Shown: positions 1 through 64,000 of the stretch, piece after piece
How the letters are laid out: each line of letters starts with the position of its first letter
Position numbering within the stretch: the stretch's first letter is position 1
NCBI GenBank assembly: GCA_937625935.1
Contig: OW569372.1
Span: 124,001 to 188,000 of the forward strand
Length of the DNA stretch: 64,000 bases
Direction: 5' to 3'
DNA from: Tetramitus jugosus
Taxonomy: Eukaryota > Heterolobosea > Eutetramitea > Acrasida > Vahlkampfiidae
Translations under genes and position numbers: made by a program
Notes under the pieces: generated by a model
The model's database searches: none
Seen by the model: only the letters and a program-made list of their open reading frames with translations
Told to the model about the DNA's origin: nothing

Positions 1-1
1 C

Positions 2-259
2 GAATACTTCCATCAGTTCATTACGAATCCTCGTTTGCAACAAGAGTACTTGCATGTCATGTGGCATCAGACTCTATTGTTGTTTGTTCAGTTGTACAAG
101 AAGGATTTTTCTTCTGCACAAAAGTCAAAGATTTACAATGTGTGCAAGAAGAGAAGTCACAACTTGATTACACCTGAGATTCGAAGAGAGTTGAACAGAT
201 CGGCCTCTGCATTCTCCTCCTCGTCATCTGCACAACAAGACACCATGACTGACGAATAA
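2..259 (+). CDS. 3' end of an unidentified protein-coding gene (partial)
   Basis: An open frame runs from the left edge (frame of base 2) to a TAA at 257-259. It encodes about 85 C-terminal residues beginning EYFHQFITNP. The segment is mostly hydrophobic and aromatic, then basic (KKRSHNLITPEIRRELNR), and ends in a Ser-rich tail. The gene begins outside the window. I do not recognise the family. No domain can be named from this fragment, and only the reading frame and stop are well supported. Confidence 0.6.
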   Translation, partial: EYFHQFITNPRLQQEYLHVMWHQTLLLFVQLYKKDFSSAQKSKIYNVCKKRSHNLITPEIRRELNRSASAFSSSSSAQQDTMTDE

Positions 260-364
260 AAATATCCTTCAACTTGACATCTTCCAAGTGTTATTTTTAC
301 AGCCGTAAAGACAAATTTCCTTTCCGCGGAATTGACTGTCGAACAGTTGGCGATATCCATTCAG

Positions 365-397
365 ATTCCGTAAATTCCGGGCACAATCCAGATTCCG
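365..397 (+). promoter_or_regulatory. Three ATTCCG direct repeats upstream of Hsp20
   Basis: ATTCCG occurs at 365-370, 374-379 and 392-397, about 140-170 bp before the Hsp20 start codon. The TTC cores are 9 and 18 bp apart. Heat-shock elements are built from nTTCn/nGAAn units, usually spaced in multiples of 5 bp. These repeats are therefore only a candidate stress-response element, because 9-bp spacing is not canonical. Confidence 0.25.
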
Positions 398-534
398 GAT
401 TATTGAGCCGTGTACTACTACAGATTGATTTATAACTGGGCTTGGTTCAAGCCAAGGTTCATCCAACAAACAACAAGAACAGAAACAACTCAACTAACAC
501 AAGAAACAACCTAAGCAACCTACTGACTGTAAAT

Positions 535-1029
535 ATGAGCCTATTGAGATTTGGTAGAGATTCCTTCTTTGACGACTTCTTCTCTGATGATTTCGTTGGA
601 ATGAACAGAAGAATTCGTAATCTAGAGAGATCATTGATGCCTAGAGAGTCATCACTTATGACTCCAGACGTATTTAGAGCTCCAAAGGTCGACTTCAAAG
701 ACAATGGTGACAAGTACACATTGGTAGCTGAGCTCCCCGGAACCAACAAGGACGATATTAAGATTGATTTGGATGAAGACAATCATACCTTGAAGCTCAG
801 TGGAGAGAAGAAGATGGAGAGAGAAGAGGAGAACCAGGAGACCAAGTATCACTATAGAGAGATGAGCTATGGCAGATTTGAGAGAACATTCAAACTACCA
901 TCTGATGTTCACTTGGAAGATATCAAGGCTTCAATGAACAATGGTTTGTTGAGCGTTGATATCCCAAAGGTCCCTACCAAGGAACAAGAAGTGAAGCCAA
1001 GAATCAGAAACATTGGAATCACTGAGTAA
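535..1029 (+). CDS. Small heat shock protein, Hsp20/alpha-crystallin family
   Basis: The 164-residue product starts at ATG 535 (MSLLRFGRDSFFDDFF). Upstream in-frame codons contain no earlier ATG. Residues about 50-150 form an alpha-crystallin domain: a DFKDNGDKYTLVAELPG opening strand, an ELPGTNKDDIKIDL segment and the late GLLSVDIPKVP motif, with the GRFERTFKLP strand before it. Family members are ATP-independent holdase chaperones that form oligomers and keep unfolding proteins soluble in the cytosol. A C-terminal I-x-I-like motif (RIRNIGI) fits the oligomer-docking tail. The length is normal for the family. It is a single-exon gene, as is common for stress genes. Confidence 0.93.
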   Translation: MSLLRFGRDSFFDDFFSDDFVGMNRRIRNLERSLMPRESSLMTPDVFRAPKVDFKDNGDKYTLVAELPGTNKDDIKIDLDEDNHTLKLSGEKKMEREEENQETKYHYREMSYGRFERTFKLPSDVHLEDIKASMNNGLLSVDIPKVPTKEQEVKPRIRNIGITE

Positions 1030-1118
1030 AGTGTACCAACCACAACAATACACAAATGTAAATAAACAAAGGGTGTACGGGAAACTTTCAAAAAAATCAA
1101 AACTGTAACTTTACAACA

Positions 1119-1964
1119 CTACTTTACACAACATCCTCTCCTCGTAGATTGTGCATTTACCTGGTTGTATGGATATGATACAATTTTAATTGTACTAGGA
1201 CTACAGACACTGAATGAAGTATCACCTCCATCAGTCTGTTCTGTTGCCAAGTGTTCCACAATCTCATCGTAGTTCTCCTTGCTTTTCTGGGCAATAGTTT
1301 TCATGCATTCCTCAATGTTGACATTGTCTTTGGCACTGACTTTGAAAACACCACAGAAGCCATTTCTTCTGCAAAATTCCTCATCAGGAATCTCCACCTC
1401 ACACAAATCACACTTGTTTCCCACAAGCAAGGTGGGGATGGGTCTTCCAGTTACTGGAGTTAAAACTTTTGCGTCTATATCCTTCTTCCACTCGATGCAT
1501 TCCTGTAGAGAGTCTGACCGAGTAACATCGTACACCACGATTGCGGCCAGTGCTTCTCTATAGTACGCCCGGGTCAATGATTTGAAACGCTCTTGACCTG
1601 CAATATCCCACAATTGCAACCGGATGTTCAACTTGGAGTCATATGGTAGTGTTCGTGAAAGAAAATCAGCCCCTATCTAATGAAAATTGTTAGTAACTTA
1701 GATCTGATGCACAATCTTTGAAAAGGTACAGGTATATACTTACTGTTCCTTTATACATTGGACTAAAAATATTGGACGCATATCTTCTGATTATACTCGT
1801 CTTACCTGTGTGTAAAATTGTGAGTCAACATCAGTAGGCGAAACGATTAGGATCTATAGACTGTCAATAAATAAACAAACGTATGATAACTTACCAACAC
1901 AACTCTCGCCGACTACAATCACTTTAAAGTCAAGGGTTTTTGGACTGGTCTTCTGTCTTCTCAT
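1119..1964 (-). CDS. Rab GTPase, Rab32/38-like (three exons)
   Basis: Reading the minus strand, I join exons 1895-1964, 1744-1805 and 1119-1676, giving 229 residues. The introns are 1806-1894 and 1677-1743 (GTAAG...AG), and the second carries a TACTAAC branch point. Exon 1 supplies the start codon and most of the P-loop. The joined protein has GESCVGKT (residues about 19-26), WDIAGQE (G3), NKCD (G4), SAK (G5) and a C-terminal CC pair (RRGCCVK) for geranylgeranylation. WDIAGQERF in place of the usual WDTAGQE, and FCRRNGF followed by SAKDNVNIEE, are typical of Rab32/38. Family members direct traffic to lysosome-related organelles and mitochondria-associated membranes. The gene lies head-to-head with the HINT gene. 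Confidence 0.93.
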
Positions 1965-2440
1965 TTTGTCCTTGCAGATCGATTATCCTGATTGATGTTG
2001 TGAGATACAAGGGTTTGGTTGGATTGCTTTGCTTTGGAGCTAGCAAAGATGATAAGCACCTTTTATTGAATCATACCCTTGGGTGCTGAGAGAGCTGGAC
2101 GATTCAACAATCCAAAAGGGTTTCTCTGTGCTTGATCCAACAAAAAACACCTGGCAAACCAAAAGTTGCCAAAACCAAAACAGCGAACCAGTAAAAATAG
2201 GTGGCGAGTGACCGTAACAAGAATATGACCAAATACCATAAATTACACTGTGTGCTCCTGAGATCCTCTCTGAACAGATCACAAGTTTTTCCTGCAACTT
2301 TTCCTTCTCTTGCAACTGGTGGTCCAAGGACCCAAGATCTTTTCTTAGCAACCAAGAGTGTTGTCATCCACAATCATCAGTGTCGCTCTTTTTCGTCGGA
2401 TCAGCAAAAACAACAAACAACAACAAAAAGCAGCACAAGA
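1965..2440. other. Divergent promoter region between Rab32-like and HINT genes
   Basis: This 476-bp stretch separates two divergent start codons. It should hold both 5' UTRs and promoters. I see no convincing coding region, RNA gene or repeat in it, only short spurious open frames and an AC-rich segment (about 2400-2440) just before the HINT start. Confidence 0.5.
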
Positions 2441-3024
2441 ATGGGCGATAAGCAAGGAGTTACACCAGCAGCAGTATGTACATGGATTGAATTCCTCTTA
2501 TTTATCAAAAAGCTTTCAACACAAATCACACTCATTGTACTGACGACACCCAAAAAACATCTCATCACAAATAACAACAGTTGGAAGTCGATCCACATGA
2601 CACATTGTTTGCCAAGATGATCCGTGGAGAGATCAAGCCAAACATTGTTCACGAGAATGAGCACGCTCTCGTTTTTACTGATGGTATGTGTGCTTTTATT
2701 CTTTGTTTCAAAAGTCAAAATTTTTTTCAATGATTTAGCTTTAGCTTACAACAATAACAAAAACCATTAGTCAACCCAAATGCACCAACACATTTGTTGA
2801 TCATTCCAAAGAAGCTTGCTCTTGGTCAAGTTCACAATGCCAAGGAGTCAGATGCCAATGAGCTTGGTCAATTGTTATTGACTGCAGGTGAAGTAGCAAA
2901 GAAGCTTGACTTGTTGGACGGATATCGATTGGTGATCAATCAAGGATTGGATGCTCAACAATCTGTAAACTACTTGCACATTCACTTGTTGAGCGGCAGA
3001 AAGTTCTCCTGGCCACCAGGTTAA
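2441..3024 (+). CDS. HIT-family purine nucleoside phosphoramidase (HINT-like, three exons)
   Basis: Exons 2441-2473, 2581-2683 and 2771-3024 join to a 129-residue protein. The introns (2474-2580 and 2684-2770) have GTATGT donors and AG acceptors. The product follows the HINT layout: DTLFAKMIRGEI near the N-terminus, NPNAPTHLLIIPKK, then LDGYRLVINQG and the terminal SGRKFSWPPG. HINT enzymes hydrolyse AMP-lysine and AMP-amine phosphoramidates. The histidine triad reads YLHIHLL, so the first of the three His positions is Tyr. The second (nucleophile) and third His are present. Full length is standard for HINT. The loss of the first His may modify activity. Confidence 0.9.
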
Positions 3025-3223
3025 GAAACTGAACGTACGGCTTTCAGTCAGATCAAAATCTTCCCCCGTAAATTTATGATCGTCCTGTTATTTTTAGTAT
3101 CATTTAACCGGATAATTTTCTTCCAACATGAAAATTTCCATTCTGCTGCGGAGATGGACTTGCGCAAAGCAAACACAACAACCCTGAACTCCACAACCAC
3201 CACCGAACAACAACAAAAACAAG

Positions 3224-3893
3224 ATGCTGATGCAAAAACGCCAGTCCACAATAGACGACAGTGACAATGAAAGTGGTGACGAATATGAGAATGATGATTT
3301 TGGAAGTCATCATCAAACGACCACCACCACCACCACCACACCCATCATGAATAACACGGATCACAATAACAACAATCAGGTGCATCATAGTCATCATAGT
3401 AATAATATGTTGATTGATGTAGCATCAGATGACTATGATGAGTTAATCTCCAAATCCTTACAACTTTCTTCCTTTACAATCTCTTCTACTCCTTCATCAG
3501 TTGTACTTCCGACGACTTCTCAATACATACCACATCACCATCATCATCATCATCATCAACCGGTTGTCCCTCAATTTTCATATCATCATCATCATCATCA
3601 ACAAACAGAACAACAACTGCAACCTCAACATCAACAACATCAACAACAATATGGATATTATCCATCATCATTATCATTATCATCACAAGTGGATGAGTCA
3701 TATGGTGTAACCACAAACTATGCACCTTTTGCATCAACTCATCATGATACTACTATGACTACTCCGACCTATATTAACAACATTACTCCATCATCATCAT
3801 CATCATCATCATCATTATACACCAATATTTATAATCCCATTTTGAATCATCATCATCAACTTCATCATCATCATATTAGTAATAATGAACTAG

Positions 3894-3928
<35 letters not shown>

Positions 3929-4927
3929 GAAGATGACAATAAGCCATTTATTTATCCCAATTTATCTCAATTTGTCAATGAAGAGTACCACGTGCAACAA
4001 GATGTTCAATTTTATGAGATGATGGATCGTTCGATTCTGGTCCACGCGAATCCATCTGCACCTCTCGAATATCTCATTTCTGTGGATCATACTAATGAAA
4101 CAACAACGACAACAACAACGACAACGACAACTACCACTTCAACAACAACAACGACAGTCAAGGAAGAACAAGGTGAAGAAGGTGTTACGGCCACGATATA
4201 CATGACAACAGAGGAATTTTACAAGATGAAACAACAAGAGAAACAAGGTGAGGTGGCAGAGGTGAGATTACCGGCCTATTTGTATCATACTCTGCGGCCA
4301 GATGATACACTGATTGGAATTGCGATTGGTTATGGTATCACAGAGGAGCAATTGAAGATGACAAACAACATTTTAACAGAGTTGGAATATTTTGGGAAGC
4401 CACGATTGTTGATTCCTCATCCGAATCGAATACCGGATCAATCGCTCATCAAGGAAGACACTGAATCAAAAGCAAAGTTGGCAGAGGAGAAGAAGCAAGA
4501 GTGGGCAATCAAGTTTTTTGTGCGATTGAAGGGTGTTTCGTTGGAGGAAGCTCACTATTACTTGTCGTTGCACGAATTTGATTTGCGTGGGGCGGTAACA
4601 GAGTACGATGCCGATGTCAAGTGGCAGAGAGAGTATGAGACAAGGAAGAGGTTGAAAGCGGAACGAAAGCGGTTGGAGAAGGGAGACAAATGGTCCATGC
4701 TCGACACTGGTAAGAAATTGTTGAGCTTACTCAGGTTATGTGTGCCTATTGCACAAGAAAAGACAAGCAAGTTAATACATTATAGCACCACTAGGAAGGA
4801 CGATGATCCATATGGTGATTTGGAGCTGGATGAGATTGAGGAGAATGATGACGATGTTCTCGATGGAGGAGATGTTGAACAGTACGATTCTCATTATCCT
4901 GTCATGCACGCAGTAAACTCTCCCTAG
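3224..4927 (+). CDS. LysM-domain protein with poly-His/Gln/Thr tracts
   Basis: The product is 567 residues in one exon. The N-terminal 340 residues are low complexity: runs of His, Gln, Thr, Ser and Asn encoded by CAT, CAA and ACA/ACC repeats. Residues about 347-395 fit a LysM domain (YHTLRPDDTL, IAIGYGI, LKMTNNI, RLLIPH). Residues about 425-475 resemble a UBA-like helical bundle (VRLKGVSLEEAHYYLSLHEFDLRGAV) followed by a basic helix, and the C-terminus is acidic. No signal peptide or TM segment is visible, so it looks intracellular, like eukaryotic LYSMD or TLDc-type LysM proteins rather than a peptidoglycan hydrolase. The role is unknown. Confidence 0.8.
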
Positions 4928-5055
4928 TTCTTTGCAATGTTGTTGTCACATACAATTGTGTTTGTTATACAATGACCAATCTTGGCAGTTGTTTTATATA
5001 ATAGATATGATACACTGTGGTGTCTGTTTGGAGGGGAAAGAAATTAAGAAATGAC

Positions 5056-6613
5056 TTAGTTCTTTTTGCCCTTCTTCTTGGCCTGATGAATCATGTAGTC
5101 CTTATTGATCAAATGATTGGTCTTTTCCACCAATTGCAACAAGTCTTGAATATCGTGAGAGTAGTCATTCAAGACATCATTGTCTTCACCGGTGCTCTGC
5201 TTGAACTCTATAATTCCATCAATTCTGTCAATCTTGGCAGATATTGTCTTTGATGTGACCATCTCGGAAACAAAACTCTCAGCCTTTGCCTCATCAAGAT
5301 GCAGCAGAGTGGCCAATCGACGAATATGAATATTTGTATAGAACTTGGCAATGATTCTCAAGTTGTGCTCGACGACTCTGTTGTGCAAATCTTCAATTCT
5401 TTCCTTGTGTTGACTGAACACTGGGTGTTGAGTCAAATTTTGACCGTACACTTGTTGGAACTCTGGCCAGTTGATGATTTGTGTGCTCGTGAATTGCTTG
5501 AGCAGAGATTTGAACAGTGTCATCGACTTTTCTTCCATCTTCTTCTCACTGGCAATTCTGTGCATCAAATCGTGTTGATGATTGTCAAACTTGGCCAAGA
5601 TGACATACAGTACCATGTGTTGCAATTGTTCGGTCCACAGCTTTGCATCGTCTTGAACCTTTGGTGTGGTATAAATGGCCTGATGATCCTTGCACATCTC
5701 CAAATAATCCTTCTTGTAGGAATGATAGCGCAACAACAGAGTATAGTATCGAATCTTGAGATCCTGATGATCCTTGACCAACAAGGAACGTGTCGTAATC
5801 TTTCGACTGATAATGATTGCTCTCACATAATCGTTTGCATCGAGCGTCACTCTCATTTGTTCCAATATGAAATCAATCTTCTCCTGTGCGTCCATACTGC
5901 CCACAGTTTCAATTTGAACATCTTGCAACAATCGAGCAGCCTCTGCAATCTCATTGTCCTCCTCCTTCATGGCTGATAGAATCTTGACCAATCTGGCTCT
6001 TTCGACTTCGACGTAAATCTTGCCCTCGGAGACCTTCAACAGTGCATTGATCAACTCTGTTTTGGCTTCTCTGCTTGGTGTTTGATCAATGAGAGTCATG
6101 GCTGCTTGAACCATCTTTGTAATGGCTTGCTTGGACTGTGATCGCTTCTTTGCGATCAGTGTAATGTACTCGTTCAACTCGTTCCATGCCTTATACTGTC
6201 CACATAACTTTACAATCTCAACAACGACTTTGCCTGTTGATTCAAAATCTTCTCCCTACACAATAACAAGTAATAGTACGAACGAATGAAAAAAAAAGCG
6301 AATTAGTTGATCGATCCATCAAATCATTTTAGGAGAATTGAACAAGCATTAGGGTGATTTTCGAAAATGTGCGTACCAATCGACTCTTCTTCTCCCAGAC
6401 CATCAATCCTTCGAGAGCTTCCTTGAGCTTTGATGTTCCATGTTGTTGAAGCAAATCTTGTGCTTTTTGAGCTTCACGTTGCACATCTTCACTGTAATCG
6501 ACTTCCTTTTTCTTTTGTTTGATGGTAAAAGTGCCCTTTGTAGCATCGAGAGCATTCAATTCGTTTGATTCAGCATTGGTAGCTGTCTCGGTTTTGTTTT
6601 GATCTGCGGCCAT
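5056..6613 (-). CDS. RPN5: 26S proteasome regulatory subunit Rpn5 (PSMD12), two exons
   Basis: Exon 1 is 6377-6613 and exon 2 is 5056-6255, separated by a 121-nt intron. They join in phase to a 478-residue protein, close to the usual 440-460. Diagnostic stretches include EGKIYVEVERARLVKIL, SMDAQEKIDFILEQMR, a VVEHNLRIIAKFYTNIHI segment and a C-terminal PCI/winged-helix region ending with VEKTNHLINKDYMIHQ. Rpn5 is a PCI scaffold subunit of the 19S lid that helps position Rpn11 for deubiquitination. A KKKGKKN tail follows. It is convergent with the LysM gene (128-bp gap) and divergent from the LYR gene. Confidence 0.95.
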
Positions 6614-6834
6614 GTTTGACTGGTGTTCTTTTGATTTTTTTTCTCGTAAGTGAGAGCTTTGTGTTTTTGCAAGTCAGCAAAGTTGCTTTGTGATCACAAT
6701 TAAAAATAGACTTGCTTATTCCATGCTCTTTTACAAAAACCAGCAAGAAAACGAACTTCAATCATCGGAAAAACTAACACAAACATTTCATCAACACTAA
6801 CACAACAACCATTGAGACACCGTGATCTTAAATA

Positions 6835-7215
6835 ATGAAACAACAAGTGTTATCAGCCTATCGTCAACTTCTCAAGGCAAGAAGCTCCGTTTTCAAAGAA
6901 GACATCAACGCATACACCAAAAGCTTGGAAGAAATTCGATCTCAATTCCGTACGAACCAGTTCGTCAGAGATCAATCAGAGATTGAACGAATGGTTCAAG
7001 ATGCAAATGATGCTGCAGTGTTTCTTCGAACATGTATCATACAGGGTAGCAAGACACAAGAGGAGGAAGAGTATCGATTGCAGATGAATGATGAACAAGT
7101 GGTGGCTCACTTGGATAAGACTGTGAACATTAATCCTATTAATGAAGAGTTTGTGAAGAGAGAAGAAAAGAGACTGAACAGACAAATTGAAAACCAAAAA
7201 TCGAAGCAACAATAA
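6835..7215 (+). CDS. LYR-motif complex III assembly factor (LYRM7/Mzm1-like)
   Basis: The protein is 126 residues from a single exon. It begins VLSAYRQLLKARSSVFKED, a LYR/complex1-LYR-type helix in which the tripeptide is YRQL-like, followed by the FRTNQFVRD and FLRTCIIQGSKT segments. The phrase LRTxxxQG is characteristic of LYRM7/Mzm1, the matrix chaperone of the Rieske iron-sulfur protein before insertion into the bc1 complex. The C-terminus is an extended charged helix. It probably acts in the mitochondrial matrix. Another LYR protein is the main alternative. Confidence 0.8.
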   Translation: MKQQVLSAYRQLLKARSSVFKEDINAYTKSLEEIRSQFRTNQFVRDQSEIERMVQDANDAAVFLRTCIIQGSKTQEEEEYRLQMNDEQVVAHLDKTVNINPINEEFVKREEKRLNRQIENQKSKQQ

Positions 7216-7349
7216 ATGTGACGGAGTTTCTCTTGCCGCCAAAAATTTGTTTTTTTGGCGCCTTTTTCAAGAGCAAATTCTGAGGAGAAGTTACTGCACA
7301 CAGAAATTTCAACACAGCACACATAGGAAACACAAACAACGCATACAGT

Positions 7350-8825
7350 ATGCCAAGAAATATTATTACTCTCCAGGCGGGCCAATGTGGTAACCAAGGT
7401 TCGTAGCTACCAACTTTTATCTGATTGCTTGATCAAGCAGAGTAATAATAAAAACTTAACACACAATTTTTCTCTCACACACAAACAGTTGGTTCAGAAT
7501 TCTGGAAACAACTTTGCACTGAACATGGTATTGACAATGAGGGCATGCTACAAGATTTTGCCACCCAAGATGCAGGTGACAGAAAAGATGTGTTTTTTTA
7601 TCAAGCAGACGATGAGCATTACATACCTAGGAATTTACTTATTGATCTGGAACCAAGAGTCATTAACAAGATCAAGACTGGTCCATACAGTAAGCTTTAC
7701 AATCATGAAAATTATTATGTGTCTGAGAAGGGAGGTGGTGCTGGAAACAATTGGGCCAGTGGTTATAGTCAGGCCGAAGCCAATCACGAGAAATTGATGG
7801 ACATGATCGATAGAGAAGCAGATAACAGTGACAGTCTCGAGGGATTTGTCCTGTTGCACAGTATTGCTGGTGGTACGGGCTCAGGTGTCGGTTCCTATCT
7901 GTTGGAGAAGCTCAATGATCGATTCCCGAAGAAACTGATACAGACGTACTCTGTTTTTCCACACACTGATACGAGCAGTGATGTTGTCGTTCAGCCCTAT
8001 AATTCCATCTTGACACTCAAGAGATTGACGTTGAATGCTGATGCAGTGGTTGTTTTGGACAATACGGCACTGAACAGGATTGCTGTGGATCGATTGGGCA
8101 TTGCAAATCCAAACATGGAGGAAACAAATGCTCTCGTGTCTACTGTGATTGCTGCCTCGACGACCACGCTGAGATATCCAGGTTATTTGAATAATGACCT
8201 TGTTGGTCTCGTAGCATCATTGGTTCCCACGCCCAGATGCCACTTTTTGATGACAGGATACACACCATTGTCGATAGAGAACTCGAGTCATTTGAGGGTG
8301 CAAAAGACGAGCGTCCTTGATGTGATGGGAAGATTGTTACAACCAAAGAACATTATGGTCTCTTGTCCAACGAAGAGAGGCTGCTACATTTCCATTTTGA
8401 ACATTATTCAGGGTGAAGTTGACCCCACATCAGTTCACAGAAGCTTGAATCTCATCCGGAAAAAGAATCTCATTAACTTTATTCCATGGGGGCCTGCTTC
8501 CATTCAAGTCGTTCTGAGCAAGAAGTCGCCCTATGTACAATCAGCCAACAGAGTCAGTGGTCTCATGCTTGCTAATCATTCCGGAATGGGTGTGCTATTG
8601 AATCAAGTCGTCAAGAATTATGATGTCATGTACAAGCGCCGAGCCTATCTCGACAATTTCCAAAAGGAATCAGCAATGTTTTCTGACAATGCAGAGTTTG
8701 ATGATTCAAGAGAAGTGTTGGCAAATCTGGTTGATGAATACAAGGCATGCACGAAGCCAGACTATATTGATTACTTTGGCTCTGCAACAACAACGTCAAC
8801 GACAACGACAACACAAATGTTATAA
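7350..8825 (+). CDS. Gamma-tubulin (two exons)
   Basis: Exon 1 (7350-7398) encodes [16 protein letters not shown] and exon 2 (7489-8825) continues [10 protein letters not shown]. The joined 461 residues match gamma-tubulin length. The nucleotide-binding signature is AGGTGSG. Gamma-specific stretches include [27 protein letters not shown]-like MTGYTPL and a KSPYVQ segment. Gamma-tubulin forms the ring complex that nucleates microtubules at basal bodies and spindle poles. The tail ends in an S/T-rich repeat from ACAACG repeats. A gene for MZT1, a component of the same complex, lies at 28.7-29.0 kb. Confidence 0.96.
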
Positions 8826-8994
8826 AAATGAATTCGTACCGTAAATTGTTTGTTAACTAAATTATCGCAGAAGCAACTTAATTATCAAGTCAAGCAGAGC
8901 ACAACCCAGCCCTTGACGGCAATTTTGTTCCATACAACGAGTGTTGCCGCTTTATTCTATGTATCTTGATACAACTGTGTAATACTTATTGTAG

Positions 8995-11379
8995 TTATTT
9001 CTCTTTGAGCTCTAGGACTGTCCGAAAATGGGGTAAGTCGCTCAATCGACCACGGAGTTCAAGTAATGCTTTGTCATTTGGATTGTTTTGTAGGAGAACA
9101 TTAACAATATTTGCAGCAAATGCAATATTATCGTTCTCAAGAGCAATTCTCAAACTTTCCAACATTCTTTCATTCTCAAGGATTAATTGGGTAGCAGTAT
9201 CTCTCTCCGCAACTGGTTCGTAAACATTTACTATACCAACGCACACTGTGAGTATTCTTCATCAAAGTTCTGAATGATAATATCAAATATACTTACATGG
9301 TACAGACTTCCCTTTCACACACAGACAAGACAACCATCGACACACATAACAATCAAGCACTGCATCCCTCGTGTTCGGTCCTATGACAACCTTTGTTCCA
9401 TATCGAGAATTCAACGATACTACTCTACTCGCAACATTAACGGCATCACCTAGGGCAGTGTAGTTGAATTGGGTCTTGCTTCCGACATTGCCAACAAGAC
9501 ACTCATCAGAATTGATACCTATTCGAATAGAGACAGAGAGAAATTGTTCTGGTAGATTTTCAAAGTTCTTCTGGTTTAGTTCGTCAATTTTCTCAACCAG
9601 TTGCTGTGCAGTTCGTACAGCTCGAATTTCATGGTCATCCACAAGCATAGGGGCATTAAACAAGAACATGACGCTCTCTGAAATGTACTTGTCCACGATT
9701 CCACCTTGATCGGAAACTATTTGTGACAACTCTGTAAACATAGTCTGCAAAACCTTCACCAGTACTTTCGGGTCCACATTACAATTGTCAAATGTCAAGT
9801 CAGCGAAACCAATAGTCATTCTCCGTTTCACGACTCCAAGACGAACACTAGTGCTGTTCCTCACTAGAAATTTGACAACATCCGATGGAACGAATGAAAT
9901 GAAACATCTGAGTCCATTCTTCAAGTGAATCAGAGAGATTGACATCACAGATGTCTCAAAGAGTCCTAGTGTTCGAATCTTGCGATCATTTGCTTGAAAG
10001 TTCATCTGCGAAATGCTTAATACTTCCCGAGATAATTGATACAGAGGAACAGATATAAATCCACTGAGAAGTATTGCAATGATCGCTGCAGCCACCACCA
10101 AACAACACGTTACGATGACCGATGTTCTCGTTGCTGATAAAACTGAACTCAAAATGGTTTTCTCACTGAACACATTAATGATATTCCAATTAAGACCAAA
10201 CGAATCTCTTAATGCAAACATGGTGATGATCCTCTCTATGCCACCGGTATCAGTGAAACTGAGTTCAAGAAATGTATCATTGGGTAAAACAAAGGGAAGA
10301 GGAAACTTCTTCTCCAATAGAATCGCTGTTTCACGAACGACAACATCAGTACTGTCCTTGGCGTTGAGAATTAAGGGAGTATCAGGGCTCGGCAGATTTA
10401 TCGCTGATAAGTTCCCTCGATTCGATGCAATTAAGTTCAAGTTTTGATCGACAATGAAAATTCGTGATGTATCAAAACTAGGCAACGATTTCAAATAGTT
10501 GGACAATGAAACAAGATTAAGTGTAGCTCCTAGCACTCCAACCAACTCTCCCGTGGTAAATTGAAAAACGGGCGATGCTACCGATATTGCTAAAATATGA
10601 GGTATTGTCTGTGTGACGAGAATAGGACTCCATCGAGTGTCGTTTGATTGTTTCACAGGCACATACCAGGGCCTGAGTGTAGGATAGAAACCAAACAGGG
10701 TCAAAAATGGCCTCGGAGCCACATTCAGAGTATTACTCATCCAAAAATGATTCAATTTGCCATCTCCTAGAGATCTATGAAAAATAAATTTGTCAAGGGA
10801 TGTAGAGAAGGATGTCTGAGTCGTATCATTCGAAGGAATTTCCTTTGAGAGTCCAGTAAAGGCGTTATCCTCTGTGCCGAACCAAATTGCTGATGCGACG
10901 GAGAATTCAAGTTGACTCAACATGAAGGAGAGAATGGTAAACACACTCTTTGTAGTGAGAGGATGACTCGCATTGAGACCGACCCGATCTGCCCATTGCA
11001 CTTCAGATATGAGAGATTGAACGAGGCCTCTAGCACCTACGGTGTAAGTCTTCACTGAACCGTACACGCTCAATAACAAGAGTTGTCTGTCCTGTTGGGC
11101 CAAATTGTGAACTGAAGATGTCATCATAAAATGATTGAGCAAGTACAAGGAGATCGTCATGATGATTAAGCTCGCCAGGAGCAACAAAAGAAACACCACA
11201 CTAAAGCTCCAAGTGAGTCTCAACCCACGAGTGAAAATATTGCTCCTCTTTCTTGGTCGTTGTTGTTGTTGACTACTGGAACCGCGATGCGAAAACAACT
11301 TCCTTCTCTTTCTTCTAGATTCATCAGGCGACCAAGTTTGTGTTGGAAGTGCTATACTGTTTGTCGAAAGATGGACCAT
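8995..11379 (-). CDS. Membrane class III nucleotide cyclase with Cache sensor (two exons)
   Basis: I join exons 9297-11379 and 8995-9245 (intron GTAAGT...ACAG) to 777 residues. The start is the first in-frame ATG; a stop lies upstream in the same frame. TM1 is at residues about 55-83, followed by an extracellular Cache-type domain (RPWYVPV, ISVASPVF, GELVGVLGATLNL), then TM2 at about 416-440 and a HAMP-like linker. The catalytic domain spans about 505-690. It keeps the first metal Asp (FADL), the Lys of VDKYI, the adenine-selecting Asp and the Asn/Arg pair (LGDAVNVASR), suggesting adenylate cyclase. The second metal position is Glu (KYISES instead of KYIGDA). The C-terminal exon resembles a short helical TPR-like tail. 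A possible extra 5' exon near 11500-11681 was not adopted. Confidence 0.85.
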
Positions 11380-11681
11380 TGTTTGAATGATATTGAGATA
11401 GTGTTGAAAAATCAATAGCTCATTGAGAGTGACCTTGTCGACTGCTTCTGTTGTCGTTGGTGTGAAATTGATGAAATCTCTTGAAGAGGCCAAACATAGA
11501 AGGTATTGATATTAATATCATGTTCTTCTTCGCCGTTGTCCATCCAAAAACCGAATCTCGTTCGGAGCACATCGATCGCTCTTTCGTTTCGGAACTCGTG
11601 ATAACTGTTATAGGATCGCGCGAATTTTCGACTCTTACAACGTAGTTTGATTTTATCCGACATATCTTTTGGCACCTCCAT

Positions 11682-12231
11682 GTAATTTCTAGATCAAGAG
11701 TATAGTGAATCCAACTTTGGTGACTGGCATTCCATCGGATGAGAAACTTGCTGTGAACTCACGCCTTTTGTTATTTTCTGTAAGACACATTATGTCAACT
11801 CAAGTTCAGTTGCTGAACAAATGCACTGGGCTTCACCTAGTGCTTCTTACAACACTGGACACCTTGTGACCTGTTCTCCAGTCGGTGATCACATGCTGCT
11901 GTACAGTGCACCAAAGTCCCTTACCAAACAAACTCTTCATCGTTCAGCAAGATTACTTTCATTAAATTATCATCATAACTTGATGAGAAGCATTCACCTC
12001 AGCAAGCAAGAGTTGACAACTTAATGGGCCAAAGCTTTTTTTAGGCGATGCGACACGATGCACTGTTGATCAGGTAGTGGAGTTGCAGGAATACCAACAA
12101 TGGGGTCTGTCTGGAACTGAAGGAAATCACGTCACTCCTTGATACAAAAGAGCACTCTATGTGGCGTTCAATTTATCTTTTACAACAAACAACACAAAGA
12201 GTTATCTCACATTGAACAACTACACTGAAGA
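11682..12231. other. Intergenic region, no feature recognised
   Basis: This lies between the divergent cyclase and PB1 genes. I see no tRNA fold, repeat or credible coding region. The open frame at 11821-12024 has no recognisable similarity and a composition unlike its neighbours. The stretch probably contains the two promoters and 5' UTRs. Confidence 0.4.
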
Positions 12232-13293
12232 ATGTCCAGCTCTGCTACTATTAACGTCAAGATTAATCACCAAGGTCAGATCAGAAGATTGACTCTGGAG
12301 AAAGGACCAAACATGTATCATACTCTAATGGAGCAAATCTTTGCTCAGTATGACTTGGGGAAACAAGTTCATCCACTCTTCTCCCTCCAGTACTATGATG
12401 AGGATAAGGATTTGATTCCAGTTTCGTCCTACAATGAACTATTGGCTGCCATCAATGTCCAAATGGAAATCATGGGCCAGAGAGCTGTATATCTCATTTT
12501 CAAAGCACCATCCGCTGAAAATGTCGAGATCGAAAATTCTGTTGAGCAAAAGAGGGATGATACTCCTCAAGAGAATTCTTCACTTGTGCAATTGGATGCA
12601 TCTGAACTATCGACTCCTGTGTTGAGCTCTGTTGATTCTCCCTTCGAGGAGGATGTATCTTCTTCAAAGAGAAAGGGAAAGGAATTATCCAGAATCTCTA
12701 GAATGGCCTCCAAGTCCATCGTCATTAACTTCAAAGAGAATAGGTGGCCATCTCATGTCACTAACTTAATCATCGATGCGGAGAGCATGCTTGTATCCAC
12801 AAAAGCAATGAACAGGTTGACGAAGAGTGAGGAATGCACTCTTGCTGCTGGTAAGATTTTGGCAAAACTCTTTGCCCAATTCCACCACGAGATGAAAGAT
12901 CAACCGTTGCTACAAACATGTATCTTGTTCAATGACCAGAAATTGGCTTCATTGGTTGAGGAAAGTTTGAAGCAGAATTCTTCTCTCCACCATGCAAATA
13001 TTCAAGTGATCAGTGGGGGAGAAGAGCTCCTGCCAAAGGTTGTTGAAGAGTTGAAAACCAAGGGGGTCTTTCAATCTACCCTCATTGCCACGGATAACAA
13101 GAACCTTCTCAAGTCAATGAAGGATACAGAAGCTGTTTGTATTTCTTCTAAGCCAATGATTAAGTTCATGTTCTCCACAATCGACCAAGTACAAAACAGC
13201 GCTAGTTTCAATTTCTTTGCTTGGGTCAATCAAGAGTGCGCCAGACATGGTGTCTCCCCAGCCAAATGTAAGAGACATCACTGTGTGCTTTAA
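12232..13293 (+). CDS. PB1-domain protein with a possible PIN/NYN-like C-terminal region
   Basis: The protein has 353 residues. Residues 5-92 fit a PB1 domain: INVKINHQGQIRRLTLEKG, then YHTLMEQIFAQYDL, SLQYYDEDKDLIPVSSYNEL and AVYLIFKAPS. The basic strand and the acidic DEDKD (OPCA) loop are both present, so it could pair with either PB1 face. A Ser/Glu linker follows. Residues about 165-353 begin NLIIDAESMLV and later show STLIATDNKNL, an alpha/beta pattern with acidic residues at strand ends like PIN/NYN nuclease-type folds. That resemblance is weak and should be treated as a hypothesis. The C-terminus carries a small Cys/His cluster (KCKRHHCVL). The family is not recognised beyond PB1. Confidence 0.75.
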   Translation: MSSSATINVKINHQGQIRRLTLEKGPNMYHTLMEQIFAQYDLGKQVHPLFSLQYYDEDKDLIPVSSYNELLAAINVQMEIMGQRAVYLIFKAPSAENVEIENSVEQKRDDTPQENSSLVQLDASELSTPVLSSVDSPFEEDVSSSKRKGKELSRISRMASKSIVINFKENRWPSHVTNLIIDAESMLVSTKAMNRLTKSEECTLAAGKILAKLFAQFHHEMKDQPLLQTCILFNDQKLASLVEESLKQNSSLHHANIQVISGGEELLPKVVEELKTKGVFQSTLIATDNKNLLKSMKDTEAVCISSKPMIKFMFSTIDQVQNSASFNFFAWVNQECARHGVSPAKCKRHHCVL

Positions 13294-13420
13294 TACTTCT
13301 AGTTAGAGTACTTGTGACTGCATTGTACACACCAACAAAGATTCATTCCAAACACCCTAAATGCCCTATTTTGGTGCAATATGAAGTTGCGATCTTCGAC
13401 TCTTTATTCTAGACACCGAG

Positions 13421-13752
13421 TTAAATTCGGGCAGGACCAACCCATAGACACGCGCGGAAATTGGTCAATTCATGAACAACACAGCGAATAAAAAGTCGCT
13501 TCCTTCGCCCAAGTTTTGTGCTTGTTTTATTAACGCCGCGACCCAAAAACACATAAAACAGTTGTTGCAAAGAACATTCTCTAATTCTTCGCCTAGCCTC
13601 TTGTGCGGGCGGGCACTCAACTAATAGATGAACAATAGTGTCATCTTCTTCTTGCAGCTTGGGCATCTCGTGTCTTCCACACCGCCATAAAGTCCACGCA
13701 TCACCGAGAGTGTGTAATGTGCCACTCCTAACCTGGTGATAAAATCAGAGTT
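13421..13752 (-). pseudogene. Degenerate LINE ORF2 3' relic (older subfamily)
   Basis: On the minus strand, FYHQVRSGTLHT matches FHAQVRSGTLHT of the intact LINE at 30.6-35.7 kb, and DDTIVHLLVEC with ARRRI matches its DTILHCLVRC and ARRRL. The zinc-knuckle CPSC is visible only in the +1 frame (TRCPSCKKK), so at least two frameshifts break the reading frame between these blocks. The nucleotide sequence is closer to the relic at about 30.44-30.55 kb than to the intact element, indicating an older subfamily. It begins within about 10 bp after the stop of the truncated enolase-phosphatase. Confidence 0.72.
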
Positions 13753-13756
13753 CTCT

Positions 13757-14326
13757 TCAATCGACGTAGTTTCGAACCGTACGACGTACATACTCTGTAT
13801 GATCGAACGAAGTTACAGTTTCAAAGGGATGTTGTGGTGGCAGTGCTGCAGTGCTAGGTCTAACACTAAGAACAACGTGCCATCCTGCATCCTTTGCTGC
13901 AAATGCTTCCTGAGTATTGTCTGTCAAGAACAGAATGTGCTCAGGAGCAACTTGAATATCACTTGCAATCACTTTGTAGCTCTTGGCTTCGAGCTTTGAT
14001 CCAGGATGAACCGTGTCGAAATATCCACCAAACAATGGCGTCAAATCATTCGACTCATTGTGCTTTTGATTCGAATAACCAAACAACAACTTTTGAGCAA
14101 AGACACTTCCACTTGAATACACGTAAAGCGATTTTCCCGCAATGGCCAACCGGTGAAGGACATTCACGCCAAGACACATTTGCAAGAACACCACCTCAAA
14201 AACAGAAAAGGACTGATTAAAGAAAACAGTAAGTGGTTGGAAGCAGTACTGATTGGATGGGGTGAGTGGAGCGCCTATACTTCTTGGGCCTAGTCCCTTC
14301 GATTCGTAAATTTGCTTTCTCGTCAT
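13757..14326 (-). pseudogene. N-terminally truncated enolase-phosphatase E1 (methionine salvage)
   Basis: The C-terminal half matches acireductone synthase/enolase-phosphatase (MtnC/UTR4/ENOPH1). It has LYVYSSGSVFAQKLLFGYS (motif II), LTPLFGGYFDT, a motif III Lys in GSKLEAKSYK, and LFLTDNTQEAFAAKDAGW (motif IV). HAD phosphatases need a nucleophilic Asp in an N-terminal motif (DIEGTT in this family). No such motif is visible in the first 65 residues of this frame or upstream to about 14.56 kb, and the segment before motif II is poorly conserved. It is bracketed by LINE remnants. It is probably a broken or partial copy. An undetected upstream exon is the alternative. Confidence 0.65.
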
Positions 14327-14670
14327 AGAGTTGTAACAACATAATCCCCAAAATAAATTAATGTTAATGTTAATTTTTTTTTCAGAGCAGTTAAAAGTAG
14401 AAGATTACTTGTAAGCAATGACAGTAGGTGTTTTTCAATGAAAAAGCCGTTAATCTTCTTTGGCAAGAAAGATAGGAGAGGAATGTGGTGACTGGCTCAA
14501 CCGAGTCCAAGTCATCAAGATGGGTGACGGTTGTATGGAATCTTTTCTGTGGTCAGTCCAAAACGTGGAAATAGCTCATTTTCAGCGATAGAGTGTCTAC
14601 GTTCCTCACCAAAGACAAATGGATGAATCTTGGTTGAAACCACCAATCGTTAACCCCAAAAGAAGCCAAA
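14327..14670. other. Non-coding segment with a truncated 5S-type 5' fragment
   Basis: No gene is recognised. TTAATG repeats lie near 14360. At 14569-14604 the sequence aaatagctca, then about 15 nt, then gtctacgttc copies the upstream element plus the first 10-11 bases of the 5S rRNA gene at 15177, with nearly the same spacing, before similarity ends. Confidence 0.55.
14594..14604 (+). pseudogene. 5S rRNA 5' fragment with its upstream element
   Basis: GTCTACGTTC is identical to the first 10 bases of the 5S gene at 15177. It is preceded by the same AAATAGCTCA motif (14569-14578 here, 15151-15160 at the 5S gene) at 25 versus 26 bp. The remaining 5S body is absent. This looks like a truncated duplicate. 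The conserved upstream motif may be part of a 5S promoter. Confidence 0.5.
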
Positions 14671-14685
14671 TGCTATTGCCCCAAA
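14671..14685 (+). repeat. Left target-site duplication of truncated LINE
   Basis: TGCTATTGCCCCAAA here is repeated exactly at 15128-15142. The two copies bracket the poly(T)-to-ORF2 segment. A 15-bp exact duplication is the signature of target-primed reverse transcription. Confidence 0.9.
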
Positions 14686-14752
14686 TTTTTTTTTTTTTTT
14701 TTTTTAATACAACCATTGCGGTTGCTCACTTTATTATCAATACATTTTCATC

Positions 14753-14777
14753 AGCCATCGCTCATTGAGCGATGGCT
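14753..14777 (-). other. LINE 3' UTR hairpin 1 (truncated copy)
   Basis: The stem arms AGCCATCGCTC and GAGCGATGGCT are fully complementary around an ATT loop. The equivalent hairpin in the intact LINE (30686-30702) has stem GACGCTC/GAGCGTC. The base pairs differ but pairing is kept, as is the CGCTC-NNN-GAGCG core. Confidence 0.75.
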
Positions 14778-14799
14778 CTTGGTCTTCTGATTAATTCCC

Positions 14800-14822
14800 A
14801 ATGACGCTCGCAGAGCGTCATT
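14800..14822 (-). other. LINE 3' hairpin 2 overlapping the ORF2 stop (truncated copy)
   Basis: The arms AATGACGCTC and GAGCGTCATT pair around GCA. The ORF2 stop codon (14818-14820 on the minus strand) lies in the stem, as it does in the intact element at 30718-30740, where the arms are AGTAACGCTC/GAGCGTTACT. Confidence 0.75.
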
Positions 14823-15080
14823 GTTGTTGTTTCGCTTTTGTTGTTGTGAAGAGGTGAAGGAGAGTCGTGAGACATCTCCGTTTCACCCCATTCACATAGG
14901 TTTTAGCTTTCTTACCGGCTTCTGCTGTTTTGATCCCAATTGCTACCAGTCCGTTGGTGACATCTTCGATGGCATTTGTTTCTATGCCCATCATACCTTT
15001 CAGGAACTCTCTGCTCGTCCATCGCAAAGGACGCTTTTCCATCTTGCCGCCCTTCAGTCTCACATTATCGAACCATATGT

Positions 15081-15128
15081 CGATACAGCTGTTGGCTGAC
15101 ACGTCGATACAGCTGTTGGCTGACACGT
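15081..15128 (+). repeat. Tandem duplication of a 24-bp unit at LINE 5' junction
   Basis: Units 15081-15104 and 15105-15128 are identical (cgatacagctgttggctgacacgt is the 24-bp period, shown here only by its ends CGATAC and ACACGT). They sit exactly at the truncated 5' end of the LINE copy and abut the right target-site duplication. Slippage or repair during second-strand synthesis is a likely origin. Confidence 0.85.
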
Positions 15129-15142
15129 GCTATTGCCCCAAA
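15128..15142 (+). repeat. Right target-site duplication of truncated LINE
   Basis: Exact copy of 14671-14685 (TGCTATTGCCCCAAA). Its last base is 34 bp before the first base of the 5S rRNA gene. Confidence 0.9.
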
Positions 15143-15150
15143 AATCGAGT

Positions 15151-15160
15151 AAATAGCTCA
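15151..15160 (+). promoter_or_regulatory. Candidate 5S upstream element (AAATAGCTCA)
   Basis: This decamer lies 26 bp before the 5S start. It is repeated at 14569-14578 in front of the truncated 5S fragment at nearly the same spacing, so it was duplicated together with the gene start. It may be an upstream Pol III element, but duplication alone could explain the identity. Confidence 0.4.
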
Positions 15161-15176
15161 GGTTTGCTCTATGAGT

Positions 15177-15295
15177 GTCTACGTTCATACAATGGTGGAA
15201 CCACCTATTCCCATTTCGAATAGAGAAGTTAAGCACCATCTGGCTGAGTTAGTATTGAGATAGGAGACTACTCGAGAACCCTCAGTAGTGTAGGC
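15177..15295 (+). rRNA. 5S ribosomal RNA
   Basis: The ~119-nt sequence has the universal 5S blocks: GAAGTTAAGCACC (internal control region A box), GAGTTAGTATTG and GAGACTACTCGAGAA, ending CAGTAGTGTAGGC. The 5' end GTCTAC pairs with the 3' end GTAGGC to form helix I. A TTTT run at 15296-15299 is the Pol III terminator. It is a lone dispersed gene in this window, not a tandem array. A LINE fragment is inserted just upstream, and an F-box/LRR gene begins 48 bp downstream. Confidence 0.95.
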
Positions 15296-15343
15296 TTTTG
15301 GTTGACAACCAACCATTTTTATGCCCACAAAAACAACAGCTCC

Positions 15344-16330
15344 ATGAATATCGAGTGTGACATTAGTTCTGTCGAAACAATTCAAAATCGAGAGTGTCAA
15401 TGGAAGGATCAATGTGAAATCACGATTGAAATCACTTCTGTCCTTTGCTGGGACGTGTGGTCAAAAATCATTGAATTTTGTGACACTCGAGAATGGCTTC
15501 AATTGAGTTACACTTGCCATGGAATTAATCAATTTAAGTACAATCGATTACTCATGTTCAACAAGAAGAGAACACTCAAGAATAGCTTGAAAGAAAAAGA
15601 GATCGAGTACTACTTTCAATCATCCCGAGGAACACTGTTCAATGTTTGTTTCAGTTGGTGTCCGAATGTGGTGGATGAGCATTTTCAGTTTTTGGAGGGC
15701 GTTCATACATTGGATATGACACTTTGCACTCAAATAACAGACAATGCATTTTTTCATTTGAGTGGTGTTCACACACTCTACATGAGTGATTGTAAGAATA
15801 TTACAGACAAATCAATTTCTTATTTAACTGGCATTCACACACTTGGGATGAACGGTTGTCGTCGCATCACAGATGATGCATTCACTCATTTGACTGGTAT
15901 TCACACACTAGATATGGGTCGCTGCACTCAAATATCAGACAATGCGTTTCCCCACTTAACTGGAATTCACAAGCTCGATGTGAGTTACTGCACTCGAATA
16001 ACAGACAGTGCTTTCAGTCATATAACCGGCATTCACACACTCAATATGAGTGGTTGCAATCAAATTACGGATAAAGCATTCCATCATTTAACTGGCATTC
16101 ATACGCTCGATATGAGTTACTGCATTGGAGTAACAGACAGTGCATTTCATCATTTGAGCGGCATTCACACACTCGAGATGAACGGTTGCCGTCAAATCAC
16201 AGACAAAGCATTTCCTTACCTAACTGGAATTTACGAACTCAATATGAGCGGTTGTCATAATATTACAGACAACGCATTCACTCATTTGACTGGTATTCAC
16301 ACACTCTCTACCACCTTTCAAATAAGATAA
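15344..16330 (+). CDS. F-box-like/LRR-CC repeat protein, 3' part disrupted by inversion
   Basis: The first ATG (15344) opens a 328-residue frame. Residues about 35-75 are F-box-like (CWDVWSKIIEFCDTREWLQLSYTCHGINQF). From about 105 onward there are nine 22-residue repeats of the form AF-HLTGIHTLDMSGCNQITDK, which belong to the AMN1/FBXL cysteine-containing LRR class used in SCF ubiquitin ligases for substrate capture. The frame ends abruptly after HTL with STTFQIR. Just beyond, two to three more repeats of the same type are readable only on the opposite strand (16313-16503), followed by a plausible forward-strand C-terminus. The gene is therefore probably broken or expresses a shortened protein. 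Confidence 0.8.
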   Translation: MNIECDISSVETIQNRECQWKDQCEITIEITSVLCWDVWSKIIEFCDTREWLQLSYTCHGINQFKYNRLLMFNKKRTLKNSLKEKEIEYYFQSSRGTLFNVCFSWCPNVVDEHFQFLEGVHTLDMTLCTQITDNAFFHLSGVHTLYMSDCKNITDKSISYLTGIHTLGMNGCRRITDDAFTHLTGIHTLDMGRCTQISDNAFPHLTGIHKLDVSYCTRITDSAFSHITGIHTLNMSGCNQITDKAFHHLTGIHTLDMSYCIGVTDSAFHHLSGIHTLEMNGCRQITDKAFPYLTGIYELNMSGCHNITDNAFTHLTGIHTLSTTFQIR

Positions 16331-16503
16331 GGCCTTCTCTGTGATCGACTCCTGAGAACATCCATTCATATGAATAAAATGTATGCCAGCCAAATGAGAA
16401 AATGCACGGTTTGTGACTTGATTGCAATTACTCATATCGAGTGAATAAATTCCGGTTAAGTAAGGAAAAGCATTGTCCGTGATTTGATTACATCGAAAGG
16501 TGT
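16313..16503 (-). pseudogene. Inverted LRR segment belonging to the preceding gene
   Basis: On the minus strand this encodes CNQITDNAFPYLTGIYSLDM, then NCNQVTNRAFSHLAGIHFIHM and ITEKALSYLKGG, the same 22-residue LRR family as the adjacent forward-strand gene. Its orientation is opposite. The left junction lies at about 16312, where the forward repeat stops mid-unit after HTL. Confidence 0.75.
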
Positions 16504-16618
16504 TCGCAGAATTTCTTGGTTTAGTAGTGGGGACGATATCAACTTCATAAACAAGGTGATCAAGTATTGCGAGGCCAACTCGATAACTCTTGTTGGGATG
16601 AAGGGAAAGCAATCATGA
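16504..16618 (+). pseudogene. Probable detached C-terminus of the LRR gene
   Basis: The forward frame reads GDDINFINKVIKYCEANSITLVG and ends KGKQS-stop at 16616-16618. It looks like an ordinary LRR C-terminal cap and immediately follows the inverted segment. This suggests the inversion lies inside one ancestral gene. It is too short to name independently. Confidence 0.5.
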
Positions 16619-16642
16619 GAAGAAGTTTATTGAGACTTTCGA

Positions 16643-19600
16643 TTACATAAATAATGATTCATTGACCACCAACAAAACCTTGAGCTCCTCTTTTCTATCT
16701 GGAAAATATGAGAGGAAATAAGTGAGTTGACCACGCCATTTTTGCAATATTGAGGGAATGCGAGTGTTTCTTGTTGTTGGAGACAAGTCGTCAAAAGGAC
16801 TGCCAGACAGAATGTTAGGATTTGGCTCAGTATGAACATTCTGTTCCTCTTCCTCTTCATTTAGGGCTGACAGAGTGAATATACGGTGACTGAAGAGAAC
16901 ACTGTACAACAACTTTGCCAAGTCAAAGAATGCTTGACCTGCCTTTCCCTTGAGACCATAGAACACCAACTCATCAGTCAGATACCTCAAATCAAAATAC
17001 AACAAATTAAATTGCTTCTTCTTAAACATCTTGGACACCAAACCCACTCTTTCTAACGATCGAGCAGGGCCATTACGAGAACTAGATCTCATCTGATCTT
17101 GAACTTGTTCCAAGTTTGTGTCACACAACATCTTGAACTGTCTGAGAAGCAAACTGATTCTTTCTTCCAGAGAACTGAATGCGAAGGCATTTCTAGGTCC
17201 GGGTGCTGTGAAGAATTGTCTCAGATAACCTCGAGCAAAACGAATGGACACCCACCACTTCTCTTTCATGTTCTTTCGGTTATATATTGTTAAATGCTCT
17301 TCAATGTATTTTCCTTGTTGGAACACGTCATCAGAGCTGAAAATCTTGGCAATGTTCGGACGAATGGTAATGTAATGCTTCTCATTCTCACCGATTAGAC
17401 ACTTGTTTGGGATCTCCACATTAAAGTAAATACAGAAATCGCTTCGGATTGTGTACAACAGTGGCTCATCAAAACAATTCTCGATGACAATCTGCTCCGA
17501 TTCTGGCTCAATGTCACTTGAGGTGTCTTTTGCCACAAATAAGAGATCAGTAGATGGAATGTTAATTTGAGGAGGGGAACACTTGGCTCGCAAAGTCACA
17601 ACCTCTTGATAGTCCTTCACTAACCGACATTTGATGAATAATTGTTGTTCATCAATAAAACAAGGTGTATCGCTTGTGATGGCCCCCGAGTAAGTACTAT
17701 CTTTGGTATTGTAATTTGGTTTGTACAGAATATACACCTTGGTCTTACCGTATGGATCAACACGTAGCGTATGGAAACTCTTCAATGAAGTAAGAGAAAG
17801 AGAGAAATGGAGCTCAGCAGAACTATCTGGTTGAACATTAGAGGTTAAATGGAACTCGAGTTCCACATCAGACACATTAACAATATCAATGCTTCGATGT
17901 TTCACCATATGTCCAACAAATACTTCACCGAGATCTAAAATGTTGTTCTGGTCGATTGGAGACCCATCAACCAAAACATTGAACAACTTCTTAGCAGCAG
18001 ATCTCCCACTCAGAACAACTTCCATGTTGACTCTTATTGTCTTCATATCCTCAGGGTTATTCTTGTTTTCAATGATGAGATATGTGGAATGTGTTTTGAT
18101 TGTTTCAGTCATGAAGGTCACTGTGATACTCTGAGAGTCCAAGTGATTAGACAAAGTACCTTCGCTGTTACTCAGGTGGAGCCATGATGGAGTGTCGTTC
18201 TGTCTTCCGACTTCATACACACAATACTCAACAGGCAACGGGGAGTTGTTTTGTAACGTGAGCTCCCATGTGACTAGCTCGTTCTGATTCACCTGTCCCA
18301 CATTAATCTCGAACCTATTCGTATCAGCGCCCTTGATTGGAGTACAACCTTTGACAGACAATGTTGGTGTAAATTTGCTTGCCATTGAAGCAATCGGGGA
18401 TGGAATCGCAGAGTAATCATTAACAGTTGATTCAGAACTAGATAGTTCGTTCAATCCCAAGCTGTTCAAAATTCGCAATGGAAGAACAGCAGAAGACAAC
18501 GGTGCATAAATATCATTCACCTCGACACATGTTCCCTCTGGAAGCTCATTGAGAGGAGCACCATCCTTTGATTCTAGAAACACGCTCAAAACTGCAGACA
18601 CTCCAGGCTCTAGAGATCCCTGTACAGGAACAACATTAATTTGTAGGTTGTTATCCTTGGGCGGAGAATAATCAAATCTAAAATGCAAGGGAGCAAATGG
18701 CTTGATGTTCGTTAACGTGAATGTTTGACTGAGAACACGTTTCGTCTTGTCCACATTCATTGGGTTCTTTCTCCGATCTCCATGTTTGGATTGAACAGTT
18801 AAAGCATTGGCAGGACGGAACACAAGATTTGTGGATGTAGTTGTGAATGTTCTCATCTGGCTTAAACTACCCCAAATCGCAAACACTTCTGTCTTTTGAT
18901 CTCTGGCACGAATCTTGAGCTCGCCCAGTTTGAATGTGGTTGCCGGCTGACTATCTGTTTGAACATATTTCAATAATGCTTGTGGAATGAGTGCATCTGC
19001 ACTTACAGCTGAACAACGTACTCGAACAGCTAAGCTATCGTTCAACCGAAACTGATAATCTCTGAGAGGAGCACTCGTCACATTGTTCAAAATCTCAACC
19101 TTCAAGAAAGAACGAATGATTGTTTCTGATACGAACTCGAACTTGCATTCAATTGTATCCTCTGACTGATTCGTCATGCCAAAGGCTCGATCACTATAAA
19201 CAGAGGAATTGATCGCAGGATGCTGCAAAATCGGTAATGTGATAATATGATCCTGTTCAATTCGACTAAACTTCCATGCTCGCCTGGTGAGTGTCGATGT
19301 AATATCGAGTTTTAGATGATTAGAAGGATTATTAATGTTGAGAATATCAATATGACGTCTAACATTTGATCCTGCATGACTCATGAACTTCTTGGCAACA
19401 AGTACTGACTTAACTGTAGTAGTATCTAATGGCTCAACAGTAATTGTTCCATCCTCTCTCACTCCAAGAATCTGAATGTCATCTGCAGATGCAATTGGTT
19501 TGACAACTAATGGAGAATCTGACAAGTTCTGCAAGTGGAATGTGAAGAAGTCATTCATCCAGTTATTGATAAATCCAATTTTTCCAAGGTTGATAGATGT

Positions 19601-22600
19601 GGTAGGAAGAACACCTTCTGATATGCAAATTGAGGCATTGATGTAGATGAGCTTGACGGCAATACTGGAATGCCGATTGCTTGAGATATCAGTCAGCAAC
19701 AATGTGCCTGTCATAGACACTGTTTGATTCTTCTTAAGTGCTTCTCTTTGCTTGATAGTAACAGATGGTAAGTCTTCTGTCACCAAATATACTGTCGTTT
19801 CAACAGCAGGAGGAAGCTTAAATGGAAGCGAAGTATACTTCTTTCTATCTTTGACAAACATTGCAAGATTATCCTTCGTTAAATTGTCATGCCTTTCATC
19901 AGCGTACGACTGTTGACATACAAGCGTGATGTGGAAGTCGGATTCTGCCACCAGAATCATGTCCCTACTTGTTTTGTTCTTGAGTGTAAAGGACTGCACA
20001 GCAATAATTTTGGATTTCTGTTGCAGTCCAGATTTGATGAATATCTCATCACCTACAGCCTGTCTCATTTCATTCAGCTTGTCGGATCGGTTTGGCATGG
20101 ACACCAAAGATATCTTCTCACTCGATGACTGAGAAGTGGTAGCATATATTGAATCAAGTTGAACCACATCAACACCAGAGCTAGTTTGACCCAAACTTGT
20201 CTCCAATGACTGCTTGTCATCAACGAATACTCGGACTTTAATCTCATGCAGAACTTCATGGTCATCAGAATTTACAATCCTGATGGTATCCATATGAACA
20301 CCGTAACTATGAATCTTCATAGCGAACTTAATGCTGACCTTGCTACTTCCTTCTCTCTTCTTGTCTACACTAATGGCGTCCAATCTTCCCTTTGAAATAT
20401 CGAGCTCTAAGCTATCAGAGTCATGTTGAATCTCATAATTGAGTGGCATATGCATGGTACCATTCTCCATAACGAATGATGACTCTAGTGGCTTGTCCAA
20501 CGAGCTGATACAACCAAAATCTACTTCTAATGTTGAACAATTGAGAATCATCCTTCCAACAATCGTACGGTAACGAACAGTTCTCTCATACAGCTTTTTG
20601 CTTCTGTCTTCATTGAATATCTGACAACGTAAGCCACCAACAAGCAACCTACAATGACCCTTTTGTTTGTCGTGTGCCGACAATGACGGACTAATGCAAA
20701 CATACACAACTTGGCTCTCCCCTTTGAGTAAACTACACTTCACAGCCTTTCTGGTCAACTCTTCATCTAAATAGGCATACACCTGGCTGGGTGAATTTGA
20801 CACAATATCAAAATTTAGATTTTGATCCTTGTTGTTGGATAAAGTGAATGGGAATACTTTAGCAATCTTTTTACCACCCTGTGGTAAATACGTGAAACCA
20901 AAATCGAACTCTTGTTGTTCGTTAAGCATCGATATTGATACAGGAGATGCACTCTGCGGCGTACATGCAATTAATACAGTATGGATCTTCTTTGTCCGCA
21001 GATTTTGAACACTAATGTAATGTCTCTGCGATCCCATAGAAAAAGTTTCGAAATGTACCTCAATGACACATTCACCATTCGCTGGTACTTCTCCATTATT
21101 TTGACTAAAGGATATTTTTGCTTCAGTTGATGCTGATTTGTTCATGACAACAAATCCTGCAGGTTCCAACGACTTATTGAAGATGGTAAACTTACAGTTG
21201 ACCTTAGCCTCAACATCCACCTCCTTAAGATCAATATTCAAAGGAGAGACAATGAATGATATGGTGTCCTTATCTTGAGGAACCAACGGTTTTTCTACAG
21301 CCAAGATTGGTGGTTGTATCTTTCTCTTGTGATCTGAGTGTGCCCTCTTCCTACTTGTAAGTATGTTGAGATTGAATGTAACAATCTGCTGTGAGTCAAC
21401 ATTCTTTGTTTCTGAAATGAGAATCTTGCCATTGCCACGCTCAGCAACGATATTAGCTTCGTCATTTGGATATGGCGTAACTGAAACATTCACAACTTGT
21501 GTTCCCTTTGCAGGAATAGCAAACCTAATACCACTTTCCGTTGTCTTAAAACGTTTTCTTTTTCGTTGTTCTGATTCATCTTCAGACGAAGACATGAACG
21601 TATCGTCATCCTCCTTGTCAAAATTGAGTTGCTTCTTGATCTCTTTTACTCTCTGATCGAGCTTCTCAACCTTGGAAGATTTTCCCTTTCGAACTGCAAT
21701 TTTCATCTTTTTATCAATATCTTCCAACTCAGACTCGAGCTTTTCGGTCTCTTGATTCACACTCACCGGATCTAAATCATATGCGAATTTCAAGAACCAA
21801 TTCTCAAAGGTATTATGATCTACCTTAATGTCAAACACTCTTCGTTGCTTCGTAGTGTTGGTAATAACAATTCTCTTCAGGGCTGACTCGGTATTCATGA
21901 TAACATCGGAAAAATCAATGTCATTATTCTTAATCGCAAATCGCTGATGCTTTTTGATATCTGCCTTAATGGTAATAACAGTAAGCGCCTCTGGGTCCTG
22001 TACATTCACAAACGTCAATGTTTCATGAAATTTGCCCGATAGAGAAGGCTTGAACTTAAACTTAAGCTCTCGACTACCATATCCACGCAGAACACCAACT
22101 TTGGAATCTGAGCTTACTTGCAGATCGCCTGAAGCAATCGAGCCAGTTTTTTTGACACGGTACAGCAGAGGGACCTCACTTAGATTACTGATTCCTAGCG
22201 TTTTCGTTCGCTCTTCAGAATCCAAGATAGTACCAAAATTGATATGTTTTTGAGTCAGATCCATCATTGACCGACACACCTTGGCCAATATTGTGAGTTC
22301 TCTTGGAGGAATATGTTGTTTGTCAGGCTGGTTGCTCTGTTGCTCATAGGACAAGAGATTGATATAAATTGACTCTTCAATCTTCTTCAACGTACTGGAA
22401 ACATCTGGTCTTAACACTCCTGAGGGCCTGAATAATACATAGACATCCATATCAGTTTTTGGTTCCAAATCGAGAACAGAGCACTCAACGAGATACTGCT
22501 TTGAAATCAACTTCTCCAAATTCTCCCGTGCATCCATTTCTGCCTTCACATACTCGGATTCTTTTGTCATTCTCGATTCCAGAGAGGACTCTTCACACTT

Positions 22601-24961
22601 GCTGATGCTCTGAAGGAAATAATAAAAATCAAAGGCAGGAGAATGATCGCTAGATGGCATTGGTGAAGCAGTTTGTTTCTCATCAAAAATGGATTTTCCT
22701 TCTCTCTTTGGTGATGATATTGGCCAAGAAACCGTGTATAACTTAATTTCATCCGGAGATGAATTAGAAAGTTGAAGAGAGATAGAACTTCTCGAGGTAT
22801 TCGATATTTGGAATTTTCTTAGAATAGGTTTGTTGATCACTAATGAATCAAAGTTGATTGTTTTCGCAAAGTTGTGTTGCGAAGGAGCTCTCACATCATA
22901 AAATAGTGCATGGAACATCAACATGTTCTTATCAATATTATTCGACTGTATCTCGACAATATTATCATTATTTCTATTATCCAAGTTCACAATGGTAATT
23001 TGCTTCTTATAATTTGTGTTCACACGTCTCGGTGATAGCTTAAAAGTTAAAGTAATACTCTGTTTCGGCCGAATCGTTGCCTTCTTAATACTACAAGTAA
23101 TAATTTTTGAAACGAATTCTACAGCGATGTGTGCCGGTATTTCAGACCGATTCACTACTTCAATAGAAGCACATCTCAGCGATCCAATGGATGAATCACC
23201 AAGATTGATCTTCTTTTGTCTCACTTCAACAATGGAAGAACAAACCATAGCATTGCACGTCACAGTAAAAAAGTCACTCTCCACCTTCTTTGAATCCTTT
23301 GCGCTAATGTACAACTTGAATTTTCGGTTCATTAACTTGGTGGTGAGTGCAAAGTCCTCGGCATCAATTTGTTGTGGTGTATAACACACAATCACTTGCT
23401 TCTCCTCTCCAGGTCGAATACTAATCTCCTCGATTCTCTCCTGCAACATTTTCTTCTCAGAATACTTTTCCAAGCTCTCCTCTGATGCAAGTTCAAACGT
23501 AATGGTAGAGTCGGAGGAATCTGAGCTGAAAAATAGATCCAAAACCTCATAAGACTCATTCCTAATGGTCATATTACGTCGCTTGGTCGACTCGGAGTAA
23601 CAATATCCAAAATCGATGCTCGTCACTACAGCACCGTCCTCATCCAACAACTTTAAGCCACTTTCGTGCACTTCTTGATTTGCAATTGAACACAACAGAG
23701 AAACAGCGCATATATTCGTTCCATTGTTCTTATTCTCGACATAGATTGGAATTTCCCAATCACCGACCATTAGCGGCGTAAACGTAATTGAAATACGCAT
23801 GTGAGCATACGCCGAAACCAAAATATTTTGACTAATGGACTTTCCAGTCTCATACTCTGTAAACTCCACAATACCAAACGATCCTTCCTTCATCATGAGA
23901 TTGAAGGACAAGGGTATCTCTGATCGATTCCAAACTGTAAATTCCTTGATTTGTTTCTCATTGACCAAACAGTGACCAAACTGCAACTGAGACACATCAG
24001 TCTCCAAATACGAGTAGCACACATTGGCAGAGAATTTGACTTGTTGTGTGACTGATACGGACAAGGGTGGTAACACTGAGTGTTCCATCAAGTTCCCACC
24101 TTCATTGCTCAACACATGTTGTTGTTGAGTGTTATGACTACTCGTGGTCATTGCTTCACTCAAAAAATGAATGGTACCGTGCAGAGGAATGTACGAATAG
24201 TGTTGATCGCTCTGTACAGTTCGATTGATTCCAGTCACTGCACTCGGTACAAATGAAACAACAAGTTCTCTCTCTTCATTGGCCTTGAGTAACAATGAGA
24301 TGCTTCCTGTTTGAAAATTGGATAGAATCAATGGATGTTGTTGTTGTTGTTGTTGAGTGGAAGATGTAGTGTTGTTGCTGCTTTCATTGTTTGGTGATAT
24401 TGTAGTTGTAGTTGATGATGATGATGCAGTGTTGGATGATGCTGTGACTGATGATGAAGATGACAATTTTTTCAAAAATTGAAATCGAACTGCATTTTTC
24501 AGATCAGCATTCACCTGTTGTTGTTGTTGTTGTTGAGTATTGTTTGTTGATGATGATGATTTTGTTGTTGTCGTATGATAATCATCATCATCATCATCAT
24601 CATCATTCATATCATGATGGTCTCTTTCTACAACACCACTATCATCCTTTTTTTCATCATTTTCATTGTCTTGTGAATGACTTGTTGTTCTTGGAGTAGT
24701 ACTCTCATTAATGTTGATATTGCTAATACTATTTTCAAAATAAATTTTAAGGGAGACGTCTCTCTGAAGAGCATCCATGTTTTGTATCATGATGGATTGA
24801 TGAACAAAACGATGAGCTTGAGTGTATAGTGGAACACTTGCGAATGAAATGTGATCAATTGTGGTGGTGGTCACCACATTTTGTTGTAGTTGCTGGAGTT
24901 GACTTTGTTGAGATACGGTTGAGAGCAACAATGGCTTTCGTTTAATCTGAATGAGAGACAT
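16643..24961 (-). CDS. Giant protein of repeated Ig-like (ASH/MSP-type) modules, 2772 aa
   Basis: A single 8.3-kb exon. After a Gln/Ser/Asp low-complexity N-terminus (about residues 90-230), the rest is a long series of beta-rich modules. Each has a pattern such as LQFGHCLVNEKQIKEFTVWNRSEIPL, ...FTPLMVGDWEIPIYVENKNNG: a DFG-like strand, an N-R/S-E-P turn and a final strand. This is the look of ASPM-SPD2-Hydin or MSP Ig folds. A charged coiled coil (EKLESELEDIDKKM onward, about 1060-1110) lies in the middle. The last ~230 residues are helical. No signal peptide or TM is seen. ASH-type proteins are often ciliary or centrosomal, so a flagellar or basal-body role is possible but unproven. Confidence 0.8.
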   Translation of the reverse strand: MSLIQIKRKPLLLSTVSQQSQLQQLQQNVVTTTTIDHISFASVPLYTQAHRFVHQSIMIQNMDALQRDVSLKIYFENSISNININESTTPRTTSHSQDNENDEKKDDSGVVERDHHDMNDDDDDDDDYHTTTTKSSSSTNNTQQQQQQQVNADLKNAVRFQFLKKLSSSSSVTASSNTASSSSTTTTISPNNESSNNTTSSTQQQQQQHPLILSNFQTGSISLLLKANEERELVVSFVPSAVTGINRTVQSDQHYSYIPLHGTIHFLSEAMTTSSHNTQQQHVLSNEGGNLMEHSVLPPLSVSVTQQVKFSANVCYSYLETDVSQLQFGHCLVNEKQIKEFTVWNRSEIPLSFNLMMKEGSFGIVEFTEYETGKSISQNILVSAYAHMRISITFTPLMVGDWEIPIYVENKNNGTNICAVSLLCSIANQEVHESGLKLLDEDGAVVTSIDFGYCYSESTKRRNMTIRNESYEVLDLFFSSDSSDSTITFELASEESLEKYSEKKMLQERIEEISIRPGEEKQVIVCYTPQQIDAEDFALTTKLMNRKFKLYISAKDSKKVESDFFTVTCNAMVCSSIVEVRQKKINLGDSSIGSLRCASIEVVNRSEIPAHIAVEFVSKIITCSIKKATIRPKQSITLTFKLSPRRVNTNYKKQITIVNLDNRNNDNIVEIQSNNIDKNMLMFHALFYDVRAPSQHNFAKTINFDSLVINKPILRKFQISNTSRSSISLQLSNSSPDEIKLYTVSWPISSPKREGKSIFDEKQTASPMPSSDHSPAFDFYYFLQSISKCEESSLESRMTKESEYVKAEMDARENLEKLISKQYLVECSVLDLEPKTDMDVYVLFRPSGVLRPDVSSTLKKIEESIYINLLSYEQQSNQPDKQHIPPRELTILAKVCRSMMDLTQKHINFGTILDSEERTKTLGISNLSEVPLLYRVKKTGSIASGDLQVSSDSKVGVLRGYGSRELKFKFKPSLSGKFHETLTFVNVQDPEALTVITIKADIKKHQRFAIKNNDIDFSDVIMNTESALKRIVITNTTKQRRVFDIKVDHNTFENWFLKFAYDLDPVSVNQETEKLESELEDIDKKMKIAVRKGKSSKVEKLDQRVKEIKKQLNFDKEDDDTFMSSSEDESEQRKRKRFKTTESGIRFAIPAKGTQVVNVSVTPYPNDEANIVAERGNGKILISETKNVDSQQIVTFNLNILTSRKRAHSDHKRKIQPPILAVEKPLVPQDKDTISFIVSPLNIDLKEVDVEAKVNCKFTIFNKSLEPAGFVVMNKSASTEAKISFSQNNGEVPANGECVIEVHFETFSMGSQRHYISVQNLRTKKIHTVLIACTPQSASPVSISMLNEQQEFDFGFTYLPQGGKKIAKVFPFTLSNNKDQNLNFDIVSNSPSQVYAYLDEELTRKAVKCSLLKGESQVVYVCISPSLSAHDKQKGHCRLLVGGLRCQIFNEDRSKKLYERTVRYRTIVGRMILNCSTLEVDFGCISSLDKPLESSFVMENGTMHMPLNYEIQHDSDSLELDISKGRLDAISVDKKREGSSKVSIKFAMKIHSYGVHMDTIRIVNSDDHEVLHEIKVRVFVDDKQSLETSLGQTSSGVDVVQLDSIYATTSQSSSEKISLVSMPNRSDKLNEMRQAVGDEIFIKSGLQQKSKIIAVQSFTLKNKTSRDMILVAESDFHITLVCQQSYADERHDNLTKDNLAMFVKDRKKYTSLPFKLPPAVETTVYLVTEDLPSVTIKQREALKKNQTVSMTGTLLLTDISSNRHSSIAVKLIYINASICISEGVLPTTSINLGKIGFINNWMNDFFTFHLQNLSDSPLVVKPIASADDIQILGVREDGTITVEPLDTTTVKSVLVAKKFMSHAGSNVRRHIDILNINNPSNHLKLDITSTLTRRAWKFSRIEQDHIITLPILQHPAINSSVYSDRAFGMTNQSEDTIECKFEFVSETIIRSFLKVEILNNVTSAPLRDYQFRLNDSLAVRVRCSAVSADALIPQALLKYVQTDSQPATTFKLGELKIRARDQKTEVFAIWGSLSQMRTFTTTSTNLVFRPANALTVQSKHGDRRKNPMNVDKTKRVLSQTFTLTNIKPFAPLHFRFDYSPPKDNNLQINVVPVQGSLEPGVSAVLSVFLESKDGAPLNELPEGTCVEVNDIYAPLSSAVLPLRILNSLGLNELSSSESTVNDYSAIPSPIASMASKFTPTLSVKGCTPIKGADTNRFEINVGQVNQNELVTWELTLQNNSPLPVEYCVYEVGRQNDTPSWLHLSNSEGTLSNHLDSQSITVTFMTETIKTHSTYLIIENKNNPEDMKTIRVNMEVVLSGRSAAKKLFNVLVDGSPIDQNNILDLGEVFVGHMVKHRSIDIVNVSDVELEFHLTSNVQPDSSAELHFSLSLTSLKSFHTLRVDPYGKTKVYILYKPNYNTKDSTYSGAITSDTPCFIDEQQLFIKCRLVKDYQEVVTLRAKCSPPQINIPSTDLLFVAKDTSSDIEPESEQIVIENCFDEPLLYTIRSDFCIYFNVEIPNKCLIGENEKHYITIRPNIAKIFSSDDVFQQGKYIEEHLTIYNRKNMKEKWWVSIRFARGYLRQFFTAPGPRNAFAFSSLEERISLLLRQFKMLCDTNLEQVQDQMRSSSRNGPARSLERVGLVSKMFKKKQFNLLYFDLRYLTDELVFYGLKGKAGQAFFDLAKLLYSVLFSHRIFTLSALNEEEEEQNVHTEPNPNILSGSPFDDLSPTTRNTRIPSILQKWRGQLTYFLSYFPDRKEELKVLLVVNESLFM

Positions 24962-24972
24962 TACTACTAATG

Positions 24973-24980
24973 TATAAATA
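24973..24980 (+). promoter_or_regulatory. TATA-like box
   Basis: TATAAATA lies in the short gap between the divergent giant Ig-like gene and the single-TM gene, and is oriented toward the latter. It is a plausible core promoter but unproven in this AT-rich intergenic DNA. Confidence 0.35.
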
Positions 24981-25194
24981 GGAAGTTTTCACTTTGTGTT
25001 GTTATTGTTGTTGTTGTGGTGGTGGTGGTGGTAGTTTTTCATTCAGACAAAGTGAACTTGGTTGTTGTTTGATGCTGATTTTTTCACCTCTAGCTTTTTT
25101 GTTGTTGGATAAACTGATTCGATTGGGACTTCAAGCAGAGCCAAGAAGAAACCTTTGGAGTGATTCTCCGTTCGTCTCTCAGACAAACAACAAA

Positions 25195-25818
25195 ATGACT
25201 TCAAAGAGAAAGCTTTCGAGCAGTAGTAGTTCGTCTTCAAAGAAGGAGGAAACAAACACTGCAAATCAACAAGAAGAAGCAGCCACAAATTATGAAACTC
25301 CATTTGATCGCTTCCGAACCGCTTTTCTTCGAACAGATGCCGATTTGCATGATGTGCGGTTGCGAATCATGAAAACAGAAGCCTACCAAAACTTTCTTGC
25401 CTTGAGAGCTGCAAAACATCCCAACAAGAGTTATTGGCACAGAACATTTTTTAGGGTCATGATTGTCACTGTTCCATCGTTTCTTGCCATGTACGGTCTG
25501 ATGTGGTTCACGAAACGAGAGTACGCCCAGATCGAAAATGATCAAAAGTTGCAGCAATCGTTTGAACCGTCAGTTATTCTGAATCAGTTGAAGGAGTACG
25601 ATAAACCACCGGGTCAAAAGGTTCAGGACACGATGCACATGAGAAACGAAAGCTTTTACTCGAGTAGGGAAGCTGCACGACTAAACTTCGAAGACATGTC
25701 ACTGCACAAACAACTGGAAGAAATGAACCAAAAGTTAAGTTCACTCAAGGAAATGAAACGACAGCAACAACATGCCGCTGTGAACCAAGATAGCCAACAA
25801 CAACGACAACAAGAATAG
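25195..25818 (+). CDS. Unknown single-TM protein
   Basis: The best start is ATG 25195 (MTSKRKLSSSSSS), giving 207 residues. An upstream in-frame ATG near 25069 would add a hydrophobic stretch. After a Ser/Lys/Gln-rich N-terminus, residues about 88-104 form one TM helix (MIVTVPSFLAMYGLMWF) flanked by basic residues (YWHRTFFR; TKREY). A polar, Gln-rich helical tail ends in QQQRQQE. The layout would suit a small organelle-membrane protein such as a respiratory-complex accessory subunit, but I do not recognise a family. Confidence 0.6.
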   Translation: MTSKRKLSSSSSSSSKKEETNTANQQEEAATNYETPFDRFRTAFLRTDADLHDVRLRIMKTEAYQNFLALRAAKHPNKSYWHRTFFRVMIVTVPSFLAMYGLMWFTKREYAQIENDQKLQQSFEPSVILNQLKEYDKPPGQKVQDTMHMRNESFYSSREAARLNFEDMSLHKQLEEMNQKLSSLKEMKRQQQHAAVNQDSQQQRQQE

Positions 25819-26182
25819 AAACAAGAGTATTATGCCGTTCGCAGCACAGCGGTTTCACACACACAAACGAATAGTCAGATATTGTACACACACATCTCGA
25901 AGAGAAATTCATTGTATTGTATCGATCTCTCTGTTTTATCCAAATAGGAAACACCCTCCACTGCACTGCTCTCGATACACCATCAGTGTATCTACACATT
26001 GGCTATGTTGAGAAAAATAGTAAAAATATAGAGATAAAAAATCATCCGAGTTTCGTTTTCTTCATTCTCATCAGATTCTTCACTTGTTGTCGTCGTCATC
26101 CATTGAAACATGCAACTTCTTCTTCAATTTCTTCAAAAAATGCATGCAACAACAAATTCATTAATAATTGTACGATGAAAAT
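25819..26182. other. Convergent 3' intergenic region
   Basis: Between the stop codons of two convergent genes. It is AT-rich with poly(A)-like signals on both strands (for example AATAGTAAAAATATAG near 26015). I see no gene, RNA fold or repeat. Confidence 0.45.
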
Positions 26183-26806
26183 TTACTGACGATTTTCTCT
26201 AGACACTTCCAATCCCCACTTCAAAATGCTTTCAGCTCTCTGTTGCTTGATGTCATTGAAATACTTTGGGTTCAAGCTCAAATACATATCCATTGCGATA
26301 GAGTTCATATATGGTTTGAATCTGAAGAAGTTTTCAGTTTCTTGGAACATTGTGTCGCTGTGAACAGTGTTGATCAAATCGTTATCAACAATGAATTCAC
26401 CATCAGGAATGGAAGCTTCCATGTTGAACTCCTGAGATCCAGGAAGGAGCTTAGATTCCTTAAAGTCCTTGTTCAACTGTTGTGTGTTGTTGTAAAAAGC
26501 AATACAAGAAAAGAAACGTGAGTTTTCAGGGCCACTACTGAAATTTGTTGTGAACGAAACATCGTCTCAAAATACGAGTCATGAATGATAACATACAACT
26601 CTGTTGGCGTAGGTCTTGAATTCTGGAGTAATGGTGAAGGATTGAACATCTTTCAAGTAGGAAATGATACCGGCAATGTATTCACTTTGGTTTGATTGTT
26701 GGACCAAGTGGTGACTTGCCTTGAAGTTGATATGAGCAGTGTTGTATGGATTGACAGTGTTTGCTCTAACAAACTTGGTTGCCTTTGTTGCAATTTGCTT
26801 GGACAT
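26183..26806 (-). CDS. Unknown conserved-looking protein (two exons)
   Basis: Exon 1 (26597-26806) and exon 2 (26183-26476) join across a 120-nt GTATGT...ACAG intron in phase 0, giving 167 residues. The product begins MSKQIATKATKFVRANTVNP and has a conserved-looking core (SEYIAGIISYLKDVQSF, TMFQETENFFRFKPYMNSIAMDMYL). It has no TM helix and is mildly basic at the N-terminus, which could be a mitochondrial targeting peptide. I do not recognise the family, though the length and style would fit a small soluble organelle subunit. Confidence 0.6.
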
Positions 26807-26956
26807 TTTTTGTTGATGTAAGTGAGTGTTTGCTTCTGGTGTTGATTTTTGTTTGGCTCAGAAACGCGGAAAAATTTCGATAAGTTGACCGCAAAGTGAT
26901 TACAACAAAAAATGCCGCGTTCACAGAAAAAAAGGGCATGTGTGAAGTTTTGTGTT

Positions 26957-28369
26957 TTACTTTGACTTTTGTTGGTTACGTTGTTGTTCGGCTGTTAGTG
27001 CTTTCTCGTACTTCTTTGATCTGAGTTTCCATGTGGCGGTTGTGACACCGTCTTCATTGGTCACTGTTGCGTCTCTTTCGAAGCCCAAAATCTTGACGAC
27101 AGGCTCGATGGCGTCCTCTGGAATTTTCAAGTCGGTATGCAGACAATCAAATCGGATCACAAAGTTTCTCACATGAGCATACATCAGAATAATGTGCGCC
27201 AGCAATTTGTCGGTATTTTCCTTTGATTTCGCCACGTGCTTATCTCCGGCCTTTGTAGTAAACATGCTCACCAAGTGGTTGGCGATTCTCTTGTTTGGAA
27301 CGACGAGCTTAACCTTCTTGAATTCGTTATGAGAAGAGTCGTCGAGTTTACCTTGGAGTGCATCCTTCAATGCGTTGCTAGAGAAACGGGTAGGTGCATT
27401 GTACATCCAGATCAAATAACTCAGATATAGTGCTCTTCTGGTCAATTGCAAATCGATGTCGCTCTTGAAGAAATCAGCATTAAATTGCAACAATTCATGC
27501 ACAACTGTCGGAATCTTCTCCATAGCCACCTTTTTAGGTATTTTTCTGCCTTGGGTGAATGTGAGGAAATCGACATCAATGTCCACCTTGTTCAAATCTT
27601 CAATCAGAGCCTCAGACAATAATTCGTTCAGTGGGAAAATATCCTTGGCCATTGCGGCACTCTTGTTTGCAACTGGGAAGTATTCTGGATACTTTGGTCT
27701 GTATCCAACATTCTTCTTTCCAGTAGATGAGAGAGCCTTCTCCAACAGATTAGTCTTATTCAAGTTGTATCTCTCATTTGATCGGAGTGACTTCTTGGCT
27801 CTTGCATTACCAAAATCAGCAACATAGTCACTTGCTTTCATAGTCTTCTCCACATCAGAGTCATCGTCATCGTTGGTTAAGCTTTCCAACAGCTTCTGCT
27901 TCATTCTAAACACCTTTTCCAATGGTGTCACCTTGACAGTGTTTGTCTCAGGGTCATAGACACCGAGTGCGAATCGAGTTTGTACCTTTTCAATCGCAAC
28001 ACCATTCTCGTCAATATCAACTTCGGCATCTTCATCGTCTTCTTCCTCCTCATCTTTGCGATTAAATGTCCGTTGTGCAAAGAAGCACAGAGAATCTGTT
28101 TCTCCGTAGAGGAACTGAGAATTTTGATTGGTTTGCTTTTTGTAGTGCAATAATTGTAGGTCACCAGGCACATTGACACCACTTGGATAAGTGGTGAGAA
28201 GTGGTGCTTCCAACTTGTCATTACTCTTGTCTACGTTGAATGTAATTTCTGTTCCTGATGATGATGATGGTGCTTGTTTTGATTGATGATTGACTTTTTG
28301 CTTCTTTGAAGATTTGGTCGACGCATCAGATTTTTCATCCTGATGTCTCTTTTGTTTTTGATTGGCCAT
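26957..28369 (-). CDS. RPA49: RNA polymerase I subunit A49 (POLR1E/RPA49-like)
   Basis: The protein is 470 residues from a single exon. The N-terminus is Lys/Ser-rich (nuclear localisation-like), followed by a dimerisation-type domain (FALGVYDPETNTVKVTPLE). The diagnostic A49 motif is VADFGNARAKKSLRSNERYNLN, and a tandem winged-helix C-terminal region follows (YLSYLIWMYNAPTRFSS, MYAHVRNFVIRFDCLHTDL). A49 with A34 acts like built-in TFIIF/TFIIE for rRNA transcription in the nucleolus. Length and motif order fit the family. An acidic loop (EEEEDDEDAEVD) separates the two parts. Confidence 0.88.
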   Translation of the reverse strand: MANQKQKRHQDEKSDASTKSSKKQKVNHQSKQAPSSSSGTEITFNVDKSNDKLEAPLLTTYPSGVNVPGDLQLLHYKKQTNQNSQFLYGETDSLCFFAQRTFNRKDEEEEDDEDAEVDIDENGVAIEKVQTRFALGVYDPETNTVKVTPLEKVFRMKQKLLESLTNDDDDSDVEKTMKASDYVADFGNARAKKSLRSNERYNLNKTNLLEKALSSTGKKNVGYRPKYPEYFPVANKSAAMAKDIFPLNELLSEALIEDLNKVDIDVDFLTFTQGRKIPKKVAMEKIPTVVHELLQFNADFFKSDIDLQLTRRALYLSYLIWMYNAPTRFSSNALKDALQGKLDDSSHNEFKKVKLVVPNKRIANHLVSMFTTKAGDKHVAKSKENTDKLLAHIILMYAHVRNFVIRFDCLHTDLKIPEDAIEPVVKILGFERDATVTNEDGVTTATWKLRSKKYEKALTAEQQRNQQKSK

Positions 28370-28666
28370 TTGTTATAAAAGATGATGAATGTGTCTGTCG
28401 CTTTCGTAGTTTAAAATGGGAGAAGGTGAAAGGAAGGAGTGAGTGTGGAGGGTAAGGTTCAGGTCGAGGTAACAATATCCTTTCTATTTCCTTTTCGGTT
28501 TTGTTTTATTGAGAGCAGGAGGTGAGCAAGCTCTTGTGTGAATTTTTTCTTGACTTCGACGTGAAAATGTTTCTTGCTTTTCACCGCCAGAGAAAATTCA
28601 GAGTTTTGGTTGAAAGTTCAACAAAGTCGGACAAAATACAAGGTGGGCGGGAAGGGTTTGCACCGT

Positions 28667-28959
28667 TCATGAGGATGGCTGGTTTTGATGTTGTTGAATG
28701 GTTTTTGCTTCACTCTTCAATTCTTTGACGCATGCAGCAAGTGATTCTGGACTGACACCAAGTTCACACAACTGAATCAAAATACTGAGACTTTCCTTGT
28801 CGAGATTTGCCCCTAAAAGCTTGTTCATTTCATAGATGGCTAGTTGACAAAACATATGATTAGTTTATTGTTCATCAAGTTTGTAATGTTTAGACAAAGG
28901 TAGTTCGTTGGTTACATACTATCCAGAGCCTCTCTGGCTGCGTTCTGTTGTTCGTTCAT
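28667..28959 (-). CDS. MZT1: MZT1/MOZART1, gamma-tubulin complex microprotein (two exons)
   Basis: Exon 1 (28920-28959) encodes MNEQQNAAREALD and exon 2 (28667-28839) continues TIYEMNKLLGANLD, then LIQLCELGVSPESLAACVKELKSE. The intron is 80 nt with a GTATGT donor. The joined 70 residues match MZT1 from start to end: NAARE, LLxxxLD and CExGVxPExLAxxxKEL. MZT1 binds the N-termini of gamma-tubulin complex proteins and activates microtubule nucleation. Human MZT1 is 82 residues, so the length fits. The small first exon makes this gene easy to miss. Confidence 0.92.
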
Positions 28960-29170
28960 TTTTCTGTTCGCTCAAAAGCACGAACAAGAATTTTTGGCGG
29001 GAAGTTGAGGTAGTTTCCAGTTCTGGAATTTTTGAGAGCACACCTAATGCAGTGAATGTGATTCAATACCCTCTAATCGAATTAGCATGCATGTTGTGAC
29101 AGAGCTTCTTTTTGTATCCCTCGTAAAATTTTTTGGGCACCTAGTTCTTAAACGGGAGAAATTGATATAT

Positions 29171-29266
29171 TCCCATATAGTCTAGCTGGTTAGGATATCC
29201 GGCTTTCACTTCCAAGCTGATAGCTAAAGTTCCCGGAAGACCCGGGTTCGAGTCCCGGTATGGGAG
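29171..29266 (+). tRNA. tRNA-Glu (anticodon TTC) with 23-nt intron
   Basis: The acceptor stem TCCCATA pairs with TATGGGA. The D-arm is GTCTAGCTGGTTAGGAT, and the T-arm CCGGGTTCGAGTCCCGG carries the B box. The anticodon stem TCCGG/CCGGA closes a loop CTTTCA + C. That puts TTC at positions 34-36 and the intron 29209-29231 between positions 37 and 38, the canonical eukaryotic site. A TTTT terminator follows at 29272-29275. It lies 104 bp before the F-box/SPRY start codon. Confidence 0.94.
29209..29231 (+). other. tRNA-Glu intron (23 nt)
   Basis: Removal of these bases restores a 7-nt anticodon loop CTTTCAC and a 5-bp anticodon stem. The position matches the 37/38 splice site recognised by eukaryotic tRNA splicing endonuclease. 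Confidence 0.85.
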
Positions 29267-29369
29267 GATCTTTTATCGTTTTTGCCAGTTCTTGGGGAAA
29301 CCCAGAATAACTTATGAAATTTGTTCTGGGGAGCTCGAGAAAGGAACATGGAAAACAAACACCAAAACA

Positions 29370-30398
29370 ATGCAACCTATTCAAGGTACTGATAAGGTCG
29401 ACATGAATCAAGAGTTGGAAGTCTCTTCGACAGAGGAGGGAGAAGTTTGGACTCAAAACATATTCGAGTTATTGTCCTGTGACTTGCAACTGTACATTTT
29501 AACATTCCTGTGCATGCAAGATTTGTATCATGTGTCATTGAGTTGTCAGCATGGTGCCTACTTGGTTCTGAGCCCGGAGAATGATGGATATCTGTGGAAA
29601 TTGGTGTTGACCAATCAAGTCGGGTTGAACAGTGATGGAGAGGCTCTCGTTGCAGTGCAAGAACGTCAAATGAAGAAAAAGGATACTGAAGAAGAGCTTT
29701 TGTCAGATTTGTCGTTGGATGTGGAAAAGTACAATGAAACTTCAAAGGTAGAAGAGTGTTTGGACAGCACGTGGAGAACTTTGGTTCGTTTGAACATGTT
29801 TCGATGGGAACCCGATTCAATGACACCAGACACTGACCTTACAATACTCAACGCTAACAAGACAATATTTTGTGAGAAACGGGAGAAGTGGAACACGATC
29901 CGAACAAACCGAAAGCTTGAAATGGGAAGGGTTCATTGTTGGGAGTACATTCTAGATGAACATGACAATGGAAGTTACAATGCCTATCGTGTGTTCGTTG
30001 GAATCCAGAGAAGTACATATGAGTTTACCAAAGCGGAGCGAGACAAGATCATTGGATTACGCAGTGAAGGTGTGAGTTACAACCTCGGTCAGCATATAGT
30101 CCACTCAGGCGATATAGCTGTTGATTCTGTCCTGAAATCGCAGAATTTTGTGTTTAGTTCAGGTGACACAATTGCAATTCAGTTTGACTTGAAGAACTTG
30201 AGTGATTCGGATACTGCGTCTATGTATCTCTTCAAGAACAATGAGTATTTTCACACCATAACAGGAATTCCAACACAAGATATTGTGTACTATCCTGCAA
30301 TATCAGTCATTTGTCGTCAGAAGGTGTCGATACGACTTAAGCAACCATTGATGCTCCACAAATTGAAATCAATGTGGAATGAAATGGTGAGTCAATAA
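29370..30398 (+). CDS. F-box/SPRY-domain protein
   Basis: The first ATG at 29370 gives 342 residues. Residues about 30-70 fit an F-box (LLSCDLQLYILTFLCMQDLYHVSLSCQ), with an acidic linker after it. Residues about 190-335 resemble a SPRY/B30.2 domain: SYNAYRVFVGIQR, then FSSGDTIAIQFDLKN, a SMYLFKNNEYFHTI hairpin and YYPAISVICRQKVSIRL. F-box/SPRY proteins (for example Fbxo45 and FSN-1) recruit SPRY-bound substrates to SCF-type ubiquitin ligases. Substrates are unknown here. The gene ends at 30398, only about 40 bp from the LINE relic. Confidence 0.8.
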   Translation: MQPIQGTDKVDMNQELEVSSTEEGEVWTQNIFELLSCDLQLYILTFLCMQDLYHVSLSCQHGAYLVLSPENDGYLWKLVLTNQVGLNSDGEALVAVQERQMKKKDTEEELLSDLSLDVEKYNETSKVEECLDSTWRTLVRLNMFRWEPDSMTPDTDLTILNANKTIFCEKREKWNTIRTNRKLEMGRVHCWEYILDEHDNGSYNAYRVFVGIQRSTYEFTKAERDKIIGLRSEGVSYNLGQHIVHSGDIAVDSVLKSQNFVFSSGDTIAIQFDLKNLSDSDTASMYLFKNNEYFHTITGIPTQDIVYYPAISVICRQKVSIRLKQPLMLHKLKSMWNEMVSQ

Positions 30399-30439
30399 AA
30401 TAACATTCTTTTCGCTAGCAGATGAATATTGACCCCATT

Positions 30440-30545
30440 AGAACATGTAATATCAAACAGGGCATTGTACAACTTCTGCATAACCTCTTTCGTACGTAGG
30501 GTACCACTCCTGAGACCTGGTGGTAGAATCACTATCGAGTCTAAA
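30440..30545 (-). pseudogene. Short LINE ORF2 relic between F-box gene and intact LINE
   Basis: The minus strand reads RSGTLRTKEVMQKLYNALFD, aligning with RSGTLHTRVVCNYLYDDDD of the intact LINE ORF2. The bases before it (CACCAGGTCTCAGGAGTGG) align with the relic at 13.7 kb (CACCAGGTTAGGAGTGG) apart from a small indel, which shifts the frame. It shares more nucleotide identity with that relic than with the intact element. In the pre-insertion arrangement it lies roughly 80 bp upstream of tRNA-Gly. Confidence 0.6.
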
Positions 30546-30580
30546 AGGCAGAATAGTTCCACCCAACCTCACAACGACCT

Positions 30581-30595
30581 CAGGCCTCGCGGCGT
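30581..30595 (+). repeat. Left target-site duplication of full-length LINE
   Basis: CAGGCCTCGCGGCGT is repeated exactly at 35694-35708. The final T merges with the poly(T) (the element's poly(A) tail on the minus strand). Confidence 0.95.
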
Positions 30596-30685
30596 TTTTT
30601 TTTTTTTTTTTTTTTTTTAATACAACACGAGGTTGCTCTTTATTACTCTGTCCTACTTTCTTTTAGTTTCTCAGATCGTCCTTGT

Positions 30686-30702
30686 GACGCTCGGAGAGCG
30701 TC
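30686..30702 (-). other. LINE 3' UTR hairpin 1 (intact copy)
   Basis: The stem is GACGCTC/GAGCGTC with a GGA loop. The matching hairpin in the truncated copy at 14753-14777 has a different but still fully paired stem. Confidence 0.75.
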
Positions 30703-30717
30703 TCCTCTTTCCTGTTA

Positions 30718-30740
30718 GTAACGCTCGCAGAGCGTTACTA
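30718..30740 (-). other. LINE 3' hairpin 2 overlapping ORF2 stop (intact copy)
   Basis: The arms AGTAACGCTC and GAGCGTTACT enclose GCA. The stem contains the ORF2 stop (30738-30740 on the minus strand). The same arrangement occurs in the truncated copy at 14800-14822 with compensating base changes. Confidence 0.75.
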
Positions 30741-33700
30741 CTGTTTGCAGTCCTTTGATTGCTGGTAGAGTCTGTGAAGCGTTGTGATGCAGCGACTCTT
30801 CACCCAGCACACAAAACTACGGGCCTTTCGATGCGCTACTTCTTGTTTCATCCCATTTTTCATCAGCGCATCCGTCACTTGGTCGACAGCACCGTTCTCT
30901 AATCCCATCATTCCCATGAGGTACTCTCTGCTCGACTTCCTCGGCATGGGCCACATGAATCCGTTTCTGAACAGCACTTTGTCAAACCATAGGGAGATGG
31001 AGGACTCTCGATGTAATGGAAGTTTGAGCAACTTGTTGTAGACTTCCAGGACGAGTCTTCTCCTGGCATCAATTGCATACTGACACCTGACAAGGCAATG
31101 GAGGATTGTATCAGGTTCGGTGCCGCATCTCGGGCATAGATTGGGGTCGTCATCATCGTACAAATAGTTACATACCACTCTGGTGTGCAACGTACCACTA
31201 CGTACTTGAGCGTGGAACCATTCCAACCGGCGATCAACAACAAATGGATTCTTGAGAAAGTCGAACTGATTCTTATGTTCCATCGCAGCGACTTGCAACC
31301 ACCATTGCGGATTCCGACAGATGAACGCCTTACGTTCCTGGAGGAACAATTCCTTCAGATCTTCTTTTCCCCTTGCATACTTACCATTGAATCTGATGGT
31401 ATGTATGAACCCCTTTGTTTGATGCAACTCCAAATTCATGCATTCTGGCATTGCCATCACCGTGAGGGCCACCTCCTGGTAGGTTTTAGGCCCAAACCCC
31501 TTGCCAACCTCGGTTTTTAGTGACTCGAAGCTCTTGATTCTTCCCTCATGAAGTAGTTGTTGTTTCTGATACAGTCCAGCCCTACTGAGCAGTCTGAGGG
31601 ACCTAGCTGGCAAGTAATTAGATAATTTGCACCCTTCACAGCGGCTATGGGAGTCATCAGTGATGATGATTCCCTTCTCGTGCAGCCTCATTGCGCACCA
31701 TTTCATGAAAGAGTGTTTGACTTCCGTAACTCTGTGGTCCGACTGGAAGACGTTCTCCGACCGGAACGTGTAGTGTTTCTTGATGTACTCAAGAGTGTCC
31801 ATCCACAGAACGTTGGCTTCTTTATCTCTCTTCCCTCTCATCATGGATTTCACGAAAAGAGCTGTGCGAGTAGCAACTGCTTCCGAGAAGTTATCCAAAC
31901 CAATGGATCCCCACTCGGGACCGATGTATAGTAACTCCGTCGGATATCTCAACATAGCTGTTGAACCATGTTTGATAAGCCTCTTTCCAACCATATTCAC
32001 ATCATCCATCGATTTCATCGTCCATTTTGTGAATTCACATGCGTACAAAAAGATGGGGTGTACACATGCGTTCACGACACGTGCAACTTGCCTGGGACCC
32101 AGATTCAAGACTTTGAGACGTTCAATGACTCTTCTGGCTTTAACCTTTGCTTGAGCAATCTGCTGATCAGTCTTGCCTTGGAGATTGAGAAATAGTCCGA
32201 GTGCACGGAAGTGCACCTTTGGACCTTTGGCAGGCACTCTGGAGTTAGCTACCATAATGTCGTGCTCTTCAATATCGTCTCCTGGCTGTCTGACAAAGAG
32301 TTCGAGTTTGTTTGGGTGCATCTGCATCCGCAACATCTCCAATACCCCACTCATATCATTGGCAATGCGCTCTATATCTTCCTTGGATTCTGACACAATG
32401 TTGCAGTCATCAACATACGCAATGTTCCAGATCTTTTGAGAGAGCGCCTGGTATCCAATTGCTCTACGTTGTGCGAACATGAGGACTGTTTGATGTACCA
32501 ATACATATGTAGTGGGAGACAACGAGTCCCCTTGTCTCGTGCCCTTGTTGATTTTGAAGGGTCTCGAGAGTTGTCCTGCCAAAACTTGTGCCTCATTGTT
32601 CGACACCATATCAGTGACTAACTTGGCGATGTTGTCTGGGTAGCCGAAGAAATCGTAGACGGCACGTATTGCGTTATGTGGGACTGAGTCAAAAGCCTTC
32701 GAGATGTCTGTTAACAAAAGGTATAGTTGTCTCTGCCTCCTATTCGCGTCATCGACAATTCCTCTAATTATTGACAACTTTTCTCTAATATCTCTCATGC
32801 TGCGTCCACCTCCTTGTGTCTCATTAAAGACTTCGCAATTCTCTGCTGCCAACGAGACTCTCTTGTTGAGTAGTCTCGTGTAAACTTTTGACAGAGAGCT
32901 TAGCAGGCTTATCGGACGATAATTATCGAGCGTTCTGCTGTCGCCTTTTTTGTAAGCAGGGATGATGATACTTCTTTTCCACTCAACCGGGAACTTCCCG
33001 GATCTTGTGATGTTGTTAAAGAAGTGAGTGAGGGTCTCTGCTAGTTCTCTACGACAGTCGCGGTTCTCGATACGTGGGAGCTTTAACATTTCGTTCTTGA
33101 TTCCGTCTATCCCCGGTGTCTTGTTGTTTCTTAGCCATCCGAGAGCTTCATTCACTTCCTCAATTGTGATGGAAGAGAATGCTCTTTCCATCTCAATGGG
33201 CTTCTTGTTAAATTTCAACTCGGATAGATACGACATGTCCGCAATCTCTTCAGAGAAGGCCTCCTCGAAATGAGTCGCTGCACTCTCTGCAACAGCTCTA
33301 TTGTCATGGGTTATTCGTCCTGCACTCTGACACGAGTTGTACCTGACTCTTTTGGCCTTCTTTGCTGTCGATGAAGCAAAGAACAGACCCGAATTGATAT
33401 GCTCGGACGTTCTCGCTTTCCAGAGCCACTTGCGGAACTGGCGATCATGTGTCCTGCGCCTCTCAGTGTGTAAGAGTTTGTCAACCTTCATAAGTGCTGC
33501 TAACACACTGGACTTTGACTTGACCCCTTGTAAGCCATACTTGTTCAGGAGATTGTCCAACTTTGGGATGGACAATGTGCTATTCGTGATTGAATCAATC
33601 AGCACTGCCCTGTGCTGTATAAGCCGTCTGGTCCGTCTATTCTCCCTCACTCTCTTTTCCTCTTTCCTAACTTGAAAGCATTGAGCGTGTTTAATGATCG

Positions 33701-34562
33701 TGGAGGTAATGAGATCGCATTGCATATTAACATCACTAATGTCCGCGATACTGTGTTTTTTCAAATCATTTAACAGTCCTTCCGCGTATCTCGTCCACTT
33801 TGGGTCATCCTTCTTGCTTGGGAAACAATGAGTTATCAGGATGGGTCCTTGGCTCCTACTGACAGTACTCGGAACTTTCAGTTTTACCTCAATCGGTAAG
33901 TGGTCACTCCTAATACCGTTCTGAGAATAGATTCCAACACTCTGGATGTCGACTAATGTTTTCCTGTTGCACCAGACTGTGTCGAGTCTTGATGAGACAC
34001 TCTCTCGGAAGAATGTGTGAACTTTAGGCAGACCGAGTGCATCTTGGACATCAAGTAGAGCAGAAGCGTCCATTGCAGTTTCAAATAGTATGCTGTTACT
34101 ATCCAAACGGCCAGATGATCTGTCTGTTCTTTCAATTACTGTGTTATGGTCTCCCCCCATTAACACTTTGCTTTCAACGCTGATCATGTTCAATATAACG
34201 GAGAGTCTTTCGTAATGTTCCTCACTCCTCACATGTGGGCCATAATGATTGACCAGTGTGTAACTGGTTGAACCGATACTGATGCTCAGGACTTGTATTC
34301 TGTCGCTGGAGTGGGTGATTCCATAGCTGTCCACTGAAGTGACCTTGATGATTGTCGCTACATACTTACTTGGTGTGTCGCACAACAGGACACAATTGAT
34401 TCTCTCCAGCTTTCTGTTGACCTTCTCACAAAAGTGTTCATCCATTTTGCATGCTTCCTGGATCATAATCACATCAATATTCTCTGTCGTTAGAATGTTA
34501 ACGATATCATGGATCTTTCCTCTAATCCCATTGACATTGTACCACAGGATTGTCAAACTCAT
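30738..34562 (-). CDS. LINE ORF2: APE endonuclease, reverse transcriptase, CCHC knuckle
   Basis: The protein has 1274 residues. The endonuclease (about 1-235) shows WYNVNGIRGK, MIQEA with the catalytic Glu, NHYGP, GGDHN (usually GDxN), SSRLDTVW and RSDHLP, so the active site appears complete. The reverse transcriptase (about 457-780) has IIIPAYKKGDSRTLDNYRPISLL, DISKAFDSVPH, KGTRQGDSLSP and AYVDDC with the catalytic Asp pair. A C-terminal zinc knuckle CPRC-x8-H-x4-C starts near residue 1143. The enzyme would nick target DNA and copy the RNA by target-primed reverse transcription. The start codon overlaps the ORF1 stop as ATGA. Confidence 0.95.
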   Translation of the reverse strand: MSLTILWYNVNGIRGKIHDIVNILTTENIDVIMIQEACKMDEHFCEKVNRKLERINCVLLCDTPSKYVATIIKVTSVDSYGITHSSDRIQVLSISIGSTSYTLVNHYGPHVRSEEHYERLSVILNMISVESKVLMGGDHNTVIERTDRSSGRLDSNSILFETAMDASALLDVQDALGLPKVHTFFRESVSSRLDTVWCNRKTLVDIQSVGIYSQNGIRSDHLPIEVKLKVPSTVSRSQGPILITHCFPSKKDDPKWTRYAEGLLNDLKKHSIADISDVNMQCDLITSTIIKHAQCFQVRKEEKRVRENRRTRRLIQHRAVLIDSITNSTLSIPKLDNLLNKYGLQGVKSKSSVLAALMKVDKLLHTERRRTHDRQFRKWLWKARTSEHINSGLFFASSTAKKAKRVRYNSCQSAGRITHDNRAVAESAATHFEEAFSEEIADMSYLSELKFNKKPIEMERAFSSITIEEVNEALGWLRNNKTPGIDGIKNEMLKLPRIENRDCRRELAETLTHFFNNITRSGKFPVEWKRSIIIPAYKKGDSRTLDNYRPISLLSSLSKVYTRLLNKRVSLAAENCEVFNETQGGGRSMRDIREKLSIIRGIVDDANRRQRQLYLLLTDISKAFDSVPHNAIRAVYDFFGYPDNIAKLVTDMVSNNEAQVLAGQLSRPFKINKGTRQGDSLSPTTYVLVHQTVLMFAQRRAIGYQALSQKIWNIAYVDDCNIVSESKEDIERIANDMSGVLEMLRMQMHPNKLELFVRQPGDDIEEHDIMVANSRVPAKGPKVHFRALGLFLNLQGKTDQQIAQAKVKARRVIERLKVLNLGPRQVARVVNACVHPIFLYACEFTKWTMKSMDDVNMVGKRLIKHGSTAMLRYPTELLYIGPEWGSIGLDNFSEAVATRTALFVKSMMRGKRDKEANVLWMDTLEYIKKHYTFRSENVFQSDHRVTEVKHSFMKWCAMRLHEKGIIITDDSHSRCEGCKLSNYLPARSLRLLSRAGLYQKQQLLHEGRIKSFESLKTEVGKGFGPKTYQEVALTVMAMPECMNLELHQTKGFIHTIRFNGKYARGKEDLKELFLQERKAFICRNPQWWLQVAAMEHKNQFDFLKNPFVVDRRLEWFHAQVRSGTLHTRVVCNYLYDDDDPNLCPRCGTEPDTILHCLVRCQYAIDARRRLVLEVYNKLLKLPLHRESSISLWFDKVLFRNGFMWPMPRKSSREYLMGMMGLENGAVDQVTDALMKNGMKQEVAHRKARSFVCWVKSRCITTLHRLYQQSKDCKQ

Positions 34563-35677
34563 AGCTGATCGTTGTTGTCTTCATCCACCATTGTTGTTTC
34601 CATGGTTGCCATTCTAGGGTTTACCTCAACAATATCACTCATTCTACCCAATCTAGGTGGTGTCCTTCTCCTTTTCTTGATCGTGTATCTATCTAACCAG
34701 CTACCTCCTCTTTTTCCGTTGTTATTCTTAGGAGTCAAGACTTCCTTTTGTATGGTGTTTCTGACCATGCTAGTGATGAATCTTTCAGCTTCTGGGCTGA
34801 GCCCGCTCTCTGTCGTGTTACTACTGTTACTGGTTCTGTTAGGTGTTGATGGTGATGGATCATCGGTGGTATCACCACTGATATCCATTCCATTGAGCGC
34901 TTCTTGATTTGTTACCTCTTGATTTTGTTCTTCTGGGTCATTGCCCTCGATGCTCGTTACCTGGGTTGGTACATGCCTCTTTCTAAGGATTTGTACAGAC
35001 TTCTTGTTCCTTTCCATCGAAAGTTCCTTGATTTGCTTCTCTAATGCTTCAATCTTACTGCTTAGACTCTTCACCATGTCGACCAATTCATATTTGATCT
35101 TGAGCATCCTCTTTCTTGTTTTCTTGTTCGTATCTTCGGTTCTTTCTACATACTTGCTTACAGATCCATTTGGTACTTCAAGTGATTCCATCACTGCCTG
35201 TGCATATGATTTTGATTGCATGGTGACGAACGCTGTACTACCATTGATTGCCACATGCTTAACCTTATCGTTACCGATCATAGATTTGATATCGTTCTCT
35301 GTTTTGCCATTGACATTGTGGACAACAACTTTCTTGTCGTTGTCTATACCTCTCTTCACCTCGGCTCTCATATGAGGGCTACTCTCTTTGTTGAAGAGTT
35401 CAACAAAATCATACAAATTATCATCCTTTACATTGGCCCAAGCGATAAATCGTTCCTTGTCTCTTTTGATCACTTGTACTCTCATCAACCAGCCTTCATG
35501 TCTCATAGCAATCGACTTCGCAATTGTGCTTGCGGTCCTTTCTCTTTCTACACCCTTAATGACTACTTCTTTCTCGTTCATAACTCCCCGTGGCATTCTC
35601 GTCCAGACAGAGTACCCGTCCTTGGTATACTCTCTAACCTCCTGAGAGGATGGAATTGTTTGCGTTTTTTTCTGCAT
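34559..35677 (-). CDS. LINE ORF1: RRM-like/coiled-coil RNA-binding protein
   Basis: The protein has 372 residues. Residues about 115-168 resemble an RRM (KKVVVHNVNG as an RNP2-like strand, STAFVTMQS as RNP1-like). A similar, weaker unit may lie at 36-95. A coiled coil follows at about 190-225 (VKSLSSKIEALEKQIKELS), then a Thr/Ser/Pro-rich linker and a basic patch (IKKRRRTPPR) that could be a nuclear signal. ORF1 proteins of this class coat the element RNA. The start codon directly abuts a run of 16 A residues, which is the entire leader before the target-site duplication. Confidence 0.85.
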   Translation of the reverse strand: MQKKTQTIPSSQEVREYTKDGYSVWTRMPRGVMNEKEVVIKGVERERTASTIAKSIAMRHEGWLMRVQVIKRDKERFIAWANVKDDNLYDFVELFNKESSPHMRAEVKRGIDNDKKVVVHNVNGKTENDIKSMIGNDKVKHVAINGSTAFVTMQSKSYAQAVMESLEVPNGSVSKYVERTEDTNKKTRKRMLKIKYELVDMVKSLSSKIEALEKQIKELSMERNKKSVQILRKRHVPTQVTSIEGNDPEEQNQEVTNQEALNGMDISGDTTDDPSPSTPNRTSNSSNTTESGLSPEAERFITSMVRNTIQKEVLTPKNNNGKRGGSWLDRYTIKKRRRTPPRLGRMSDIVEVNPRMATMETTMVDEDNNDQL

Positions 35678-35693
35678 TTTTTTTTTTTTTTTT

Positions 35694-35708
35694 CAGGCCT
35701 CGCGGCGT
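35694..35708 (+). repeat. Right target-site duplication of full-length LINE
   Basis: Exact copy of 30581-30595 (CAGGCCTCGCGGCGT). It ends 31 bp before the first base of tRNA-Gly. Confidence 0.95.
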
Positions 35709-35739
35709 GGGTTTTGCAATGAAGAACCTTCCGATATGA

Positions 35740-35810
35740 GCATCTGTAGTGTAGGGGTATCATGCAGCGTTGCCATCGCTGCGACCCGGGTTCGAATCCC
35801 GGCAGATGCA
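35740..35810 (+). tRNA. tRNA-Gly (anticodon GCC)
   Basis: The 71-nt cloverleaf has acceptor stem GCATCTG/CAGATGC with discriminator A. The A box is TAGTGTAGGGGT, the anticodon stem CAGCG/CGCTG closes loop TTGCCAT (anticodon GCC), and the T-arm is CCGGGTTCGAATCCCGG. There is no intron. A TTTT terminator starts at 35811. The gene sits 31 bp from the 5' end of an intact LINE. The HEAT-repeat gene ends 20 bp downstream on the other strand. Confidence 0.97.
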
Positions 35811-35829
35811 TTTTGCCCGCTTTTTGCAG

Positions 35830-37431
35830 TTATACCTCTTTTATTGTGTCCGTTATCACTAGTTGATACTTTGATTGTTCTTCGCTCCTCACATCAGAGA
35901 AAAACTGTAATTTCGCAAGGATTGTTGAGAGTTCGTGGTTCGAGTTGTTGACCAAGCGACGAAGGAACTGCTGGACGGATTCTCGAACTCGTTTCTCATT
36001 GTCGTTGCATCCTCTGAGAATTAAGCGAGAGATGGATGTGGTATTTTCTCTGATCATATCGAGGTTAATTCTACTCAGAGCTAAGTACGATTCTGTTCTG
36101 ATTCTTCTGTCCTTGTCCCGAGCTTTTGACATGAGCAGGTCAATGAACTTTCTGCTCACCTGATTCTGTTCAGAATAACAAGTGTTCAACAAAGCTTTGA
36201 ATCCTTGATATCTAACATGTTGATTAGGATCAAATTTGACTACTTTGAGTAATTGATCCTCAACATAAACATCGATTTGATTTGAATCATGGGTATTCAT
36301 TCTGTGAAAGTCGTAACGGAAGTAGATACTCTGTATAATTTGGATACAACATATTCTAACCTCTTGAGACTTGTCTGTGAATAGGATAGATTCCACAACA
36401 AAATCTTGCAAGATTGAACTGAGCCTTCTCGAATCATCGCTGAAAAGAAAACAGAGCATTCTCAACATTGTTGTTTTCTCTTTGGGCTCTGTCATTTCAG
36501 CCAGTAGCAACGATCTTGAAGCTTGCCAGACCAGATTCGACATTTCTTCTTGGTTCGTAATTGTCTTTTGAACTACATTGACGACAAGTCGAATCATGTT
36601 GAGAGCCCGATGATTAGTATCAGCGCAGTTGCGAGAAGATCTTCTGTTTCCTTGATTCTCATTGAACTGTTGGACAATCAACCATAACAACTTGTTCATT
36701 CTTTTGAGAAATACCACCTTGTCTCTCTGGCCAAGGAATTCCAAGATATTAGCAGCTGAAACTTGATTGTCTTCACAAGAATTAGTATACCAATCCTTAT
36801 GAAACAAAGGTCCTAAGTCCCCAGAGTACTTTACAATTGATTTGTCAATACCATCAAACGAATTCAACTGGAGACTATGGATTAACGAATCAAATGCACA
36901 ACTGATGGACTCATTACCACTCGACACTACAAGTTTCAGAAGAAACATAAGGAGATCATTCCTTTCTTGGATCGTTAGAGAAGATAGATATGACAAACTT
37001 TCACTATGTCTCCTCCATTTTGATTGATAGCTCTTCCACTTGACATCACTTAGAAAGAGATGACAATAACAGAACGAGAGGGTGGCTTGAGTGTCTTTGG
37101 AGGTCAAGGAAGCATCAACAACTACGGACGGCGAGGGCTGAGTCCACTTCTCCTGAACAAGAAGATAGCTCTTGTGAAGAATTGCCAATGAATTCATATG
37201 ATGACCATCGAGGGCATTCTCATTGTCTTGGAGGTTTTCGTCTGTAGGAGAGAATTGAGTCAAACTTTTGAACAGGAGAAGAAACTTGGATGGGAGATTT
37301 CCATCCTGATCTTCATCAAAAAAGTAAGTGTTCAAGTTTGTATCAAGCTCTTGATGGATCCTATGCCAAGAGAATACAATGAGCTGAACAAAGAATGTTT
37401 TGAAAAGAGAGTAGAAGAAAAACATACTCAT
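35830..37431 (-). CDS. HEAT-repeat protein of unknown complex
   Basis: The 533-residue frame starts at ATG 37431. The C-terminal half is a clear series of helical repeats: TDKSQEVRICCIQIIQSIY, then PNQHVRYQGFKALLNTCY, a RDKDRRIRTESYLALSRINL unit and NEKRVRESVQQFLRRLV. The spacing is typical of HEAT/ARM solenoids. The N-terminal half is also helical. Integrator subunit 4 and condensin Cap-G both contain similar repeats, and neither can be preferred from sequence reading alone. The first 20 residues are unusually hydrophobic (MSMFFFYSLFKTFFVQ), so the true start may lie elsewhere, possibly in an upstream exon. Confidence 0.65.
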   Translation of the reverse strand: MSMFFFYSLFKTFFVQLIVFSWHRIHQELDTNLNTYFFDEDQDGNLPSKFLLLFKSLTQFSPTDENLQDNENALDGHHMNSLAILHKSYLLVQEKWTQPSPSVVVDASLTSKDTQATLSFCYCHLFLSDVKWKSYQSKWRRHSESLSYLSSLTIQERNDLLMFLLKLVVSSGNESISCAFDSLIHSLQLNSFDGIDKSIVKYSGDLGPLFHKDWYTNSCEDNQVSAANILEFLGQRDKVVFLKRMNKLLWLIVQQFNENQGNRRSSRNCADTNHRALNMIRLVVNVVQKTITNQEEMSNLVWQASRSLLLAEMTEPKEKTTMLRMLCFLFSDDSRRLSSILQDFVVESILFTDKSQEVRICCIQIIQSIYFRYDFHRMNTHDSNQIDVYVEDQLLKVVKFDPNQHVRYQGFKALLNTCYSEQNQVSRKFIDLLMSKARDKDRRIRTESYLALSRINLDMIRENTTSISRLILRGCNDNEKRVRESVQQFLRRLVNNSNHELSTILAKLQFFSDVRSEEQSKYQLVITDTIKEV

Positions 37432-37542
37432 TGAAATTCAAAGGGTCGAGAACCAAGACAGATAGAGTCATACTTTGGTGTTTGATTTTGATTTTATTGT
37501 CGAATACACAAAATTCGTGTAATTGTTCGAGAAAAAGATCGA

Positions 37543-40500
37543 CTAAAGCGAGTCTTGTTGTGCATACTGGGGCACAGCATTCTCATTGAAGGTTGGTGGA
37601 TCATCAAAGAAACCAGAATTCTCTGATACATAGGTGATATTAAAGTCGTATGCTTCCTTCATTTCCACGTCTGGATGACTTCTCATTTTCTTTTGGCTCC
37701 TCCTCACGTAAAGGAAAATCAATGCGATACCCACTAGGATAAACAAGAGTAGAACGATGCAGACAGCCACTAACGCATAGAGAACATAAAGACCTGCATA
37801 GTTTTTGGACTGAGTAGGATAGATTTCCCCAGGGTCTTGGAACAAACGAGTGGAATTATCTGTGTTGTTCACAACAACAAATGCAATATTCAGAATAGGA
37901 TATCCTAAATGTCTTGCTAAATCTCCATTGGAAGCCTTTGCACTCAACAGTGAGAGCACTCCATGTAGCGCTTCGGTTTCTGCTTGAAGTGAAGTAGAAT
38001 TGGTCTTATTGTTTGATAAAATTGGAGGTTCAATCTCGAAGTCAACGATTGTTGAGCCTCGACGTATATCCACGATACGAATCGAACTTTTTTCGATTCC
38101 CAAGACGGCTGCCATGTTCTCAACAAAGTTGTTCTCAAAGAACTTGTCCAAATCTACGTCCATTCTGATTGAAACTTGAATGATAGGAACCTGCAACAAT
38201 TCAACATAATCACCACCTCTCACAACAAAGATCAAGATTCTCTTCTTGTAATCGAAGTAGTTAGCACCATTAACATCAGATGCAACAGGGCTTGAGAGAA
38301 GCTTAGCAGCAATCAATCTTCCATTGGAATCGTAAACTCTTACTTTGGATGGATTTGTGTACTTGAGAGAGCAGACAATGGATGTCGAGGGAAGAGCACC
38401 GGGCAAGTGGAACATCATGTTAGTAGGATTGGTACCTGTGAAAGATAATTCATAACGAACTCCATTTTCGACAAGTGGCCAGAACGCAGTTAGTCTGAGA
38501 TGACTGGTGTAATCCAATTGCCATCGATGATCCTGAGGGTTGTTAAGAAAGTCTGTCAAGCCTGTATTTGTATTCACGACCTTCAAAGGGGCAACTCTTC
38601 TTGTCAACGCATCAGGATCAAGACTATACAATAGTAACTGGAGCCATTCAAGATTTTTGCATTGATAGGCATTCCAAGACGGAATAAGAGAGCATCGAGA
38701 AGGATCAACAATATTCGGGTTGTAACTGACGACTGAGGATTGCGCTCCTGTACCGGTAAGAGTCCCATCGATATCCTTAAATGCCACCTGCTTCAACCCT
38801 TCACAATCCATTGTTCCACAGTCATCTTCGTTCCTCCAAGCTGGGTTAGGATTATCGATATAGAATCTTGCATTTTGATCGACATTGATCCATGTCGTCT
38901 CTCTGAATGATTGAATTCTCACAACGTCAGGTCCCATTGGATTTGCTTTAAAAGCTTGGTCCACCATGTTATTGCAATTTCTCTTCGGTTTCGTGAAGAA
39001 GTTTGCAAAGGTGATCCTATTCCATCCGTCCTTACCAAAAAGAGAAGGATCATGAACTGGCTTCTCCCACGGTAGCATGGATTTCGTAGGAGGAATGATC
39101 TTACCATCTTCATCATGAATGGCAGTATAAGCTCCAACTCTCGAGTAACAATCAACATTTGTTGAGGGGTCATAGTTGTTGCTCTCTCCGACAAACACAG
39201 AGTCCTCAACGAGAGAGTACTGATTCTGATCTCCATACCATGCAACATTGAGAGAGCTGCCAATTCCGGTATCTAATGACACTAGATTTGAAGCTTCTAC
39301 TGATGCGTGAGTGAAGTGCAGGAAAGCGATGTGGGATGTCTTGCTAACGAGCCACTTGGAAATCTTATGACATTTTTGAGTAGTGTTAGTCATGTACACA
39401 CCGATCCAAGCACCATGAACTTCATTATCTAAAAATCTCAAATTTCTAACATCTGTATAGCAACTGTCAGCTTCAACAAGAAATCCAAAGTATTCACTAC
39501 CAACTGCGATATTGTTCTTTGCAATATTATTGCGTCCTCTCATATCAAAGGATGCAAACGGTCTCAGTTCTTTGTCAGCATATGGCAAATGCTCGGCCCA
39601 TATTGCTATATTGTTGGTCAGGGAATTCGACTCGGTATCTAAACTGCAAACAAAGGCAGACGTAATGGTTTTGAATACCACATTTCTATCAATCTGAACA
39701 AGATTAGTTGATTGAATTAGGATAGCATTATTAAAACCGTCATGGATTGAACAATTCGAAATGAGTTGATCTGAAGCATCGAAAAGTCCTTTGAACACAA
39801 TACTTGCTCGATGATTGTCAAATTGACCAGTGTTTCTAATTTCAACTCCACTAAGAGATGTGGTTCCTCTATCAATGTCGTACTGCCCAACAAATATATG
39901 AGCTCCAAATTGTTCGCTAGTGTTTGAACCCTGGATTACGATATTGCGAGAGAGCAATGCTACTATTGCTCTATTGTCCAGAGATCTTGAACCCACATTA
40001 AAGAGAGCTCCGTGGTGTCTGTATTGTAGGGCGGAGTTTAAACCTAGGACCGTGTTTCCATTTTGTGAACTGATAGATGTTATCACTCGCTTCTCGGAGT
40101 GCACGAGATTTGATGAAGAAGTACCGATTACAATTGTTTCTCCCACTTTCCAATCAACTTTTCCTTCAACTATTATTCTTAATGCCCCAGAATTGGAGGT
40201 GGAAGCTAAGCGAGAGAAGATGGATCTGGAGGGACCGAAAAGTTTGAGAGCTCCAAAGTTGGCTAGTACCTTCGGACCTAAGTCAAACTCTTCTGCTATT
40301 AGCAAAGGAAACGATTTGCTGGTTCCATGAAGTGTAATAGTAGCACGATATGTAAATGGTTGATGTTCATCTCCGATCTGCAATGTACCATTCCTTAGGT
40401 AGATTGTGTCCGCATCAAGTGTTAAGTCTTTGTTATCAAAGATTAAGGTTCCCTGAATTTCGAGATTTCTCAATTTTGGAGGACTGATATCCATGATCAC

Positions 40501-43500
40501 TATCCAACCAGGCTTGATAAGAACATCTGAATTCAACTTTGGAATTTCGCCTCTCCAAAAGAGCGGATCACTCCAGAAACCCTTGCGGTATTCATAACCA
40601 GGTCGAGGATTTTGAGGACACCCAGTTACGGGACAGCGTCTTCCATATATCGTCAACCAATTAGAACTTAGTTCATAATTAATGGATGTACCTCTGAATA
40701 TAACATCGACGGTTTTTTCTGTATCGTTGTAGAATGAGGAGCCATGTGGCGCAGTGGGGCTTAAACTTGAATTTCCAGATAGAATCGTCGATGGTTTTGT
40801 TTCCACTTCGAAATGATCTCGGAAATCTGTGTGATTGAGTCTTAAGTAAAATGTATCATTTGGTTGAATTCTGTTAACCATAAACGATACCTTCTCCCAG
40901 TCCACATACGTATCAAAATAAACTTCAAACATTTCATCCATGATGATCGGAGCAACCCAACCAGGAGTTGGATTGCTCTTGTCCATCCATGCGATGTTCG
41001 ATTGACCATATCTACTTGTAATGATAATGTCCTTTTGGCGCAGAGTATTGGTGGGTAAATAGTTGTAAACGGCCATGCGGCGAATTGCAATGGAGCTATC
41101 ACATGTAAATCCATCAAAGTGATCATTGTAAGAACAAACAGAGTGGTTGTTATGAGAATGAGCAGGTATCGTCCATCCATGCACAAAACCTGTCAGTGAT
41201 CCATCCTCATCATAATAAATTTCTTTCCGCGGGAAACCCCATCTCACCTTGAAAGGAGAGTTTAAGAACTTCAAACCAGCAAACTTTGTGGTGTATCCTC
41301 CTTGATTGAGCACGGGTGATACACCACACTTACTGCAACTGCTGAGTGCTGGTAATCGGGGAGAGATAAAGTTAATAAAGGTAACATTCCGCACAAAGAA
41401 ATTCTCTGTTCTTGGAGTTACGAGTCCTCCAGCCTCAAGGCCTTCAGAAGGGTTTGGTAGATTAGATGTTGCAATAATTACAGAGTCTTGTATGGATGCC
41501 GAGTTCACTGGTGCCTCAGGAAGAATCCATGATACTTCTAATCCGGCCCTTGAATTATCAGAAACGATAAAGTTCTTAAATGTAACATCTCCAACCAAAG
41601 TGGCAATCATACCACAGCGACCATTCTTGTATGCGGTAAATTTGGTAAACACAGCTGGAACTGTAGGATTGGAGGTCGAAACATCTTGGCAAGGAGAGAT
41701 ACGAGGAGAAAAACTCTCAAACACTCGGAGACCATAACGGCCCACACTATGAGCAGTGTTGTCGTTGAAGGTTCCCAATGGAGTGTTCTTAGGACATATA
41801 TGATCATTTCCTGCAGATGCACCAGTGGGGTGTTCGAATAAGTCGAACCAGAAGCCATAATGGCCAGAACCTGCGGCCACGTTGTGTTTGAGAATATTAT
41901 TGGGATTTGTCACCCAAAACACAGCAGGCGCGACATCACTGTTGAGAAGACTGTATGATGGAAGAGTCATGACGCCCAAGTTATTGATCAATTCGTTGTT
42001 TGTTTCTATACCATCTTCTATGAAATAGGTATGACCCTTGCAATGATAGGCCACATTGTTGTAAACTCGCAAGTAATGAACACCATGAAGGGCAACCGCG
42101 CGGTTCCAGGTGTGATGGATTGAATTATTTGTCACATAAGACTTCTTGACATTTCCGAGCATATGGAAGTGAATTGGATATCTTCCTAGTCCATGAGCCT
42201 GACCCACACGAGTAAATTCACAGTTTGAAATTCGGGCTATAGAAGAGTCTTCACCTCGAGAGTGAATCATAAAGTGGGCTCCATATTCTTGTTCTGTTGA
42301 ACCTTCATCGCCTTGGAACTTTACATTTCTAGTTAGTAGACCAACTTCTGCTCGGGTGTCAAGGAGAATCCCTTCGAGTTGCTGGATGATACCAGAATGA
42401 GAGAACTTGAAGGAAGGACTTATTTTGAATGTGTGAGCGTTAATTACTTCCACGATCATTACTTCCTCAGCCTCCAACCAGTCCAGATCTGTGGGAGCGA
42501 CTACCAATGAATCATCAACCCCCCAGTCTGTTTCCTGACTCAGTTGCACTATGTTTGTTCCAGGAGCTACTGTTTCATTTAGTTTCACCCAAGAAACCTT
42601 TGGAGCTCCGTGCATATCCACAACACCTGTCCGCAGAGCCATACATTTTGCTCCATACATTGGAATTTCCTTAGAATTCTCTCGATCACCAAATAATGTG
42701 ATTGTTGCCTTGTGTTGGAAAGGAGAATCCTCTGTACCAATTTGCAATTTTCCACCTTCAATGAAAATGTAATCTGCTTTAACTTCTAGGTCTTGTTCGT
42801 CCTCAAATATGAGAGTACCTTGTATAATCAATAGTTTTAGTTTTGGAGGTGAAATGTCCAACAAAATAGTTTGACCTGGAGGGATAACAACACTCTCTCC
42901 TTCAACTGGAGGATGAGTATTTCCCCATGTCGTGTTTGCTGACCATTTGTCAATGTAAGTGAATCGTATGTTTTCGATTTGAGCAGCTTTCCCTTTGTTC
43001 GGCACATCAATCACGATACTAGAATCTTCATTCACACTTTCTCTTTTTCCTGTGATGCAAGTGATGAGCGTGTCGGTAACACTTTCTACTGAGCACTCAA
43101 CAGTGTTGATTGTGACTCTGGTCACTTCTGTACCAAATCCAAAACCTGACAGTGACACTAAGGTGCCTCCTGCAGCTGTTCCGTTGGTGGGATAAACAGA
43201 GGCAATAACTGCTGTTCTCTCCATACTATATGTAATATTTCCCGAAGATTGTCTCTTTGTGCCATTCATTGAAATATGAACTTCACAAACCCCATCATAG
43301 TTATTAGCGATCTCAAAACCATAGAATTCCACTTCTGCAAGACTACAATAACTATCAGGACCTCCAACATATCGGAAATAGCGGAAGGCATCATCGTTCA
43401 CTATTTCAAACGTATTCCATCCGGAATCAACCAATGAGTCAATATTTTTTATCACAGTCCAAGGTCCAATAGAAGACATTGATGCTTCAAATCTTCCATT

Positions 43501-46500
43501 CACTCGTTGTCGTCCAGTCGCAATATCATTTCGAGGCAGGAATTTAACTCGAGATGGATTTGCAACAAAGCGTGTTCCAATATCGACTCCAATGGAACAG
43601 GAGCTACGGGAGGCATAGTTTGATGTGAAGAAAGACTTTTCATCTCCGTCAAAAACGTTACTGTACTTAACCATTGAGTTCTCAGGTGTTCCCATTCCAA
43701 ATACTTCTCCCCTCAGCACTATTTCATTTTTCCAATTGAATGCAATGGAGCTATTGTGATTCAACAGTCTTGGTGCCAAGCAATCAATAGACGAATAGGT
43801 GAACGATTGAACATTGCAATCAAATCCACATATTGTGATGGACGTATCTTGTGACAATCCGATTGCATTCACAATACGAACTGTATCACCTCCTGCAAAA
43901 CTAATCGGTTCATTACTTGACACTGTGCCAGCATCCAAAATAGAATTGTACGTCATGCTAACACTGCTTAAGGAATACCCCTTCCCAGCAACAAACAAAG
44001 AAAGAGAATATTGTCCAAATGGAACATCTGGAATTGCGCAAGTAATAAGGGTCTCGGTCTCTTCGAGAATCTCGCAGATGTAGGAACCAATTAGAACTTG
44101 TGTATCATTCGTAAAACCATCTCCTTCAATAGTCAAAATTGATCCCGAACTACCAGATGTTGGCCCCCAGGTAGAAATACGGGGAGTTAATTCCCACGAA
44201 TAACTCATATTACAATTTGAACATTCGGCATACACATCATTGACTGAAATTGAAATGGGATGCAGGATATCATCTGACCGTTGACCAACAATGCAAGTAA
44301 GTTCACTGTAAGTGCTAGATCGCACTACGCAATCGTGCATTCCTAATTTAACTTTGTTTCGTGCTGCATGAACGCTAAAGCCTGATCCAAAGAATGTTGT
44401 TTTAAAGCCGGCAACTGAGCCTACACTCTGGGATACACTGTCAAGAGATAGATCAAAATTGAAGAGTTGCAGGGACGAACGTACAAACATGGCCGAGCCT
44501 AACTCTTCAAATCGAATATCAATCTCATTATCAATTGAGGCTTCATGTTCAGGAATTATGCACTCGATGTGGGAAGAGTTGTGTGAATCTATATGTGAAG
44601 GTTCTCCCCCGATTGAAACATTAGGATTTTTACCGAAACCTTCTCCACCAATGATTAGCTTATCTCCAACTTGACCATTCGTACGGTCTACGAAATGAAC
44701 TATAGGGGTTTTCTCAGATGAGTATTCAAAGGTACAATTACCGGTACAGGAGGCCTTAATTAGTTTATCTCCCTGACTGTCAACAATAACAAGGTCATAT
44801 ATTTGAGAATATCCCACATATGCCGTAGTACATTTGATTGCATCATCCTCAGAATCTTCTTGAATCTCACATTCAAGATCTCCAACAAAGACAGAGATAC
44901 TCTCTTTGAACTTCAGACCTCTTCCTCGAACAGTGATGAGCGTGCCTCCTGCAATAGAGCCACTATTCGGATGGATTCGATCAATGACACAAGCAACTTC
45001 CACTTCTGGTGCTCTCATTGCTCGTCCTTTTTCTTTTACAGTGAACTGCAAAGGAAGTACCCCACTTGATGAAGCTGTAATGGCGCATCTCACCTCATTT
45101 TCGCTTGCAAACACTACTTTACACTGATCGTTTCCAAGTTTAATACTATTGCCAGACAACTCATCACTAAACTGGTCCCCATAAATAACAAGTTCTTGAT
45201 CAACACTGAACAATGATATTATCTGAGGGGAAACAGAATAAATAACAGGACTGGCACTCAGTGAATAATTAAACCAAAAAGAAGTGGACGTTCCATCTAT
45301 AGCTAATGTCACATTCAGAGTGTTCTCAATTGCTTCAACAGCTGGAGCCAAGCATTGAATTTCCTCTAATTCATATGAGATCACCTCACAATCTCTTCCA
45401 CCAAGAGTGATGTGAGTTCGTTGATGAAAGCCATACCCTGTAATTGTCATCACGGTTCCTCCAGCAAAACTACCTTGCTCGGGAGACAGAGCATACACCT
45501 CATAGTCGGCAGAAAAAACCACCACATTAGAATCTCCCTTTCCGGACACAGTCACGATAACATCATTGCTACCTCCATGAAAGTGAGTTAATTGACACAC
45601 TATTTCTGTCTCAGAGTTAATGATAATAGGGCAGTCGAATCCCCCTACGCTTACAGAGTTGTCAGACGAGTCTAAAGCAAAATTCTGCCCGTTAATAGTC
45701 ATAACAGAAACATCATTGCCTCCCACTGGGTCAATATTCAAAATACTGGGTGTGAGAGAAACTGAATAGTTAAAAGAACAATCCGAGCTGAGCATGCATG
45801 CCGACTGGATTCCGTTAGAGATAACTTGTACTTGTGGGGTGTTCTTAGGCACAACGAACATATCTCCTGGAATTGGTCCTAGTAAAATATCGTTGCTAGC
45901 TGGTCTTACTTCCCTGACACTAACTGAAGCGTCTGATCCTGTCAAATTAGATCTTGTAATCATCAAAGGCGGTGTGCCGTCATATGTATCGAATAGTACC
46001 GTCCATATATTGTTATCCAAGCCATTACCTGATTGATAAACGGTTAGCACACCAATTCCAGGAAAATTTTGCAGCAATAATTTCATTTTGGTGCTATCTG
46101 CATTGTAAGGAATAACAATGGAAGACTCTCCAAACATGACATCAAATGATCCTTGAATTGGTATTGACGCTAGTTGTACTCGAGAAACCGATGTGAGAAT
46201 CGATAGGCCACTCTTCTCTGTTAACATACTCTCATCAACGAGAAACAGTGGTCTATCCTCCAAAGAAGGACTATTAAAAGTAATGTTAAACATGATTGAA
46301 TTACCATCCTCAAACTTACTCACTGAGATACTCCCAATGTTCGCAATCTGTGAAACTAGAGTAGAAACAGCACTCGCAGGAGATGAAACATTCATATACA
46401 CAGTAGCACTCGACTTCCAAGCTAGTCTGAACGAACCTTCTTGGACATTAACAAGTCGAACAGATTGAACCTCTCGCTGAACAGAACTTTGAGTCCGCAT

Positions 46501-47971
46501 CTCTTGTACAGCTCTGATACTGTTTACTGTTCGCTGATCAGACGAATATCTAACTCCAATACTTGCATAGTCATTACCTTGTTGGTGTTTCTGTACAAGT
46601 TCGATATAATACAATTTTCCTCTCTGGAGTTGAATAGTGGCAGATTTTGCAGTGAAACTTGGTGATTGAAAGATTCTGTAAGGCGACCAATTGGTCTCAA
46701 CAATTTTTGTAGCCCCTTGAGAATCTTCGCTAGAGCTCAGCCATAACTCTGCATGACTGGAGCATGATAGATAAAATGTGTGAGAGCCAGATGATCGTGG
46801 AGCGAACAAGCTGTACATCCTGTCTCCGTACTCCTTATTGGAAGAACTTAAAGGAACTTCGAATGATCCAACAATTAATTGGGTCTCATCAGGTGAATCT
46901 GGAAAAGAGGAAAGGGCGCGCAATGTCGAAACACCCCAACCAGTTACATCTCTCCATATTTCACGAATTATTCCTCTTCCCCCTGAAGAATGAGATCCTG
47001 CATATGAGGCATTCATCGGAGTAGTTTTACATGTGATCTGGCTGGACGAGCTAGAAATAACAGTACAAGAATTTCCATCAACAAGAACAGAGTTATTCTC
47101 TCCCTTACTACTAAATCCCGATCCATCAATCACAAGTACTGAGCCACCATGAAGAGACCCTGAATTTGCTGACAATCGGCGAATTACTGGTACCGCAGCA
47201 AAGTGATATGGAGTGTTATCTGGAGAGAGAAGCCAATCCGATTGGGAAATATCAGCCTTTCCCCTTCCATTGATATTCATTGATGCATTATAGTATCCTG
47301 GTTCCAGATCTCCGAGCTTGCAAGAAACTCCTCCCCATTTGTCAGTGTATCCAAAGTAATTGTCCAGACGCCAATTCATTGGTACAGAAGACTCTTGATC
47401 GTCTCCAAGTATCGTCGAACATCTTATTCCTCCAACACTTAAACCATCGAATTGCAACGGATCATCCTCAATAAGTCTGCCTTGAAATGAGATTGCTTGA
47501 TCCGAAAGCGCTCCTGTAGGAGTCAGACCTTTGAGTACAGGTGTATCCGTAACCGTGTACGAAAAAACACACCCTCCTTGAGCGTTACATATTGCTTGCA
47601 TCTCATGATTGATCATCATTTTGATAGGTTGAACGCTATTACCACGAGTTTGAGCAGGTGGTGTGATGCATGTTATCGAATTCACTGTCGAAAAAAAGGG
47701 TAATACTTCACAGACAGCACCACCGATCCAAATCATGTTTGAACCTTGGTCATGTTTTGTGCTGAAGGAAGTACCATGTATTACTATCTTCGTACCGCCC
47801 TCAATAGAACCATGATTCGGTTCGATTCGATAAATATCTTCAACAATGTTAGTTTCGTGGGAAATATCAGATATCCACATTAAATTTTGACCTACATTGA
47901 GCCGTGGCACTCTCCTTGCCTATAAAGCACAAGAAGGCCAGAATCAAGAACACACTTTGAATAACGTTCAT
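37543..47971 (-). CDS. Fibrocystin-L (PKHD1L1)-like giant receptor, 3456 aa (two exons)
   Basis: Exon 1 (47896-47971) encodes a signal peptide (MNVIQSVFLILAFLCFIG, probable cut near ATA-Q). A 58-nt intron (47838-47895, GTAGGT...GAAG) joins it in phase to exon 2 (37543-47837). The ectodomain has about a dozen IPT/TIG repeats (pattern PxxGSxxGGTxxxIxGxxF), a PA14-type domain at about 320-460, a discoidin-like insert at about 1415-1525, two G8 domains at about 1650-1740 and 2437-2525, and parallel beta-helix repeats (NNSIHHTWNRAVALHG). One TM helix lies near 3375-3400, then a short tail. This order is that of fibrocystin-L, a large cell-surface protein whose animal forms are stereociliary or ciliary. 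The ligand is unknown. Confidence 0.9.
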
Positions 47972-48205
47972 TTTCTATCAAGCTCTCCTCCCAAAGTCGT
48001 TGTTCGGAACTTTTTAAATCTCACGATGATGAATGAGTGCGAACGTTTGTTTTGTTGGTACCAAACAGATTCTCCAACAATGTCCAAAGAGAGCTGCACA
48101 GTATCTGTTGTACGGTATCTCAAATCGTAGTGAAAGTGTTCGCCCTGCTCTGCCGCGGTCGCATCTACGGAATTTTGCGCCACACCATAAACAGAAACGC
48201 GCTAT

Positions 48206-51200
48206 TTATTCACTTGCCTCGGATCTCTTCTTGGCCAGAAGAGCCCTCTTTTTTGCGAGAGCAAGCTCTTTTGGAGATAACTTGTCGCTAGACTTGAAAT
48301 GATAGCGAACTCGGGGTAGATTGAAGGGTGCAGAGCCTTGCTCGGATAAATCCATGACCATGACCTGCAAGCTGAGTACGGATTGCGTCTTGTCCAACTT
48401 CTCTTTTGTCAACTTCTCAATGAGCTTAGACACCGGTACAGTGTTTCGCTTTTCAAGTTTATCTCTCGGCATGAAGCATGTGTAGAGTACAACACCGTAG
48501 TACGTAACACTCAGGACTTGATACTGTGTACCACTACTGATCCTTTGCAACAGTTCGTGCAACGTCAAATCTGTTTTCTCGTCAATCTCAATTGTGTCCC
48601 AGATGGTGTACCGATTGGCAATCTCTTTCCTTGCTGGTGCTGGCTCACTCATCGTGATAAATGGAATAGCAATATTGAGATAGGAGCAACGAAGTTCCTC
48701 GATTGACTTTTTTTCTAATATCTTGTACAGCTCGAGTGACACCAATCCTGTGACGAGTGCTGTGGTCGTGATCATTGCCGGAATAATGTTACCCGCAATA
48801 CCCTTTGTCACCCACTTGTCCACTTCTGGAATCTTATAACTTCTGGCTCTCAGATTACTACACGACGTCATAAATTCGACATGGAAGTTCGTATCAGAGT
48901 CCTTTTCGAACTCAATGGGAACAAACTTTGGTTGATCACTTGTTGTGCACTTTGCTAAAATATTAGTTTTCAAGTGTTCTATATACTCCTCTCTCCTCTT
49001 CGCTTGACTGTCATCAGAAACGGATTCATCCTCTTTTGGTTTCTCCTCGCTCTTTTCATTTTCTCCTTTGGTCGTATCTGCAATAGGATTGGGCACATAT
49101 TGGGGTACAGTGACTTGTTGCACAATATCTTTCAAGTCAGCTAGATTTGAAGTGATTCCATAGAGATTAGAGTACAAAATAGATGCTGCCTCAATAAACA
49201 TCATGTGGGTTTCATCTTCCAGATCAAATGATATTGGTGTTGGACATCGTTTGTTTCCTGACCAGAACATGCCTCCACTTGCAGATTGTTTGTCCGCTGG
49301 ATAAGTCAAGATAATATTCTTGATTCCCCAATTGAAAAGCTCTTCAAATTTGATTCTTGCCCAAGAAACGCAATCCAAGAAAGAGAGAGGCTTATTTCTA
49401 ACCAAATAATCATACACGGTTTCCAAGGCGAGAATATTATTACCCTTTTCACCGCTCATAAATGATTGTGGATTGCTGATGAACTCATTCACAACCTCTA
49501 CATTATCATTCAATGAAGATTTAAATACACTCTTGGCCCACGTAATTGTATGCTGAATAACATTTGGGAAGAAGTGAATCGTACATTCTGGGAACACATT
49601 CTGTTCGGGATCACTCTGGCTACCATAACTCTCCGTGACATCTGGATAGATGACTTGAACATTTGCCTTGGTACCCAGAGTTCCACTTTCGAGAAGTGGC
49701 TTTCTGAAGAAGATGCACTTACTATCGACATACTTTCTCGCTTCGATATTATCTAGAGCATTGGTAACAAAGTCCAAAGAACTCCAGAATTTCTCATTGA
49801 ACACATTTTCGGTCTCAGGTCCGACTCTATCTTGTAATGCTTCGACATTTAAGTGAGCGTTCATACACCGAGCTGCTTCTGCACCGACAACACTCTTCAT
49901 TTTACCAATATGTTCTTTCCTGAACAGAAATTGTCGACTTAGATTAGAGTTTTCAATGCTGTCCAAATCTGTGACAATAAGTTTACCACGAGGACCACAA
50001 GCTGTTCCCATCAAAGCAAAATTCTTTAAAAACTCGCAACCCAACGCACCAGCTCCCACCAGGAAACTTGTTTGATTTTCGAGCTTTCTTTGATACTTTC
50101 TTCCAAACACCACGATTTGGCCATCATATCGGCAGTCCATTGGCTGGAATTCTTCTTCCGACACATCATTGTCGAACTTTGGTAGGGAAAGACATGACTC
50201 AAAATGGAACCATTGATGAATAGGTGAGAACTTTTGAGTAGTAGCCTTCTGCACTTCCTGGGCTGCCAATCCTCCGAGTACTGCAGCCATTGGATTTAAT
50301 TGTCCTCTGCTCGTATAGGATAAATTCTTGATCAGGTTGGTCTCCAAATCACTCAACTCTTCACGATTGAAATTTTGTTTCGCTATTTGGAGCATTTCCT
50401 CGGCATCCCTCTCATTTCTAGGTGCTGGTAGTCTACCATTTTTCGTATTAAAATCAGCCAACGTAATCATACAAGTGTGTAACAGTGGTGGATAGTCCAT
50501 CTTTGCATAGTCATAGAAGAAATCACAATTAGGATCCTTCAATGAATCAGAGAGAGACTTAAAATGAAGTGTTACAGGTTTTTTGACTTGGAAGTAATGA
50601 CCTCCGCTCGTGTATGCCTTGCACTTCGATGCATGAATATCATTAATAGAGAATTTGAATGGATCAACTCTCTTGATCACAAACTCTCTCTCATTCAATT
50701 CCACAGCACCTTCGATGCCTCTCAATATGACGATATCATCGTCATTCAGTCCATGAGGCTTCACATTTCCTTCATCTTTCGTATCTACTACAAGTACACC
50801 GCTGTCGTCACTCTCAATATTGACAACAACACCACTGGATGGTTGTTCTCCATCAGTGTCCAAAACTTCAAAGCTATCGCCAAAGTCTACAAAAACAGAG
50901 CCGAATAAACCTCTGGATTCAGCAGCAATAAATTTCACCCTGTTCCTTCTACAAATTTCATTCAGAGACACGAGTTGACAAATATGGTCATCTGTGAACA
51001 CAACCACTGAAAACTGCTTCAAAAATGATTCGTCCAACTCTCCTGTATACACTTGAACATCACTATATTCGTTCAACAAGCTCAAATAACGCAAACTTTG
51101 CTTTGCTCTGTTTTGTCCAATCAATTCTTGCTCCACGACGACAGCACTCGTTGCATCACCACTGCTACTACCGTTTCCATCACTTGTACCATCTTCAGGA

Positions 51201-51531
51201 GACAACAAGAGAAATTGTGATGACAAATCCATCCAAGTCACTGGCTTTGGATCATACAGGGTCAAATTCTTGGCTCCCATCAACACCAAATTCTTTGCTA
51301 CACATGATAACAACAAGCAAATCGAAAAAAAAAACATTTTTTGAAAGAGTGTGAGACACAATGGAATGAAAAAAAAACTCATCTCTTCGACTCATCATCA
51401 CACTTACCAATTTCAGCACCCAATCCACCCATGCCTACAATCAGAGTTTTACTAGCCAAAATCTTTTGCATGGCCTCTCGACCAATGGTTCTAGCTTGTC
51501 TATCATATCTGTCTCTTTCTCTGTCATCCAT
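48206..51531 (-). CDS. UBA1: Ubiquitin-activating enzyme E1 (UBA1), two exons
   Basis: Exon 1 (51408-51531) encodes MDDRERDRYDRQARTIG to GAEI, and exon 2 (48206-51297) continues AKNLVLMGAKNLTLYD. The intron is 110 nt. The 1071 residues match UBA1 length. The pseudo-adenylation half has GMGGLGAEIAKN. The active half has VGAGALGCEFLKN (ATP site) and DLDSIENSNLSRQFLFR. The catalytic cysteine is in FPECTIHFFPN (near residue 610). A Ser/Glu-rich insert precedes the C-terminal ubiquitin-fold domain. UBA1 adenylates ubiquitin and passes the thioester to E2 enzymes. Upstream in-frame ATGs (near 51627) would add about 33 basic residues. Confidence 0.96.
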
Positions 51532-51732
51532 CTTATTATGTAAGCTTAATTTGTGTTTTTGTTGTTTGGTTGTTTTGATGAAACCAATCATGGGTTTTTT
51601 CGTTCGAACACGAGCTTGAAGTTCCATGGCGGGAGAATGTGATGGAGAAACCTCCCAGTCTTGAAAATTCGCATCTGCGGCTAAACTGCATTGCAGCCAA
51701 AAAGCTAACAAAACAAAAAAACTACGATCATC

Positions 51733-52347
51733 ATGTCATCCTCTGATCATTTCTCAAATAACAACACCAACACTCAACAACAAGAGGAAGAAGAAGAAGA
51801 GCTCAACTATGGTCCATCCATGGGTCCATCCAGCTACTACAAAAACTTTGACGAGAGTGATCCCGCAGCCCCGCCACAAAAAATTCCATTCACAGAATTG
51901 AAAACACAGGAACAATATGCGTTTGTCAAGGGTCAATTATCCTATTTTGACATTTTGTACATGCCATACACGCCGTGTGGACCCATTTTTGATCGATTGA
52001 AACCATCGATTGAATCCAAAACGAAACAAAAGAGACGACAAGAAGAATATTATCAGACTCAATGGGATAAACAATTGGAATTGAAAGCAAAGGAAGAACA
52101 AAAACAACTTGAGTCAAAGTCTCAGACATCATCAACAATGTCCACCATGAACCAAGCACAACAAATTCAACATCAACAACAGTTAAAGTTGGAACAAAAG
52201 AGAAAACAGCAACAACAAAAGAAGCCAGAGTTGGACCCAGTGCTCGTTCAACAATTTAAAGACTGTCTCGCATTGAACAGAAAGTTCTATGAGAAGCGAG
52301 CTGAGAATTTGAACAACTTCAAGAAGAGTGTGACCTCTATTTACTAA
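51733..52347 (+). CDS. Unknown Gln/Lys-rich protein
   Basis: The protein has 204 residues. After an N/Q/E-rich start it has one conserved-looking block (FTELKTQEQYAFVKGQLSYF, then DILYMPYTPCGPIFDRLKP). Next come a highly charged coiled-coil region (KQKRRQEEYYQTQWDKQLEL, EQKRKQQQQKKPELDP) and a C-terminal helical segment (VQQFKDCLALNRKFYEKRAENLNNFKKSV). No TM helix or signal peptide. I do not recognise the family. The gene is divergent from UBA1, with the start codons about 200 bp apart. Confidence 0.65.
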   Translation: MSSSDHFSNNNTNTQQQEEEEEELNYGPSMGPSSYYKNFDESDPAAPPQKIPFTELKTQEQYAFVKGQLSYFDILYMPYTPCGPIFDRLKPSIESKTKQKRRQEEYYQTQWDKQLELKAKEEQKQLESKSQTSSTMSTMNQAQQIQHQQQLKLEQKRKQQQQKKPELDPVLVQQFKDCLALNRKFYEKRAENLNNFKKSVTSIY

Positions 52348-52456
52348 GTGTATAAACTTGTTCAAACATTAAACTGGGAAAAAGCTTACTAAAGATTCCA
52401 TCCATTCTATATTACATCCATTTGTGATCCTTTTTGTTGGTTTGTTTGTGTAGCTC

Positions 52457-53056
52457 TCAGTGCGTATCGTACGCAGATTGAACACACGAATGAATCAATT
52501 GCATGAGCACTGGATTCTCCATCGCAGCTGCCACTCGTTCCTTATCATTAATCTGTCGATTGACACTTGCTTCCTGGTCATGTGATCCTTCTGTCAACCG
52601 TATGTCAATCTTATAATTTTGTAGCATGACATCACCAAACACTTGATGTAACCGCATCCGTATGCATAAGCTTATATCAGCCACAAGTGAACAGTGTTTC
52701 ACCGTTGGCGTGACCCATATCGTAATCACAAAAATCTCGGTTGGCGCCAACTCAATCGCGCCAAAAGTGGATTGATTGGACTCTTCCAAGTTCAAGTGCA
52801 GCACATCAATCAAATTCTCATCAATCACATTCAATTCTTCGAGTGTGTTTGGTCGTTCTGGATCTCTAATGTCTCTTATGGCATCAAATATATCAATTGC
52901 ATCCAGAGCAGGCACCACTTTCTTCATTATTGGTGTTGTTTTTGTTACTGTGTTGTTTGATGGTATTGGTGTTGGTGTGGTGATTGTTGTTATTGGTTGT
53001 TGTTGCCTGGTGCATGGATTGCATCCCTTGCATTCCCCTTCATCATCATCATTCAT
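52457..53056 (-). CDS. CIAO2/MIP18 family cytosolic iron-sulfur assembly factor
   Basis: The 199-residue protein starts at ATG 53056. Residues about 55-199 match FAM96/CIAO2: IDIFDAIRDIRDPERPNTLEELNV, then PTVKHCSLVADISLCIRMRL, a DIRLTEGSHDQEASVNRQINDKERVAAAMENP run and a final helix. The reactive Cys of the PTxxHCS motif is present. CIAO2B with CIAO1 and MMS19 hands [4Fe-4S] clusters to DNA polymerases and helicases. The N-terminus has a lineage-specific ECKGCNPC Cys cluster. It is divergent from the TFIIIC gene, with about 105 bp between the start codons. Confidence 0.93.
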   Translation of the reverse strand: MNDDDEGECKGCNPCTRQQQPITTITTPTPIPSNNTVTKTTPIMKKVVPALDAIDIFDAIRDIRDPERPNTLEELNVIDENLIDVLHLNLEESNQSTFGAIELAPTEIFVITIWVTPTVKHCSLVADISLCIRMRLHQVFGDVMLQNYKIDIRLTEGSHDQEASVNRQINDKERVAAAMENPVLMQLIHSCVQSAYDTH

Positions 53057-53161
53057 TTTTAGTTGTGCTATCTTTGTTTTCTCTTGTTGATTGATCACGA
53101 CTTATTTCGCCGAAAAAAGAAAGTTGAAAATCAAAAAACCGACACAGAGAACAGAGAAAGC

Positions 53162-55519
53162 ATGACATCAAACAACAACAACAACAACAGTAATAGTGGT
53201 GATGAATTGTATGCAACAGCACCTGTACAATCCTTGAATCAACAAGAGTACACACTCATTGAGATGCCATTTCGTGTCAATAACACCAATCGTGCCATTG
53301 AAATGCTCAATGGTGTCTCTCACATTGAAAAAGTGGTCAACAATGAACAAAAATTCTTGGAAGTGAGGTTCAGAGGACCCATGAGTCATCCTGCTCACGG
53401 CGACAAACAATCCACAAATCACTTGCTGCTCAAAGTTCGAAGAAAACGAAGCAACAAGAAGGATATCAAAGTGGAAATTATGGGAAAGATTGTCAATTGT
53501 ATCGGGTTTCAGGGAATGGTCGATTTTCAATATTTGCAAGGTGAGGTGTTTGATGCGTCCAAAACTTCGCTTCAAGAAACGAATCAACCATTGTCATCGT
53601 CATCGTCGTCATCATCATATGCATCACTCTCGTCCAATACGAGCATTGGAAGTAGTATTAACGGTCAAAGTAGTGCAATGAATTCTTTGAAGAATAGTCA
53701 ATCGATTCATAGTCGATTAACGTCGAAAAATGATAATTCTACAACAGCGCTGACTGTAGCTTCATCATCATCAGCATCCTCATCTAGTGCTCAACCATCG
53801 GCATCATCTTCATCCTCTGTCAATGCATCACAAGATGCATCTTCATCTCAAACAAAGGTACAACAACAAGCTCAATCATCACAAAAACAACATGATTCAT
53901 CGACACTTGATCTCCAGTCCCAATTGTACAGCATCAATCAAGAAGAAGAGGAAGAACAGAGAAGGAAGAAGGCCAGTGCTTACCTGTATGAGGAAGATCG
54001 AACTCCGACCGAGTCATCCGAACAACAAAAATCAAACAAGCGATCCAGTAATATGCCAGTGATGGGATCGAGCACAGCACCTACGCCATCGACACAGTTC
54101 CAACAATTGACAATCGAAGAACAAAATGCGCGCATGAATCAAGACAAGATGAACAAGCAGGAGAAGCTTAATTTGACACCGCCTATTTTCTCTCGGTTCG
54201 ATCTGCCAATGGACTATGAATTCAGAGCCAATCCATTGTCTACAATGGTTACTGTGACGCGTGATGATGGAACAACCATATTTAAGCGTCAATTGAAGCA
54301 GAGTGGCGCAAAGAGGCCTCAAGTTTGTCAATTATCGTTCAGTGAGGATGTTCCCACAGGTCCAGACCCAAATCTAGGACCAGCACCATTCCAGGAAGAT
54401 GATGAGAGAGAGTCGTTGATGAGTGCTGTGCGTCAATTATTTGAAAAGAGACCAATATGGAGCAGGAGAGCGTTGCAAGCTCAATTCGAGTCAAAGAAGA
54501 TGAAATTGCACATCAAATTTGTATTGCCTCATATTGCATATTATTACAAGGACGGTCCTTGGAGGAAGCTGTGGGTCAAGTACGGAGTCGACCCTAAGAA
54601 TGATAAATCAATGGGAATTTATCAAATGTTAGATTTTAGAGTTCCTGCAGAGTTTAGAACTCAAGTATTGCAGAGAAGAAAACAAAAGGGTTTGATGTCT
54701 GAGAATGAAGAGTTTGGAGGTGTTGACTTATTGCGTAGAGCACCCAAGAGAAAACAGGCCGTTCATGAAGATTTACGGTCCATCATGTTCTCTGCTGCAT
54801 CTCAACAGAGTCAATCTACTAAACCATCCACTACCCTGGATCAATCGGAGATGCATGACGAGTCACATGTACATGACGACGAAGATGAAGAAGGAAACAA
54901 CAAATCTGTTCTAACGAACCAAGAATCATATCTCTTTACGTCTATCCCAGGTCAGAAGAGTACTGTGTATCAATTGTGTGATATTCGGTTACGAAGTGTT
55001 CTCGATATTATTCGTGTTCAGGATCCTAGGAAGCAGATTGAAGTCGATGATGCAGAACTGAATGAAGAAAAGGCTAAAATGAAGAGAAAGCACAATGAGA
55101 GATACAAGTTTGGCACGAGAATGATCAAGCTCCGAAATGCCGTATGTCACGAAAAGTATGGCTGGTACACTTTGGATGCACTGGAGCAGATTCGTTTCCT
55201 CATGAAGAAGAAGATTGAGCAGTGGATCGAAAAGGGTAATGAATACGACGACCAAGACATTGTTGGAGTTGATAGCGATGATGAAGACGAGGACGGAGGA
55301 ATAGGTGCCGATGATTTTGACTTTGAGCCAGAGGTTGGCTCAACGAGCAACTATCGATCCACACCTGCCTCACGTCGCCAAACACGACCAACACAACAAG
55401 CAACTGAAATGGATGACCCGATGAGTGACGACGAAGATGATGACGAAGAGTACGAAGAGACACTGAACGCCCCTACTGATCTCCTTCTCGAAAACAACTC
55501 AACCAGACGTCGTCCTTGA
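53162..55519 (+). CDS. TFIIIC subunit 5 (GTF3C5/Sfc1/tau95-like)
   Basis: The start ATG 53162 gives 785 residues. The N-terminal beta-rich dimerisation region (residues about 25-120) has LIEMPFRVNNTNRAIEMLNG and LEVRFRGPMSHPA. A long Ser/Gln-rich linker follows. The DNA-binding region (about 350-520) has PPIFSRFDLPMDYEFRANP, LFEKRPIWSRRALQAQF, a KFVLPHIAYYYKDGPWRKLWVKYG block and YQMLDFRVP. These are the hallmarks of TFIIIC5/tau95, which binds the A box of tRNA genes for Pol III. The C-terminus is very acidic. This subunit would serve the tRNA and 5S genes in this window, next to which the LINE inserts. Confidence 0.92.
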   Translation: MTSNNNNNNSNSGDELYATAPVQSLNQQEYTLIEMPFRVNNTNRAIEMLNGVSHIEKVVNNEQKFLEVRFRGPMSHPAHGDKQSTNHLLLKVRRKRSNKKDIKVEIMGKIVNCIGFQGMVDFQYLQGEVFDASKTSLQETNQPLSSSSSSSSYASLSSNTSIGSSINGQSSAMNSLKNSQSIHSRLTSKNDNSTTALTVASSSSASSSSAQPSASSSSSVNASQDASSSQTKVQQQAQSSQKQHDSSTLDLQSQLYSINQEEEEEQRRKKASAYLYEEDRTPTESSEQQKSNKRSSNMPVMGSSTAPTPSTQFQQLTIEEQNARMNQDKMNKQEKLNLTPPIFSRFDLPMDYEFRANPLSTMVTVTRDDGTTIFKRQLKQSGAKRPQVCQLSFSEDVPTGPDPNLGPAPFQEDDERESLMSAVRQLFEKRPIWSRRALQAQFESKKMKLHIKFVLPHIAYYYKDGPWRKLWVKYGVDPKNDKSMGIYQMLDFRVPAEFRTQVLQRRKQKGLMSENEEFGGVDLLRRAPKRKQAVHEDLRSIMFSAASQQSQSTKPSTTLDQSEMHDESHVHDDEDEEGNNKSVLTNQESYLFTSIPGQKSTVYQLCDIRLRSVLDIIRVQDPRKQIEVDDAELNEEKAKMKRKHNERYKFGTRMIKLRNAVCHEKYGWYTLDALEQIRFLMKKKIEQWIEKGNEYDDQDIVGVDSDDEDEDGGIGADDFDFEPEVGSTSNYRSTPASRRQTRPTQQATEMDDPMSDDEDDDEEYEETLNAPTDLLLENNSTRRRP

Positions 55520-55632
55520 AAACCTCGTTTGTTGTGAACTTCAAGCTAGCGGACTTTTTTCACACAGGATAAAAATTCACACAAAAACAACCAAAACCAA
55601 ACAAAACAACATCAAACATCAAACATTCACTC

Positions 55633-57018
55633 ATGTTCAGTTCAAACGTTCGTTCCTCTCTACTCAAACGCGCCATCACTGTGCGTCCAGCAACAACAAG
55701 AATCTCCACCATCTCCATCCAAACACTACCAGTGACCAACTTTCAATTCTACCGCACTTTTCACCAAAAACAACAACCCCTATTGCAACAACAACAATCA
55801 TCATCATCATCATCATCAACATCATCATTAGTACCACCACAACTACTGTCTCATGAAGAATACATTGCCATCTCTCTCCATGCAAAACAATTGTTTGATC
55901 ATGGTCAATTGAATGAAGTCATTCAATTTTTGAAGAAGAATGTCGATCAATTGGAACAATTGTTGTTGACAGCAAATGAAAAAGTGAATCATGATGATGA
56001 AGAGGAAACAGTGAGCTCAATCAAGGGATACCTCTCTGCCATGCACAACAATCTTGCTTTTGTCTATCAACAACAGAGACAAACTTGGCCATTGGCTGTG
56101 GAAGCCTTCAAGCGGTGTATTTCATTAACTCCCGACAACCCGGAGAATTATGAAAATTTGGGCGCCATGTTTTACGATCGGATGCAAAAACCGGATTTGG
56201 CAATTCCAATGTTTAGAAAATCATTGGAAATTGAGCCAAATCAACTGCACTGTAAGCATAGACTCGCTAGACTGTATGCAGAGAAGTTGGAAACGATTCC
56301 AATTGCAGAGAGAATGCTCAGAGAGTGCGTTGCTCAAGACAAGAGCTATTTTGCTGCTGCAGCTGATCTTTCCATGCTGCTCATGGGCAAGAAGGATGCA
56401 GACAGGAACAGGGAAGCATTGGACATTATTGATGAAGTGATTCGTGTGCAAGAAGAACAAGATGCAAACCAGTTGGGCATGGACAGGCAACAATTGATGC
56501 AACGGGAGCACGAGAGAGCCAAGATTGATGGTTATCAATTGAAGGGATACGCTCTGACAAGAATGGAAAAGTACAAGGAAGCTTGTGCACTGTATGACAA
56601 GCAGATTGAGAAATTGACAAGTGATCCTGTGCAATCACTTGCACTCAGGTCAAGATTGGCTGATTGTTATCTCAGCTACAGTATTTGCTTTGATTATATG
56701 AATAGAGCTGAAGATGCACTGCAAATGTGTGAGAAGGCACTGGAAACTGATCCAAGAAATGCAAATATTGTCTTTTCACTCGCTCGACTGTTGGAGAAGA
56801 ATGGAAGAGTGGAAGAAGCGGAGCATATTTTGGAAGAAATGTTACGGAGCGACCCAAGAAACGATGTGTTATACAGTGCTCTGTGTAATGTGTATTTGGG
56901 CAGCGGAAAGAAACAAAAGGCAGTGAAACTGTTGGGTGACGCGATCAGAAACTATCCAGAGTTGAAAGCAACAGTTGGTGAACATTTAAGAATGCTTCAG
57001 AAGTATGATTCAAGATAA
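55633..57018 (+). CDS. Mitochondrial TPR-repeat protein
   Basis: The protein has 461 residues. The first ~45 are rich in Arg, Ser and Thr without acidic residues (MFSSNVRSSLLKRAITVRPATTR), typical of a mitochondrial presequence. After a Gln/Ser tract, the rest is a TPR solenoid: NNLAFVYQQQRQTWPLAVEAFKRCISLTPDN, YENLGAMFYDRMQKPDLAIPMFRKSLEIEPN, EDALQMCEKALETDPRN and VEEAEHILEEMLRSDPRND. TPRs mediate protein-protein contacts. The specific partner is not evident. Confidence 0.8.
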   Translation: MFSSNVRSSLLKRAITVRPATTRISTISIQTLPVTNFQFYRTFHQKQQPLLQQQQSSSSSSSTSSLVPPQLLSHEEYIAISLHAKQLFDHGQLNEVIQFLKKNVDQLEQLLLTANEKVNHDDEEETVSSIKGYLSAMHNNLAFVYQQQRQTWPLAVEAFKRCISLTPDNPENYENLGAMFYDRMQKPDLAIPMFRKSLEIEPNQLHCKHRLARLYAEKLETIPIAERMLRECVAQDKSYFAAAADLSMLLMGKKDADRNREALDIIDEVIRVQEEQDANQLGMDRQQLMQREHERAKIDGYQLKGYALTRMEKYKEACALYDKQIEKLTSDPVQSLALRSRLADCYLSYSICFDYMNRAEDALQMCEKALETDPRNANIVFSLARLLEKNGRVEEAEHILEEMLRSDPRNDVLYSALCNVYLGSGKKQKAVKLLGDAIRNYPELKATVGEHLRMLQKYDSR

Positions 57019-57051
57019 ACAAGTATTCTGTTATTCTCTATTTGTCTGTAA

Positions 57052-58634
57052 TTAAGCCATATCTGCCACGAGTTTAATACCTGGTTGCATCAGATCTGAA
57101 CTTAAATTATCAGAAGTGATCTTTGTTTCCTTTGATCCCTTCAGAATGTATACCGCCTGGAGTGAAACTGGATCCTCCACTTCGACCTCGTTCTCAAAGT
57201 GAGTCTGAATAACAGCATGCAAATCATCAATCGAGCTCGGATTAGCAAGTACATGAATGTCTGTGAAATTACTCTCAACATCTTGTTCCAAAAATCGATA
57301 CTTGATCTCTGCGTTAACCGTTCTGTTCATTTCCTGTTCCCTCGCCAATTTCTCTGTTCTCCGTTTCTTTCTCTGTTCCTCTTCTGCCAGGGCGTCGGCA
57401 AGTGTATTTTCATCAATTGTCACAGCCCACTTCTTCTTCTTGCTTCCCGAGGACGTGGACGATGGCGTGCTGGATGTTCGTGCATTGATTCTCTTCATTG
57501 CTCTGTCAAGTGACTTTTCTGTTCGCGCCTTTTTCCTTCTCGTCACTCCCTGTGTAGTTTCATTGTCCACATCATCTTCCTCCTTGTACTCCTTGTGTGA
57601 ACACTCGCAGAAACACTTGTGACAAATGAGTGCATCTGTGCCATCATATCCTGGAAATTGTTTCCGCATTTCTTCCTTAATCTTGGCAAACGATCTCACA
57701 TTGTGATACCTTCGAATTGGATCTTGAAGACCACATGTCGCACATCCATACTTGTTGATGCGATACGTTTTTGCTGTAGAGTAACACTTTTTGCAAGCAT
57801 AACCATTCTGTCCCTTGTAATGCGAGAAACATTCTCTATAAAATGGTTCATAAAAACTGCTATTCTTTGCATTTTTCGAATCAAGAACCTCACTGCAAAT
57901 CACACACTGCATTTGACTAATGTTTAACATCCATGCTCTCACCTATATCACCATTTACAATTTTTTATGCGTGTGAGAAAATCAACAATTGAACAATTGA
58001 ACAAAAACATATCAAGACATACCTTGTGATAGCAATGAGAGCACACCAATCCCTCCTCTCCATCATAATTCTCAAACAACTCCATCAAATACTCTCTGTA
58101 ATGATTGGTTGTCGATGTATGAACTCCAAAAGCACTACAAACAACACAGACATTGCCTGCTTTACCACCTTCACTGCTACCAGTGGCAGAGTGATAACGT
58201 ATCATGCGACTCTTGAGTGCATGCTCTACATTTTTTCTCAATTCTTGCGTGACTGGTTTGTCCGTTGCGATCACATAATTTCTTTCGACTTTTGCTTTGA
58301 TTTGCTTTTTTTGACTGTAGTCGCCCTTCTTTTTTGGCGCGCTTTTTTCTCCGACTTTTTTCTTATTCCCCTCATGTTCATCATGATCTCCATCGGATGC
58401 ACCATCATCACCATTCATCTCATTCACAAGTGACACTGTAATTTGCTTAATTCTGTCCTTGTCATTCTTGAGTTGAGAGTGATGAGATGGATGCAATTCT
58501 TGAAGATGATATCGAATTTGTTTGAGTGATGGATGAGTGTCTGTTTTTGTTAGAAATGCACGAATGTCACGTGTGAGTTGTTCATCATCAATCGTCGTTG
58601 TTGTCGTTGTTGTGGTCGAGTCTTCTTCTTCCAT
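57052..58634 (-). CDS. Cys-rich zinc-binding protein, two exons
   Basis: Exon 1 (58023-58634) and exon 2 (57052-57942) join in phase 0 across an 80-nt intron (GTATGT...ATAG), giving 500 residues. Paired CxxC motifs repeat through the middle: CVVC, CSHC, CVIC, CKKC, CATC and CHKC, spaced like several zinc ribbons. The intron falls just after CSHCYHK, so exon 1 alone looks like an incomplete zinc protein. Poly-Thr, basic and acidic linkers flank the core. The last ~80 residues are an alpha/beta region (SSIDDLHAVIQTHFENEVEV, VYILKGSKETKITSD). I do not recognise the family. Confidence 0.7.
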
Positions 58635-58821
58635 TTGTGTTGTGAAAATTGTGTTTTTTTTTGCGTGGTTTTGGGTGAAAATTCAATGATTTGATTGAAC
58701 TTGCACGATCAATTTTGGTTCTTTTTCTGTTGCGGACAACTCCGTAAACGGAACAGCTGTGATGTTCAACTTGTTGTTTTGCGCTCAACAAAAAAACAAC
58801 CATCCAATCCCGTCTGATGAC

Positions 58822-60594
58822 ATGTCGTCTCGCATAGCTCATTCTGTCAGTTTACTTCTGACTTTAATTCTTGTTGTTTTTGAGCTTGTTTCTTGTCAAT
58901 GGACTCAATCTGGTTTCGACTCTGCTCAGTCCTTCTCTTCTCCCTACAATGGCAATGATCAACAAATGACCGGCATGTGCACCATGTGGACATCTAATCC
59001 GGTGTTATATACGGGAAGTCAAGTCTCCTTTACTGTGCTTCCTTTGCTTCAAACGCTGGATCAGCGTTATCTGATTTATCAGAATGCACTGATCCACTCT
59101 CATGTGTTTCCTATCCTTAAGAGAGGAACTGTGGCGATGCAATGGGATGTGTTGAACTCTGGTTATGCTGTAGCTTACGTTCCCAAATCAGATCAGAATA
59201 CAGAAATGATCATATCTGCCATGGAGATTCACGGTGCAAACGGGGGAAATGTGGGGTATCGTTTCTCTGCATTCAAGTTCCCTACGACAATTGATCCACA
59301 TGGTAATTTTTTGGATGAGAAGTGGTCGTGTGATGATTTGACTGCGCTAGCCAATTTTAGAGTTTTATTGATGGAGCCAGCAGGATTGTTGTTGGTTGAT
59401 TGGGTTCAGGATGGTACTTCCATCGTGGCAGCCATACACTTGGACAATGGTACCATTGCTTGGAAAAGTGGATTTGCTTCTCAGTCTCGCAAGAATATGG
59501 CAGCCAGTGGAAACAAGGTTGTTGTGGCTTATGATGGCAATGTAGTCGCCATTGATTGTTTCACTGGTGCAAGCATATGGAACTTTGGTCCAGAACAACC
59601 AGTGGATCAACTGTTCACTATTGTTGAGAATCAAGCCGTTATTTCCATGCTTCAGGATAAGGTGTACTTTCTAGTGGGATTAGACATTGGATCTGGTAAC
59701 GTAGTTTGGTCACAAAAGAGCTTGTCCAGCATCGGAACCAATGGAAGGATTATTAATGTTGCTCAAGTGAAATCAATGACTGAGTCCTGTACTCTTGAAC
59801 TTCTCGTACAGAATCAAAATAGTTTGTTAACCACTTGTTTGGATTCGACAGGTAAAACGACTGGTTTGTTCTGGGCTGAGAAGAATGACAGCGACGATGT
59901 TTCTCCCGTATCTCTACTCTCTCTGGGAGCAGGAAGGCGTAATGTGATTAGCACAACAGCTTCATCAGACAACACGAATCATCAGATCTTGTTCTACAGA
60001 ACAATCGGTCAGAAGGCTGACATGTGTCGATTAAGTGATCATCGATGGGAAGTTGCCATTCAAGATTCAACAAAGATGATTTATGCAGTAGCAAGGAGCA
60101 CAGAAAACCAAGATTTCAGAGTTATCGCTTTTTCAACACAAAAGTGCTTACTCTTCCCGCAGTGCCCTCTCTTTGAACGAAGTAAGACCATTAAGAATTG
60201 GTCCATCTTTGGTGGAGTCGTTGGTGGTTTATTCCTGTGTTGCTTTAGTATTTGTTGCTTCTGCTGTTGTGTCCAGTGTGGATGCTTTGAGCATGTGAAG
60301 CGCATTGGCAGAGAATGTAGAGAATGTTGCTCGAGTTGTTGCTGCTGTGCTGACGATACCGATGAATTCGATCGCTTAATTTCCTCTAGTCGTAAGAAGA
60401 AAAGGAGTGGTCGTTGTCCTGATTGTTGTCCAACTGGTTGCAACTTGCATATTGATTGTGCGAACCTATTTGGTTGTGCGTGCTGTGCCAGATTATCAAC
60501 ACACCATAACCACAATGTAGCCGAGAGTAACGTGGGTGCAATCAATCCACAATACTCAAACGATGATAATGCCTCGGCACCTCTTTTCTTCTAG
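58822..60594 (+). CDS. Secreted-then-anchored beta-propeller-like membrane protein with Cys-rich tail
   Basis: ATG 58822 starts a signal peptide (MSSRIAHSVSLLLTLILVVF). An earlier ATG at 58762 would place this peptide internally, so the later one is preferred. The ~440-residue ectodomain has PQQ/WD-like blades (AIHLDNGTIAWKSGF, VVVAYDGNVVAIDCFTGASIWNFG, VGLDIGSGNVVWSQ). A TM segment near 465-490 (IFGGVVGGLFLCCFSICCFCCC) runs into a cytosolic tail of about 100 residues with more than 25 Cys (ECRECCSSCCCCAD, CPDCCPTGCN). The tail could be palmitoylated or bind metals. The function is unknown. Confidence 0.75.
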   Translation: MSSRIAHSVSLLLTLILVVFELVSCQWTQSGFDSAQSFSSPYNGNDQQMTGMCTMWTSNPVLYTGSQVSFTVLPLLQTLDQRYLIYQNALIHSHVFPILKRGTVAMQWDVLNSGYAVAYVPKSDQNTEMIISAMEIHGANGGNVGYRFSAFKFPTTIDPHGNFLDEKWSCDDLTALANFRVLLMEPAGLLLVDWVQDGTSIVAAIHLDNGTIAWKSGFASQSRKNMAASGNKVVVAYDGNVVAIDCFTGASIWNFGPEQPVDQLFTIVENQAVISMLQDKVYFLVGLDIGSGNVVWSQKSLSSIGTNGRIINVAQVKSMTESCTLELLVQNQNSLLTTCLDSTGKTTGLFWAEKNDSDDVSPVSLLSLGAGRRNVISTTASSDNTNHQILFYRTIGQKADMCRLSDHRWEVAIQDSTKMIYAVARSTENQDFRVIAFSTQKCLLFPQCPLFERSKTIKNWSIFGGVVGGLFLCCFSICCFCCCVQCGCFEHVKRIGRECRECCSSCCCCADDTDEFDRLISSSRKKKRSGRCPDCCPTGCNLHIDCANLFGCACCARLSTHHNHNVAESNVGAINPQYSNDDNASAPLFF

Positions 60595-60913
60595 CTCCCC
60601 TGTAATATTTGTCAACTAAGATCCAAACGAACAAGTGAAAGTAATGTAAAATTTGTAAAACAATGTCTGATTGCTTTAAAGCGAGTCCAACGTTCTTCTG
60701 ACCATTTACAGTCGATGGAGCCGTTGCAATCAATCAGAAATACCTATTAGACTTGATAGCATGATGCACCGACAGAAACAACATCCATCAGCGAAAGAAG
60801 CACAAATGAAACAACGAATCATTCCACCTGTGCAAACAAGTCCATTCTCGCTCCCGCCCTCACTCCCCACAATTATTCCTGAAAAACACGCAACACCAAA
60901 AAGCCAATGTGGG
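60595..60913. other. Convergent 3' intergenic region
   Basis: Lies between the stops of the beta-propeller and LisH genes. I see no recognisable gene, RNA or repeat. The short frames here have no supportive features. Confidence 0.4.
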
Positions 60914-61372
60914 TCACGTGTGAAGTCTTTTCTCCTCCACAATTCGCGCCAAATCCAAATCTTCCTCTTTCAATGCTCCTTTTGCACCCTTCTTTCCTTG
61001 TTTCGTCAAAGTTGACTGCTGTAAGCTCATCATACGTTGTTCCCAGTCAACTTTTGACAAATTGGACTCCTTGACCAGAGACTTCAACGAACAATAGTAA
61101 CCATGGTTTTTCAGATAGCGACAAACCAAAAGTTCAACAAGCTCTGTTCGTTTCTTTTCATCACGATTGTGTGACTCACTTGTCTTCTTCTTTTGTTCTT
61201 TTTGAACTCGACCGAGTGAAGCTTTTGGCTCCTTCTTCTTTGTTTTGCTCTTCTGTTGCTCATGCTTCACCAAAGGTTCATCAGTGTTGCGTGGTATGAT
61301 CACGAGAGTGGATTTGTTCGTTTGAACTTCATCCAACAAGTTATCACAATAGAAATTGTGTTGTTTGCCCAT
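60914..61372 (-). CDS. LisH-domain protein
   Basis: The protein has 152 residues and starts at ATG 61372 (MGKQHNFYCDNLLDEVQ). It is very basic. Residues about 75-107 fit a LisH dimerisation motif (ELVELLVCRYLKNHGYYCSLKSLVKES), as in LIS1, OFD1/FOP and katanin-associated proteins. The C-terminal helix (DWEQRMMSLQQSTLTKQ) is lysine-rich. LisH domains form homodimers in microtubule and centrosome proteins. A further 3' exon cannot be excluded. The start codon lies about 260 bp from the start of the next, divergent gene. Confidence 0.65.
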   Translation of the reverse strand: MGKQHNFYCDNLLDEVQTNKSTLVIIPRNTDEPLVKHEQQKSKTKKKEPKASLGRVQKEQKKKTSESHNRDEKKRTELVELLVCRYLKNHGYYCSLKSLVKESNLSKVDWEQRMMSLQQSTLTKQGKKGAKGALKEEDLDLARIVEEKRLHT

Positions 61373-61629
61373 GATTGTGAAAATTCAACTTTTTGTTTGA
61401 CTCAAAAAACTGAACCCAGAACAAACTTTGAATTTTGTTATTGGCAGGTTACCAGGCATATGTAAATGCTTATCTTATGCACGAATACTTCAATATCAAC
61501 CACACATTGAAGATTCGAGAGGTTCTAGTTGAGAAGTGGAACACTGCAAAGATAAGATCCCTTCCTGTGGAGCAAAAAATCAAGTCAAGACAAACATTTA
61601 AATTGGCCCACAACCCTTATTGGAAAATA

Positions 61630-62577
61630 ATGTTGCTGAATAAAGTCGCGGTGATTCTCTTTGCTGTTCTAGTACTACTCCATCTCGTGAGTATGACAAG
61701 CGGTTCTCTTTACAGTATCAACCACAATGATGTTGTCCAAGTGTCTCTTCTGGATCCGAAAACAACCGAAACAAAGGTACTGAGCCATGAAGTAGCTTGG
61801 GCAACCACCCATGCACAATTGTCAACAGTGGACAATAAGAAGAATCTCTATTATGTGATTGTAGCAAATACAACTGAAACTAAATTGACAAGTCTATTCG
61901 GCTTTGATTTGCAAAGTGGTAAGCAAGTGATTGATTTGGAATTGCCTGTCAAGTATAATGTAGTGCAGAGAGGCCAAACTTTGAGTATGGATCCATCTAC
62001 AGGCGATGTAATGATAACTGCACTGGAAATGACTGGAACCAATTATACACTCTTGAGAGTGACACCCACAACAGGAGAAATCAAAACGATTGCAACTTTT
62101 AAGTTAGGTTCGAGTGCAGGTGATAGTGTTGGAGCTTACAACCCATCAGAGCAAATATTTTACATGCAATTTTCGGGTGCAAACAGTTATTTCATGGGAA
62201 TTGATGTTCAAACTGGAACTGTTGTATACACTTTCAGAGATATTTACAGTATGCAAAGTATTGATTATGATCCAGTTTCTTCATCTTTGATTGGTGTTGG
62301 CTACTCCAGTGTAGTTAATCATTCGAGAATACTTGTTCGTATCTCTAATGGAAAGCCTGCTGCTTATGGAGATGTAGGAGAGTACTCCATAATAGTTAAC
62401 AAGGCAGGAGCTATTGATTTCATTCAAAGAGTCATGTACACAATGTTGGCCCGTACACCATCACCAGGAAAACCCATGCAAGTTGATCTGGTATCTATTG
62501 ATATTGACTCTGGGAAGATTGTGAATCATGTTCCGATGAAACAAGTGCAGTGCTCCATCAGTTTTGGAACAGCGTAA
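61630..62577 (+). CDS. Secreted beta-propeller-like protein
   Basis: ATG 61630 opens a typical signal peptide (MLLNKVAVILFAVLVLLHLVSM). An earlier ATG at 61477 would extend it to 367 residues with the hydrophobic segment internal. The 315-residue product is beta-rich with repeated blade-like units (LFGFDLQSGKQVIDLELP, MDPSTGDVMITALEM, FYMQFSGANSYFMGIDVQTG, YDPVSSSLIGVGY). It has no other TM segment. It resembles the preceding beta-propeller protein only in style, not in obvious sequence. The function is unknown. Confidence 0.65.
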   Translation: MLLNKVAVILFAVLVLLHLVSMTSGSLYSINHNDVVQVSLLDPKTTETKVLSHEVAWATTHAQLSTVDNKKNLYYVIVANTTETKLTSLFGFDLQSGKQVIDLELPVKYNVVQRGQTLSMDPSTGDVMITALEMTGTNYTLLRVTPTTGEIKTIATFKLGSSAGDSVGAYNPSEQIFYMQFSGANSYFMGIDVQTGTVVYTFRDIYSMQSIDYDPVSSSLIGVGYSSVVNHSRILVRISNGKPAAYGDVGEYSIIVNKAGAIDFIQRVMYTMLARTPSPGKPMQVDLVSIDIDSGKIVNHVPMKQVQCSISFGTA

Positions 62578-62681
62578 GTGAATACAACTCGATTAACAAG
62601 TTATTGTATAAGTGAAAAAAGACGTAAACTTTAATTAAGTCAGGATGTATTCACATGAACAAATCCAATAGATGATCACAA

Positions 62682-64000
62682 TTATCTCCTTCTTCTCTTC
62701 TTGGTCTGTTGTTGTGTCTGCTTTCCGCCACTGCGGGTCTTTGACGCCTGTGGTACAACTTCCTTCTCCGGCATAGGTGCAATATTCTTGTAGCTTACCT
62801 TACGTGCCGGTGTCCGTCCACTGTCATCTTCATCATCCTCAAACTTCACTTGATAAGTATAGTTGTTGCTCGTAGATGGACCAGTGTGAACAGTCGCAGC
62901 ATAGAACGAGGTAGTATCAGGATACATGGCCAACACTTGATTACCCTTCTTGAATACAGTGTGCTCTGAAAAGTCCTTTGACAGAACAATGAGATGCTTT
63001 CGCGGCAATTTGTATTTTTTGGGTCCTTTGCTATCTTCTCCGACATCGACATCCTCTACAGAATATTTCTTGTGAGAGCTATTGTAACCGACAATCTTTG
63101 CTAAAATCCACAATTCTTCTTCCTCAGAGTCGGATTGACCACTGACGCGCGCAGCAACCTTGGATCCTGATGGAATTGTATCGTCCTGCCCTAGATAACT
63201 CTCCATTGTTGTAACGGCAGCACCTCCTGATGACAATGTAGCAGCAGCAGCAGAAGCTACAGTAGATCCCTTTTCACTTGTTGACTCCAATGACGATGAT
63301 GCTTGATTCTCTGATTTTACAGTTTCTTTTCGTTTCTTGGCCATTGATCCTCTCGTTGTAGAAGCATCTTCTCTGCTTTCGTCTCTTGATGTAATCGTTG
63401 TGGTTGTTGTAGCTGATGATGATGATGATGGCGCTTGCGATGATGATGATGATGTTGTTGTAGAAGGGGAGGATGATTTCTTTTTGGTGGTAGTAGTAGT
63501 AGTAGTTGCTTCAGAGTCAGACGTGTGATCTTCGTCGTCTTCCATTTGAGAAGAAGAAGCAGTAGTTGATGATGCTTCTGAAGATGGGTAAGTTGTTGCT
63601 GATGACGATGATGCAGTTGATTTAGAGTCAGACAACGATGATGATGATTCAACAACGTCCATTGTAGCTGGAGTAGGTAGATATTGGTTCGTGATACCAT
63701 TGGCTTCATCTTCTCTCTTTTCAATAATTTCTTGTAGTTTGGCAAGTGTGACCATGATGAGACTATGATCGCATGTCAGTACCGAGAGAGAGATTTACAT
63801 GAAAAAAAAAGCGCGCGAAAAAAAACAACATACTTTTGTTCCTTTTCAGTGTTTGTGAGTGCTTCTTTGTACATTTGTTTCAATTGATCATATTGTTGTT
63901 CAATAGGAATACTATCGTTATTCTTGATGTTGGGTGCAATGTTGGATGAGGACGAGTTGAGTCGATGAGACGCAGTGATCAATCTTTCGTGAGCATTGTT
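62682..64000 (-). CDS. SGF29: SAGA-associated factor 29 (SGF29), 5' end outside window
   Basis: Exon 2 is 62682-63762, and an upstream exon covers 63834 to the right edge (partial). They join across a 71-nt intron (GTATGT...ATAG) so that EKEQ is followed by NLIMVTLAKLQEI. The N-terminal part is a coiled coil. A long Ser/Thr/Glu-rich linker follows. The C-terminal ~150 residues form the tandem Tudor module: SGSKVAARVSG, WILAKIVGYNSSHKKYSVEDVD, KKYKLPRKHLIVL, a VLAMYPDTTSFYAATV block, YQVKFEDDED and the VSYKNIAPMPE end. SGF29 reads H3K4me2/3 in SAGA/ATAC histone acetyltransferase complexes. The C-terminus is poly-Lys/Arg. The true N-terminus lies beyond base 64000. Confidence 0.93.

Follow-up and report, generated by a model that had tools for sequence, protein, structure and literature searches.

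A young 5'-truncated LINE upstream of a 5S rRNA gene in Tetramitus jugosus and the probable targeting of RNA polymerase III transcription complexes, most likely via TFIIIB

In the window, i.e. the 64,000-nucleotide stretch of Tetramitus jugosus DNA analysed here, a short LINE copy lies just upstream of a 5S rRNA gene and a long one just upstream of a tRNA-Gly gene. The question raised by this locus is whether such elements are directed to both types of RNA polymerase III (Pol III) gene and, if so, which part of the transcription complex they read. The window, from a genome of 26.3 Mb in 56 contigs, is gene-dense and encodes a HYDIN-like flagellar protein. Among named matches, the ubiquitin-activating enzyme comes closest to those of Acrasis (46%) and Naegleria (45%), which fits a heterolobosean host, and a nameless JGI protein shares 97% identity with it. 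The features at the 5S gene are as follows:

14671..14685, no strand: distal target site duplication (TSD), at the 3' end of the element, TGCTATTGCCCCAAA, identical to 15128-15142
14686..15127, minus strand: 5'-truncated LINE copy, apparently nearest family D, 442 bp with a 20-nt poly(A) tail (14686-14705); L024 97%, C37 98%
15080..15127, minus strand: 24-bp tandem duplication at the 5' junction, two units, by direct reading
15128..15142, no strand: gene-proximal TSD, with the putative first-strand nick at its right edge (15142/15143)
15136..15176, plus strand: upstream block from about -41 to -1, conserved among 5S genes (information content, 107 5S upstream regions); probable promoter/TFIIIB region
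15177..15296, plus strand: 5S rRNA gene (RF00001, 93.5 bits), then a short T run to 15299

The earlier note had described a truncated LINE with a perfect 15-bp TSD 34 bp before the 5S gene, and this description agrees both with our direct reading of the two repeats and of the gap between TSD and 5S start and with the Rfam match. The copy is a real, targeted insertion beside the 5S gene. Its tail appears as a 20-nt T run at the 3' end, and positions 14821-15102 match the C-terminus of ORF2 with 97% identity to the L024 element, family D being by sequence the nearest. Among the matches listed, the DNA at C37:192212-192627, which is the 3' end of its element, is 98% identical to the window copy over 416 bp, and for this reason the copy looks recent. 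Its first 24 bp are duplicated in tandem (15080-15103 and 15104-15127), a feature that the earlier note did not mention. Among the matches listed, and leaving the self-match aside, alignments of the copy start at query position 25 or beyond. A complete short element, as considered from alignments starting at query 25-26, was dropped since position 25 is the end of the copy's own 24-bp duplication; it is also contradicted by the aligned part, which is ORF2 coding sequence in other copies.

Some older traces lie farther upstream in the window. At 14558-14605, a relic 5S promoter is followed by the first 10 nt of a 5S gene, as judged from a gapped alignment to the real 5S start. The sequence just before this relic, at about 14454-14535 on the plus strand, resembles by eye a portion of the ORF1-like reading frame in family F (described below). 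The 5S gene is also preceded, at a distance of about 1.4 kb, by an old LINE fragment (13583-13765, 56% to the ORF2 of L036).

The survey of 5S loci for an excess of insertions, which the earlier note had proposed, was run using the ORF1/ORF2 coding sequences from L009-L038 as queries. The 5S genes lie dispersed in the genome: searching with a 30-base pattern, at most 3 mismatches being allowed, detected 120 of them, compared to none for the reversed pattern; 108 were placed and 107 analysed, L131 being left out as a partial 5S match. Of the 107 genes, 46 had LINE coding sequence in the 230 bp upstream, probably a lower bound because copies of the 3' UTR alone would escape detection, and a single gene had it in the 170 bp downstream, where the match was weak and covered 20 residues. 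In equal 170-bp windows, the counts were 40/107 upstream versus 1/107 downstream (Fisher, 5e-13), and the element 5' end pointed toward the gene in 45 of the 46 cases with an upstream LINE. Among tRNA genes, for which the highest-scoring 40 of 53 placed nuclear genes were taken as a non-random sample, 23/40 had a LINE within 230 bp upstream and 0/40 within 170 bp downstream, with the TRE5-like opposite transcriptional orientation in 22 of the 23. In the one exception, L175, the LINE sequence adjoins a second piece of this element type in opposite orientation (C7:271491-271674 and 271672-271772), as would be expected from 5' inversion. As controls, 2/250 tiles of the window (excluding those over the two LINEs already known) and 0/149 reversed upstream sequences contained a LINE. 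Targeting of both 5S and tRNA genes by LINEs is thus strongly supported, and at 5S genes it survives the refutation that the earlier note had set, namely insertions as common downstream as upstream.

Occupancy did not differ significantly between 5S and tRNA genes (p=0.14). The best match was to ORF1, near the element 5' end, at 7/46 5S versus 10/23 tRNA genes, a difference given as raw counts, and the 5S copies look more often truncated than the tRNA copies. By eye, no fewer than two types of upstream block, AAAACGYGGAAATAGCTC-like and GGCGCCAAAAAT-like, seem to occur in the flanks of 5S genes (L039-L135), and these types may represent promoter classes. Three SRP RNA genes were also placed in the genome.

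When LINE loci were taken as the starting point, a Pol III gene lay directly in front of 22 of the 30, a tRNA gene in 21 cases and a 5S gene in one; this single case among 22 counts against 5S as an equally good target for long copies. The tRNA genes of L029 and L017 are cut by the locus edge. Five of the 30 loci have another LINE at their 5' side: a junction tail run is present in L027 and L031 and absent in L010 and L033, and L038 adjoins L023 by its coordinates. L025 has tail-like A runs in front and is a probable stack, and at 2/30 loci, L034 and L035, neither a Pol III gene nor another LINE was found in front. Newer elements would thus insert nearest to the gene and push older ones outward. 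Neighbouring target genes occur as well: in L016, a 5S gene (934-1053) lies about 450 bp past the ORF2 end of a LINE that faces tRNA-Glu.

The tRNA-Gly insertion in the window, which the earlier note had likewise reported as a LINE with its 5' end toward the gene, was recovered in this orientation and with a TSD:

30580..30594, no strand: distal TSD of the tRNA-Gly LINE, TCAGGCCTCGCGGCG
30595..35692, minus strand: full-length LINE, family A, 5098 bp
30738..34562, minus strand: LINE ORF2, 1274 aa, endonuclease and reverse transcriptase (PF00078, 7.3e-29; PF03372, 1.5e-4, just under its cut-off)
34559..35677, minus strand: LINE ORF1, 372 aa, no Pfam family matched at E 0.001
35693..35707, no strand: gene-proximal TSD of the tRNA-Gly LINE
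35740..35810, plus strand: tRNA-Gly(GCC) gene, 32 bp from the TSD

This element opens with an A run directly before ORF1. Just past its 3' end, at 30440-30514, a further LINE has left a remnant that matches L037 at 76% over 25 residues and probably represents an older copy in a stack. A tRNA gene with an apparent intron at 29170-29267 has no LINE match in the preceding window tiles.

The elements are non-LTR retrotransposons (LINEs), with reverse transcriptase, apurinic-type endonuclease, 5' truncation and, at 31 of 46 loci, poly(A) tails and TSDs. The models RVT_1 and Exo_endo_phos matched all eight ORF2s examined at E<=1, and zf-RVT matched six of the eight at the same threshold (best 1.3e-4) with invariant C1143, C1146, H1155 and C1160; none of the ten families matching the eight ORF2s was an RNase H model. 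Two protein searches, each scoring the best 8000 word-sharing candidates, yielded reverse transcriptases that were all distant (19 and 22, respectively), with 21-27% identity, apart from one of 36% over 7% of the query; TRE was absent from the named matches of both searches, most matches being nameless.

Besides the five families, A to E, resolved by the ORF2 tree, shorter relatives were found. A family F copy before a 5S gene (L066 joined to L198, contig C13) measures 1.31 kb and has a 12-nt tail, a 15-bp TSD and a gap of 24; it carries a short A-rich leader and an ORF1-like frame interrupted near its start, and the stretch read contained no reverse transcriptase. From its sequence, family F is taken as an ORF1-only half-LINE that would use the same targeting. 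The HAL1 half-LINEs of mammals are likewise ORF1-only and tailed, although HAL1 is not known to target Pol III genes. Matches to 5' ends numbered at least 40 each for families F and G, and two further element searches gave at least 39 matches and, for the window copy, at least 51. Neighbouring F and G copies are spaced about 1.3-1.4 kb by eye, and from this spacing family G would be similar to F.

The distance between gene and insertion was assessed from TSDs. A TSD score of at least 11 was obtained at 31 of the 46 loci examined (13/26 5S, 18/20 tRNA) and in 0/230 shuffled near-gene sequences; of the 26 5S loci searched, 12 were without any TSD and one scored only 10. The 19 5S loci that were extended had been chosen for expected short elements, and the sequence of L008 probably stops short of its 3' end. 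Families were assigned by hand to the 31 TSDs and values copied by hand; the numbers are small, and the position of TSDs opening with A runs is ambiguous by up to 6 bp. With these bounds, the gaps between gene and TSD fall into two registers. In the outer register (families B, C and D) they measure 38-44 at tRNA (n=9) and 33-36 at 5S genes (n=8; p=6e-4), and in the inner register (families A, E and F) 28-32 (n=9) and 23-24 (n=4; p=0.006), respectively. All five ORF2 families occur at tRNA genes, family A was without a TSD at any of the 26 5S loci searched, and in each family found at both gene types the 5S gap is several bp below the tRNA gap. Two loci were left out of the register test, L051 (TSD score 10, gap 24) and L130 (gap 26), whose 5S upstream block looks by eye about 9 bp shorter than in other 5S genes, a difference that would correct the gap to 35. 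The TSD of L031 was reassigned from family D to A since it encloses both elements, and L041 showed a TSD with one mismatch (gap 21) in one reading and none in the scored search.

The median gaps of the two registers differ by 9 bp at tRNA genes and by 11.5 bp at 5S genes. Element starts with intact 5' ends lie at 42-44 (tRNA, n=4) and 37-39 (5S, n=4) for family F and at 53-55 (tRNA, n=4) and 50 (5S, n=1) for family G, i.e. a separation of about 11 bp between F and G. Tentatively, and with somewhat less than even confidence, we suggest that several LINE lineages in one host use the same Pol III complex as their guide, in two discrete registers that differ by roughly one turn of the helix. Their docking sites may be different TFIIIB subunits or faces; alternatively, a common tether may be combined with proteins of unequal reach. 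The earlier note had drawn attention to the similar gaps of 32 and 34 bp at the tRNA-Gly and 5S genes; the gaps are real, but their similarity is partly a coincidence, as the tRNA-Gly element belongs to the inner and the 5S copy to the outer register.

Placement at 5S and tRNA genes is thus one-sided, in one orientation and in fixed register, and the differences between the gene types indicate what is measured. In 5S genes the RNA normally begins at the start site, and tRNA precursors bear a short leader. A constant distance from start to TSD would therefore appear several bp longer when taken from the mature tRNA end, from which tRNA gaps are measured here, and this matches the observed shift; the shift may thus correspond to the length of the tRNA leader. 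Box A is close to the start in tRNA genes and at about +50 in 5S genes. A ruler based on box A or B would thus produce a difference of tens of bp between the gene types and a change with introns; instead, two tRNA genes with introns predicted by ARAGORN stay in the register of their class (L016, 40; L021, 31). A ruler anchored near the transcription start, on the side of TFIIIB or the polymerase, fits these findings; one anchored at box A or B does not. Sequence conservation upstream of 107 5S genes spans about -41 to -1 and then drops to background, and the outer register nicks near the border of this block. PMC5391098 cites a TFIIIB footprint from -40 to +5 on the yeast 5S gene. Taken together, register and 5S conservation favour TFIIIB or a component attached to it.

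During target-primed reverse transcription, the first nick is the one to which the tail becomes joined, and here it lies at the gene-proximal edge of the TSD. The second nick was 11-17 bp farther out in 29 of the 31 TSDs. No common motif is visible by eye in the 31 nick contexts, which differ between 5S and tRNA genes, and for want of such a motif position rather than sequence probably directs the endonuclease. We regard the window copy as likely to be a recent insertion, truncated at its 5' end, of a LINE family directed to assembled Pol III transcription complexes, most likely via TFIIIB. In the mechanism that we propose, an element protein, by analogy ORF1, would most likely bind TFIIIB seated upstream of the start, and the ORF2 endonuclease would nick the DNA just outside TFIIIB. 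Reverse transcription would then proceed from the gene-proximal nick and the second nick would be made about 15 bp farther out, leaving the element 5' end toward the gene, the tail away from it and a TSD of about 15 bp. The idea of a tether shared by the two gene types, for which the earlier note had suggested TFIIIB, holds in so far as both types are targeted just upstream of their starts; the choice of TFIIIB, and of ORF1 as its partner by analogy to TRE5-A, is a matter of probability, since recruitment by Pol III or TFIIIC would lead to similar positions.

It is unlikely, in our view, that another component positioned relative to the start, such as Pol III itself or an upstream arm of TFIIIC, acts as the tether instead of TFIIIB. 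The observed positions would suit any factor anchored at the start, yeast Ty1 uses a Pol III subunit, and no LINE was found on either side of the two U6 genes, at which TFIIIB acts as well, two genes being too few to judge. Against it, the indifference of the register to the position of box A and to tRNA introns speaks against TFIIIC as the ruler, and ORF1 of TRE5-A binds TFIIIB according to PMC5911963. Recognition by the endonuclease of a DNA sequence common to the upstream regions of 5S and tRNA genes would be suggested by a AAAACGCGGAAAT-like motif upstream of 5S genes, just beside which the outer register nicks. We consider this very unlikely since the nick contexts, by eye without a common motif, differ between the gene types at a nearly constant distance, and since the inner families nick at another place, inside the 5S block. 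Random insertion followed by selection sparing only copies in harmless places is highly improbable: some selection must operate in a gene-dense window, but it could hardly yield 40/107 versus 1/107, a single orientation at 45 of 46 genes and registers that span just a few bp. Equally improbable is a dispersal of 5S genes along with LINEs, which would explain the association by descent; the approximately 120 dispersed 5S genes and the relic promoter in the window would suit it, but the TSDs found enclose the element and exclude the 5S gene, 61/107 5S genes are without detected LINE coding sequence upstream, and the five ORF2 families are present at tRNA genes as well.

The preferred reading, recruitment by the assembled Pol III complex most likely via TFIIIB, has a precedent in TRE5-A of Dictyostelium discoideum, for which the TFIIIB tether is already published. 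According to PMC5911963 and PMC5391098, TRE5-A is a non-LTR element with two ORFs, endonuclease, reverse transcriptase and a C-terminal zinc finger; it inserts upstream and in opposite orientation, about 47 bp (range 40-54) from tRNA and 35-42 bp from 5S genes, and its ORF1 interacts with TFIIIB proteins. A tandem with an older copy is reported in PMC5391098. The elements described here resemble it in the opposite-orientation upstream insertion (22/23 at tRNA genes), the shorter distance at 5S genes, the stacked copies and an ORF2 with C-terminal zinc finger and without RNase H. Compared to its range of 40-54 at tRNA genes, element starts here lie at 43-61 (18 loci), with 10/18 within that range and 8/18 at 55-61; the inner-register starts are inside and the outer ones mostly beyond. 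At 5S genes, inner starts lie at 36-39, similar to TRE5-A, and outer ones, including the window copy, at 48-51. The elements differ from TRE5 in having two registers, the outer one farther from the gene by about one helical turn, and in lacking the modular 5' UTR, in place of which an A run before ORF1 (window LINE) or a short A-rich leader (family F) is found; moreover, the host of TRE5 is an amoebozoan and the host here a heterolobosean.

Other systems are less similar. NLTR-B of Polysphondylium pallidum and NLTR-A of D. purpureum insert upstream of tRNA genes and are reported as only distant kin of the TREs (PMC5006619 and PMC5911963); they carry an RNase H, for which no model matched the eight ORF2s here. 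According to PMC5006619, tRNA targeting arose convergently in dictyostelid elements. The yeast elements Ty3 and Ty1 likewise integrate upstream of Pol III genes via Pol III factors (PMC5911963), but are LTR elements with an integrase and do not use target-primed reverse transcription. The zebrafish elements Mutsu (5S) and Dewa (tRNA-Leu spacer) are target-specific at 5S or tRNA loci, but in PMC3706591 they are grouped with elements that recognise their target DNA directly. Among titles and opening lines of abstracts in the open-licence literature on Naegleria, Acrasis kona, Heterolobosea and protist non-LTR elements, we found no heterolobosean case.

The targeting described here is thus of a known kind in a distant lineage; the two registers, the frequent use of 5S genes, the stacking and the ORF1-only elements are less expected. 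It extends the targeting of Pol III complexes by LINEs, known from dictyostelids, to a heterolobosean, and this targeting is either of independent origin or very old. Since assembly of the complex follows different routes at 5S and at tRNA genes, which are hit at matching positions, the two gene types provide a natural test of the ruler, and the answer of the survey points to the start-site side of the Pol III complex. With its recent insertions and their perfect TSDs, its two registers and its dispersed 5S genes, this organism makes the question of the tether directly testable. If the two-register reading is true, the insertions would be a footprint of the Pol III complex in this lineage, written by the genome itself.
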